DNA from: Chondrilla cf. caribensis
Lineage: Eukaryota > Porifera > Demospongiae > Chondrillida > Chondrillidae
Reading direction: 5' to 3'
Length of the DNA: 64,000 nucleotides
Assembly (NCBI GenBank): GCA_964020155.1
Contig: OZ026556.1
Coordinates: 2,321,501 to 2,385,500 of the forward strand
This document shows positions 1-64,000 of the stretch, piece by piece. A program made the position numbers and the translations under genes. Numbering within the stretch: the stretch's first letter is position 1; each line of letters begins with the position of its first letter. A model generated the notes under the pieces. It saw only the letters and a list, made by a program, of their open reading frames with translations. It was not told the origin of the DNA and did not search any database.

Positions 1-466
1 TGGGATTAGTGTTTATAGCACAGTGTTATTTCACACAAACAGTACCCCTCACATTGACAATACCAGACCTAATATCCTCACATCAAAAGCTTACATTCTC
101 CACTGGTGACTCACCCCTGGGTGAAGAAGTGTGCTTTGTATTGTTTGTGTCTGACAGCAAACACACCATCTTCTGGTGTACAATAGCCGGAATAATAATA
201 GAAAGTGTCACGTTCACTCTGTTAGGGATACATAGGAATATGATTGGATGTGTACAAAAAAATGGAACCATTAAAGCATGTGTGCAATTAGTACTGTGAC
301 ATGCATATTAAATACCTTATGATATGACTTGAACGTGCATACAAAGAGATCACGTATGCGTAGACCACACAGGCACACATGTAGGTATGCAGGCACATAC
401 ACACATGCATGCGTGTACACAAACATACTAACCCAAATGCATGAACGTGCGCAAATATACACATGT

Positions 467-529
<63 letters not shown>

Positions 530-556
530 CGCGCGCGCATGCGCACACACGCACAC

Positions 557-587
<31 letters not shown>

Positions 588-3500
588 ACACACACTTACT
601 GGTTTGCTATCAAACAGAATAGAACTCATGTCATATCCATCCAACACAACATCCTTTTTAGGTTCAACTCCAGCTAGCTTCAAAATGGTCGGGAGGAGAT
701 CCAGACTGGATGCAAGCTAATGATGAATAATTCGTAGCACATGCATCAGTGCATAAGAATTACACAGCTAATACATGCTGAGAAATTTACCTCTCTAGTC
801 TTCCCTGGCTGTATCTTTCCAGGCCACCATGCTATTCCAGGTACTCTCTGACCTCCTTCATATGTTGTTCCTTTTCCACACTTCAGCAGTCCCTGATTGC
901 CACCTTGGATCTCACTCACTAGTTGTGGGCTATGAATTATAATAATTACATAATACAAATCACATGGGAGTATAGAGTAATGAAGTACATGAGCACAAAT
1001 TGATCCATACCCATTATCCGCAGTGAAGAAGACAAAAGTGTTATCACCAACTCCAGCATTCTTCAGAGTCTCAAAGATGAGTCCGACAGAACCATCCAAT
1101 GAGGTCTGGAAAATGAGATTTATCCAATTCGAATACATATCGCAAAACAATAACTGTTATGATAAGCATAGTAAATGATAACTGGACTAACCAGAGCATC
1201 TCCGAATTTCCCCCTGATGGTAGAGTTGGTGTACTTCTTACCAGCATATTGAGGAAGATGAGTGTGATGGTAGGCATAATAGAGGAAGAAGGGTTTATCT
1301 GCAGCTGTGAATAAATGAATATACGAGTAATGCACAAAGAGAATTACTGAAAATAAATTCAAATTATGCAAAAAAATTACCAGCCTGTGTCTTGATGAAG
1401 TCAACCGCAAAGTCATTGTACATGTCATCAATAGTGAGCATATTAGCTGGTTGTTGGACGATAGTGAAGTTCTGGAAGATAGGACAGCCTGGTGTGGAGC
1501 TAAACCCTCCTCTACCTGGATGGAGGGCACATTATAATGGTCAGACTTTGATACATAAACTAAACAATATTTCAACTATAAAAGTCAATATTACGTACTC
1601 ACCACAGCCCATATCACAAGCAACATCTGGGTAGAAGCAAGTGACACACGGACATGTGCCAGGATTCCCTGGAAGTCCCTTTGGAGTAAAAGAAACAGAG
1701 CATAGGTTCATTCCATCCAGTCCACAATACAGCAGCAAAATGGATAGTAAATATTCCCACCAGGTAGTGATCAAATCCATGATGCCCAGGTAGATACTTG
1801 TAGTTTTCACCAATCCCCAAATGCCACTTTCCCACCATTCCTGTACTGTATCCAGCCTCTTTGAGGTATTGGGCAATGGTTGTCTCGTTGAGGGGAAGAC
1901 CTACACAAAACAGCATAAAAAGGATAATTATTACATTTAGTCTGATGGACAATATATACGAAAAATTATAGTATCGGCTTAGTGGTTGCCAACACTGCAT
2001 TGTTCACACATAATAGATTCCACCATGCCATGTGGGAACTTGAATATTATTGTTGGCAGTCCAGAAAATTTGATTCAATTGCAATGTAATTACTTATTAA
2101 AAGGTAATACATATACTTTCCACTAAATTAATGTGTGATTGGTGTATCTAACAATTATAATTCCAATTCTTACCAGCATGCAGTCTGGTGTAGCTCGAAC
2201 CCTTTATCTGCTAGGAGGGGTGGAGAAAGGGCCTGTGGTCCTAGAAATAGCAACTGCATTTCACTCAGCCATTTGGCCAATCCAAATCACATTTACTGGG
2301 CCATTTCAATGATTTGTTTGGCCAAAATTGCTGCTCAAAATGTTATTGATTCAAACTAAAAAAGTCACTAAACTTCAACATGCTTAATCTTTTATGTCTT
2401 GGTCTAAACCTCCAAAAAGACATCCAAATAATAAGTTGATATAATATTATTCTCTGAATATCCAATATTATAAAGTGCAAATTTCTTGAAACAGCTGTAT
2501 GGTTAGCAGTGAACGAAACTATCACCAAAGAGAGACGAGCAGATTTCTAATTTCAAAATGATACAGTGAATTCTCGTTAATCCACCACAATTCATTTCCA
2601 CAGAATATGGTGGATTCCCGAGTTTGGCAGATTAACTGGATATTCATTAGTACTTGACATTATATTGGTACTGGGAAATTGTGGCAGATTAACGCGAATT
2701 CCCTGACAGGTACACAATTATACAATATAGTATTGATTTATCATTGCTTATTCTTCCTCCCAGAACAGGGAATTACAGACAACCATAGCAGACTCTATCC
2801 CCGCACCTCTTGTATATAAATTACGTAGTAGCAGATTAAGGGATATGGCTATGACAGACTAAACAGCCTGGACAATACATAATATTATGATCCATGCTGA
2901 TAATTAGTGGAATGATTTGACCCACACACTGTATTTCTTACACCCACCTCCTATAGACTCAGGTCCTAGTACGTCAGGGTAGATTCCGGACCTTGTCTGG
3001 TACCTTCCTGTCAATAGTGCTGCCCTATATGAAGCACAAGTAAAGACATGTCAGACCAAATAGTTGGAACTTGATGTACATGCATAGTCTGTGTATTGTT
3101 TCTCGCAGCGGGAATTACCTTGAAGGACTACATACAACAGCTGCTACGTAGAAGTCAAGGAATCGAAGACCCTCTTTGGCCATCTTGTCCAAATTTGTGG
3201 TATTGGATGTCGGGTGTCCATAGCATCCGAGATCACCGAATCCCAGCTGTAGTGCATCCAATTAAAAAGCACGACAATAAATCGATAATAAACAATTGCA
3301 GTATAACTAGTGGGAACGCTTCAGTCTATCTGTTATCAGACTCTATCTAGTCTGTGCTGAAGCTGTATAACCGATCATTAGAGAAGATGCATTCGAATAG
3401 TCCTATATTATAGGTATTGCAGTGGCACTTCCATTGTAAGCCAATCAGGGAATTGATAAGGTATAATATATAATTTTCGTGAGGTAGCAAACGAAACAGA

Positions 3501-3784
3501 ACCTTGCAAGCGTTTATGTATATTTGACGCTTGCGTCATGAGAGGACTTGCATACATGATCCTAGGTCTGTGATCGATCGAAACGTAAAGGTGAATAGCT
3601 ATTATAGGCTATATTATGCGGCAGCTACCCTCAATTACAATGTAGTGTTGAAACTCACGTCATCCGCGAACAGTATCACAACGTTTGGCTTGCTAGGTTG
3701 GGCTCTGTTACGGTTAACCTCACACCACGCAAATGTTAGGGCGGACAGCAAGATCACAATGACAAGCGTAAGGCGGGAAGCCAT
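1..3784 (-). CDS. Arylsulfatase A-like sulfatase, copy C (3' end outside window)
   Basis: Lysosomal/secretory sulfatase of the arylsulfatase A type, which removes sulfate esters from lipids or glycans. Exons seen, in order: 3784-3659, 3246-3119, 3024-2948, 1900-1761, 1678-1603, 1515-1381, 1304-1192, 1105-1011, 929-791, 716-600 and 218-115. They join in frame for about 416 codons; by comparison with copies A and B two C-terminal exons lie left of base 1. The start at 3784 gives a short hydrophobic N-terminus typical of a signal peptide. Sulfatase residues visible: FADD (metal), CSPSR (the Cys that becomes formylglycine) continuing AALLTGR, GKWHLG, HHTH, TADNG and CGKGTTYEG. Family knowledge points to ARSA rather than GALNS because of the CxxCFYP...C loop and the FFTQG ending; I cannot exclude a general animal arylsulfatase. 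Intron 3 (1901-2947) holds a small MITE. Confidence 0.9.
467..595. repeat. (AC)n/(GC) microsatellite at exon-10 splice donor of copy C
   Basis: An almost pure CA run with a short GC patch near 529-540. On the gene strand it is a TG run that begins directly after the GTAAGT donor of exon 10 (594-599). The same arrangement is present in copies A and B. Confidence 0.95.
2564..2705. mobile_element. Short MITE with inverted ends (about 142 bp)
   Basis: The left end reads cagtgaattctcgttaatcc. The right end, reversed, reads cagggaattcgcgttaatct, so both arms match closely over roughly 28 bases with a few differences. It lies in intron 3 of sulfatase copy C, has no coding potential and probably belongs to the Tc1/mariner-pogo superfamily. 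The exact right border is uncertain by a few bases. Confidence 0.6.
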
Positions 3785-3952
3785 TTCTTTGCTTATCCAC
3801 GCCCAATATCATGTGATATCGACAAACCGCAATTAAGAAAACACTAAGTCCTGAAGGTGGTAGCACCAATCATTATTCAAATCAAGGAACAATGATGTAC
3901 AAAATAAACCAAAACCAAAGTCTAGGACAATAATAATAGTAAATTGTAAATG
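3785..3952. other. Very short intergenic gap between sulfatase copies B and C
   Basis: Only 168 bases separate the stop codon of copy B (3953) from the start codon of copy C (3784). This space must hold the 3' end of B and the whole 5' control region of C, unless the two are cotranscribed. I see no perfect AATAAA on the minus strand and no clear TATA box. Confidence 0.6.
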
Positions 3953-5272
3953 TCAGTTCATCTTCTTCCACTCCACCGGACACTGGTGAGTAGGTGTCTT
4001 ACAGCAACCAGGATACGGAGAACATCCAGGAACAGCACAAGGATATAGGGATGGTTGGGTGCCCATGCCAATTTGCGATTCTCCCCACACCATCTGAGCA
4101 TCAAATGTCTTCTTCAACTGTACAATAGAGGAGGCTCATGAAATGTTAGTATATAGGAAAGAGTCAAATGGAAGTGTACACCTAAACAACATGCTACATA
4201 CATTTTTCATAGTATTCATGATGTCATCATATTCTGGATCTTTAGGTGTCAAAGTATACACCTCACTTGGATCTTGATCGAGGTTGAACAACAAGGGAGG
4301 ATCTTCTAAGGTCTTGTTGTGGGTGGGACGACAATCCAAGTCAGGATAGACTTCAGAACAGAGACCAGTACTGGAGCGTGCATGGATAGTGTTCAGTGAT
4401 ATAATGTCTCTACATGCGTGTACACAATTAGACCATTGAAATGAGCTTGAATCAGAAGGGTTACAATATAAGTACAGCTGTAAATTGTAACACAATGACA
4501 GGGATCTATGATGAAGCACTCAGAGAATGCCTTTGTGTACCCTCCTCAAGCTGAGACACAACCTAACTGTTACTGGTACACTGGAAACACCATGTGCACA
4601 AGGTTAGTACATTTGTGCTACTGTAACACCACTTGCTGAAACCTTAGACCTTTCAAGTCATCCAACAAGCGATAAATAAAATTACTAATAAAACAAAACC
4701 TCAGTCTGTAAAACTCTCAATACGTACAGCCATGCTATTATACACATTTTTAGCACAGCCGATTTGGTATTAGTTATCATATGGAGTCCATTCCCTTTAG
4801 ACATCACCAAAAACTTTAAAGGGATAAAGATTGGCTACTTAGAGAGGCTTACTCACCCTTTAGTGAAAAAGTGTGCCTTGTACTGTTTGTGTCTAACAGC
4901 AAACACACCATCTTCTGGTTTACAATCCCCAGGATAGTAATAATAAGTGTCTCTTTTGCTCTATGAAATAAAGAATTGCTACACATAATCCTGTTGAAGA
5001 ATAAACTTCTATTGACACATAGATTTATAACACAAACACGGACATGGATGTACATACACATGTAAAATGCGCCAATTATAAAAACCTGCACATAATCCTT
5101 TAATCCCGTATTATATACATGTGTAGATATAACACGTACATATGCAGATATAATATACACAAACAGGAACATAAATACACATTCATGCATACATGCACTT
5201 ACATGCTACATGTGTACACACGCATGTGGGTGCACACGCATGCACGAACGCACACACACACAAACACACACA

Positions 5273-5335
<63 letters not shown>

Positions 5336-7761
5336 ACTGGTTTGTTCTCGAACAGAATAGAACTCATATCATATCCATCCAACACAACATTCTGTTTGGG
5401 TTCAGCTCCAGCTAGCTTCAAAATGGTTGGGAGGAGATCCAGACTGGATGCAAGCTGATAGAAATACAATCATAACAGTAAATTAATCGTACTTACATAA
5501 CACAGCAAATCCAACTTATCCGGGGATGCATGCTATATAAAGGACCAAGGCACAGAATTAATAGTATCTGACTACACAACTAACATAGTGTGTACAGTAG
5601 TATAGTACTGTGGATGAATGGAGCACATATCAATAATTATCTTGTGGATATTCACACGGCTAACCTCTCTGGTTACTCCTGGTTGGATCCTCCCAGGCCA
5701 CCATGCTATTCCAGGTTCTCGCTGACCTCCTTCATAAGTTGTTCCCTTTCCACACTTCAGCAGCCCAGGGTTTCCAGCTTGGATCTCACTCACTAGTTGT
5801 GGGCTGTGGGACGGAAATTAATGACAATGGGAACATAGAAGATGATTACAGTTATCACAGCTTATAATTAAACTTAAATATTATTACATACCCATTGTCA
5901 GCAGTAAAGAAGACAAAAGTATTACTATCAACTCCTGCATTCCTCAAAGTCTCAAAGATGAGTCCAACAGAACCATCCAATGATGTCTTCAGAATGTAAT
6001 TCAATTATCAACGTCAATTAATCCATAACATTGGGTATTATATGCAATGTTCTAAACTAACCAGAGCATCTCCGAATTTCCCCCTGATGGTAGAGTTGGT
6101 GTACTTCTTACCAGCATATTGAGGAAGATGAGTGTGATGGTAGGCATAGTAGAGGAAAAAGGGTGTGTCTGCAGCTGTATAATAACAAATATATTGCAAA
6201 AAATACTGAGTAATAAATTCAAAGTTGGAGATTCCGAAATCTCACCAGCCTGTGTCTTGATGAAGTCAACCGCAAAATCATTGTACATGTCATCAATAGT
6301 GAGCATATTAGCTGGTTGTTGGACAATAGTGAAGTTCTGGAAGATAGGGCAGCCTGGTGAATGACTCCCCATTTCTGCACGAGACAATCATCCCCAAGTA
6401 AATAAAGTTGGACATGTAATGTGTTCCTGAAATTTGATATTATACAAATACAATAGCATGCATACATACCACAGCCTTCACAAGGAATGTTTGGATAAAA
6501 GCAAGTGACACACGGACATGCTCCAGGGTTACCAGGGAGTCCCTTTGAAAAGAGAGTTTTGAAAACAATCACATCAAACACATCACATAGTGTCAGTCTG
6601 TGTGTAACACATAATAATACAAAGAATCACACACCAGGTAGTGATCAAATCCAAAATGTCCAGGTAGATACTTGTAGTTTTCACCAATCCCCAAATGCCA
6701 CTTTCCCACCATTCCTGTACTGTATCCAGCTTCCTTGAGGTATTGGGCAATGGTTGTCTCGTTGAGGGGAAGACCTAGCGTATAATGGAATATGCACAGT
6801 AAATTGGCGATACGAATAAATTACATCCCAAATATAAACTATATAGTTATCTGGTCGTACAAATTCATGTGCATTCATTTTATTCAAGTTTTGGGAGATT
6901 AATTGGACAAGGGTGCAGTTCGTTGAGGATATAATTATTTGACCACTTACGGCTGGATGAATTAAGCCTGGTATTATAATTTTAGGAATTCAAAAGTACT
7001 CAAAAATGCTCCCTAGCAAATTCCACCCCTATACCCACCTCCAATAGAGGCCATATGGAAAACTCCAGGATAGACTCCTGATCTTGTCTGATATCTCCCT
7101 GTCAGTAAAGCCGCTCTGAAAAGAGAAATTGTTCTGAATCTTACCCTCAAAAGTATATAATATTTCATTCCAAAATATTTTAATTTACTACATTTCAAAC
7201 TAAAATTCTATTCTTTTTGTCTAAGCTGAATTAACTTACAAACACTTAAGGTACCATGTTGTTCAAAACAAACCTGGAAGGACTGCATACAACAGCTGCT
7301 ACATAGAAGTCCAAAAACCGAAGACCCTCTTCGGCCATTTTGTCCAAGTTAGTGGTATTGGATGTCGGGTGTCCATAGCATGCGAGATCACCAAATCCCA
7401 ACTAAACAAGCAAATGTTTTGAATGGGATAATTGTAAATCAGCTGACTTGAAACACCTTCAACTAGCTAATAATAGAGTTGTAACCTCAAAGTACTATGA
7501 CTAGGAGACAGTAGAACTCGACTCAGCGTACTGAAATCAAGGACGGCCGGTTACGTTAAAAGCAGAATACCTGTTAACACTGATACCGAGCAAGGGTAGA
7601 TAGCTCGCTTGGTGGTATAGCGATGATAAGACTAGGTTGAAACTTACGTCGTCTGCAAACAGTATGACGATGTTCGGCTTGTTTGAACTCGCTTTACTTT
7701 GACTGATCGCGCACCATGCACATAGAAGAACGAAAAGAAAAATGGACCGCGTAGAGGCCAT
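3953..7761 (-). CDS. Arylsulfatase A-like sulfatase, copy B (complete)
   Basis: Complete gene with 13 coding exons: 7761-7648, 7401-7274, 7115-7039, 6774-6635, 6542-6470, 6374-6246, 6174-6062, 5986-5892, 5803-5665, 5454-5338, 4960-4857, 4370-4202 and 4117-3953. They total 1,563 bases, an exact multiple of three, giving 520 residues; human ARSA has 507. I chose the ATG at 7761 because it leads straight into a hydrophobic signal-peptide-like stretch; an in-frame ATG lies slightly upstream. Catalytic motifs are all kept: FADD, CSPSR, GKWHLG, HHTH, TADNG and CGKGTTYEG. The Cys in CSPSR is the residue converted to formylglycine in this family. The C-terminus is Cys-rich ([13 protein letters not shown]), as in ARSA. 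Exon 6 starts at 6374 by phase. Substrate unknown; likely sulfated lipids or glycans in lysosomes or outside the cell. Confidence 0.92.
5251..5333. repeat. (AC)n microsatellite at exon-10 splice donor of copy B
   Basis: CA run ending right at the GTAAGT donor (5332-5337) of exon 10 on the minus strand, the same position as in copies A and C. Confidence 0.95.
6489..6774. repeat. Near-identical tract shared with 12978-13263 (copies B and A)
   Basis: The 3' part of exon 5's genomic interval, all of intron 4 and all of exon 4 are almost identical to copy A (12978-13263), with only about three differences seen by eye. Neighbouring introns of the two genes are diverged. This suggests recent gene conversion. 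Confidence 0.8.
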
Positions 7762-8569
7762 TTTACCCGACACGCCCATGCATGATTCTACACGTGATGC
7801 CAGCGTTGTTGCAGGGCGAGGTGGGCTTATGTAGGGTGACCACTGCAAATGAAAATAATGACGTATTGGTGAGATATAGAAAAGATGACGTTGTATCTAT
7901 AGTTAACTGTATAAATTATCCTGGAATATCATACACATCCATGATTACAACTTGTGATTGCATATTATAATTAAGTGTACAAAATATGCCATAGGTAGAC
8001 AGCATATACGTATACTTTAATTAATTGGAGCAGAGACACCACCAGTCCTTGAAGACCTGCTCTTCTACTTATATTATGACAACCAGGAAGCCAATATCTC
8101 ATCACAATCTGATTATAAATGAAAATAGTATAATACTATAGTACTAGTGGACATTCAAAGGGCACCTCTGATCAAGTGCTGCATGAATTAATGTAATATA
8201 CTACATATATTAATATTGTATATATAATATTATTATATATATACTAGTACTGTGTCAATATATATAATTATATAGTTATTTTTTCATTCGGATAGTATTA
8301 TATATCATAATATTTATTTTGTCATCTGCTTGGATGTAATTTTTTGTAATCTGTTTATATTTTTCACATATATTATAATAGTGCTGCTCATCTAATCCAT
8401 TCATTCCAGTCTATTCTACATACATATAAAGTATATTATGTATCAAAATGTAACAGCAATATTCAATACTAATAATACATCTAGCATACAACTACTTCAC
8501 CTGTAGTGAACCAGCAACTACAGGTAAATTATGTAAATATTTGTGGCTGCTAGTGTGTAGTCATGAATG
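7762..8569. other. Intergenic region between sulfatase copies A and B
   Basis: About 800 bases between the stop of copy A (8570) and the start of copy B (7761). It must contain the 3' end of A and the promoter of B. The stretch around 8200-8300 is extremely AT-rich (ATATAT/TATATA runs). I see no gene, no clear TATA box and no recognisable element. Confidence 0.6.
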
Positions 8570-11202
8570 TCATTTCTTCCACTCTGCCGGACACTGGCGA
8601 GTGGGTGTCTTACAGCAACCAGGATACGGAGAACATCCAGGAACAGCACAAGGATACAGGGTTTTCTGAGTGCCCATGTCAACTTGAGATACCCCCCACA
8701 CCATCTGAGCATCAAATGTCTTCTTCAACTGTATTTCAAATAAAGGGTCATAATATAATACATACTAGACACCATGGCTTGTGTGGACAAGAGGAAATGA
8801 GAGTAGGGTTGAAGAAGCTAGACAAATTTGTGGCAGCAATTGTACATATGAATTTGAATGCTATTATTGTATACGATTATAGATACTCGTATACCATTAA
8901 AACTTTCTTATTCATACTCTCTCAACTTAATGTGATGATGGCAGTAGCACAAAAGTACGTGTTTTGTATCTAGTCCATCATTGACAGAAACTTAAACTGA
9001 AATATAAATTAGGTCCAGCCCTATTTAATGCTCTCATACTAAGTAATTTCAATTATGTTAATCTGGAGACTTCACTAGACTACATTAAAGAATATTGATA
9101 AACCACCAATATGCATGTATGAGTACAATCTTGTGTACACATACATTGCATAACACAAACATGCATGAATGATTTGGAGCTGTCTACTTGTATAATGTAT
9201 GTAAGCTCACATTTTTCATAGTATTCATGATGTCGTTATATTCCGGATCTTTTGATGTCAAAGTGTACACTTCACTTGGATCTTCATCCAGGTTGAACAA
9301 CAATGGAGGATCTTGGACAGCTTTCTTAGTAGCACTCCAACAGTCTTGATCGGGGTAGGGCTCTTTACAGTGGCTTCTACAACATATTATGAGGGATAAG
9401 AGCAAGTAATTCAATTTAAAAAATTGTGGTGCTACCACTCCCATGCACTGGAATTACTTGGGCATCTCATTTTGGTTTAGCAGAACATTTGGTGAAGATA
9501 TTACATACCGTGAAGTCATTGAGCTCGAATTGTAGTCCAAAAATTTCTAATTCTCAACCTTTTGAAATCGGCCTACTTTTTGCACAATACAAAATTATAA
9601 TATAAATTCACTGTTATATGATTGAGTAGTAGCACATATTACAGTGGAACCTGTTAATCCGGACTCTGGAAAAAGCGGACACCTGCATATAACGGACATT
9701 AAACTATTGTCCCCAATCTTTCATAAATTCACTGTTATATGATTGAGTAGTAGCACATATTATACATCTATTGAGCACAAACATACTAGAAATCACAATA
9801 AAAATAATATAGGGGTACTGCAGTGTCATAATTTCAGTTACATGGCAATTCATTAGTTCAGACTTGAAATAAGTCAGTTATTACCTATTTATGATAGTAA
9901 TGTGTTTGAGATCTTCCTCAAACATTGCAGTTACAACCCCCTCCCCCCTTGCATTGGGTCTTGTACTATATCAGATACATTGTCCTTGTGAATAGGGGAC
10001 AACTATCACATGTGGTACGTCATGGGTGCAGAGTAATTTAAAGTAAAGAGTGTATAAATATCTGTACTGCTGGTACACTTCCCCTCACCATTGCACAGTT
10101 TCCACACAGGTAATGGTTATTAATATCTGTCAATCAATTGACTAGCAACAATTACTCATTGTTTAGCTATTAAAAACATACCACATAACAACATACTACC
10201 TCAGCTACGGTTGTAGAAGATATTGAGACTCTTCAGCTGAAGTGTCTGTATATCCACTACAGCCATAGCAGGGGTACTTATCTATTACATATAGGTTTAC
10301 TACATATTATATTCACATAATTCCTCATTCATTGATAAACGTAAGATGATGCAACCTGTACATAGGGATTACATCCCAACACATATACCTGGCATGGAAT
10401 TTCTATCCAGTAGCTACGTATACAAAATAGTCATGATTGTTCAGAATGGAGGCAACTATGAATATGTGGTCTCAGCTTTGTGATAGTCATTCAACCTGCC
10501 ATTATAGATGAGACGAATAAGACTTATACGTCACACCTCTTTACAACATCACCAGGTACCTGTCATACAATTACTGTGTATATAGATACATCTGTGCCCA
10601 CAAGACATGTTATAAATAGAAGGACCTTGTAAGAAGTGCTGTTGTAAAGATGTCTCATTGTAATTGAAAATCTCACTCATTGACAATAGTAAGGACATTG
10701 CACTATGAGGAAATTCATTCTGAGAAACAAAACACAATAATCACAGAAAGCAGAGTATATTGTTATTGCTAATCATTATCTCACTTGTTCACAAGTACAA
10801 CAGACCTCAGCTAAGCATGTGGGTAACATAGAAGAGACTAACTCACCCTTGAGTGAAAAAGTGTGCCTTGTACTGTTTGTGTCTGACAGCAAACACACCA
10901 TCTTCCTGTGTGCATTCGACAGGGTAGTAATAGAAAGTGTCCCTTGTGCTCTGCAGGTAAAAATTTAAATACATCAAATAATATGAGAATATAGGATAAG
11001 CATAATAATTTCATACACTATTTAAAGATTCAAGAATATCTTGATGTTAGAAAGATAATAAATAGCATACTGTGTGTGTACACAAAACCACAACAATAAG
11101 AGCATTCTTTGGTGATATTTTTGTCAGATCACACATGCACATATGCAAGCACATGCACGTAGGTATATAGGTACACACATGCACACACGCACGCATGCAC
11201 GT

Positions 11203-11266
<64 letters not shown>

Positions 11267-14200
11267 ACTGGTTTGTTCTCAAACAGAATAGAACTCATGT
11301 CATATCCATCCAATACAACATCCTGTTTGGGTTCAACTCCAGCTAGCTTCAAAATGGTTGGGAGGAGATCCAGACTGGATGCAAGCTATTATGAACATAA
11401 AAATCATAATAATTGACAGAAATTTACTTCTACAGAGATTTGGAGTGTAATGCTCTTCAAGTAAATACATGTAGTATATTCAGTCTGGTATATGCTGGAG
11501 TATCCCTACAGGCACATGCCTTCCGGATGATAAGGTGACTGTATAGCCTAGCGGGAATAACAAATAGGCCACAGCTCTCCTACCAATCAGGGTGCAACTA
11601 CTCAAGATTATGGCAATCAAATTATTGCTTGCATGGCAACATGAATGATGTTCAATGTTTAAAGTGTCATTGCCGTATTCAAGAGAGTCTTAGTAATTGT
11701 ATTGGCACAATAATATGTGACAATAGATGTTTCCTGTTTTGGATAGCTAATCTTTCTAGTCATTTCTGAGGATGAACTACATGTGAAATATTATATATTA
11801 CGTATACCAGTTGTACTACCTGCCCTACAAGCATGGCACATCACAGTTTCCGTTTGAATATGCAACTTCCTCCCGTGGTAACAGTAAATTTGGAAATCTG
11901 GGAAAATTGCATTGCATTTCAAATACAGTTTTGTTCGTATTTTTGAAAGACCACCTGTAAGCTAAAACACGAAGCGTTTTAGAGCACTCCATGGATGCAG
12001 CTAAGGATTTCAACATGTTTGATGTCTACCACATGCAAACTGATGAGGGAGAGAACCCATGAATTATAGTAGGCTATGTACTAGGGCCTACAAAGGTACA
12101 GTACTATAGTCCTAAGACTCACCTCCCTAGTCTTCCCCGGCTGTATCTTTCCAGGCCACCATGCTATTCCAGGTACTCTCTGACCTCCTTCATATGTTGT
12201 TCCTTTTCCACACTTCAGCAGTCCCTGATTGCCACCTTGGATCTCACTTGCTAGTTGTGGGCTAAAGGTCCGAATACATATAATGTGCATTACAAGTAGA
12301 TGATGCTTGCCGATGATGGCACAGAACTGAGACTTATTACATACATACATACCCATTGTCAGCAGTAAAAAAGACAAATGTATTACTACCAACTCCTGCA
12401 TTTCTCAAAGTCTCAAAGATGAGTCCAACAGAACCATCCAGTGATGTCTTCAGGAAAGAATTTAAATTATCTGTCATCATATTACAATTATTTATATAAC
12501 ATTTGGTATATACCATGTTTTAAACTAACTAGAGCATCCCCGAATTTCCCCCTGATGGTAGAGTTGGTGTACTTCTTACCAGCATATTGAGGAAGATGAG
12601 TGTGATGGTAGGCATAGTAGAGGAAAAAGGGTTTGTCTGCAGCTGCAAAAAATAAATTTCAATGTCATGACAACTGGAAATTCAAATTAAAATCAGGAGG
12701 CACATCTCACCAGCCTGTGTCTTGATGAAATCAACTGCAAAGTCATTGTACATGTCATCAATAGTGAGCATATTAGCTGGTTGTTGGACAATAGTGAAGT
12801 TCTGGAAGATAGGGCAGCCTGGTGAATGACCCTCTGGTGCTGCATATGAATGAGAAAACTTCACTGACAGCCATAATCTACGTCTATCCAATCACAAAGT
12901 CTATAATAATACATTAAGCATAATATTGTTAATACAGTGTCTCACATATACGCACCACAGCCCAAGTCACAAGGAATGTTCGGATAAAAGCAAGTGACAC
13001 ATGGACATGCTCCAGGGTTACCAGGGAGTCCCTTTGAAAAGAGAGTTTTGAAAACAATCACATCAAACACATCACATAGTGTCAGTCTGTGTGTAACACA
13101 TAATAATACAAAGAATCACACACCAGGTAGTGATCAAATCCAAAATGTCCAGGTAGATACTTGTAGTTTTCACCAACTCCCAAATGCCACTTTCCCACCA
13201 TTCCTGTACTGTATCCAGCTTCCTTGAGGTATTGGGCAATGGTTGTCTCATTGAGGGGAAGACCTACACAAGCCATGTTTTGGGAAAGTTATTTAAAAAT
13301 CTGTAATATCCTACTAAATATTATTATATCATTGCAGTAGCTGGTTTGTGTTGCAACCATAGTCGTACCAACTGCCCAAATATATCTATAATCAGCTCAC
13401 CTCCCACAGAGGCCATTGAGAGCACTTTTGGATAAATTCCAGATCTTGTCTGGTACCTCCCTGTCAATAAAGCCGCTCTGAAAATGATGGTTAAAGTTGC
13501 ATTCATAACAGACTGAGTGGTAATGAAATTGAGCAAAGGACTGGAAAGGACATCTTCAGCAAAAACAAATTGAAAGTTATAACCACCCACCTACTTGCCC
13601 GAGCAATGAATTGTGGAAACATGCAAGCAGTTAGAGATACTGAAAAACTACCTTAATTTTCATTGAATAATATCTTTTTGCATCTATTTTAGCAACATTT
13701 GACCTGTAGGCATTGCATTATATGTTAGCAGCTTACAGATATCATGTTGGTGGCAGGTGTTATCTTAGACTATAATGTCATATTCACTTTTTAAATAGTT
13801 CACTTTTATTTCTCTATGTATATCAATACAATAAACGTCCAATGTTCCATTCCTTTTGTCCACATTACTACCATGCAGTATCATTATGTAACATTATCAT
13901 AATGGGCATCAGAGCATGAGAAACCATTTAATAGTACAATCTCAGAATTTTCCCGGTATCAGTTATGTATAAAGGACAGTATAATATTATGTCCAGCAAT
14001 AAGACACTTTGATAGCAACTATACCTGGAAGGACTGCACACAGCACCTGCTACATAGAAGTCAAGGAATCGAAGACCCTCTTTGGCCATCTTGTCTAAAT
14101 TTGTGGTATTTGAGGTAGGGTGTCCATAGCATCCGAGATCACCGAATCCCAACTAAAGAAATCACCACAAACATGATATGCATTAAGAGGGAAAATAAGC

Positions 14201-14962
14201 AAGGGGCATGACTCAACAAATACATTAAATGACACGGTATGAAATGTAAGGTACTAGCTCATTGTGTACTACAGTAACACTGTACAGTATGTTACATACC
14301 AATCTGAAAGTTGGACAGCCTACAATCTATACAATACATTCACATACCATTGTATTGAACACACACATAATATTATAAATCCGTTGAATGTAATGACAAT
14401 AAGTGGTATATACGTAGACACATACCGGTATCCCATATGATCATGCATTATGCCATACAGACTATGTGACGATTATCTGATCGAAGTGCGTATATCGTTA
14501 GCGAAATCTTATACGTAAGCTACATAAGACTAAAAAACAACTTGAAAAAGGAGCTAGGCTTGGCCGAGACTATAGGTAATATAGCCTGAGGCCTAGGGTA
14601 ACATGATGTGATTTGGGACGTTGAGGTAATGTTGGACGGGTGCGTTTCATTACATTTGTTTACGTTGAGCTAATAAATACTGCTGATATACAATTTTCTT
14701 TGCATGAAGATTACGCTTACGTGGATTCAGAACGATAGCTGCAGCTGTATTGTAAGACTGTCGATACCCCAGCGCTAGCCCTGCAGCTGAAGGTGTTCCA
14801 AATCACCCCATCAGTACGTATAGTGAGACCGAGTTACAAACTCACGTCGTCTGCGAACAATATCACAATGTTTGGTTTGCCCGACACTGAATCGCTACGT
14901 CCAACCTCAAACCAAGTGAAGGGTAAGGACAGGAGGAAAAAAGCAGATATCAAAGAGGCCAT
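8570..14962 (-). CDS. Arylsulfatase A-like sulfatase, copy A (complete)
   Basis: Complete gene, same 13-exon plan as copy B: 14962-14846, 14152-14025, 13477-13401, 13263-13124, 13031-12956, 12839-12711, 12642-12530, 12447-12353, 12261-12123, 11385-11269, 10950-10847, 9376-9211 and 8728-8570. Total 1,560 bases in frame, 519 residues. The first exon encodes a hydrophobic signal-peptide-like start ending at FADD. Catalytic motifs CSPSR, GKWHLG, HHTH, TADNG and CGKGTTYEG are intact, as is the Cys-rich tail. The acceptor of exon 6 could be 12839 or a few bases downstream; both keep phase. It has the largest introns of the three copies, notably 9377-10846 (about 1.5 kb, with a transposon-end fragment), 11386-12122, 13478-14024 and 14153-14845, in which I see nothing else coding. 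Confidence 0.92.
9603..9762. repeat. 40-nt direct repeat flanking a pogo-like transposon-end fragment
   Basis: A segment of about 40 bases beginning taaattcactgttatatgat occurs at 9603-9642 and again at 9723-9762. Between them, right after the first copy, is cagtggaacctgttaatccg, resembling the ends of Tigger/pogo-type elements. It lies in an intron of sulfatase copy A and has no coding potential. Confidence 0.6.
11203..11264. repeat. (AC)n microsatellite at exon-10 splice donor of copy A
   Basis: CA run ending at the GTAAGT donor (11263-11268) of exon 10, as in copies B and C. Confidence 0.95.
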
Positions 14963-15160
14963 TTTTTCCCACCTGCTGGATCAGGCTCGAGGATCTCTGT
15001 CCTGAGGGACCCATAAGCGCCCACTTGCGCAAGGGGCGCTTGTGGGTCAGGATACTGCTCTAATAAGAATCTCCTCCCCAGATCACCTCCTCCGTAGAGG
15101 GTGGCATACGGAAATGGTTTTGGGACGAGGCTATCATACACTATCAGCTGTAGGGTAGAA

Positions 15161-15191
<31 letters not shown>

Positions 15192-15783
15192 ACATGTGCA
15201 CATGCAAGAGTTTGCTTACATTATAATAATAATATTATGCTTCATATATACAGAGGTGAGCTTTATTAAAATAATGTAATGACGTCGACAGAGTGGCCTT
15301 GGCCTGCATGTACATATATAATTATATAATGCTATAAATTAAAGTCCTGGCCTGAAGATCAATATCGATTGGTATGCCATGTACATGTGCATGGGTAAAC
15401 GTATTATACAGAATATAATAATATTATTATAAAAGTACTTCTTTGTTTACAGATGTAGCTAGTAGTAGTATTATGCAAACATCTATTTGATATTCTCCAA
15501 ATGCATCTGTTCTCCTCTAAGTAACTCTAATACAACCTAGGTCCTTTGAAACGTAATAATGAAATGAATACATTATCAAGAATACTTCAGCTCATAATAA
15601 TTTTACATCAATAAGAATCAATAGTGCCACTACATTGCACCCAATGTTACAGTAAACAGCAGAAATAACCAATTCATATGTTAACTCTAAGCTACTAAGT
15701 TTAATATCAAAAACAGTATGAGTATTCAAGTGTAAGAAATTAAATCTTACAATTAAATTTCTGTTAGCTACTGCATTAACTTC
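14963..15783. other. Intergenic region between the RNF213-like gene and sulfatase copy A
   Basis: About 820 bases holding the 3' end of the RNF213-like transcript and the 5' region of sulfatase A. It includes an (AT)n run at 15165-15190 and a hairpin at 15008-15048. No gene is visible. Confidence 0.6.
15008..15048. repeat. Inverted repeat just upstream of sulfatase copy A
   Basis: Two 15-base arms (gacccataagcgccc and its near-complement gggcgcttgtgggtc) pair with one mismatch around an 11-base loop. The hairpin lies 46-86 bases upstream of the copy A start codon, so in its 5' leader or promoter. It could be a MITE remnant or a leader structure. Confidence 0.65.
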
Positions 15784-18700
15784 TTATATATTCATCTTGT
15801 ACTGCACTGTAATGTGCCAGACATGAACAACATTCTTAACAAGAATCTCTTCAGGTATTTGATCAAGACTGTCCTGTAGATCCTTGATGTTGTTGTCATC
15901 AACTCTGTCAATGTAGGCATCAAGAGCACCTTCAAGACTGCATAGAGAATAATTCAGTAAAGAGTGGTTGAAATTGAGGCATATAGAAATTAGTGCTTGG
16001 AATTAGCTGTAATTATAAAATGGATAAAGTATTGGAGTATAGGAGTGGTGTAATAGTTGTCAACAACCGGAACTTGATCCACCAGGGTATAAAAACTTAA
16101 GCACTTAAGCATAATATTATTGCAAATCCAATTGTGGACAATTTTGAAAGGTGATCATCACAATAAGGTGCACAACTCCTCAGTAAACTACTGTGTGCAA
16201 TCAATTAATATCTCCCGTTGCTATGGCAACCGCACCTTGCTATTCCTAATATCACCTAAGAGCCCAGGGCTAGTGGGTGATATTGGCAATATCACCCAGG
16301 TCAAGGGTCATTTCACACGCGGGAAAGCGTCATGAATTTCATTTAAATCTTATGAATATCATTTACATCCTATGAATATCATAGGATTTAAATGATATTT
16401 TAAATGATGTCGGCGCGTTCCAATAAATCGTCCGGACAAGCTTCTTTACGAGCGTCTTTGCGTGCCTTCTTGCAGTCGCCAAAAACTTTCATAGCCCATA
16501 GTGTAGCACGCTGGATGTTACCAGGAATAAACTCCTTTTGAAGATCTTTTTCGTCTTCCTGCGTCACAAACTGGAAGCGATCACCAGAAAGGTTTCCAAT
16601 ATCTCTAAGGCTAAGGCGCTTTTTTTTTACTTTTGGGAGCTTCCCTGTTAAGACACTCACTCCTACACTTGGAGCACGTCCGAATGTCTGGGCAAGAACG
16701 CTCGATAAAATCTCTAGCACACAAGAAAAAACACTTCGGCGCAATGGAACTCATTCCGACGTCTATTCCATCCACAAGCCAACTACGTATCCCACCAAAA
16801 GAGCGTTTATAGAGCCATAGCAACGGGAGATATAATCGTCATAGCCCGCTTAGTTTGTGATATGGTGCATACACAGCACTCGCCCTCGGGCGCTTCGCGC
16901 CCTCGGGCATCGTGCTGTGTATGCACCATATCACAAACTAAGCGGGCTATAACTATTACTTATTAAATATTAGGTATCAAAATGCACAAATAAATCAATG
17001 TGATAATTAAGCAATTTTAATTCACAGCATTGGCAAATATTTGGAATCTACATATTTAGAAACTTACTTTTTGACTACGATGATAGTACATTAGGTACCA
17101 ATGCTCATTAGTGTGAACTGGAAATTAATCCAGTTGTTGCACAGCAGATATGGGAAGAAATAGGCCATGCAGGCTTAACAAAATTAGTGATAGGAACATA
17201 ATATTGCTGAGTTTATATTGGAAAATTTCTGTGTAATGGTGCTGTTTCAATGGCAATGTGTGGGTGGCAATGGGTATACAGAGTTAAGTCTTGATCCTCC
17301 CCAATGCTATATATTAATTTGTACGACATGTGTACTAATGTGTTGATGTATATACAGTGATTGAAAGTACTATCTGAACCAGTGGGGCACTCCCAAGTAC
17401 TCTTGTCTGCTCGTACCTGTACTCAACCCTTTTCTCTTAAAGGCGTCAAATTGTAGCCTAGCAGCAAGGTGATTCGTATCATGCCTTTATGCCTGTACGT
17501 GCTGTGGTGTTACATTGAGTGCTCTCGGAATCTTGAATGGAGAACGTTAGACTGCGAATATAGATTTGAGCTTGAGTAAGGTTGAAATGGGTCAATATTG
17601 GTATAATATCTCCTTAGGTTAGTCATTCTCTTAAACATGGATCCAAGAATACTTTACATACTCCGATAATTGACGATTTTCTTTACGAGCAAAGATTTTT
17701 CTCTGAACTTTGATGGATCTCCCAGTGCTTCAGCCATCTATACACAGTAGTTGCTGTTGCTATACTTTCTCATAGTGTGCAAAATTCGAAGGATTTGGCT
17801 GGGTACTTTACCTTCCGTTTTTTTTCAAGACACCATTCTTCTATGATGCTCATAGGCATTCTTCGCATGTTCAAATTGAGCTATGATTAGACAGTTTGTA
17901 TCTATGCTCAGTTTTACACCATTAGTTGTGTCCGTTGAAAGTAATAATAAGCATTAATGTAATACGAGGTTGGGATAACCAGCATACAGTGTGTGTGAGG
18001 CCTCACAAGGCCTCTCAAGGTACTTGCAAGGTGGTGTTGTTATCAATTTCAATCACCACTGTATATTGTGCACTGCCACTTACGGCCATTCGAATACTGA
18101 TGAACCGAGGCTTTTCAAACCAAGTTGGATGAACTTGAACAGAAGCATCATCAGAGAGTCCAGAGGAAATTTTCTTAGACAACGAACTAAAGCTTCCTCA
18201 CAGCTCTGATTCATGTTTACAAACATTTTCTTGGTAGATCCATCAAATCCATCAAAAGGAATCTGAATGTATTTAAATAATTACAATATTATGCTCTGAA
18301 TACTTCATCCAATCACAACAAGAGAGTGGGATAAACATACCTCCTTTTGTGCAACAGCTTGCAGTTTTGCCTTCTCGAGTGCCAGAGTCTCCCAAAGTGA
18401 CAAAACATGGGAGAGAGTATACTAAAAGTACAAAATATGTAAATTACATTAGGTGTTGCTGCATTATTTTTATTATAATACAAATACCCTACTATGTATG
18501 TGTATAGCACATTGAAATATGCATGTTACATTCTTATTTTTTTCCTTTCCTATTTTTTTCCACCAAAGGACTCTCTGAATAAAGGACACCGTAGAAAGTA
18601 CCTCGCCACAAAGTACATTTGTAAGGCACCAAAAATAGATTTCCCTATAGTGCTGGTACATTTTTTTTACTTCTGAAGAGTGGACAACCTCTTTACAGTG

Positions 18701-19717
18701 GACAAATTACGTACCAGGTCCCAATGTGTCCTTTATAGAGAGGTTCCACTGTAATATTTATTCAATTGTACATGTCATACACTTAATATACATATGAAAA
18801 CTGACCTTTTTACAAAACTCTGTCTTCCTGATTCTTAGAACACTGATGATATATCTGCTCAGAGACATGTTACAATCACCTCCTTTACTTGCAAGGAAAC
18901 TGATAGCAATTGTCAGTATGTGAAGTGCTTCTGAAATCTCTCGTAAATTTCTACGAAGTCTTCTTAGAACTTCTTTCTGGTCTTCAGGACTCAATGAAAC
19001 CTATGAACAGATAGATAAGACATTTCCTATTTCATATTGTCTCCAATAATAAATATTTCATACTATAAACAATCTCATTCATTGAAAATAATAATTATTA
19101 TAATGGTTTACCGTATTTGCTCTAAAAATACGTCATATCTAATTTTCGTCAGCTTGAAATGTACGTGGACGTTATTACTCTTATGATGACAAAACAGAGT
19201 CTGTTCTATTTTTAGTCACATTACTCTAATTTGGGTCACAGCGATACCAATTCGTCACAATTGCCACCTTCTGCCAGTAACTTCACATGAAATCCATCTT
19301 CTTATACTCTCCTTCCAATATCAATTTAAGAGCCACAGCATAACAATCGTGTGCAATTCCTTCGCTTTTTTCGCATTGGAAGGTGTTACCTATCTCTTTA
19401 TTCCACACGTACTTGTAGAGGTGGTATCCTCTCACAGCTGTCACAGTCTTTAGATCAATAGACGCCATGCTTTTAAATACAATACAAAAAGTAAATCGTA
19501 TTTTTTGTTGTATTCTAATATTCGTCAAATCTCTCCTATATTTTGTCAGCGGTGACTATTTTGTTCGGATGCACTCTAACTGGAATAAATGACGAAAAAA
19601 ACAGGATTCTGATTCTGACGAATGTTTAAAGCGGGTACGGTATACAGAGTTAAATACTACAAATCTATAATACAGTACATATCTATTGCATTTGGTGTAC
19701 AGCACATAACCTTTTCC

Positions 19718-19795
<78 letters not shown>

Positions 19796-22700
19796 TGTGT
19801 GCAGGTACATATATATATGTACCATACCAATGTAAATACAACATTCTACATACCATAAGCACAAGTATTAACTGTTTAAATCCTCTCACATTAATTTTAT
19901 ACAATATATTTATACCTGTGGCGTAATGTTCTTTTTCAACTGTTCAAACACATCTTGCTGAATAACATCACTACTGAAGATCATCATTGGTTGTGTGTTT
20001 CTATCAATCCATGGTTTGCCCACAAGGAACCGGTCATAGATGTGTTTCTCCAGAGCACCAAAGTCATATTCCACTTGCTGCCCCTTACCAAACCTCAGGG
20101 AGTACCTACAGTGGGTCAGGATCACTGTATCAATCTCTCCTTCGTATGAAATCATGTGAAAAGGTAGAAGCTGAGGTAGAGGTATGGCTTTCCTTGTGAA
20201 TCTAAGGGAAAAAAGTGACTTTCATAGGCAAATGATACAATAATAACAAACTACACAAGAGAGGGTACACATTGAATACCGTACTCTCCATAATTTTTTG
20301 CGGGACTAAATTACTGTGAATTTTCGTGAATGACGTAAGATTTGCGAAATTGAAAACACAAATTTAACCACACGTACTCAACAACATATTCACTACAATA
20401 GGAATATTACGTTCTCATCTCGTTTCTGAATGAAAGACATCAAGTGTTTTCAAGACCTGTGGGACTGAGGCAAATTCAAGTCAAGTTGATTCCCTTCTAA
20501 TTAAATAGCTTTTTGGCTGCAAAGAAAGAAGTTAAGAATGCGGAAAAGAAACGGAAGATTGCAGCTGGAAAAAACAGTGCGAACTAGACCTTCTCAGCCG
20601 AAACAAAGAATGAAGTTGCAGGATACGTGATATCTGCATACACTACTCGATAAATCAAAGGATTCAACTGCCATCGTCATTCCTATTAAATACCGATTAT
20701 ACTGTGTATACTATGTAATATAAAATAATGTATGTCCATTCGTGAAAATAAAATTGGACCTTTGTTCATTTGTGAAAATTTAGTCTCACGAAAATCACGG
20801 AGAGAGTACAGTACATTATTCAGCACAGACAGCATATCACATTTTAAATCGAACCATTTACCACTATAATATTATGAACAATTACAGTGCCACCCACTTA
20901 ATAGGCCGCAATTCGTTTCGGAAAATTTTGGCCTATTATCCGTTTTGGCCTAATATGCAATTCCTACTAATCACGCAGTACAATATTAATTTCACATACG
21001 AACATGTAATATAATTATTAGATATCATAGCAGAAGAAATAAACGTCAGTAAAAAGACTTCTAAAACATGCATGTAAACAAAGTTTTATCATAAAAGTGC
21101 ATTACTAAAAGTTCGAAACAGTTCAACCAGTTGCCTGATGGCAAAAAAATCCTTGCAGTTAATTCGCTCTGAAAACTGCTTCATCTTGATAAGTATCACA
21201 TCAGTAATGCACGTTGGAAACCGCATCGCTTGTTCTTCTTCTATAAATAGTGGCTTCCTTGTTCATTTTGCCTTCAGCTGGTAACTTTCCATAGAAGTCG
21301 GATTCAGATTTTCTCTCTAGAATATTGCTGACTGTTCTTCGAGCGATCTTGAGCGCACACTCGCGTGAAAATGCCCTGCGATCGCATCCTGGCTATACTT
21401 CCGATTGGCTTCTTTAACTGTACAAATTTCTTGTTTTTGGGCTACAAATAAACTGTTTTGCGTTCACTTGCCATTTTCCCTTGAAAACGAATATCACTGG
21501 AAAGCTTTGGCCTAATAAGTGTTACCTAACGCGTACTAAAAGCACTAATGGAACAAAAAAAACATGGCGGATGGCGGATTTGGCGGTTGGCACAATACGC
21601 GTATACTTTCCCCATACTGATGAATTCGTGCCAGAAAATTGTGGCATAATAAACGGTTTGGCCAATTATCCGGCGGTATATTAAGCGGGTGGCACTGTAT
21701 ATAAATTCAATGTACACAACTTTACTATATTCAAATAACAAGAAGTAGTTGTCTTCACAATCATGGATACATAAACATATATACATATACGTATATATAA
21801 AAACATAATATAATATTATGCAATTTTACATCTAGATAGCCTCCCTATATCAGTTTATAGTATTGGATATACCGTATAGCGGGACAAAATTTTCACGGAT
21901 GGCTCCAAAAATGAAAATTCGCGGATGAAATTTTCGCAGATGCTGGCCAGAGTCACGCGACAGAACAGCGAGAACGCCTAGTTCGCGGATAAAATTTTCG
22001 CAGATGTTAGGCAAACCGCGAAATCCGCGAAAATTTTGTCCCGCGAATATTTCCCGCTATACGGTACTTATACATTGCTTGATTCTCAACTGACCCTGAA
22101 TATTTCGAAGAATTTTGGCAAAACTCCAGCAATTCATTCTGCTGAAATAAGAGGAAGTCCGACAGAGCAAGTGAGCATAATCCAGGCCCACTGGTAGTAG
22201 GCAAGAGATATGCCACAGGGAGAACATCTGCTATATCTGCCAAGAATTTTACTTCTTTATCAGGTACTGAAATACCTATAACGCATACAATATGTACACA
22301 AACATCATAATTAATTTTAATCACTGCTATGGTATTAGTATAATAAAGTGAGAATGGAAAGGATGTCCGGTGGCAAGCACTTACGATGGTGTGGCAGTCT
22401 CTCTCGCACAATTTTCCAAGCTTCTCTTGTACAATTTAAGCAGCGAACAAGTGTTGAACGTTCTTCATCTATAAGCGTATGAAAAAATTATGTGTGGCAA
22501 AATGGCCTACTACATGAATACTTATACTGCAAGTGTGCCCAACATAATGTATTGGAAAAATACAAAAAAATAATTATATACTCACCTGACTTGGCAATAT
22601 ACTCCAAAGCACCTGCTATAGACAGTCCACTTGCCTCGTCACAATCCAACTTATGTGAGAAGCAACTTGTTAGCACTCTTTGGAGCTGAACCACACTGGG

Positions 22701-25700
22701 GAGATACTGGAGAGCTCTCAGCAGAGGCTCCTAGGTATAATAATTATTATTATGGTAAATATAGCAAATTGAATAACTGATTCAATAATTCTATACCATA
22801 ATATCACTATATAAAGTACAGTATACTATAGCCTCACATCCATAAGGAATCTGTAGAGCAATGGGTACTGTTGTTGGGCATTTGGAGTGCTAGTAAGTAC
22901 AGTGGTCAAATCATGTAAGTTTATCTTCGATCTGTAGGTCAGCAAAGTCTGTGTGAGGGTAGCCTCCACCTCAGTCTTCTCGTACACAGCAAGGAATATT
23001 TCATCTTGAGCTGCCATGAAGGTATACAATGGAGTAGAGTAAAGCATGTATCATGGACTGATGTCATATATGGGAATAATATTAATACCAAGTTTAGGTC
23101 TCACAGCCAAATGTATTAGACATGCAGTAATCAATAAATGATGTACACATCATACAACTTACCCATTTCAGCATCTTGACCAATTTTAGTTAAGGCATCA
23201 GAAATAATATCATTTGCATTCTGCAAAGTGTACAGGAAGTATCGGCTCAAAATCCATACATGCCAGTACTGAACCAGGCAGCACACTTACGCCTAAAACT
23301 TCTGTAATTGTTCTTGAGAAAGAATTCTCCCAATTTCTTCTGATGTCCTTTGTAGCCATAGAGCCATCCACTGCATTCGATTTAGATACCATAATCAACA
23401 TACAACCACACAATGTCAACTGTAATGCACTGTTAATTCACCTGCATTGTGTTGTTTGGAGAGGTTATTTATAACTGTACTTAACAACAGAGAGACTTCA
23501 TCCTCTCCGCGTGAGAGAGTCTTTCCAATCACAATCAAGTCCAACATGAGGTGTTCCCAGAAGAACATTGCCAGGTCTTGTACTTGCACAGTTATAGCCC
23601 CACGAATGTGAGCAACAGATTCCTGAGGGTGTGTATAAAAAATATACAAAATGTCAGCATAATATGAACTACTAGCACACAGCCATGCCTTTCTATAGTA
23701 TAGTGGACAGTCAAGAAAAATGAATGAAAATAACACACATATGTATGGGATAATCACAACCCAGCAGTCTGTAAATCCCTACGATTATCCCATGAATAGC
23801 ATTCACCTTACATGCATATTACACACCATACCTCTGGACAATGGCAAGAAGACCACAGGAAGCAAGCATGAAGGATGAATCTGGTCACTGCACAAGTCAG
23901 TGAGGAAAGGTTACGCTCTGGGACACCATCTCTGCTTCGACTCCTGGCATCCCCCAAGGTATATCCGGTCTGAGTACGATCCACCCTACAGTCAATTGAT
24001 GCGGACCGAATCATATAAAGTTAATGGTCAAAGTTCAACTGATAGCAGCCATGTCACACATTGCATACTTCTGAAGGGCGTAATTTCCACGAGCTATTTG
24101 AGACCTTTCAGCACCAATACTAGCGCCGCATTTTGGACATGTCATTCCCTGGTTTGGCCCAGTGCACTACAAAGAGCAAAGTAAAAATAATAATCCGTGC
24201 TAAGCCACAGAGTGTGTGTGCAGCTGACAGGTTACATCATATTAGGTATGCCTACCTCAGTAATGATGTACGGATGTCCATTTGGACAAGCTGTGGAATA
24301 AGGTAAAGTACCACCAGCACGTTAAGAATGTATTTACTTCAGAGATGCAGACACTACATGACATACCAAAGAACCTCCCTCTCATGTCAGAACGACGTGC
24401 GTATTGCCCTCCCATATCCATAATATTCATGGCTTCAACAAGGAAATCCTCGGGCATTGTCGGTAGGTACAGAGCCTGAAAGCACCATAAAATGAATGGG
24501 TTATAGTCCAAAATACTGTTAAGTGACACATAGTATTAATAATTTCATGTGTATGTATGCACATACATTTAATCCTCGTTTAGCATTCAGGACATTGACA
24601 AAAGGTTCAAGAAGTGGATTGGTGCTGTTCTGGAGAATAACTGCCGCAGTTTGCAGTACAAGAGATACCAGAGAACGCCTCCCAACATCAGTGGAAGGTT
24701 GCATCACGGGTGACCTTCCTCCCAGATTTCTTCCCAAGAGAGAGTGACACAGTGTAGTCAACTGGATAAAGTGTGTTATGTGCACAAATGAAGACCATGT
24801 CAGTGATGTAAAATATGAATGCATATATGTATGCATGTATGTATATATTATGTATGTATGTATGAAGGTGGTGTATGAAAAATGACCGAATGAATGTACC
24901 TATGACATTGTACGTATGTATGCATGGTATTATATTATACAAATCTTAAGTGAAAGTTTCAATAGACTGACCTTATCATTCATTGTACCCAATCTCGAGC
25001 AGACTGTTTCAATCTCTTCTATCATCTGTGGTAAAACAAGAATAATAGTATTAACACATTCAGACACATTTAATTCAAAGGCAAGGTGTAGTAAGAAAGT
25101 CATGCTGGTAGACAACTTATGTATTACATAAAATTACATTGGGTTCACACTAACTTCTTCAGTAAAAGACTTTATCTGAGACACAGGCCAAGTAATCTTT
25201 GAGAAAATGGCCAAAGGAATACAATACACCTCATTTGGAGGCACGTCCTATGTGAGAAAATGACACATCAAGATAAAGCAGGAACTCTAGACAAACAGGT
25301 GAATGCACAATAATAGTAGTATACTATAGGTACTGTAAACACAAACCTGGACAGCTTTAACAAAAGTTTGAACTGATTCGTCGAAAGCAGACTGCACTAG
25401 AGATTGTCGTATATCAGAGTAGGTATCATTGCACAGTACATAAAGGTCAGGATATCTTTGAGCAGACTGTATATAAGAAACAATAGGAAAATAAAGGTAG
25501 GATTCTGTTACATTTAACCCTTACGTACATCATCTGAATGAAGAGACCGAGGTAGTACATAGTGATGTCCTTGGCTGAACATAGTCCTCAGTGCCTTCAT
25601 CCCATGTCTTCTTGCAATTTGTTTGGACAAGTAAAGAGTCAGATCTTGTAGTTCATTCCTCAGAAGTACTTCAGACAAAAATCGCACAAATTGGATAAGA

Positions 25701-26638
25701 ACATTATTTCCCCTTATGTTCAGCTGCTGCCTCTCAGGTGAATCTTTCACATATTTATTGAGAATATCCGCTGTGAAAGATAGACAATGTCTCAATTGAG
25801 CAATTCCACAAAGCCATCTATAGTTTGGAGGAGATCCTTGACCATGCTTTACAAATGGTTGAAGAGATGATTCAATCTCCCGTTGTAACCTTTCTAACAA
25901 CCGCTCAAGGTCATAGCGTTCTTGGAGGTGAAGCCAGTGAGTACTGGTCTTATCCTGAGACATGGATAAAATGTTATTTTTCACTCAGCCTAACAATATA
26001 TGAAGTGGGTAAACTACATGGACACACCTCTAAACATCTCACAACCAATGCACAAACTCCACTGCTATTATTCCCTGTTAGTACCGATATGCTGGTTCTC
26101 ATAAATTCCTCAATAAGTGTGCCAACATCAAATCCATCCCAGCTACAGGAAGAACAAGTACATGCATTCCATCATAGACTGTGTTGATTATACAAAAAAC
26201 ACTACAAAAACTAATAACTAACTCTCTCATCAGAATGAGTTGTAGCAGTACAGATCGAATTACAGGATTGTCATCATTAGCCTCCCATTCGAAGGGTGTG
26301 ATATTCTGTGTTCTCTGCTCCTTTTGATTGAAAACTAGCTCCATCAGTCCCTCAACAAGGTCAGGTTGTGGTGGTTCATAACTGCCAGACCCAAAACACA
26401 GCACAGAAATGACTTCCAGGAAGAGCACTTTTACGGCTTGACAGTATTGAGCGTATCGAGCATTTGGGCTGCAATGATAAACACAAATATCATCATATAT
26501 GCATAGCGTTTATATCACATTAGACCTGTTTGTTGAACACCATCATTATAATCAGAAACATGTTCAAATACAAACAAACATGCATGCTTTCATATAAATG
26601 TCAAAATACTTACTCACTCAAACTTACATGCACACATG

Positions 26639-26716
<78 letters not shown>

Positions 26717-29700
26717 ATAGAAATCATACTTGGTGTTAAATATACTACCTTTTCCAATCCTCATCAATAATGCTGATTATTGCCTTTCTACGTGCTGACA
26801 TGTCCCTTGAGTAGAGCAAGACAATAATGCCGATACGTAGCAAGATATAAATAATCACAGTCACCACTCACTCCTGACGAAGTGCCTTAGCAACGTTGTT
26901 ATCAACACTATTCACTATGACTTTGAAATGGTCCAGACAACTCTTGTCACTGAAACTGGTGGAAAGTCTGTCAAGCATCTGCAGATAATTAACCATAATA
27001 TGCAGTTATGGATGTGATTAGTGCTCTATATCATACTGGTATTATCACAAAGCACAAACCCTTGCAAGTCCAGTGTATGTATGTATGCATACATGAATTG
27101 GTTACCAAGTTAGATAGATTGGCTGAAGATGGCTTTTGCTTTCTTTCCATTGTATACTATTGTCTTCTATTGTATATCATGTTGTGTTAAATTATACTTA
27201 CATATACGTACATAATAGTTGTACCCTGCTTTTGGTTGTGTAGCCCTTGGTTAATCAACTGATGTCCCCTCAGTACATTTCCCATATGCATGTACTGATG
27301 AAAAGAGGGGTACAACTACAACTATTATGTATCCCATTCAATAGTACAATTACAAGTAGCTGAGATAGATTTTGTTTACAACTTCAAAGAGGACAATTTT
27401 CTCAAACAACTGGAGGTCACTATCAATTCTTACGAGAATCTCATGAAATACACTGGAGGAGTACATACAACTCTCAGATGGCTTTGAGGCTGCCAATACG
27501 TACTTCCGTAGACATTGAGCATCAGGATATTTACTGAACAAACGAAGAGACTTCTTGCCGAATCATTTTATTTATGACCAAATGTACAAAGGAAACTTGC
27601 CCAACCAACAAGCCTCAGGATACATATAGAACAAATGAAGCAATGGTTACGGCTTTTCCAATGGGAATTCTGAAAATCAAACTTTTTCACCCCCCACAAG
27701 AACATCAAAATTAATAACGGCTCAAGATGTACATTCACACACATCCCCAGTACATCACGAATGTACTCCAGTCAGTCCTTTTGATCCTAAGTGACAATAT
27801 CACCAATCAGGACACATATTATATATTAATATATAAATTAGATTTTTTTTAATTTATTTATTATATATAGTATATTATATATTATATATAGATGAGAAAT
27901 AAAGGAAAAAGTAAAAAGAAAAGGAATATGCAAGAGATCATAATATAATATCAGTGTTAGCAATAAGGTAGCAAAAGTGGTTGGACAAATGTCCGAGCAC
28001 TTTGAATTTGGGTTGGACATATTCAATCTGGGTCGGACATTGTTTGTATGGATCTTCATCCCACATAATGCAACGTAAAATTCACTGCAAAACTATCACT
28101 TCATACATTATTAGTCAACAATTCACTATCAAAATCTCCTTATCCTCTTGTGACGTCATTATGCGTATTTCAAAATGCCCTATTTTCGGCAACTTTGTAG
28201 ATAAAAACTGCAAATTTCACTCGTTTGAAATAACGACGATTTTTAACAATAACACGGATGTTTAATTACTAAACAAAGTGATTTAAGACCAGCTTTCATG
28301 GCAGTGGCCCTTTAATTGTGTTCAGCCATCGGATAATGTCCGACGTCCGACCGTTATTTCCAACACTGATATATATATATATATATGTATCAATTGCCCA
28401 TCATTAACTAAACCAGAATAATAATAATATTATAATTCAAGTGCACAACATTATAATAAACTACATATATACGTAAACCAATATATTGTAATACATGATT
28501 ATTACTCACACTCCACAGTCTGAAGGCTCCCTTGTACACTTGCTCATTTTCAGGCAGTGGTAACACAAGATGCTCAATGTACATCTGAACTGCTCGAATC
28601 TTCTGCCATTTGTACCTTACATGTAGTGAAATGTAGGTACATTGATGTAGTGGTATAGCTTACAAGTGCATGATTTTACTGCATTTTAAAAATGTCTGTA
28701 CTCACAACATTCATGCACATCGTGCAACACCGTAATAACCTTAGTCATGCACATTGCTTACTTTATCTGGTTACAGTCAGCCTGGGCAGATTGCAGTACT
28801 TCATCTACCGTGGTCTGACAGTCACGAAGGTTTTTGATGTAGTTATTTCTAAGATTTTGCAATTTCCAGAACTCCTTGTTTTTCACTGGTTGTGGGGTAA
28901 TCCTTGATAGTAGGTCCTCAACAGCAAGAAGATCGAGAGGCTACATGGAAAGGTAGGAACATGGAGAGGCAGCAGTACCAGTGAAAGTAACAAAGAGAAG
29001 AGAAAGAAAAAAAGAACTGGTCATATCTGGACAACAATTCGACATACAACATGCACACACGCACGCATGCATGCACACCTGCACGCACACACACAAAAAA
29101 ACACACAAACACAAACAAACACACACAAACAAACACACACACACAAACAACGAACACATGTACGCACACATATGATCAACAAACACGCGCGCGAGCGCAC
29201 CCGTTTCCAAACATGCAAACAATTCCAGGATCTTACCTTATATTCTTCCAATGGGAACTTTCTTAACAACACCTCATGTAACATGGGAAATATTCGTCCC
29301 AATTCTCTGTAGTGGATGTACTGAAGCCTGTTCTTGTGGTACACCAGATGGTAGGACAGTACTTGTAGCAAAATTGTCCTGTTTGATCTTACATCTGCAG
29401 ATGCCAGCAACCTGTCTGATTGCATTCGAAGAAATTGTTCCAGAATCTTGATAAAATGAATAAAAATTATATAACATACAATGATGTTCAAAATTACATA
29501 GACGTTGAAATGAAGGAATTGGAAATATTGCATTACTGAACCTACTTCACTTTCTTCCCTTGAGTTCGGTTGCATCACTCCAGCAATGAAATCTTTCAAA
29601 TACAATTCATCAGCATGGAGTGTTTCATCATTGATTTCATGCAAAAATGCACCTACATGAGTAGCCTTGACTGCATGGTACAAGGTACCTATGAAAGTGT

Positions 29701-32700
29701 ACAAAAATAATAATAGCACAATATCAGTCACATGGTTCTGCAGTAACAGGCCAGGGTCTGACTAGCCAAACCATCCTGGGTTCACATGCTGGGGCAAAGA
29801 TGAGGATGGATGATCTATTCAACAAAGCAATTATTTCACACCTTAGCCAAATCTGGTAACTAAGACCAGAAACAATATGGATTATTGCTACAGTAGCTAA
29901 ACATTGCATTTGAGGAGTATTTGAAGGATTTCATTTTGATAACAAGAAGTAGAAATGCAGACATTCTTTCAACTGGCAATGCCCAAGAATTATCTATGTT
30001 TATCAATGGCAGGCAAGGATAGCCTACACTGTGAATAGTCTTTTACAAATTAAGGTTGGTATGTGACATACTCGGATTACTTTGGAGGACTTGCCCATGT
30101 GGCTGAATCACTAGCAAAGTTCATCTGTACATAAGTTATGTTATGGGCCTATTTAGCTGGATGTGGTAGGAATATGTACGTAAGGGTACTGCATATTAAG
30201 AGACAGTTGAACCTGAGACAGACCAGCTACCTAGACTAGGGAAGGTAAAACGTACTTCCACACATGACTGCACACATATACACATGTATGCAAACACACA
30301 CAGTACAAATACACACATTAATACGTGCAAACATACACACTTCTTAAAATTTAGAGCTTGTACTAACCTATTTCCAACATTTCATGTTCCACTATGTGGG
30401 CTTCAATAGCTGTGAGAAAAATCCAAGAAAATGGCATTTGACAGTGATATTCATCAACTGAAATGCTTGCCAATTTCTGTACAACAGGAGTAGCATTTTC
30501 CCTCTGAATCTTTGCTTCATAGCTAAATTGGCAGAGATGCTCATTCTCAAACACCTTCAACCACAGTATCCTCAGATTCCCATCAAGGCACAGTCTCAGG
30601 TTGTTGTGTTGATCCACGAATTCCACAATATATGCTAGCAGGTCAGTCAGAGTGTGATCTATTCTCTTGAGCAAAGTGTTGAGGAAGGTACCTCCTTCTT
30701 GTAGCCTGTGAGGGTCCATGGCCTCCCTTACTGCCCAGTCACTTTTGGTAACTTCTAATTGGGCACTTTCATTTTGTTGTATGAGCCTGCAAATTTTTCG
30801 GACTAGAATACCATAAAATGTGGTAGAATCTACAGAAAACGTACATGAAGAAAAAAAAGGATGAATACTGACAATTATGTTTAATGTGCAAGAATCATAA
30901 AACAGTGTCACAACGATTCCATAAATGACCATGTGCACATAATGCTGAACATGAAACATTTCCTTCATGTACAGTAAGTATAGGTAATAACATAATACTA
31001 ACCCAATCTTTGGTTGGAGCCACAGTCAACAACTGCCCTTAGGGTGTTCAGCTTGTCTACCTTGGAGCCATGCTCATCAGAAGCCTCTGGAAGTTGGGCC
31101 ACAGCTGCTGCCATGCATTTTTCCAAACGTCGATGCAAGGCTATGCCTTCTTTACCAGGGTAGAATAACTCACTCAGTTGAGTACCAAGTGCTATGTGAA
31201 AGTTGAGTGCATTCTCCTCAGGAGATCGCAGGTCATCTAGATGGACACAAGTCCACTGCCCTCCTTGGAAAGCAATGAATTTTGACCCCCCAGGAGTCTT
31301 GGGTAGACTAACAATAAAGATCATGTGGATCTTACGTTTCTGTTTCTTATATTTCTCTTTCCAGTGATCTTCCTTCTTAAAATCCACCAAGATGTCGACA
31401 GCTTTGTGTCTGGCACAAGAAATGAGGTCTTTGTTCAAATGACCGGAGGAACATTGGACAAGAACATAGGCATCGCTTTCAGTGACAGTCAATAGATGCT
31501 TTCTGTATTGTAAAGCAATATGCATGGCAATTCATATGCAATAATGAATTTAGCATATGAAAGGGTGGTAATGAATGACCCAAAAAAGGCATGGTGAATG
31601 TGTTCACTATGGAAGAAATGAACCTTATTCTATCTGTGAAATCAGCCTCTGCATCGAGTTCCTCCAGGTACATGTAAATAAGAGCATTCTTATTTACTTC
31701 AAGTTCTCGGCACAGTCTTGAGACATCAACAGGAGCCAGTGGCTGGCTATAAGTTGTGACTTGAACCAGGACACCTAGTTGTGTTTTATCCGCTTCCTGT
31801 TCAGAGTTTTGCCGAAATGTTCGTCCGTAGTTGAGCGATGGATGAGGAGATTCAAATTCTTCAGATTTAGCAACCTCTGAGATATCCTGAATTAGCAATT
31901 GGCTGAGATGGAGGTGCTGCTGCTTTTTGAAGTAAATATCCCAAATTTCCTCCACTTCATCTTTCATGTCAGTTTGCCTCAATCTTGCAAGAGCATCGGG
32001 ACAGGCCATATTAATCATCAGTTCTTTACAAATAGCAGTAATCTATTGGATTTAAAGAATTATAGACTTCAAGTGCTATAAAACTAAAATTACCATATGT
32101 AGATAGTAATAATTTTATATAAGACTAAGTTTAATGTGCAGTGTACCATACCAATGGATAGTAGTTAAGTACATACCCTTTCGTTCCATTCATCATCAAA
32201 GCTAGCTACTTGACACATTTTATACGCCTGAAAGACGACAGCAACGGGAGTCTCGGACTGATAGCCTACAAACACATCTTCCTTCTTAAAATTGGTTCCA
32301 GGCACGTTAGTCATTCTCTCAACCCATTGCTTCAGCCCATCACAAAATATCTGCTGTTCAGCTGTCATTATTATGGAGGAAGTCACCAAGTGCTTTTCTA
32401 GCCTGTTGATCAGTGGAATGGGGAACTTTTCGTATACTTTGTCCTTTTCAGCAATTAGTATCAACCTGGATAATTGAATTAGGGCAGTCAAACTAAGAAG
32501 TGCGGATAATAATATTATACAATACTGGCCAAAAATGATGTATCACACTTAGCTTGGGTACTAGGTGTTAATTACTATAGTATTTATTTGTTTAAACCTC
32601 ATCACATTATGTGAATGTGAGAACAGTAGATTTATTTAGGAACAACAGCTAAATACAGTAGGCCTTGGAAATTTGAAGTCTGTAAACAGATTGCACACTT

Positions 32701-35700
32701 ATATTATCTGGGAATCCAAATGAAAGCAAGGGTACCCAATAAGGATACTTCCTTGCATGACAACAGAATAATAAATAAATACAGACTATCTGTAAAGGAT
32801 AATGCGCTCTCAATCTGGATGAAATCTTCAAGATAGAAAGAGTGATGTCAGATCCAATAAAGATTGAAGAATTTTTACATTTCTAATTTCTAATCTTAAT
32901 CTCATGTAAAAACAGGCTGTACACTTTTATTTTACACATTGCACTTTTTCCAAATATTCAACACTGAGATGAACATTGAGCATTTCAGAAAATTTGACTA
33001 CTTGCATAACCAAGATCCTAAATACTGGATGCAAATTTGTTCAGATTTTATTTCGTCCATCTGACTTTACATTTTTTACATTTCTGATAAAAGAAGACCC
33101 AATATGGTGACAATTGAAAGTAGTTATTAAACCTCATATTATTCCATACATTAACAAATACATCCAGCAATAAACTTATTACACAGCGACTATGATCTCA
33201 CTTGAATTCATCATGTACTCTGCACTTGATGCGGTGCGTCTGGAGACCCAAATCAACATAGCGGTTGTCCATACTTTTTGTGTAGTACTGAAATGGTAAA
33301 CATGATACACATTATGTATTCAAACAGAATAAATTGATCAGACAGGCCATCAAATAATTTACTTGATTCAAAAGGTCATACAAGCTCTCGTACAGATTCT
33401 CCAGGTTCAACAAGACAACAGTCCTGCCAGTTTCCATGCAAATCTTTATCTGATTGATGTTACGACACACCTACATTGATGGTAGGTTTGTAAGAAATCA
33501 TAAAGAATATACACTATGTACCTACACATACCTATGTACCGTGCATACTAAGTATAGGTCATAATCGGCTTCTAAACTGGTCCTTTTAAGTGCCTCCATA
33601 CGTGAATATTGTACAACAAGGAGGGAGGTTATGCTGCATCTAAACAGATGCTTATAGAGCTCTGAAGATTCCAAGTGACTGACACTATTCAAATACTTCA
33701 GGAATGGATACTATTCGGAGGTTAATCAATAGTTTCTGTGTTAGAAAATGACACTCATCTGTATTTTCCCACCATACTAAAAGATAGGGCGATATGGATC
33801 TGTATGAAATATACAGACGCAATAAATCCCTTGATGTGGTCACACATCAGTTTAGAATAAGTAATACAGTAGAACCTGTCCAAAACGACACCTCTCCAAA
33901 CACAAAAATGCTTACACCGACACCAAAGTCCCATTCAGGGTCCGAGTCAAGGGACACAAAACAATGCTAAATCACCTGCCTGATAAGATATTTGCCTAAT
34001 CCCAAAAGCAACACTGATTTTGGAGTCTCCTGAATGAAAACCACCTTAGTAATCCAACAATTATAGATTGAATTTGTTAGACTCCTCTACTGTCAAGCTT
34101 GCAAGTGCACGCATATGACAAAGTTTGTCCATACACTCCCGTAATCAACCGCAAAATGTGTTATAGGTGTACACAGATGTGCTCACAGATATCTGCAAAC
34201 ACTTACATAGGCCCCCACAGAAAATATGTAATTTTTGCCTCCAAAAGAATATTGAAAATAAACCCCAAGTAAGATCAGCCCAACACTATGGCAATGGGGC
34301 ACATGTAGAAAATAAAAAAAAAACATATAGCACAACAGCCTGTCAGTGACATTCAACCTCAGAATTCAAGAGTGAGCACATAAATTGCCATAAATAGAAA
34401 TGATAAGATTATTCCTTGACAACAAAGTCCAAGTTAAAAACAATTCAACAATGATAGGTCACAGCCATGAATATACAAGAGCCCTACCTCATCACAAGTA
34501 CATACCTGAGTATAGTCTTTATCTTTGGGGAAGCTGCTACCAAATAGCACATAGGGTGGTTTGCTAGGCGGTAGTTTATTGACAAGATAGTCTTGCATTA
34601 TCTCAAGTGCTGCGTCATTCTCAGTCAGGAACAATAAGTACCGGTTTTCACTAAATAGAAAGATTGAACAGAATATGAAACAAATGATATCAAGTCAACA
34701 TGATATACCTTTTTTGCATATTATACACCAAAGTACACATGACACTAATGTTCATGCAAAACAGACAACAAACAGCAACAGCTACACACACACACACACA
34801 CACACACATACGTACGTATATATTATTATACATAGACAGATAAATAGATGGATGGATAGATAAATAGATAATAGAATCTGATGAAGATATGGATAATATT
34901 ATAGATATAGATATATAGGTATATTTGATGAAATGCAGAGGTCATTTTCTTAAACGCTGACTGGAAAATCCAGAGTTTTGTTCGAGTATAGAGGAGGGGG
35001 GCATATGTGAGGCATATTAATAGGTGAGCAATCTGAAAGGGAGAAAGTCTCTTAGGAGAACTTCTTCATTTATCTCAAAAATGCAAAGTTTTTACTCTAA
35101 ACAAATAAACAAAGGAAATGAAGCAATATCTAACATGTTAGTCCATTGATTTGATATTTCTTTTAAGCGAAGTAACGAGAAAGACTTTGAATGAATTTCT
35201 GCTCCACAGAGATGCGGAACTGATACAGAAAACCCCATTATACTTTATCCAAAGCTAATTGTAGAAGGTTTCTGTCTGATTCATCTCTTCATCTTCATGC
35301 AGGTGAAGCATGATGGTTCAGTCATCTTGCAATACTTACAAAGTATGCAAACTTCTTCAAATATATCGAAGGAATAATCATAAATAAAAGCTTCATCACA
35401 GCTTATCTTCCGAATATGGTGTCCAGAATACTTCACGAGACGTAAGGCGCTCATTGTAGAGAGATCTGATGTTGAATTCTTGACTGACCAGCAAAATCTC
35501 GAAGCCACTCAATGGAACCTCGTTACATTTATACCGATAATAGTTACTATGTCCTGGTTTCCTTTAGTGCATTAATATTGATTTGTATTGTAAGTATGTA
35601 TGCATGTTTTGCCATTTGTTCCATTTTGCTCTGGATATGTGTACAACCCCGCCTTTTATATGCAACCTTTGCATTTAAATGAAATTACAGCTGTTAATTA

Positions 35701-36720
35701 CATAGCTACGCAGATCACATAACTATTACACAGAAATTTATGATTAGCAATCATAAATTTCCATACAAAGTATTGAGTATGTGAACATGCCTATACATGT
35801 GTGCATCCTTATCGGTTGGGAACCTATTCTATTACAGTACAGTACAGTCTATGTATAAGGGGAGGTACGCCCATATAATTTGCAATACATACCCATGCCA
35901 TGTTCTTTCTTTGGAACTCAAACTTTTCCCAATGAGACCAAGTGGATCACATGGGGGATCATCCTCGTCCTACAAATAGTACAGTAGACACAAATAACAT
36001 GAATTAAATGACTGAAGTCCACATAAAAATTATAACCTTGTTGTCAATTTATGTATGTGTGAGTGCTATATAATGTCAAGTTATCAGCAAAAAATAGCAC
36101 GATATAAAATGAATCAGTTTTATTTATTCATAAGGATGAAATACAACATTCATGCAATATACTGATAGACTTGACAACAATGACAAATATCAAGTTGACA
36201 TAATGTAAATAATGTAAATTGATAAAGATACCAATTCGAATAACAAACCTCAGAGTCAACAATGGCACGATTTTCAAAACATTCACTGAAGAATTCCAAT
36301 GGATTGAAATCAGTTTGATCAGTTCCACCAAAATTCCTCAACACAGCATGTTTGAACTGTCCCAGAGTTAGATATGGGCCTTTATTTTCATTAGCCAACC
36401 AATACAGCATCTTGACGAGACTGATGGGAAAGGAAAAACAATTACAAATCATTACTAATTTACTGTAAAAACATATTAGTACTAGCATGGGGTTGAATAG
36501 ATGAAAAAAGGCAATGATCCATCTGTGAGGATAACCTGTAGAAATCTCTCAATCCAAAGAAGTCTTTCCTCTGTCCATCTTGACTTTCAATGATTTTCAA
36601 ATATGCAGAAGCTAAATCTTTCAGCATTGGGTCCAGATACCGTCGAACAGGATTGTTCTTATCATTAGAGCATATCCCCCTGAAGGAATATAAAAAGTCC
36701 AATTAATTCACACACACACA

Positions 36721-36774
<54 letters not shown>

Positions 36775-39700
36775 TACACCAAAACTGCAGTAGTATAAAA
36801 ATATTCATGCTATTAGGAAAAATCAACAAACAATAACAAAGAGGTGTTTAACCTTGCACTATCCACTAGCTCATCCACATCAGGGTCTCCCCTTCTGACC
36901 ATTATCCCTCGGTTCATTTTGGCTGGGTCAAGTGCCCAATTTGATATACCAATGAAGGCAACTCTTTCTTCTCTTTTTACAACCTGCATACATTTACAAA
37001 AAGTACACAGTAACATAATAATATTATCTCACATGACTACACTGTCACACAATGTCAAAAAAGTCAGTACATCAACCTTCAAGAAAGGCAAGGCAGTAAT
37101 TACCGAGTGTTAGTGTGGTTAATTGTTTTCGTCATATGGAGAGTCAGATTGGGGTCGCCCACACTTCGTGCATGTAAAACTCACAATTTGGGTCCACATC
37201 GGTTTAACACATAAATCGCTAATTGCATGCATTGATGAAAGTAGGTCAGCGTGCGCTACAAATAAGGTAAGTAACATTAATTTTCTGACAACTGGCTAAA
37301 TAGTGAGTGATGCGCAAATAAAGTTACTCAATTCTAGCTCTCTGACGGCTCCATGCACTATCTTCGATAGGCGGCTGGCAAATATCTCAAGAATATATCA
37401 AAACAATTTTATTTGGCGATTTTTCAATTTCCTCCTAACTATTGTAGGGTTTCTTCTTACGTCATTTGGGACATCCAGTTGTGCAACCATTCCAACGTCC
37501 ATCTTCAAAAGCCATGTTTTGTCTATTATGTCATTTTGCAAGTAGTCATAGCGAGGTTCTGAACTTTGTTCACAACTAGTATAATGTATGTACGGAAAGT
37601 TTCACAGGGCAAAACTTTCGCGAATCACTCAATTTCGCAAATTTCACGACAAAAAGTTTCGCGTTTTAAACGCCTAAAGCGTTAATTGATTGTCAGATGA
37701 TTACGTCCTCGGGTGTTCACGAATAAAACTTTCACAAATACCCGTTTCTTTGCGAAATTCGCGAAGCTTTTAGTCCATGAAACTTTCCCGCTATACGGTA
37801 GTACTTATGCAGTTCAGCCCAGTCCATGTTAGCTTCAAGGAACTGTGTATTTATGTTCACAGATGTTGTTATTTAATGTATATAGTATGATTTGGGTTAG
37901 AAACTGAATAAAATTAATAGAATCTGAACTGTTATGTCCACTACTACATTCAATTATGCATAAAAAATTATTTTTGCTGTCCCACAGTAACATAATGTGA
38001 TCATGCACTGAAAAACAAATCTAAGTGGTTTATTAATACATGCATTAGTACCTGAATCTCTCTTGGGTCTGATCCATCAGTTCCATCCTCCAGAAGTGGG
38101 TGGAGAGCTTTGAGGGGCATGCTGGCTGAGTCCTCTGCCAAACCAACTTCATCAAGGACCACCACAGCAACTTCTTTAGTATAATCCATGTCTTTCTGTA
38201 GTAGATTTTTTGCACTGTCAAACACATCAATGATGCTTTTCGGGGTGGACAATTGACTACACTGATAAGATAGGAGCTCGACCTATGGGCATTTGATAAT
38301 TATAATAACGGTCAATATAAAATACATGTAACTGTGACATGGAGATGCATTTTCAATGCCCAATCTAGTGTATATCATGAGTTGCCCATATATTTTACTG
38401 AGAATGAATTAACAAGCCCTTCAGCCTTTGTCTCAAAACATATCCTCAATAATGACAACACTGAACTAAGGAAATATTTCACACACCAAATGAGAGACAT
38501 TGAAGTGCCACCATAAGTTGAGAGACACATGTCCATGCTTATTTAGACATCCATTGCATTTTACAGCAAATCAAGAAATATGATCAAATTTATTCATCTT
38601 AAAGACTGAACGCTCTTAATGATAGAGAGAGGTTAATGCACAATATTGGTCACATATTGACTGATATCCTCCTTTGTCCTTCCTTATCAGGAAGACCACA
38701 AGTGTTTACTTGTGTGTTGGAACAATAAGGTGAGGATAGTCATCCAACTTATGCATGGGTATATCACACTGAAGAGCTCAAATTAGAGCAAAACAGCTGT
38801 CTGTGGTTCCTAGTTTTGATGATTTGGATGACTGGGAGGTCATCACTGTTGTCATCTCAATAGGACTTTGGTTCCCCAGCTAACACAGGCTTAGGTCTTG
38901 TCAGCTGATTGGCGTAATATCTGTGATGTTCTTAACTCGTCCTTAAATTCATTTGACGTCCAATGTCTCCATATCTTACAGTATTAAAAGAAGTGGCATG
39001 ATCAAGTCAAACTTAAAATAGATGCCAGCACGGGGTCATTATAACAGACCCCGAAAAGAGCAATAAAATGGCGGATGAATATCAACCCTGCAAACATAAC
39101 GCATTTATAGAGTGGAGGAATAATATTGAATCATTTCTTTGACATGTACTAGAATTTAAATCTTCTTTTAAAGTGTAAATAAGAAACAGAGGTAATTCAA
39201 TCGCGAACCTTTAAGATAATTGTGATAATGCTTTGATTTTTGATAACTTATGTGCTTTCTTGGCCAATTTGGTCCTTCGTTTTAGTGTCTGAGTATATTT
39301 CCATCTAATACAAATTGTGATATCATTTGATTGTTCGTTGATTGCATGTCAGCATTACTGCAGTTGCATCAAGCATGTCTTTTATTGTGAGTTTGTTGCC
39401 TGAATGCATTTATTGCACAATCACTTCTCCGCGAATTGTGACGTAGGTGATAAATATTCAACAATCCAATCATTAGACGCCCTAAATCTCCAATCTATGG
39501 ATGTGCGTGAAAACTACCCTGTGTGTGTGCTATTAACCACTGCAGAAAATTTATGCAACAATATTCTGTTTGATTGAAGCTAGGTCATTAAATTTACTAT
39601 AGTTACTAGACCCAACTTGTATCAAGTGCAATGAAATCTTGGATCTAGTAAGTAAAGTCACATATACAAGCCATGTGATAATACTAATAATTAGAATGTC

Positions 39701-42700
39701 CCCACTCACCGACTTGAACATCTTTAGAAAAGGCTTTTCAGAGTTTCTTCCCCTCATGGACTCGGCCACAACAGACTTAGCCAGAGACTTGGAGCTACCT
39801 GGTTTGCCAACCACAAACAAAGGTATTCTGAGTTCCACACAAATGGTCATCATGAACACATTCTCTCTCAGGGCTTCATTACGAGCAATGTTCGGACCCA
39901 GTTCCATGTTGGACAATAGTATCTCCTGGCACCTATAACAAGCATATGGAGCAGGGTACTTTAAAGTCCAAGAACATGGCAGGCTATTGGTGGACAATGC
40001 ATCGTAGTGGCTCACTATGTGTGGAATACCATAATTATAATTATTATTACATATCAGATATTTCAGGGAAATTACCATGATGTCAACTAGCTATATTGAT
40101 TTTAAGTAAATTCACAGGGTTTACTTACACATACAAGACTACCTACATTCAAAGGGGTTCCTGTCTATTAGGGGAGCAAAATGTCTACATTGGTGAGCAA
40201 TGTATATTCAGGAGTTATTGAAAAACATGCACAATAAATTCTGTTTCTGTCAAATGTGGACATGTATACTTCAAATCCAAGACAGTACAGAACTACAGTA
40301 ATCAAGTAGTCATATTAAAATACATACCAATAAATTGTGTCCATAAATGTTTCAATGCCATCAACCAACACTAGTGGAGGTCGAAAGAGTGCTGTGACTT
40401 GCTCCACAAAACCTTCTCTTTTCAGCAGCCGAGTATAGTAGCACACAGCCAAAGACAAAGTCATTGCCATTGTACATGATACTGAAAATTCAATTGCAAC
40501 CTGTAGCAGGAAGTTGAAAACAAGCCCATCTATTATTACATTCTACAATCAAAATTAAACTTTAAGGACTAGTGTATATTACTGTATAAAATACGGTACA
40601 GCATATACCTTAGTTTACAAATTGCTCACCTCAGGATTAGGCCTTTTTATGTCCACTCTGCTCTTCATTTCATTGTTGAAAACATCATACATTTTATGGA
40701 ACCACTCAAAGACAATCATACATCTTTCTATGTCGCGCAAGCTGACAAAGCTACACTCATCCTACATTATAATAGTGGATAGTGAAAATGTAATTTCCCA
40801 CTTAGCAATGTACAATAGTAAAAAATGCTAGCCAGTTTGCTCAAAATAAAACAAACTGAAATTGCAAAGTATTCAATGTTGGTGATACATACGTACCCAT
40901 TAAATGTTATATAATATTCTTTCTTATCTACATTTGGTGACTAATTTGGTGATGACAACATTCATCAGTTTTAATGGAGTAGTTTTCAGATTGCAAAATT
41001 GCCACATTGCATTATTTGGTAATATATCCTGAACATGTTTAATGGTGTAAATGTTTGAAATCAGCCGGCATTGAAATGATTAATAGTTAGTGTTTATCGT
41101 GAAGACTTTTTATGTGGCATCAGGATTTTTATACTATATGAAAATAACAAGGTGTACAATTAAGGTTGTCCTGGGCTGAATAACCTTACACGATTGGACA
41201 AGATGGTAAAAGATCTGCACAACCTTGTAATAGGTTGGCATAAAGTGGCTGACCAAATAGTAATGCTATCTAAAGCAAGCGAAACAAAAACCTTTCTAGC
41301 CTGATTAACCTCGACTCAAATCATATCTAGTCAATAGGAAAGGCAAAGAAGCAGAGATAACGTCTTTGACTATAATTACAATTTCAGTCTCTGAAGTACC
41401 TGCATACCTTCAAAGACTCTTCTATGCATGTCTGAAGTCATACAGGTAGACTACTTCAGTGAATCTTTCAAAGAAGGGCTGAATCTCCATAATTGATAGT
41501 TATAAAAGTATACTGCTCATCTTTTAAAACGAGAACTACCTAATATGTGTATATAGTGTCCACGTTTTTTTAACCCTCTGACCCGCGCTCTATACATTCT
41601 AATCAATGTTAGTGGCGTTCCTCCTCCTCATTTGATATAGCTAACTTTATTTTCAATTTTCCAGTACTTGCCACGTGCTGACTTCTTCAGGTTGTTAATT
41701 GTTTGAGGAATTGTTCATTTCATTTTCAGAAATCGGCTCATTCACATACATTTCCATATGACAGAAGGGGTGCTCGATTTCTTCCAAGAAGTGAAAGCAC
41801 AAATACGTCTATATTGGTAGTATTTACTTGAACACTAGAACTTCTAAATGACCACAAAGAATGCGGTAACGCATTCACCTATAAAATGTCTTCTAAATCG
41901 TCACTCGAACAACATCCTATGCACTCAAGCTGCCTATCAAACGATAGATAATATCCAGGGCTTCATTTTGATATCTTTGATGGCATTCAATCATCCTTTG
42001 AATCTCTCGAAAATATTCACAAAATTGAAAGAGATGTGATGCAACAGACATTTTACAGTCATGCTACAATATAGTAGAGAGGCTTAGCATGAATTTAGTA
42101 TGCTATTGAAACCCAATGTATCCTCTACAAAATGACATATAATGCAATAAGCTGGACTTTTCGTAACAGGTAGTAGGCGCCTTTTAAAAGGCTTAGGCGG
42201 AAAATTTTGTTGGTATAGGGTGTGGGTCAAAGGGTTAAGACCAATGTTGATGTTTCTGTTGTTGAAATTCAGAATGTAAATGTGCTGCAACTAGAAAAAG
42301 TGTCAAACCTGTGCAGATTTGCTGTTTTACGTTAACTATAGGTCACTACACTTTTTTCAGATCCAATGGTCTACAATGCAACAAATTCCTACATGGCATG
42401 TCTCACCACAGCGAGGTGGACCTCAACTCCCATGATCACAAACAACGTTTTAGAAGCCTATTATTGGAAGCCACTTATAAGGCTCTGTAGTAGGAAGAAC
42501 ACATTTCAACACAAGAACATTGGGCTCCACTTTCCTCTCAACTATGGCCAATTTAACTGCATTGATTATCTTTCAATAATGCTGTACATCGGATCATTGA
42601 ATGGGCTCCCAAAAACATATTTTTTCTTCAAAAACAAGACCAGTCATCATTAGCTGCCATTGATCTCAAGAAATGACTCAAACCTTAGCTTTCTTATCTT

Positions 42701-45700
42701 ATTCGTCTACAGATAAAGTTAAGAAACCATTGCCAGAGTCTGAAACTGACTGACTGGCAATGTTGAAATCAACCTACAAGATACTATCGATGCACTCCCA
42801 AGTATTCCTTATTGCAAACAGTAGGCTTCAGTGCAAATAAATCGAATAAAAGCACGTATGTATATATACAACTTGATGTATATACAACCTTCTTTACATC
42901 TTTCCATACATCTTCTTGCACAACCTTGTAGACCAACCTTGTAAACAGCCTTGTAATTTTATGTGCTGAATATTATACATATTATGCTAACTGATCTGAT
43001 ATTATTACCTATTAATCTCATTTAACAGTTCATACACACTCTGTGGAAATTCCATAGAGTTACACTCTTCATATATATTTATTTACAAAAATACATACCT
43101 CCCTAGACCTCATGTAGTCCTGACACCAGGAGAGAATTGTAGTTACAGCATCCACTAATCCAAAAATTCCAGCTAAATCTGGATTCTTCTCCACCTATTA
43201 AAATATAAATATAATGTACATACGTATGAGATGTTACACATACCTTGAAGTCAATTTCAAAGGATTGCTAGACACATGCACAATGTCATACGTACATGGT
43301 TCTCAACAATTCGACTGATGTATGCTTCCTCTGTATTTGCAGTTAGACCACCATAGTCATAAACCAGTGGCTTCATACTAGCTGGTAGGTCAAGGACGCG
43401 ATATACCAAGTGACGTAGTGGTACAGTACCTACAAATACAAGCAAGTAGCCACTAAAGTGAGTGAACAATAAGGTAGTCATAGATTATCTTTAACAAACC
43501 AAGCTTTTGCCTGGTCTCTTCGATCTTGATAAAAAACCCAAGTCCAGCTGATTCCAATCTTTCAATCATATCATCAGAGTGCCTATTAGAGCACAGTAGG
43601 TGGAATTTAAGTGTGAAATCAAAGCACAGAAATGTGGACTACATAAAAGAGAATAGTGTATAGACATTCCAGCTTACTTCCTGTAAGGATTGCAAGCAGC
43701 AATGAACTTAATGTCCTCTGTGATTGGTTGTCCTCTCATTCTCTTGTCACACATAATCTCTTTGATCAGCCCAATAGCATCTGTTGTGTTGGCTTCATCA
43801 AAGAACACAACAGTGCTGAAGCCATGATCCTGGTTCTCTAGAGCATCTTCCTGTACTTTTCCCACAAATTGAACGATGTCATTTTCTGTGATACCACCAT
43901 GTACCTGGAATACACACAACAAATTTAATCATTACACATAGCCAATTTGTACATAAAATGTCTATGATGGGCAACAGTATTATAAAGTATGTACTTACCT
44001 TCATTATAAAGAAAGTCTGACGTGGTGGACCAGCGTCAACTTTGTCTGGATCCACTGTCAGTATAGATTGCAGCTGACACATGTACCTAATAAGTCTAGT
44101 CTTACCACATCCAGTCTCTCCCATAATCACTACTGGGATACCACACCTATGTAACAATATACATAAAATTGTACATTAATAAATTGGAATAGCTATTGAT
44201 ACTGTAAACACATTATGCATTGGTGTATACAGCTTCCGTATATTATGCTGTATAAACATTACAATTATACACAATAGCAAACCTGAATCTCATTTGAATG
44301 GCCAACATTTTCACCATGTTGTCAAATGTTAGAGCATAGGATGGGTCAGGATCAATTTGCTGGAAGTAGAAATCATTCTGATCTGGATCAAAGTTAAACT
44401 TACTCTCTAACACACGACACAGCTTCTTCAGAATTATCAACCTACATATGGTATAACATTATATAGTATAATTTATTACCGTAGTGTCCGAAATTTTCGC
44501 GGGACGTAATTTTCGCGAATCGCTCGATTTAGGACTGTTCGCGTTTTTATTTTCGCGAATGGCAACGTGCTTATTGGTTTTCGTTTAGCACTTCGAGGGC
44601 GCTTATGTGTTATGAATGGCAACGGAACACAAGGTACTATCGTTTATAGTCGAGGCAAGCTTCTGACGTTCTATTTTTCTGAGAAAGAACTGCAAGATTG
44701 CTCGCTTTTGAAGATGTCCACGTTTGAGTATGAGAGCTGTATTCGAGGATATCATGTTTATCAGACTATTTGGAGCAGTAGCATTGGAGAGGTTCTTAGC
44801 TGCCGTCAAGAGCCCAGGAACGCTGAAGATCCCTTCGCTATAGGCATATACAAAGGAGTAACCCTTGTTGGCCATGTCCCAAGAAAGATTTCGTGTGTAT
44901 TTTCGCTTTTCTTGAGACGTGGAGGGGTAATAACAGCGCGAGTAACTGGTTCAAGGCAGTATTCAAGAGATCTTCCTCAAGGAGGTCTGGAGTTGCCCTG
45001 CGTATATTTGCTGGAAGGAGAAGCTAATTCTGTTGAGAAGGCACATAGCAGACTTTTGACCCTAGGCAGTGCTGAAAAAAATTCTCTGACATCTTCACCT
45101 GTTGAAGATGAACCAGCTTCGGTGGTCAACCCTTTAGTAGCAACTCTAGATGAAACTGAATCCAAGGAGAGGCAGATCCCAGCATCATCAGAGTGGACAA
45201 AGATTCATGATATTGTCCTCATGATGGACGACAGACAACTAATTTTGAGTGGGCAAAGACTGACAGACAAGCATATCAATTTTGCACAAAGGTTGATACA
45301 AGATCAATTCAAACATCTTAATGGCCTACGTTTAACATTGATTCAAGACAAACCATACACTGGGAGCAAAAAGCACTTTCTGCAAGTTTTATTCGTTAAG
45401 GAAGGCCATTGGGTGGTACTTGCATCACAAGATGGTAAACTTTTTAAGGTGTACGATTCATTGTACCAGTCCTTGGATGAAAAAACAAAGACACTAATTA
45501 GCCAACAGACTGGTCCTCATCATGAAGCTGTAATCAGCACGACCCAGAGGCAAAATGGCACACAGGATTGTGGACTATTTGCCATAGCTTTTGCTATGTC
45601 GATTGCTTGTGGAGAGGACCCATCGAAACGCACATACAATCAAGACCTTATGAGGGAGCATCTGGTTGACTGCTTCAGTAAGAAAGTTGTTCAGTCGTTC

Positions 45701-48700
45701 CCTTAAAGTGTACTACTTAGTCTAGATACGTATGTAACAGATCATTTGACAAAATTATATTAAATTTTACTGTATATTATGTATAATACAATTATAATAT
45801 TATAATTATAACTATAATACATAAAACACAAGTTTGTAACATTTAATTCAATTTAAAGTAAATGATGTTGCGTAGTTATTTCAGAGCATCCTCAATTCCA
45901 GCTGCTTTGAACCCATTTCGAATGATTTCTGGGTTATCCTGCACATGAGTGAAAGCAGCTACAAACCATTGGGCTCCCAGTGGCTTCATACGGCTTAGTT
46001 TGAGATCAACGAGTGTCTGAGGTTGATCGGTGTCCATCTGCCGTTTGATCTCACCAGCATACCAGAGCTGAAATGCAAATTTCAGTTTATCCTTTATTGA
46101 CTTGTTAACACTCAAGTCCATGGGTTGTAGTCGATCAGTACATCTGGCTGGCACTGTTACAACAATGATGTTGTGCTGCTCTAAACATTTAAAAACTGCT
46201 TCTGTGATTTGGCCTTTGAAGTGATCAAATATCACTAGAGCTGGCTGAGTTTTTGGTAAATTTTGCTTTTTGCGAATGTCAACCACATAAGGAAGCAACA
46301 CCTTCTCGATATATGATAGCACTGTGTTCTCATTTGCCCAGTGACTCTCATTGTATGTTATGCTCCAATTTTCAGGAAAAACAAACTTGGGCAAGCAGGC
46401 TGGTGTTTTTCCCTTGTAGATTAGTTGAGCAGGGAGAAAGGCTCCAGACATTGTACCAGTGAGCAGAGCAGTGATCTGCCTTTTGTCATCAACACCTTGA
46501 ATCTCAATACGTGTGGAACCTTTTGCTTCCATTGTCCAGTTCGAGACGGGTACATATTTGATGGCAGTTTGGTCCCAGTTAATGATCAATTCTGGTGGTA
46601 TGTCCTCAAATTCTACAATTGTGCGAATATCTTCTAGATACTGCTGCTTCAGCTGATCAAACTTCTCGGGTGTGACCTTTGACGTGGTGGACGCTTTCCG
46701 TTTGACCAACCCCATTCTGCCAAGTAAACGTTTTGCCCAGTCCCGTGTTAGGTTGATGGGGCCACCATTCTCAGCTAACAGGTTTGCATCACTTGCTACA
46801 ACTATTCCTCTGGCGACAGCTGTAGTGATTGGGGCATTGATAACTCCACCAGAGGACCTTACATGATGCATGAACGCCTTAACTTGCTCTTCCAGCTCCT
46901 CACCCAATAACAATGACCTACCTCTTCTTTTACTGGGAAGCACATCCACTGATGTCCTGCCGTCCAGTGATCCCGCAGTACGAGACAATTCCTTTTTGTA
47001 AGCATTCATCCATCCACGGACTGTACTTTCTTTCAGGTCGGTAAACTCTCCCGTTCGTTTGAAGTGCCTTAAACAGGCAGAGACGCCCGATTCGGCAGCA
47101 TACTTTGCAACTTTAACCTTGCTGTCTTCTGATATTCCACCTTGGTAAGGCCCTCGCTTCTTCCCAATTTGTTTTTTGGATTTCTCCACGAATTCGTTCA
47201 ATTCCTTTTGTGCAGCTCGAACAGCGGCTCGGGGGATCTTCGGGCAACTTACTTCAGCTTCGGAATGGAGAGGCTTGAAAAAATCCTTGATATTCTTCGA
47301 CATCTTTGCGAGCTTCGACCACGGGTTGTTGTCAATCAAGAACAATAAACAATAGGCATTCGCCCTTTGTTCCCACGTTCCCCGTACTACCAACGTATAA
47401 ACAGCCGCCATTTTATACATAGAGTCTACCCACGATAATTTTCGCGAATAAATTTTCGCGAATCCGACGTTCCTCGCGAAATTCGCGAAAATTACGTCCC
47501 GCGAAAATTTCGGACACTACGGTATAACAAAGTCCACATACATTTACAAATCAATGCATGTGTCGGTATGTATTAGAAATTTTCAAATTTGCACTACTTC
47601 ACACAAAAACATCCATCCCTCTATTTAAAAAAACAAAATAACCTAGTACCAACATACTTTGTCCAACTCTGTGGATCCTGCCTCATTTCGACTCCACTCT
47701 CACGCAACCATCGGTACAGACCATCAGTCATGATATCCTTTTCAATTACTCTGTGGCTTAAATCAACAAGATTGACTGTCCTTCCCACCTGTTGTAGGTT
47801 GAATCCAACAAATGTCATAGAGTCATAATGCTCTTCAGCTTCATACATTCGATAGGTGTCACGATTGAAGAAGATGTAAGGATGAACACTGAGTATAAGT
47901 GGATACAATAAATATAGTACATCTGAGAAAGCAACCTCCTAAGTGTGTTTACAGAGACACATACATTAGGTGTCAAACAAAAGCTTACACATCATTATTA
48001 TAAAGAGAAAACGGAACAATCAAACCAACCTGTTTTGTCTTTTTGACAGAACAATTACTACTGATCAATATTATATTGTATGATGTATGGTAGGAGGCAA
48101 ACCTTTGCTGTGGTTCCATTTTGTCAAGACGAATACAAAATACCATTCCAGCCCATTTTGTTTTAGTATTTTTTCGTAGATTCTATACCATTTAAACCAT
48201 GCTAATAGCAAAAGAATTTCCCTCACCGTCATTGAATATTGAAGTGTGACATCGAAGTGCCATGGCTTAACTGATGTAACACGAATTTGTGCACTTACGG
48301 AATAGACTAATAGCCAGAAATCAATATCGAATGGGTCCTTCAGAAGACCATTCTAATATCACAGATAAGAAAGGAAAGGGAATTCAAATAGTAAAGATAA
48401 TTGCCGAAAGTGTCTGACCGTGTTCGCTCAGTTTTCGCTGATAAAATTAGCCGTTTATCTGCACCATTTGGACCATAGACCACTAATTGCAGCAGAAATT
48501 AGGCTAAATTGGTTTTTAATAGCTGGAAGGGCAGTAGAGGCAAGGACAAGTTGCCCAATTCGTTTTTGGACGTTTTTGTTCATAACTGCTATTGTTTTTG
48601 GATGTTTTTGTTCATAACTGCTATTGTGTAAACAAATACAAAACGGTACTCTGCTGGAACAAAACGGGAAAACACTTTTGCCTGATACCGTACACTGCCC

Positions 48701-51700
48701 TCTAAAAGTAATTAACAGTTACATCATCATGTTATGGTTACAGAGGAAAGACAAACTAATTCTTAAATATGTCATTTCTATTTATATTATATATGTCCCA
48801 AAAATATGGGTGATGTTTCTCACCAATATTTGTAATCATGATGGGAAACAACCACTCTAATTAGACTTGCCTCAAGACAACCATGTTGACAAATGACATA
48901 CCTGTTGACATACTTTCAGAGAGTGCTGCATACACATTATAGCAAGAATTCAATAATGGTTCCAAAATGGATTTATACTAACCTTTTTTCCCATGCTCTC
49001 CTCCTAACAATTTGATAGCCTTCCAGAACATCAGTATCTTCATCCTTATCTTGTTCTTGGCTTCCAAATTCGGATTTCAGAGATGGAATAGTGAAGTCCT
49101 GGAAACAAAACAACAAATCCTATGACATATAGTACATAATACTTTGATGTTAAAAGGAGATGGAAAACAATTCAGGGTTATCCTAGATTATCTTAAATTA
49201 TTATAAAAATTATATTTCAAATTGCCACTGTAGTTGCCAAGCAACCAATGCCAAGGTTTTATAATTTTTTGAGTGGAATATCCAAAGCCAATTAAATATA
49301 ATCATCATCGATGCCTCAAAATGAACTAATTTCACCATACACAAATTGTTTCATTACAATAGTATTAACGAATGATATATCACAGATTAGTAGTGACGGG
49401 TCATCCACCCCACATTGCATATGTACAGACACTTACAACAGACATGTTGATCATGAACTTCACAACAAAAGACTTGAATCCAGTAACACCTGTGCTGACA
49501 TCAGTCACCCAGTTGGCATCACAGTATACAGATCTCTCACAGGCTGTTAACTGTGTGTTCAGGAAGGACACAAAATGACTAAGCTCCAACCAACTAGGAT
49601 CAGTGAGATTGAAAAATCTGAGAAAGTACAAATATAAAAACACTTTATTCACATTTCAGCAATACCGTATAACCAAAAATATTGGCGGAAAGAATATTTG
49701 TCGGTTTGTCGAATTTTAGGGTATTGGCAGTTTTTATTTTGGCAGATGGCAAGCCCAGGTTACAATAAGGTAGATTGTCAGAATTCCGTTCCTTTCTCAT
49801 GAAGTACCAATACATCTCCATGATTACTCAAGCCACACGGATGCGCAACGTCGGGATTATGTCACTTTATTGTGACGTAATCCCGACGTTTTGTATGGGT
49901 GTTATTATTTTGGTGAATATTATGTTGGCGGTAGTCGATCAAACCACCAAACCGCCAAAATAAAATGACCGTCAATATTTCCGGTTATACGGTATATTAA
50001 TTGAACACTTTACACATAGGATATTACTGCCCATACATGCATTATAATATGAGATTCAAATCCGAAAAAAAAAACATTAACACAGCACATTTCCTGGACA
50101 GTAAGAATTTGCCACTGCTGGGTATTTAGTAAGATTCCATTTAGTACATGTGTAGACAGGCAACTATTGGCCATAACTAATTAAGAAGTGTGTGGATTCA
50201 CAGATTCCCTCCGTTATTGGAGAGGTGACAATTTTTCACATTTCCAGACAATGTATGCGAAATTCCACTTGTTCATTCAGTTGCAATGATAACTAGTAAC
50301 AATGATAACAAGCCAGAACTCTAATGGAATAAGGTTGTACTGAATTGGATCATTGAGCTGTTTGCTTTGATTGGAACTCTTCACAATATTATAATATCTA
50401 TGGTGCAGTGGAAAAAGGTAACATCATTTCCTTTTAGCGTTTTTTCAATAAACAGATAAGCATTTGTGGTTAAGTGAAAAATAACAGATAAAAGTTGATG
50501 GAATAATGTGCCATTTGAAGTTGGTACAATTTACCTGATGAATAATGTAAAAATGTTCTGGAGAGTTGTTAAGCTTCTAAAAACCTTTTCGTGGCAAATT
50601 CTATCCTTATAATATGTATCAAAACCATTTCGTCAAAGTAAATGTTATGGATGTAGTGCTCAAAAGGACCTTTATGTATGGAAAAAGACTCAAAAAGACC
50701 AATCCAACTAGGTTGTTTGTCTTCAGTGATAATCTGTTAATGATTGTTCATTAGCATAACTTTCACATGGTATCAAACTCAAGTATAAAAAGTATATCAT
50801 CATCAATTCAAAACAGGAAAATTCTACCACTACAAGATTCTCACAGCAGATTTGATGTCAAAAAAATGATGTAGTACTAACCTTATCATAAGTTCTATCC
50901 ATTCCTTGGAAGTCCCTTCTGATCTTAATGCACTGTATGTAAACTCATCTACTGGTTGGCCAGAGTAGTATCTAGAAAGATACTGAAATACTCTTTGATA
51001 GAACTGACTAGTTCTGAGAGCTTCATCCATGGTAATATAAGTTTCTGATCGTCTTGATTGTCCTAAAATGGCGGATATAAATATCGTATTTCACAAAATA
51101 AAATTACTATTAGGTTTACATGACGTTGTTTTACTTTGGAGGCATTCTTTAGGGCTGAGACAAACAGTAGTTGGCAATAACCGCAAAAAGTCCATTGAGC
51201 AGTTCTCAGCCTAATATAAACAATAGAAGAGGGTAAGTATTCAATACAACATTACCTCTTAATTACAGTATACAGTATTGGAATATATAACACAACACAC
51301 ATGATGGTCATCTTTCGCAGGTGGTAGTGTAATCTCCACTGTGTAAAGGTTCTTTCGGCTACATCTCCACACATTCCCTTCACTGTCTTGCAGTGCACAG
51401 AGAACAAAAATGTTGAACAAAAGAGGTCCTATGTCTTCAATTATCTATGTACACAGGGACAAAGCAAAAGAAGCATCATAATTAGTATTATAATTAACCA
51501 AAAGATAATTCATGAAACACATACCCTTTCTGAAATGTCAAGATGATACACTAATGGATGGGTACTGTCATCATCTTCAAACTGGTCCATGAGTACATTC
51601 ACAACCAAATCATTGTCAATGTCCGGACCATGCAAAGTGATCACACGGTGTGGATTGCTGAGACATGGGGTGCTTGCTTGAAATACTTCAACCAGCCTTC

Positions 51701-54700
51701 TGATGTACAAGGACTTTCCCATACCAGCACGGCCAGAAGTGACAACCCTCACATAGGAGCTACAATAAAATAGTAAGTCAGTTTAAAGTGACATAATCAG
51801 ATCATAGTGTTATTTCTGTGTACACTGTAGTTATGATGTGATTCTGCACTGGGCAGTGTGCATCTAATGGAGCATGTACAAACTGTGATTTCACTTCAAC
51901 ACAAAATTCACAAAATAACCCAGTTAACTTTATCTTTACTCTATCGCAATTGTCTGAGTAAAAACTACTGAATCAGATATGAGTAGTGCTCCATTTTCAT
52001 GCACATACAATGGGCACATATCACTAATCACCACTGTAGTTTCATGTGTTGTACATAAATGCAAGGGCAGATGAGTCACCAACATCCTCTATAGGTGACT
52101 GGATGAGTGAGCTAGACACGCAGTCCTTGTAAGTAGGATGCCTATCTCATATAAAACCTACAACCTAGTCCATACTCTGGCATAACCTTGTACATACATG
52201 TTTGCAGTAGCAAGTTTGTAGTAGTAGTACAAACTTGTAGCAAGGTTGTAGGAGGTGGCTACAAAGGTGTATAAGCTTGTACGTATGTCGGATCAGACTG
52301 TCAGCAACCTAGTAATTGAAACGTTAAACATGGTTGTAACAACAGTTTCAAGTCCTAGGTTGCTGACATTATTGTTACAAGGTAAGTGGTGAAATTGTGG
52401 CATACTATAAAATTACATAGTACATACATAGTATTTAACTGAATAAATTTTACACAACACTCACCCGTCAGGATCAATTTTAGCTCCAGCTGAATCAAGG
52501 TCCACTTCATATCCCATATCATTAATAAAGTGATTTTGAAGGTACTTTATTATCTTGTCCCTCTTAGGAGTGGGTGGAGTACTTCTTCTATACTCCCGAA
52601 AATCTCCAATCAGCAAGGAGCTTCCTTCGTCTTCTTGACAACAGATAATAACAAGCTTGAAATCTGTGGGAACAGATTGTGTGTACATTATAGTTAGTTA
52701 TAACTATTAATTTCAATACGTATTGTGCAACACAATATACTTAATTTGCATGTGGATTCATAATTGTTAACAATATTATGCAACCATACATTATAAAATG
52801 TTCACACTCCTCAACCAATTACTAAGTGTAGTTGGAAATAAACAAATAAATGTGGGGAATAGAGTGTAAGAGTGGAATTTGATTTCATCTTATATGTTGG
52901 AATTTAATACATTATCTCATTACAGTCATATTAACAACCCAACTTCCTGAACAGCGGAAATATAGTATAATGCTAACCTGAGTGCTCCTGCATGAGTTCT
53001 CTCAAGTCTTGTACAGCCTCTTTGGCAACCTTGTAGGACAAGTTGTGTTCACAAACTAGACAAAAGATTCGTTTGTATTGAGGATCACCAATAGCTCTCC
53101 TCCAAAGTAGATGAATCTGTGGGAAGTTAATTACGCATAATAATTCAGACTATATACTGAACAATCACATATTCCTACATCTTCTGCTGTGGTTCTCTTG
53201 TGACAATATAGCACTTCTTCAGCTGTTGGCAGTGGAAGATTCTCAGAATACATATAGATTGATAGGATAGCCTGAAAGATATTCTCTGTAAAGTAAAAAA
53301 GAAAAACAATGTCATACGGTGTAATTGTATACACAATAATTACTGTCTCAGTTTTATTAGCCAAAAAATACAATATACATTACGTACTTCTTGGTACAAC
53401 AACCATGTTCGGCATTCCTGTTTCAAAACAGTTGGGTGCAAGGATCCGTGATTCAGGAAACTGAATCTGATGCTCAACTATCAGTATAGATAATAGTAAT
53501 GAATATTATATACATTCAATTGATAGACATACATATAGGGTCCCAATAAAAACTAACCTTCTTTTGGATGCATTGCTGCAACCCGTCCCAAAAAATCACC
53601 AACATCTTCGAGGCTCCACAATTTTGCCTCAGGAACTTCAATAGTTGTGGGAACAAAAGACATCATTGAAGCTTGCGGATGTGAAATGTCTGTCACATCC
53701 AATGTGACAGTCCTATGAAGACCAATAAAAGACCATTTACAATACCATGTTAGAAAATTAGTTTGAGAATTCTGAAAACACACCTGTCATTGACTGTACT
53801 TGATAATAATCCTTGTTGTATTAATTCAATGTCTTCATCTTCATTATCCATACAATACTTCAGTGCAGCATTAATGTCATTTCCAAATTGCTGATAAGCT
53901 GCTGATGCCAAATCAAATGAGTATCCTTCATCAAGGATTCTGTTAATTATTGGATTCTCTTCTTCCATCTCCTGGACATCTGATGAATTTTCATATTCTT
54001 GGAACTGACCTTGATGCTCAGTTTCAGGAAGGACATCTTGAACATCATTCTCTTCGCAATAGGTGAAAAGTGCCTCAAAATCACTGCCTACCACATGCAA
54101 TGCTTGCAAAATGAGCTTTTCAGAGAACTCCAATTCAAGCAGGTGATCAAAGATTCCCTTCTGGGATTCATTGAGGTCAGCAACAATAAGGGATTCTTGA
54201 GCATTCATCAGTTTTGCTCCAGGGGTAACTACTTCCTCAGCAAAATTAGTTTCCAAGTCCAAAGATTCACAAGATCCAGGAGGTGAAGATGTGGACAAAT
54301 CAAACAGTTCCCTAGCCTTTGTATCTTTTTTCTTTCTGATCATATCCTCAGCTATCTCAATAACAGACTCATTATCCAAGAAGGGAGATATGCTTTGCAA
54401 GAGGTTGGTGAACCACTTAGGAAAGCTCTCACAAACACCATCAAGGTCCTTAAGTGACAGCTCTTGGCATATAAGTGAGAGCTGGCGAGCAGTGAAGTAG
54501 TTCAGTTCATAAAATTTGCCTCGAGAGTCTTGAATCTTAGCTTTCCATTCCTCAAGATCAGCTTCCATTTTTATGACTTGGCTTTTAAACTGTTTAAAAG
54601 TTTTTACTCCATATAATTTTGTACTCAAAGAGTAGATAAAGCAGAATTCTCTGTAGTGGGTGTGTCCAGCTGATAACAGCTCCAGTAATGCATCAGCCCC

Positions 54701-57700
54701 ACGTACTGTCAGCTCCAAGCCCTATATAATATATTTACATGCAAAAAATCAAACTTTACAGATTATTACTTTATGAGCGTCCACGTATTCACTCACCATC
54801 CAGAACAACTCAGTCATTGCATTTACTGATTCATCAGTAATATTTCCTCTGATTAGGGCGAGTTTGCTTTGAAGGTCCTTCAACTCATCCAAAGAATACT
54901 GTTGTTTTGAAGCACTGTCCTTCACAATCTGTACATGAACCACATCCTGTATGTCTTTTGGAATGTACTTTTCAGGTGACTTGAAAGTGAAAACTCCATA
55001 TTTTGTCAAGTCTTCCACCTGTCCATACACTGTTTCCTCCACAGAACCAAGCATCTTTTGAATCTCTTTGTATCTCTTTAGACTTATGTTGCACTTACAC
55101 TGGGTGAAGGTAAATTGAATGATACACAACAAAACAATCGTAAGAACAAATTGTTGACATATTTTAAATATTATTATATTTAGGAACAAAAGGGGGAAAT
55201 CATGTTATGTACATACCAACATTGTGGATGCTCCTTCCAGTGTCTCCAATTGTACACTTGTACAACATTCAATTAACTCTCCTAAACCAGATGTAGGGGG
55301 CAGGTGAAAAATGAAAGGAGCAAGTTTCATCACAACTCTCAGGTTATTAAGGCAATCTCGAGTGGAGGCATCCTGACAGTGAGCGATCTGAGCAATGCTG
55401 ATGAAATTACGAAGTTCCCCAATGCCTATGAAAATTCAAAGATGATTGAAATAGCTAAAAATCCAGCATTAACAGTTATCTGCTCCAAGCTATTCAGTTC
55501 TCACTTTTAACTTCTTTCTGGAGCCATTTGATCAACTCTTTACTGTTGGAAAGCTCTTCGATTGCGAGCAATAGGTTGTTCAAGTAATGCTGAGATTGGC
55601 ATGACACTAGAAACTCCAAAACTTCCACGACATTTTCATTCACGGCAGAAAGGGGGGAAGTACCAATCGAAGCTAGCTGTAATTATAATATATTACAAAT
55701 AAGGTATTGAGAAATTTTTCAATCTGATACACTATAACCACAACAGGCATTATAACTCACATCTACAATTGATGTCAAAGTTTCAAAGTTACCGGTGAGG
55801 TTCATTGTCTCCTTAACCTTAAGAAGTGATCGAGCAGTTTTCTGCTGAGTGATGGCCATTCTATACCTTTTGACCTTGTCAATTGCTTCATGCATCCAAT
55901 CCATTCTTTCGGTTGGAACGTGCCAGCACTTCGTCAAAATGTCGACCATTCCCTGCAGCTCTCTCTCTTCATCATGTATAGGTAAGAGATCATCAGCAAG
56001 TTGACACTGAATAGTCAAGTTAAACCACTGCTCAGCCAAATGATGTAATTCATGAAGAAAAGATGGCCATTGTACATCCACTAGGGAGGTAAGATCGCAA
56101 GGGGCCCATATTCGGGTACACAATTTTCTCACAATCCCTCCCGACATTTCTTCAAGGACTGAATTGAAACTAGCACTCATCTTCAGCAATGACTGAAACC
56201 AGTCAATTGGGCACTGATGCTCCAAGCATGAATAAAGCTCTGTAACAGCAATTTGAGAGGATTCAGCTTCAAAAGAGAAAATTTTCTTGCATTCATCTAT
56301 GAGGAAAAATAGATAAATATTAAGACAGGAAAAAATATCATGAATATTATAGCATGCAACTATTAATAATAACCCAAAAGCATATAAATTGAGTAATTTC
56401 TCCCTTCAGCTTGATGTAATATTTATTGTGATCACATTTACAATGTCATTCAATTAAAGTGCATGTTACAAAGCACATAATTCTGCTATTTTCACTTCGA
56501 TAGAACTGGTGACTGCATATAGTCAAACAAAAATAATGTACTGTACGCATACTGTATAATTGTGCCAAAATAAGATGTACAGCATATTATTGTAACTGTT
56601 TCCAAATACTGTCAGTCTACTGATCATAAGTAGTGTTAATTGTTATTATATAAATTATAAGCGATATAGAACATATGAAACATGATAATTATTGATCATG
56701 TGTGGTAATTTACAATGAAAATGCAACCAACAACAGCTACTGTTCTAAATGACAATAGTCCTAATGGATTGTAATGATTGTTAAATTCTGTATACTAACA
56801 TAAGTAGTCAATATAATATGAAAATCCATAACAGTAATATGTACAAACCTTTTCCTTTCTGATTCAGAAAAGGTTGACAATATTGCAACATCTTCAAAAT
56901 ATGGGTGAAATCAATATTGAACTGCCTATTCAATTGCTGTATTTCTTGGAATCGTCTTAGGACATCATTCCCTGCTTTAGTCTCGGATTTTGAAGCATAG
57001 AATATTTTGACAATTTCAGTAAAGTTTTCCATAGATTCCTCATTGGACACTATTAGTTGCAGCTCTTGCTTAGTGAGATCATCGTTAGTTATGCTATTCA
57101 GTGTAGCTATCAGTATTTCCGAGGCGGACCGATAAGCATCCACTTCAGATGGTAATTCCCCTAAAACAGCTATAATATTAAGTGCGGTAGAAAACAAAAT
57201 AGAAATTAATATCCAATATTCATGGTGTTATTTTATATGCAAAGTGTGAATTCAACAACAACATTACAAGTAAATCTTAAATTTTATAAATCAGTTATAC
57301 CAAACTTAGGTCAAAAAACTTGTCATAGTATCCGTATACTCTTATGGTATCATAGTAAATAAACAAGCAGTGGAGTGGTGGCCAAAGTTACGGGACGATA
57401 TTCAAATTAGTCAGCTATCTCAGCATACTTAATTTTCTATAATTTTTGGTAAATTAAATTCAAGTGAGTCGAGAATATAATCTTAAGAATACTTTCACAA
57501 TGTTCAAGAATATAATAAAAAGTATTTTAAAATTCTCATGGCTTTCATTTATTCTGATAACAACTCCAATCTGTGTTACATTTGGGAATATGCTTTCAAA
57601 GACATTCATGCTAATAAGTATTATGTTGGAAAGGTGTAATGGAAGACCATATCAGTCACAACTGTTAGAATCTAACTTGCCTTGTCCTTTACACATCACA

Positions 57701-60700
57701 AATATTCAATTCAGTTGCAATGCCACTTTTCGAGAGCTCATTTCATGGCCTCTGTGCTCAGATCACTACATACTAAACTTGACTAGTATCAAAGGACAAT
57801 TATTATAGTTTTTTCTATATCAATACCCTATCTTAGTATCTTCATATACAATGTATAAAATTTACTGTGGCTATTAGAACTTACAAAATTACTTCAGACA
57901 TCCTTTATACCGTATAGCAGGAAAGTTTCGCAGACTAAAAGTTTCGTGAATTTCACGTAGAAACGGGTATTCGCGAAAGTTTTATTCGTGAACACCCGAT
58001 GACGTAATCGTCTGACAGTCAATTAACGCTATAGGTGTTTAAAACGCGAAACTTTTTGTCGTGAAATTCGCAAAAGTGAGCAATTCGCGAAAGTTTTGCC
58101 CCGTAAAACTTTCTGTCTGTACGGTACTATTATACTAGGTATCACAGAGGCTGTTATCCATAAATTACAAATAACTCACAGAACACTTTAAAATAGCATG
58201 GCCACATGCTCCAAGTGCACAAATGGCCTAGATCAACAGCATTGGGATTTGGGCATTCTTGACACAGAAAGGCAGTCATTATGTTCTGAAAATGTCCAGT
58301 ATGTTCAGAATGTTTCTGTATCCACAGTTTTTGCTCATATTTCTGAATACATTATGTAAATACAAATGTCATGTATTGAAGGAAACTGTGTTCATTATTT
58401 AAAATTTATACTTACAGGAAGTTTGAAAAAGGTTTCTACTGCTCCATTCATCAAAGTCTTTCCAAGATCTGGTAAAGATGTTTCCATTGCCCACAAATTA
58501 CCAAGTGCATCAATCATGTGATGAAATTCAAGCTGATAGTTGATGGAAATGCTTATTTTTATTACAGTAGATAAGTGACAACAAGTAATATAGCAATTGT
58601 CAAGTTTACTCAGGTTTAATCAAAAATTTACAAGTTCAGTCAGTTTTAAAAATTTCACCTATACAATTGACACCAATCCATCACAGAAGGAAGTAGTACC
58701 AGAAGCAAAGCATTGTATGTAAACCAGTAAATGTTCAAATGTGTATTGTGTATATTGATGTAGATAACCAGTCACACCAGTGAACATGAATACGAACATA
58801 ACAATTGCTCTTCATGGTCTTGAGATTGAGCAAAATTCGCTATGGCTACATACCGTAAGGCCTAGCATTTACTTAATTTAAAAATATAATATACTTTTTA
58901 GGAATTTTAGTACCATAATAATATTATAGTTATAGAAATCAAGTCAACATAATAGTAATACACAATTACAAGCACAGTATTATTGTAACAATAGTGTGTA
59001 CTTGTTACAACTTAAGTGCTAACCTTCTGGAAACGATGAGATATTTCGTTCAAACAAAACTCAGTCCATGTTTGTTTTACAAAGTTACTCCTGACATCAT
59101 ACAAACTTAATAGGTCAGACCACAACTAAAAAGTACAAGTTAATATAAGATACCCATATTATAACATGTTCTCAAAATCATCGAAAATAGCAATTATCCC
59201 CAAACAAGCATTTATTTAGTTCAGTACTTAAACCTACAGAATTTTCAATTTCTATAATTCTAATTATCAAACATCTTCCATATACATATCTGCAATTGAA
59301 TTCAGAAGACTCATTCAGAAAAATACTGCTTTGTTGTCAAACTGTAAGAATCAAATTTTATGGATATATATGATGAATGAAATATCTTGGGATTAATTCA
59401 GAATTGAATTTATAATGATTGCATAATCCTTTATAAAAACTGCAGTACTGAAATATTGAAATTGAAAGAATTATGCATGCAAACATGGTAAGGTAACCCT
59501 GCATGCCTGACAACACAATGATGACAATGATTACTTGATATCACATGTTGTCGTATTTATTATACGGCATGCACACTAGAAGACTGGGCCATAATTGACA
59601 ACAATGTAAATGTACAGTATGTACTCACACTAATCTCTTTGGGGTATACTGAACTCTTTCTACATCCAAAGACAGTGGCCACGGTGACCCCCTGAGCAGC
59701 TTTGGCCATGATAGTCCTTTCAACAGCTTTTATTGTCCTGTTCATCAACTGGGATAATTTTCCACGTCCCTCGTCAGGTGTCATATGGCTACATGCATAC
59801 AAGCACATCTTCATTGCTTCTCTCCTTAGATCCCACATATATGCACCTTGCAGTATCTGGCTAGTTGTGGCAAGTGATGAATCAACCAGTTCCTTCAATT
59901 CTTGCATTTCAATTCCCCTGCACATTCAACCAATGGCATATGAAATGATCATTATATAATAGGCATTTCAGTGATGTAAACTACCATGCAATATTCTACT
60001 GCACATGTACTACATATGCACATTGTCAAGTTCTAACCCATTAGGCTTCTTTGACAATGATTGCCATGAAATTGTGAAAAATTTGATCAAATCCTAGAAA
60101 TAAAAAATCATAATATACCATGTAAACAACAAGAGGAATACAGCACAATAATAATATTAAAAGGCTTATACATACCTGGGAATCTTTACCCTGAGGAAAA
60201 GGTTTCTCTTGGATGCGAACAGACAATACCTTACACATTGTTACCAAGGTATTATCATGTATTAGCCCAGCCCAAGCACGTAGTGGAGCAATTTCCAATA
60301 CAATATTGCTAAGATTTGGAAAATCTTGTTTGGAACAGGATAAATATTGATAATACCTGTAAAAATAAGGGGGATTGTGGGGTCTTCAAAATGTTAACAT
60401 ATATTGCAATGAAAGGATATTTTACATGTCCCAAATGTAGGCCTAGCTAATAGCACATAACATGATGTAATATTAAAGTGGGTACTTCATTTTGAACTTG
60501 CTTATTTGAAGTATGCAAAAAGTATGGGATTCCACCTTAAATTCCTCTCCACAGTTCACTCCAGCTGAGTGAGCATATTACAATATTTTTCAATTTGCAC
60601 AACTGTTCCATTTCTTATGACATCTATTGCATAACATTTAACAGAGCTGTCATAACAATTAACAATTTCATTACTATATAGCTGTTAACATATATGTCAC

Positions 60701-63700
60701 CAATCTTTGTATACTTTCTCAAGAGTTGAATTGAAAGCACAATTACAAGTACAATTTAAGCATTAAATTTAAAATTAATGAAAATACCATTAATTGCAAT
60801 GAATAAAATGCTAATTCTATTCCAACATCCATCAATTGCTCACCTTTTAACTGCAATATTATTATAATTATGTACTGATTAAACCATAAATACAATAACC
60901 AAAATTAAAATTGAACCTTCTACTTTGAACAACTGAATGGACCATTGGTATATCCATACACTTTTATTTGTAAATTATTTATTTTAATACTCATTATAAA
61001 ATATTATAATCTCAATCTAATAATAATATCAGGTAGCAACTCATACTATAGAATTTAAAGGTACTGGTGTTATAACTACTACAACTGTGATAGTTATTAT
61101 AGAATAGAAAACTGTATAATTCAACCACTGAGACTTCTGTGCATGGTAATATTATCCAAAAACATACCAAGAATCCTGGTTAGCCATTGACACATTGGCA
61201 GCTCTTCTAATAGTGCTAACAGCATCAGTATTATTAAACATATCAAATATGTCAGCACTATCCATCCAAATAGATAAAAAAAGTAGACTGCCCAAATGAC
61301 ATTGGGGATCATTTCTTCTTTTTGCTGCTGCCAAAATAATGCTTCTCAGATTATGAGCAACATTGTTCAGATATCTATAGCATACAATATAAAGAACACA
61401 ATCATTACACCTGCATGTACAAAATGCACTGAGTACACAATGTCATTTACAGTAACCAATATTAAGAATTTAAGCTACTTGTATTGACTGAATTTATTGA
61501 CATCAGTACCTGGGTTCTTCTTTTTCAATCATGTCTCTGAGCCTGTTTACTCCCAATACTACAGTATCTGGTGGTACTTTACAAAGATTGAAAAGAAGGT
61601 TTAAATCTTCAAATAATATGTTATGCAAATCAGCTTCAAAAGTGACTCCCAAGATAATTATCCCAACTGCTAATGACCCAGTAAGAGAAACATCTGATTT
61701 CACATTCGTGTTACAGTTCCTCACAGTTGGCAGAACAGTTGACTGAATCCATTGTTTCAGGTCCTGTAATAAAAAATGAGTAAATTATTATAATTAGTCA
61801 ATAAACAAATACACATCAGAATGCTACAAAGTCTCTGCAGGTATAACATGTCAACATTGTTGGTGTTGACAAAATGGCTGCCAAATTTAAGATGCTTGTG
61901 ATATGCTATTTTTTCTCTGCGGATGACATTTGAAGCTCAACAAGCATACCTGGACACTTTATGCACATTTGCACTTTTTATTTTGAATACAGGGCTGTAG
62001 CCATTGAATGTGAAGTGGTCCGGTTTACAGTAATATGTAGACATGGTGAGGCGTAATGTAGGGGGTGTGGGGGCCCCAGGAAAATTTTGCATTTTAAGTC
62101 TTCAGAGGTAGTCCTTGATGCCAATTTATTTGATAATAATGTATAATAATAGGAATAGGAATCCATATATAGATATATATATTTATTATCTATATAATAA
62201 TTACCGAGTGGTTTATACCACGAGGTTATCTATTTTCGTCGCATAGGGGAGTCCAGAGTTGGCGCCCACCCTTTTGATTAATTTCCGGGTTAAAAAGTCT
62301 AGATTTTGTCCCATTTGTACTTTCTTTCGCCCAGAGTTACAGCGTGCTCATGAAGGAAATTCGATATTGGTCGATGCTGACGTGAGCGGGCATTGGCGTG
62401 CTACAGAATAAAGTAACAAACGTTTGTACAGACAAACTGGAGTTTGCTCAACGCGTAAGAGAAGGCAACTCACATTTCTTTACTTCACGGGGGCACTCTT
62501 CTCACTATGTGATTAGCAGACCTCTTAAAACACGAATGAGCAAGTTATCTGAAAAAAATCCTGAATAACTATTTTCGAATTTCCTTTCAGCGTAAGTGGG
62601 GTATGTCGTTACGTGGTTCAGGACTTAGAATTGGCCATCTTGTCAGCCATTTGCAAATGATATATGATGTCATGGCATGTGCATGCGCATGACTGCTTTT
62701 TTTTTTCTTTTTTTCTTTCAAAAGTTACCTAATGTTACAATACAATTGTTCAAGTCAATATAATATGTACATATACATAGACTAGATCATACATTCTTCT
62801 TTAGTTAGGTTCTGCACAAAGTGCACACCTAGTATAGAATCCTATGCATAACCGCAACAGTGAATTTATATTGTAATTTATACAATGCACAAAAGATGGC
62901 CGATTTCAAAACGCTGGGATTAGGAATTGGGCTAGAATTCGACCGCAATGACATCTATGAAGGTAATAACTTCAGTGGAGGTCCACCTGATCCTAAAAGA
63001 GACGCCCAAAAGATTCGAGTGCAATTCAATATTGTTTTCTCCCTTAGTAACAAGAGAAAAGTTAGTTTTAGAAATATTTATTTATTGGTACTGCCCTGAA
63101 AAGTGGTCTGGTTGAAACTGTACCAACTGGACCGGTGGCTACAGCCCTGGATTAGCAATATTTTATAACCGCGGCTCCAATAAACCATATGAAATCGACT
63201 AATGTTCCAAATCCAGTAGGTTTTATGAAGCTACTGCATACATTTAGCATCGAAAGATAGACAAAGGTGATATCTAAATTTTCACCGTAGGAGCAGTTAT
63301 ATACATTACCATTGTCGAGATGTCACCGCATTTGTCATATTGGAAGAAGAAGGAAAGTATTCTAATTGTGACATTTCAACAATGGTAAGAGATATCGACT
63401 GTTCCCACAATGAAATTTAGATTTACCTTGTAAGAACATTTTCTTGGTGATGACAGTTTCTTATCTTTCAATAAACCCACAAGAAACCCAGAAGGATCTA
63501 CTACATTAGAATCTCTACCGTGATCATTCCACGCACATGTCATGAGTTATGCATTATGTCATGGTAACTAGTCTCACAATAAGTGCCTAACACTCATCCT
63601 CAAGGCAATTGGCTATCCAATGTCTACCTATTCACAAGAAAATATTACTTCTTCTTGCAAATACTATTGTGACGGTTCTAAAAGAAGCATGACTATCATC

Positions 63701-64000
63701 TGACTGCTCGTGACTCGCCTCCAAAATAGGAAATTCTATCGTTAGCATAACTTAACATAACAAAACCAGACAAGATATTGGTTTCCGCATTCAATGCTGA
63801 CATGTCCTACCTGCATCACTAATTCTCTTCTAAGACTCACTACAAATGGATATGATATACTAATCATATACATTTCAAGCATTACAAACACATTTTATTG
63901 ATCAAATGATACTGCATTACATTAACACAAAATGTGCCATAGTACTCACATTAGACAAGTCCTTGTTAAGTTTGCTGGCTCTGTCATATGGTTTATCATG
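15784..64000 (-). CDS. RNF213 (mysterin)-like giant AAA+ ubiquitin ligase, N-terminus outside window
   Basis: Homologue of RNF213, a cytosolic dynein-like AAA+ ATPase and E3 ubiquitin ligase. I placed 78 exons from 64000 down to the TAA at 15786-15784. Every junction keeps phase and the sum is 14,109 bases, exactly 4,702 codons plus stop; human RNF213 has about 5,200 residues. The order follows human RNF213: N-terminal/stalk region, AAA2, AAA3, AAA4, linker with FPIPLINRLEKH, hinge, MPFSW segment, E3 shell, RZ finger (CPNGH) and C-terminal domain ending near IPEEILVKNVVHVWH. Exon coordinates are given in the three sub-entries. No stop or frame break was found, so the gene looks functional. 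Departures from vertebrates: no RING finger, and two UBA-like segments. The first exon in the window (63950-64000) is cut by the edge. Introns hold most of the window's transposons, all apparently tolerated. The gene symbol is left empty because orthology was judged from memory only. Confidence 0.93.
16208..16833. mobile_element. 626-bp element with 20-bp perfect inverted ends
   Basis: Perfect 20-base inverted repeats (atatctcccgttgctatggc) at 16208-16227 and 16814-16833 bracket a stretch in the last intron of the RNF213-like gene. Inside are small AT-rich palindromes (around 16276-16400) and a degraded Crypton-like ORF on the minus strand. Confidence 0.7.
16403..16749 (-). pseudogene. Fragment of a Crypton-related (DUF3504/QRICH1-like) protein
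   Basis: A minus-strand open frame encodes a segment with RFQFVTQEDEKDLQKEF, then NIQRATLWAMKVFGD and CPDDLLE. This resembles the N-terminal part of Crypton-derived tyrosine-recombinase-like proteins (QRICH1/ZMYM/KCTD1 family), which typically read 'F...ENTKRSTxWAVxVFxxW...DLL'. A Cys-rich start (CPDIRTCSKCRSEC) lies in another frame just upstream, joined across an eight-T run at 16619-16626. That looks like a frameshift or a missed intron. The frame ends soon after DLLE, before any recombinase domain, so the gene is truncated. Family assignment is from memory and moderate. Confidence 0.5.
16841..16950. repeat. 110-bp hairpin with a perfect 39-bp stem
   Basis: Arms 16841-16879 and 16912-16950 are perfect reverse complements (start atagcccgcttagtttgtga). 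The GC-rich loop is itself partly symmetrical (gccctcgggcg twice in opposite sense). It lies immediately right of the 16208-16833 element. It may be a foldback MITE; no ORF. Confidence 0.9.
18562..18751. mobile_element. Degraded Tigger/pogo-like MITE
   Basis: The right end, reversed, reads cagtggaacctctctataaa and is followed by TA (18752-18753), typical of Tigger-like ends. A weaker inverted counterpart (gactctctgaataaaggaca) is near 18569. The left border is uncertain. Confidence 0.45.
19111..19640. mobile_element. 530-bp TA-flanked DNA element carrying a HIRAN remnant
   Basis: Flanked by TA on both sides (19109-19110 and 19641-19642). The left end ccgtatttgctctaaaaata and the reversed right end ccgtacccgctttaaacatt match imperfectly but in register, and both run on to CGTCA. 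The internal minus-strand frame encodes a HIRAN-like segment. It lies in an intron of the RNF213-like gene. It looks non-autonomous, derived from a larger element related in style to 44479-47522 but with different ends. Confidence 0.65.
19286..19468 (-). pseudogene. HIRAN-domain fragment inside a DNA transposon
   Basis: From an ATG near 19468 the minus strand encodes about 60 residues including VRGYHLYKYVWNKEIGN and later HDCYAVALK. This matches the first half of a HIRAN domain (RGYHxYxxxWxxxxGxxxxCxxExxxxxDxxAxAV); compare the intact protein at 44567-45706 with RGYHVYQTIWSSSIGE. The second half (VGHVPR region) is missing, so it is a remnant. Function in the intact state is inferred only: HIRAN of HLTF binds 3' single-stranded DNA ends. 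Confidence 0.6.
19721..19802. repeat. (GT)n/(GC) microsatellite
   Basis: TG run that changes into a TGCG run, next to the 3' end of the 19111-19640 element, in an intron. Confidence 0.95.
20279..20811. mobile_element. 533-bp TA-flanked non-autonomous element
   Basis: Left end ccgtactctccataattttt; reversed right end ctgtactctctccgtgattt. Both continue into a GACTAAATT block, and TA lies on each side (20277-20278, 20812-20813). No intact ORF is seen. It is related in style to the other CCGTA-ended elements. Confidence 0.65.
20885..21697. mobile_element. 813-bp TA-flanked pogo/Tigger-like element
   Basis: The ends are cagtgccacccacttaatag and, reversed, cagtgccacccgcttaatat, flanked by TA. 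Matching blocks continue inward (ggcctatta / ggccaattatcc). CAGTG-starting ends with TA targets are typical of Tigger/pogo relatives. No intact transposase is visible, so it is non-autonomous. Confidence 0.7.
21873..22064. mobile_element. 192-bp CCGTATAGCGGG MITE
   Basis: Ends ccgtatagcgggacaaaatt and, reversed, ccgtatagcgggaaatattc, with TA on each side. The body is made of repeated 'attttcgc' words. It sits between exons 22275-22095 and 20201-19916 of the RNF213-like gene. Confidence 0.75.
24128..24290 (-). other. RZ zinc finger of the RNF213-like protein
   Basis: Read across exons 24290-24256 and 24166-24069, the protein has CPNGHPYIITEC followed by GMTCPKCGASIG. The Cys/His spacing (C, H at +4, C at +11, C at +20, C at +23) equals that of the human RNF213 RZ finger as I recall it (C4451, H4455, C4462, C4471, C4474). 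This zinc finger is essential for RNF213 ligase activity toward proteins and bacterial lipopolysaccharide. The 35-base microexon contributes CPNGH and an intron interrupts the finger before the third ligand. Confidence 0.88.
26641..26716. repeat. (CA)n microsatellite
   Basis: Pure CA run in the intron just 3' (gene sense) of exon 26805-26749. Confidence 0.95.
26749..26978 (-). other. Site where the RING finger is absent
   Basis: Exon 26978-26872 encodes SCLDHFKVIVNSVDNN, aligning with the human segment just before its RING (THGPFEAVMRTL). The next exon, 26805-26749, and then 26468-26223 encode WKSPNARYAQYCQAVKVLF, aligning with the human segment after the RING (ARFRQMCNSFF). Only a 66-base intron (26806-26871) lies between the first two exons. 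Neither it nor the exons contain the C-x2-C ... C-x-H ... C-x2-C pattern. So the RING is missing, not merely unannotated. Confidence 0.8.
27434..27553 (-). other. Possible extra (cassette) exon of the RNF213-like gene
   Basis: A 120-base stretch between an AAG acceptor and a good GTAAGA donor is open in phase 0-0. Both its neighbours (exon 28615-28510 and exon 26978-26872) also meet in phase 0. It would add 40 residues including LFSKYPDAQCLRKYVLAAS. Joining without it gives the better match to human length, so it may be optional, or a relic. The polypyrimidine tract is weak. Confidence 0.4.
27951..28370. mobile_element. About 420-bp MITE with CAGTGTT ends (hAT-like)
   Basis: Inverted ends tcagtgttagcaataaggt and, reversed, tcagtgttggaaataacgg bracket the segment, with GGACAT/TCCGAC words near both ends. 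CAGTGTT-type ends suggest a hAT-like origin. I could not define a clear 8-bp target duplication. Confidence 0.5.
29043..29195. repeat. Degenerate CA-rich repeat tract
   Basis: Interrupted CA/AAAC repeat in the intron between exons 29237 and 28940 of the RNF213-like gene. The open frames over it are repe­at artefacts. Confidence 0.8.
29689..30367. other. Intron, no recognised content
   Basis: 679-base intron of the RNF213-like gene. Scattered CACACA words near 30250-30340; nothing else recognised. Confidence 0.6.
32466..33201. other. Intron, no recognised content
   Basis: 736-base intron of the RNF213-like gene between the FPIPLINRLEKH exon and the upstream exon. AT-rich; no ORF or repeat recognised. 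Confidence 0.6.
33471..34505. other. Intron with a transposon-end fragment
   Basis: 1,035-base intron. At about 33868 the sequence cagtagaacctgtccaaaac resembles a Tigger-like element end; I could not find its partner. Nothing else recognised. Confidence 0.45.
34651..35892. other. Intron, short microsatellite only
   Basis: 1,242-base intron with a short (CA)n at 34784-34808 and GATA-like repeats to about 34915. A 75-codon minus frame near 35281-35508 has no recognisable family and no splice support. Confidence 0.5.
36711..36771. repeat. (CA)n microsatellite
   Basis: CA run in the intron between exons 36983-36853 and 36679-36536. Confidence 0.9.
37099..37520. repeat. Dispersed repeat also found at 62205-62655
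   Basis: Both copies start aattaccgagtg, share a GTTTTCGTC/ATTTTCGTC block, a GAGTC...GCGCCCAC/GTCGCCCAC block about 50 bases in, and similar words to the far end, where a minus-strand ATGGC lies. Overall identity is moderate. Its nature is unknown; it is possibly a remnant of a repeated gene's upstream region or a transposon. Confidence 0.5.
37593..37798. mobile_element. 206-bp CCGTATAGC MITE (copy 1)
   Basis: TA-flanked. The right end, reversed, is ccgtatagcgggaaagtttc; the left end cggaaagtttcacagggcaa is slightly decayed. The same family occurs in opposite orientation at 57910-58124, sharing the whole body (ACTTTCGCGAAT, AAAAAGTTTCGCGTTTTAAAC, GGGTGTTCACGAATAAAAC). Confidence 0.8.
38283..39709. 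other. Intron, no recognised content
   Basis: 1,427-base intron inside the AAA4 module. No ORF, microsatellite or inverted-end element was recognised. Confidence 0.55.
41574..42234. mobile_element. 661-bp piggyBac-like non-autonomous element
   Basis: TTAA on both sides (41570-41573 and 42235-42238). Ends are CCCTCTGACCCGCGCTCTAT and, reversed, CCCTTTGACCCACACCCTAT. TTAA target sites plus CCCTTTGACCC-type ends are the piggyBac hallmark. No transposase ORF. It lies in the intron 40762-43098 of the RNF213-like gene; the rest of that intron shows nothing clear. Confidence 0.75.
43678..44146 (-). other. AAA3 module of the RNF213-like protein
   Basis: Exon 44146-43999 begins CGIPVVIMGETGCGKTRLIR (Walker A). 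Exon 43904-43678 holds KVHGGI-type linker sequence, then VVFFDEANTTDAIGLIKEI (Walker B) and FIAACNPYR (sensor 1). This closely follows human RNF213 AAA3. Confidence 0.92.
44567..45706 (+). CDS. HIRAN domain + Ulp1-like (C48) cysteine protease, transposon-encoded
   Basis: A 379-residue protein in one exon. Residues about 57-128 form a HIRAN domain: RGYHVYQTIWSSSIGEVLSC, then DPFAIGIYKG and VGHVPRKIS. Residues about 205-375 resemble a Ulp1/SENP (C48) cysteine protease. H281 lies in GHWVVLAS, D297 in VYDSLY, Q329 in QRQNGTQ and C335 in QDCGLFAIAFA. The Q-to-C spacing of six and the H-to-D spacing of sixteen fit yeast Ulp1 (Q574-C580; H514-D531). So it probably cleaves SUMO or a ubiquitin-like tag, while HIRAN (in HLTF) binds 3' single-stranded DNA ends. 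Translation may start at 44567 or at the ATG at residue 50, just before the HIRAN. It lies within the transposon's inverted repeats, tail to tail with the transposase, so it is cargo or an accessory function of the element. The joint role is inference. Confidence 0.85.
   Translation: MLIGFRLALRGRLCVMNGNGTQGTIVYSRGKLLTFYFSEKELQDCSLLKMSTFEYESCIRGYHVYQTIWSSSIGEVLSCRQEPRNAEDPFAIGIYKGVTLVGHVPRKISCVFSLFLRRGGVITARVTGSRQYSRDLPQGGLELPCVYLLEGEANSVEKAHSRLLTLGSAEKNSLTSSPVEDEPASVVNPLVATLDETESKERQIPASSEWTKIHDIVLMMDDRQLILSGQRLTDKHINFAQRLIQDQFKHLNGLRLTLIQDKPYTGSKKHFLQVLFVKEGHWVVLASQDGKLFKVYDSLYQSLDEKTKTLISQQTGPHHEAVISTTQRQNGTQDCGLFAIAFAMSIACGEDPSKRTYNQDLMREHLVDCFSKKVVQSFP
45876..47303 (-). CDS. pogo/Tigger-like DDE transposase
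   Basis: Single open frame; the full frame runs from 47420 (514 codons). I prefer the ATG at 47303 (about 475 residues) because a TATAAAA box overlaps the upstream ATG. Parts in order: a psq-type helix-turn-helix (VAKYAAESGVSACLRHFKRT, ESTVRGWMNAYKKEL), a CENP-B-type second HTH (NLTRDWAKRLLGRMGLVKRK), then the DDE nuclease. The catalytic aspartates are in IINWDQTAIK, LVIFDHFKGQ and DRLQPMDLSVNK, the last pair about 36 residues apart, as usual for pogo. It should bind the inverted repeats and move the element into TA sites. The protein starts MSKNIKDFFKPL, a degenerate PCNA-interaction (PIP) motif. No stop or frame break, so it may be active. Confidence 0.92.
   Translation of the reverse strand: MSKNIKDFFKPLHSEAEVSCPKIPRAAVRAAQKELNEFVEKSKKQIGKKRGPYQGGISEDSKVKVAKYAAESGVSACLRHFKRTGEFTDLKESTVRGWMNAYKKELSRTAGSLDGRTSVDVLPSKRRGRSLLLGEELEEQVKAFMHHVRSSGGVINAPITTAVARGIVVASDANLLAENGGPINLTRDWAKRLLGRMGLVKRKASTTSKVTPEKFDQLKQQYLEDIRTIVEFEDIPPELIINWDQTAIKYVPVSNWTMEAKGSTRIEIQGVDDKRQITALLTGTMSGAFLPAQLIYKGKTPACLPKFVFPENWSITYNESHWANENTVLSYIEKVLLPYVVDIRKKQNLPKTQPALVIFDHFKGQITEAVFKCLEQHNIIVVTVPARCTDRLQPMDLSVNKSIKDKLKFAFQLWYAGEIKRQMDTDQPQTLVDLKLSRMKPLGAQWFVAAFTHVQDNPEIIRNGFKAAGIEDALK
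47411..47417 (-). promoter_or_regulatory. Candidate TATA box of the transposase gene
   Basis: TATAAAA on the minus strand, just inside the right inverted repeat and 108 bases upstream of the preferred start at 47303. It overlaps the most upstream ATG, arguing against that ATG as the start. Confidence 0.55.
47889..48982. other. Intron, no recognised content
   Basis: 1,094-base intron of the RNF213-like gene. A 34-base local duplication around 48560-48620 (gtttttgttcataactgcta twice); nothing else recognised. Confidence 0.55.
49665..49992. mobile_element. 328-bp CCGTATAACC MITE
   Basis: Ends ccgtataaccaaaaatattg and, reversed, ccgtataaccggaaatattg, with TA on each side (49663-49664, 49993-49994). 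Non-coding. It lies in the intron 49618-50881, whose remainder shows nothing recognisable. Confidence 0.8.
51525..51759 (-). other. AAA2 Walker A exon of the RNF213-like protein
   Basis: Encodes VVTSGRAGMGKSLYIRRL (P-loop), later HPLVYHLDIS where a Walker B would be, without the acidic pair. Human RNF213 AAA2 is likewise a static nucleotide-binding module with VLFHLD at this place. Confidence 0.88.
53840..54160 (-). other. Two UBA-like segments in the stalk of the RNF213-like protein
   Basis: Within exon 54721-53784, segment 1 (54160-54047) reads IFDHLLELEFSEKLILQALH followed by VGSDFEALFTYC. Segment 2 (53953-53840) reads IINRILDEGYSFDLASAAYQ followed by FGNDINAALKYC. Both fit the UBA pattern (hydrophobic-x2-L-x-x-[MLE]-[GE]-[FY]-x5-A-x2-A...G[ND]-x-[EN]A). 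UBA domains bind ubiquitin. An acidic linker separates them. I do not recall UBA domains in human RNF213, so this may be a lineage feature. Confidence 0.55.
57910..58124. mobile_element. 215-bp CCGTATAGC MITE (copy 2)
   Basis: Ends ccgtatagcaggaaagtttc and, reversed, ccgtacagacagaaagtttt, TA-flanked. Same family as 37593-37798 in the opposite orientation. Confidence 0.8.
60357..61167. other. Intron, no recognised content
   Basis: 811-base, very AT-rich intron of the RNF213-like gene; nothing recognised. Confidence 0.55.
61989..63154. mobile_element. Possible 1.17-kb composite element with CAGGGCTGTAGCCA ends
   Basis: Left end cagggctgtagccattgaat; the reversed right end is cagggctgtagccaccggtc, a 14-base match followed by related GGTCCGGTT / GGTCCAGTT words. 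Inside are the dispersed repeat 62205-62655 and a small plus-strand frame from an ATG near 62896 (MADFKTLGLGIGLEFDRN) with a GTAATA donor-like site after it. No known family; no clear target duplication. Confidence 0.4.
62205..62655. repeat. Second copy of the dispersed repeat at 37099-37520
   Basis: See the 37099 entry for shared blocks. It starts aattaccgagtgg and ends in a minus-strand ATGGCTGACAAGATGGCC-like word. Confidence 0.5.
63427..63525 (-). other. Possible extra exon of the RNF213-like gene
   Basis: The minus strand is open with DSNVVDPSGFLVGLLKDKK and ends at a usable ACAAG|GTAAAT donor in phase 0, matching the next exon (61763). No good acceptor in the required phase is visible, and exon 64000-63950 already joins 61763-61510 in phase. 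It could be a decayed or optional exon. Confidence 0.3.

What the first reader, a model, noticed from the sequence alone, without database searches (positions are those of the whole stretch)
44479..47522. Young pogo-like transposon carrying a HIRAN-Ulp1 fusion protein
Seen: TA-flanked element, 42-base identical inverted repeats, intact DDE transposase, and an intact convergent ORF with HIRAN motifs (RGYHVYQTIW, VGHVPRKIS) and the Ulp1 H/D/Q/C set (H281, D297, Q329, C335). Known: HIRAN in HLTF/Rad5 binds 3' single-stranded DNA ends at stalled forks; C48 enzymes cleave SUMO. Inferred: the accessory protein may be targeted to transposition intermediates or forks and remove SUMO there, either helping mobility or evading host SUMO-based silencing. 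I know of no described pogo-type element with this combination.
Basis: partly seen in the sequence, partly recalled or inferred. Interest (0 to 1): 0.87.

Follow-up and report, generated by a model that had tools for sequence, protein, structure and literature searches.

The report
Jumping gene carrying a SUMO-cutting partner
This jumping gene, from a genome that is likely a sponge's, carries beside its own cut-and-paste enzyme a second gene for a protein predicted to hold DNA and strip SUMO tags from other proteins, and because the two genes recur together and diverge together across distinct families of the element, the second protein likely helps it move at sites of DNA replication.

The parts
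44477..44478 (.). TA flank, left (target-site duplication)
   Evidence: the same TA flanks at the 8 distinct short copies whose two ends were both read
44479..44520 (+). left terminal inverted repeat, 42 nt identical to the right one
44612..45706 (+). ORF1, 364-aa HIRAN-SENP/Ulp1 protein
44708..45073 (+). HIRAN domain (residues 33-154)
45176..45697 (+). SENP/Ulp1-type cysteine protease domain (residues 189-362)
45407..45409 (+). catalytic His266 (62 of 62 aligned homologs)
45455..45457 (+). catalytic Asp282 (60 of 62)
45551..45553 (+). oxyanion Gln314 (60 of 62)
45569..45571 (+). catalytic Cys320 (61 of 62)
45876..47420 (-). ORF2, pogo-like DD35D transposase, 514 aa from the first ATG (475 aa from an inner ATG at 47303, the likelier start)
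47277..47291 (-). core of the PIP-box-like motif, IKDFF (residues 5-9 of the 475-aa form)
46572..46574 (-). catalytic Asp244 (475-aa numbering)
   Evidence: invariant in the 41 aligned sequences
46224..46226 (-). catalytic Asp360
   Evidence: nearly invariant in the 41 aligned sequences
46116..46118 (-). catalytic Asp396, 35 residues after Asp360
   Evidence: invariant in the 41 aligned sequences; spacing
47481..47522 (-). right terminal inverted repeat, 42 nt
47523..47524 (.). TA flank, right (target-site duplication)

Best explanation
The element is a pogo-like cut-and-paste transposon whose second gene, a HIRAN-SENP protein that recurs beside the transposase in divergent families of the element, likely serves as a transposition helper that would remove SUMO from proteins at replication forks where the transposase is predicted to be tethered to the clamp PCNA. 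Shown: the transposon anatomy; the recurrence, convergent order and co-divergence of the two genes; profile and predicted-fold matches for both domains; an intact catalytic set; more silent than replacement change in both genes; a widely kept [ILM]xx[FY][FY] motif near the start of the transposases. Inferred: PCNA binding by that motif; DNA or PCNA contact by HIRAN, by analogy with HLTF (3' ends of single-stranded DNA) and Rad5 (PCNA and single-stranded DNA); SUMO as the tag removed; a fork protein (PCNA, the transposase itself, or a silencing or repair factor) as the target; the net effect, namely more transposition.
For: Recurrence: of the 10 distinct transposase places at E <= 1e-40 (window included), 7 have ORF1 or its remains adjacent; of the 14 places examined (13 plus the window) 9 do, 9 of 9 convergent. 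One search lists 73 matches in all; the shorter and weaker rest was not examined. Own TIRs with TA on both sides were found for 6 of 8 pairs tested (window, 5 of 7 others; the C3:2399068 one rests on an 11-nt match, E 0.12). Co-divergence: protein distances of ORF1 and ORF2 over 12 pairs, r 0.78, permutation P 1e-4; 0.64 without the second full copy; 0.71, P 0.005, over 8 pairs with no close relatives among them. Constraint: against a degraded relative (C11) ORF1 shows pS 0.84, pN 0.21 and ORF2 pS 0.71, pN 0.24. Linkage elsewhere: three contig lengths over 10 kb are shared by the two homolog lists, against 0.0075 on average for offset lists. Folds. Catalytic residues in 60 to 62 of 62. PIP-like core in the first 30 aa of 92 of 120 listed transposases, shuffles mean 3.1, at most 10; in the first 60 aa of 93 of 105 full-length ones. 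Precedent: Drosophila pogo transposase binds PCNA, with a PIP box conserved in Tigger and Lemi1 (PMC5371812, passages); Rad5 HIRAN binds PCNA and ssDNA (PMC7804152, passages).
Confidence: 0.45

Rival explanations
1. Anti-silencing: the HIRAN-SENP protein removes SUMO from host chromatin silencers at the element, keeping it expressed; replication forks do not matter.
For: SENP fold and catalytic set; SUMO-dependent silencing of transposons in animals is recalled, not looked up.
Against: It does not explain the PIP-like motif in the partner transposase or the choice of a HIRAN domain, whose members described in the papers seen act at forks.
Confidence: 0.25
2. The protease acts on ubiquitin, NEDD8 or another ubiquitin-like tag rather than SUMO, for example on ubiquitinated PCNA or to stabilise the transposase.
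Against: By sequence profile SENP1 is best (E 1.5e-5) and SENP8 far weaker (E 0.11).
Confidence: 0.2
3. Passenger: an old capture that rides along without helping transposition.
For: Capture of ULP sequences by plant MULEs is described as frequent (PMC2528002, passages); MITEs without a working ORF1 have spread, which fits help in trans or no help.
Against: Recurrence, co-divergence and constraint over pairs with roughly 35-65% ORF1 protein distance; 61 of 62 homologs keep the catalytic Cys.
Confidence: 0.08
4. Chance neighbours: two unrelated mobile or host genes that happen to lie side by side.
For: HIRAN-only and protease-only frames also exist elsewhere in the genome.
Against: Both ORFs lie inside one pair of TIRs with TA flanks in two near-identical copies and four more diverged elements, one of them by a weak repeat.
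Confidence: 0.02

Closest known systems
pogo superfamily (DD35D groups of PMC7325037)
   Same: DDD triad with 35 residues between D2 and D3, TA flanks, TIRs, mariner-type catalytic fold; HTH_Tnp_Tc5 over the Pfam cut-off in 2 of 9 relatives
   Different: Carries a second, convergent HIRAN-SENP gene; the word protease does not occur in the main text of PMC7325037
Crypton elements with a C48 peptidase (PMC3212892)
   Same: CryptonF of oomycetes and some CryptonS encode a C48 (Ulp1-type) peptidase, in some CryptonS as an additional protein (passages)
   Different: Tyrosine-recombinase elements of oomycetes and diatoms; no HIRAN mentioned in the passages seen
Ginger1 transposons (PMC2836005)
   Same: A transposon of animals with an Ulp1 domain
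   Different: There the Ulp1 domain is the C-terminus of an integrase-like transposase; here it is a separate HIRAN fusion beside a pogo-like transposase
ULP-bearing MULEs, including KI-MULEs (PMC2528002)
   Same: ULP gene in either orientation beside a transposase (passages)
   Different: Mutator superfamily, plants, described as repeated separate captures; here one lineage with co-divergence and a HIRAN domain
NeSL and Utopia retrotransposons (PMC4640811)
   Same: Ulp1-like protease domain in a mobile element (passages)
   Different: Non-LTR retrotransposons with the domain at the N-terminus of their protein
HLTF and Rad5
   Different: Those are SNF2-RING ubiquitin ligases; here HIRAN is joined to a predicted tag-removing protease
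Drosophila pogo transposase as PCNA partner (PMC5371812)
   Same: Transposase with a PIP-type motif (passages)
   Different: Here the motif sits near the N-terminus and lacks Gln; binding untested

Membership tests
pogo superfamily | DDD triad, DDxD spacing | tested here: met
   Spacing 35 in 68 of the 68 transposases that the pattern parsed, of 120 listed; triad kept in the 41 aligned
pogo superfamily | TA target-site duplication and TIRs | tested here: met
pogo superfamily | HTH / CENP-B-like DNA-binding domain | tested here: inconclusive
   No Pfam HTH over cut-off in the window protein; HTH_Tnp_Tc5 over cut-off in 2 of 9 relatives, just under it in 2 more
pogo superfamily | mariner/Tc1-type catalytic fold | tested here: met
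pogo superfamily | placement in the pogo clade of a transposase tree | not tested
   no reference set of named pogo transposases was at hand
HIRAN domain (PF08797) | profile and fold match | tested here: met
HIRAN domain (PF08797) | HLTF-type DNA-end pocket residues | tested here: inconclusive
   Asn91, Asp94, His110 equivalents kept; Arg71, Tyr72, Asn90, Tyr93 not; weak alignment, HLTF numbers assigned by me from the 56-175 fragment
Peptidase C48 (SENP/Ulp1) | profile, fold and His-Asp-Gln-Cys set | tested here: met
   (47 of 62)
Peptidase C48 (SENP/Ulp1) | SUMO isopeptidase activity | not testable with these tools
   needs a protease assay
PCNA partner with a canonical PIP box | Qxx[ILM]xxF[FY] | tested here: not met
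   hydrophobic and aromatic core present, Gln absent; window SKNIKDFFKP
Ginger1 | Ulp1 fused to an integrase-like transposase | tested here: not met
   separate ORFs, mariner-type fold ranks first

The most novel reading that the evidence does not exclude
An old lineage of animal transposons runs a two-protein replication-fork device: the transposase docks on PCNA through an N-terminal motif, while its co-inherited partner recognises fork DNA or the clamp with a HIRAN domain and strips SUMO from PCNA or neighbouring factors, so that jumping is coupled to replication and SUMO-based control is switched off locally. It would be the mirror image of Rad5/HLTF, with HIRAN used to remove a tag instead of adding one.
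Probability: 0.25. Interest if true: 0.87.

Novelty: new variant of a known kind. Interest (0 to 1): 0.7.

Why it matters
Ulp1-type and related proteases are described in Ginger, Mutator, Crypton and some non-LTR elements, and a role in transposition has been proposed but, in the text read, not shown (PMC2836005, section 9). Here the protease is joined to a domain with a known address (HIRAN), is co-inherited with one transposase lineage, and sits in a compact 3-kb element with two intact, similar copies. That makes the open question directly testable: does a transposon-borne protease help transposition, and does it do so at the replication fork?

Tried and rejected
One-off capture: rejected. 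Bacterial or viral origin of ORF1: the scans of viral contigs (11 pattern stretches) and genome contigs (10) confirmed no relative. SUMO-interacting motifs as a family feature: not enriched; one divergent transposase frame (C25:1621077-1623723) has a VIDLT stretch shortly before an LTDYF stretch, a single case. dN/dS between the two full copies as proof of selection: dropped after the MITE control gave 0.56-0.57. Whether one outlier or the close pairs make the co-divergence: checked, they do not (r 0.91 without C25:1621077; 0.71 without close pairs). HIRAN part alone against PDB sequences: nothing; its profile gave HLTF at E 0.31. Rad5 is not among the rows shown, which shows nothing. Rfam: no hit in the window. 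No Pfam hit in six other window frames. The first comparison script misread the orientation of the loci; its numbers were discarded and redone.

Literature: ten counted searches. bear on novelty. For the three papers (pogo, transposon, Ulp1) passages were read, and none describes a pogo-type element with Ulp1 (in one of them 'pogo' matched an ant name). The one paper has no 'hiran' in its held main text. Of, passages of PMC2528002 and PMC3212892 were read. The papers were seen as listings only; one search listed none. The library lacks most subscription papers and Repbase reports, so this is weak evidence of absence.
Full report
What is there. Window 44479-47522 is a 3,044-bp element flanked by TA, with 42-nt identical inverted repeats that start CCGTAGTGTCCG. 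It holds two convergent ORFs: ORF1 (+, 44612-45706, 364 aa) and ORF2 (-, 45876-47420, 514 aa). The element appears to lie in an intron of a host gene on the minus strand. Frames within 43677-44175, joined, match RNF213 of the Protein Data Bank at E 6.5e-23 (chain residues 2050-2163). A frame on the other side, 47624-47938, matches the same chain weakly (E 0.056) at 1945-1989, which is the right order. A frame next to the element (44246-44458) gave only chance-level matches.

Copies. The host genome (137 Mb, 37 contigs) holds a second full copy at C3:3411408-3414438: 2,968 matches, 63 mismatches, 13 gap columns, both ORFs open. The TIR pattern hits 64 places (control 0); 20 pairs of hits form elements, 2 full and 18 short (399-689 bp), and 24 hits stay single. 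Of 13 short-copy loci given to (11 distinct places), both ends could be read at 8 distinct places, and all 8 have TA on each side. Eight of the 11 distinct places share one internal joint (nt 376-378 / 2868), so they look like copies of one deletion derivative (MITE). All 19 MITE fragments of ORF1 examined (codons 1-82) have a stop or a gap, 12 of them a stop.

The gene pair is old. The genome was searched with each protein (112 and 73 matches). I laid the two sets together at 14 transposase places, the window included; the shorter and weaker transposase matches were not examined, among them seven loci held (L078, L082, L085, L086, L088-L090). Nine of the 14 have ORF1 or its remains adjacent, nine of nine convergent. 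Among the ten places with transposase E <= 1e-40 it is seven; the three without an ORF1 match in the roughly 1.5 kb held downstream (C11:2665671, C3:2736937, C5:5365235) are partial and hold stops. Own inverted repeats with TA on both sides were found for five of the seven other pairs tested: C3 copy 2, C25:1812364-1816599, C11:2640324-2643368, C3:2399068-2401328 (weak, 11 nt, E 0.12) and C25:1621077-1623723; none for the pairs at C17:2843098 and C3:2258834; the partial pair at C24:2390923 was not tested. Distances of the two proteins correlate over 12 pairs (r 0.78, P 1e-4; 0.64 without copy 2; 0.61 also without the window; 0.78 for the seven genome pairs without copy 2). Leaving out the outlier C25:1621077 gives 0.91, and eight pairs with no close relatives give 0.71, P 0.005. 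Four of the 12 pairs are database proteins paired by identical longest-contig length: the three lengths over 10 kb are safe (0.0075 on average for offset lists), the 3,789-bp one is not safe on its own (0.8 among short contigs). One search shows one more shared long length, 20,335 (P0262 with P0182), and two short ones, 3,277 and 2,926, noticed by eye without a control.

Constraint. Window against the degraded C11 relative: ORF1 246 codons, pS 0.84, pN 0.21; ORF2 442 codons, pS 0.71, pN 0.24. So ORF1 was held about as tightly as the transposase. Between the two full copies dN/dS is 0.39 and 0.37, but dead MITE fragments of ORF1 give 0.56-0.57, so this pair is weak evidence.

How it likely works. 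The transposase would dock at PCNA and cut and paste the element; the HIRAN-SENP protein would be drawn to the same place by DNA or PCNA and remove SUMO or a related tag, from PCNA, the transposase, or repair and silencing factors. The first half of this chain rests on a motif and a precedent, the second on folds and intact residues; no step of it is shown by experiment. The anti-silencing reading is the main rival and shares the same enzyme.

Spread and host. Among the listed ORF1 homologs only two carry an organism name: Amphimedon queenslandica (P0035) and Halichondria panicea (P0301), both demosponges by my own knowledge. No relative was confirmed in the prokaryote or viral contig sets.

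What is known. Ulp1-type domains occur in Ginger1 and Mutator elements (PMC2836005, passages and section 9; PMC2528002, passages), in some Cryptons, there also as an additional protein (PMC3212892, passages), and in NeSL and Utopia retrotransposons (PMC4640811, passages). A role in transposition was proposed in PMC2836005, not shown in the text read. Searches for HIRAN with transposon or transposase, pogo with Ulp1, SUMO protease with DNA transposons, C48 with sponge transposons, Zisupton/Kyakuja with Ulp1, and a combined query showed no element like this (mostly seen as listings); the library lacks most subscription papers.

Noticed in passing
window 43677-44175 and 47624-47938 (-): Coding frames of a host gene related to the ubiquitin ligase RNF213 (E 6.5e-23 on the lower side; weak E 0.056 but in the right order on the upper side); the element sits between them, apparently in an intron.
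   Followed up: partly
G000 C8:2120552/2123513, C5:2897341/2900212, C19:3640709/3643644, C6:2746683/2744055, C8:2069423/2067095: A second repeated arrangement: a more distant transposase match (open frames of about 572-574 aa) with a same-strand Ulp1-type match about 2.0-2.3 kb downstream and no HIRAN match listed there, at five places. Possibly another Ulp1-bearing transposon family; the DNA could not be fetched.
   Followed up: no
G000 C6:5608630, C4:1544172, C21:3916130 and C11:5221426, C13:3132393: Repeated HIRAN-only matches in frames of 213 aa and protease-only matches in frames of 396 aa, perhaps split or reshuffled relatives of ORF1.
   Followed up: no
G000 C25:1621077-1623723 (L087): Divergent pair whose transposase-side frame reads VIDLT (SUMO-interacting type, recalled) followed by PKKLTDYFQKK (PIP type); not a family-wide feature.
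   Followed up: partly
window 44507, 44547, 47436, 47450: Four copies of a TAATTTTCGCGAAT-type 14-mer inside the ends, candidates for transposase binding sites.
   Followed up: no
MITE loci among L005-L054: Eight of 11 distinct short copies examined share one internal joint (nt 376-378 / 2868), so a single deletion derivative seems to have been amplified.
   Followed up: yes
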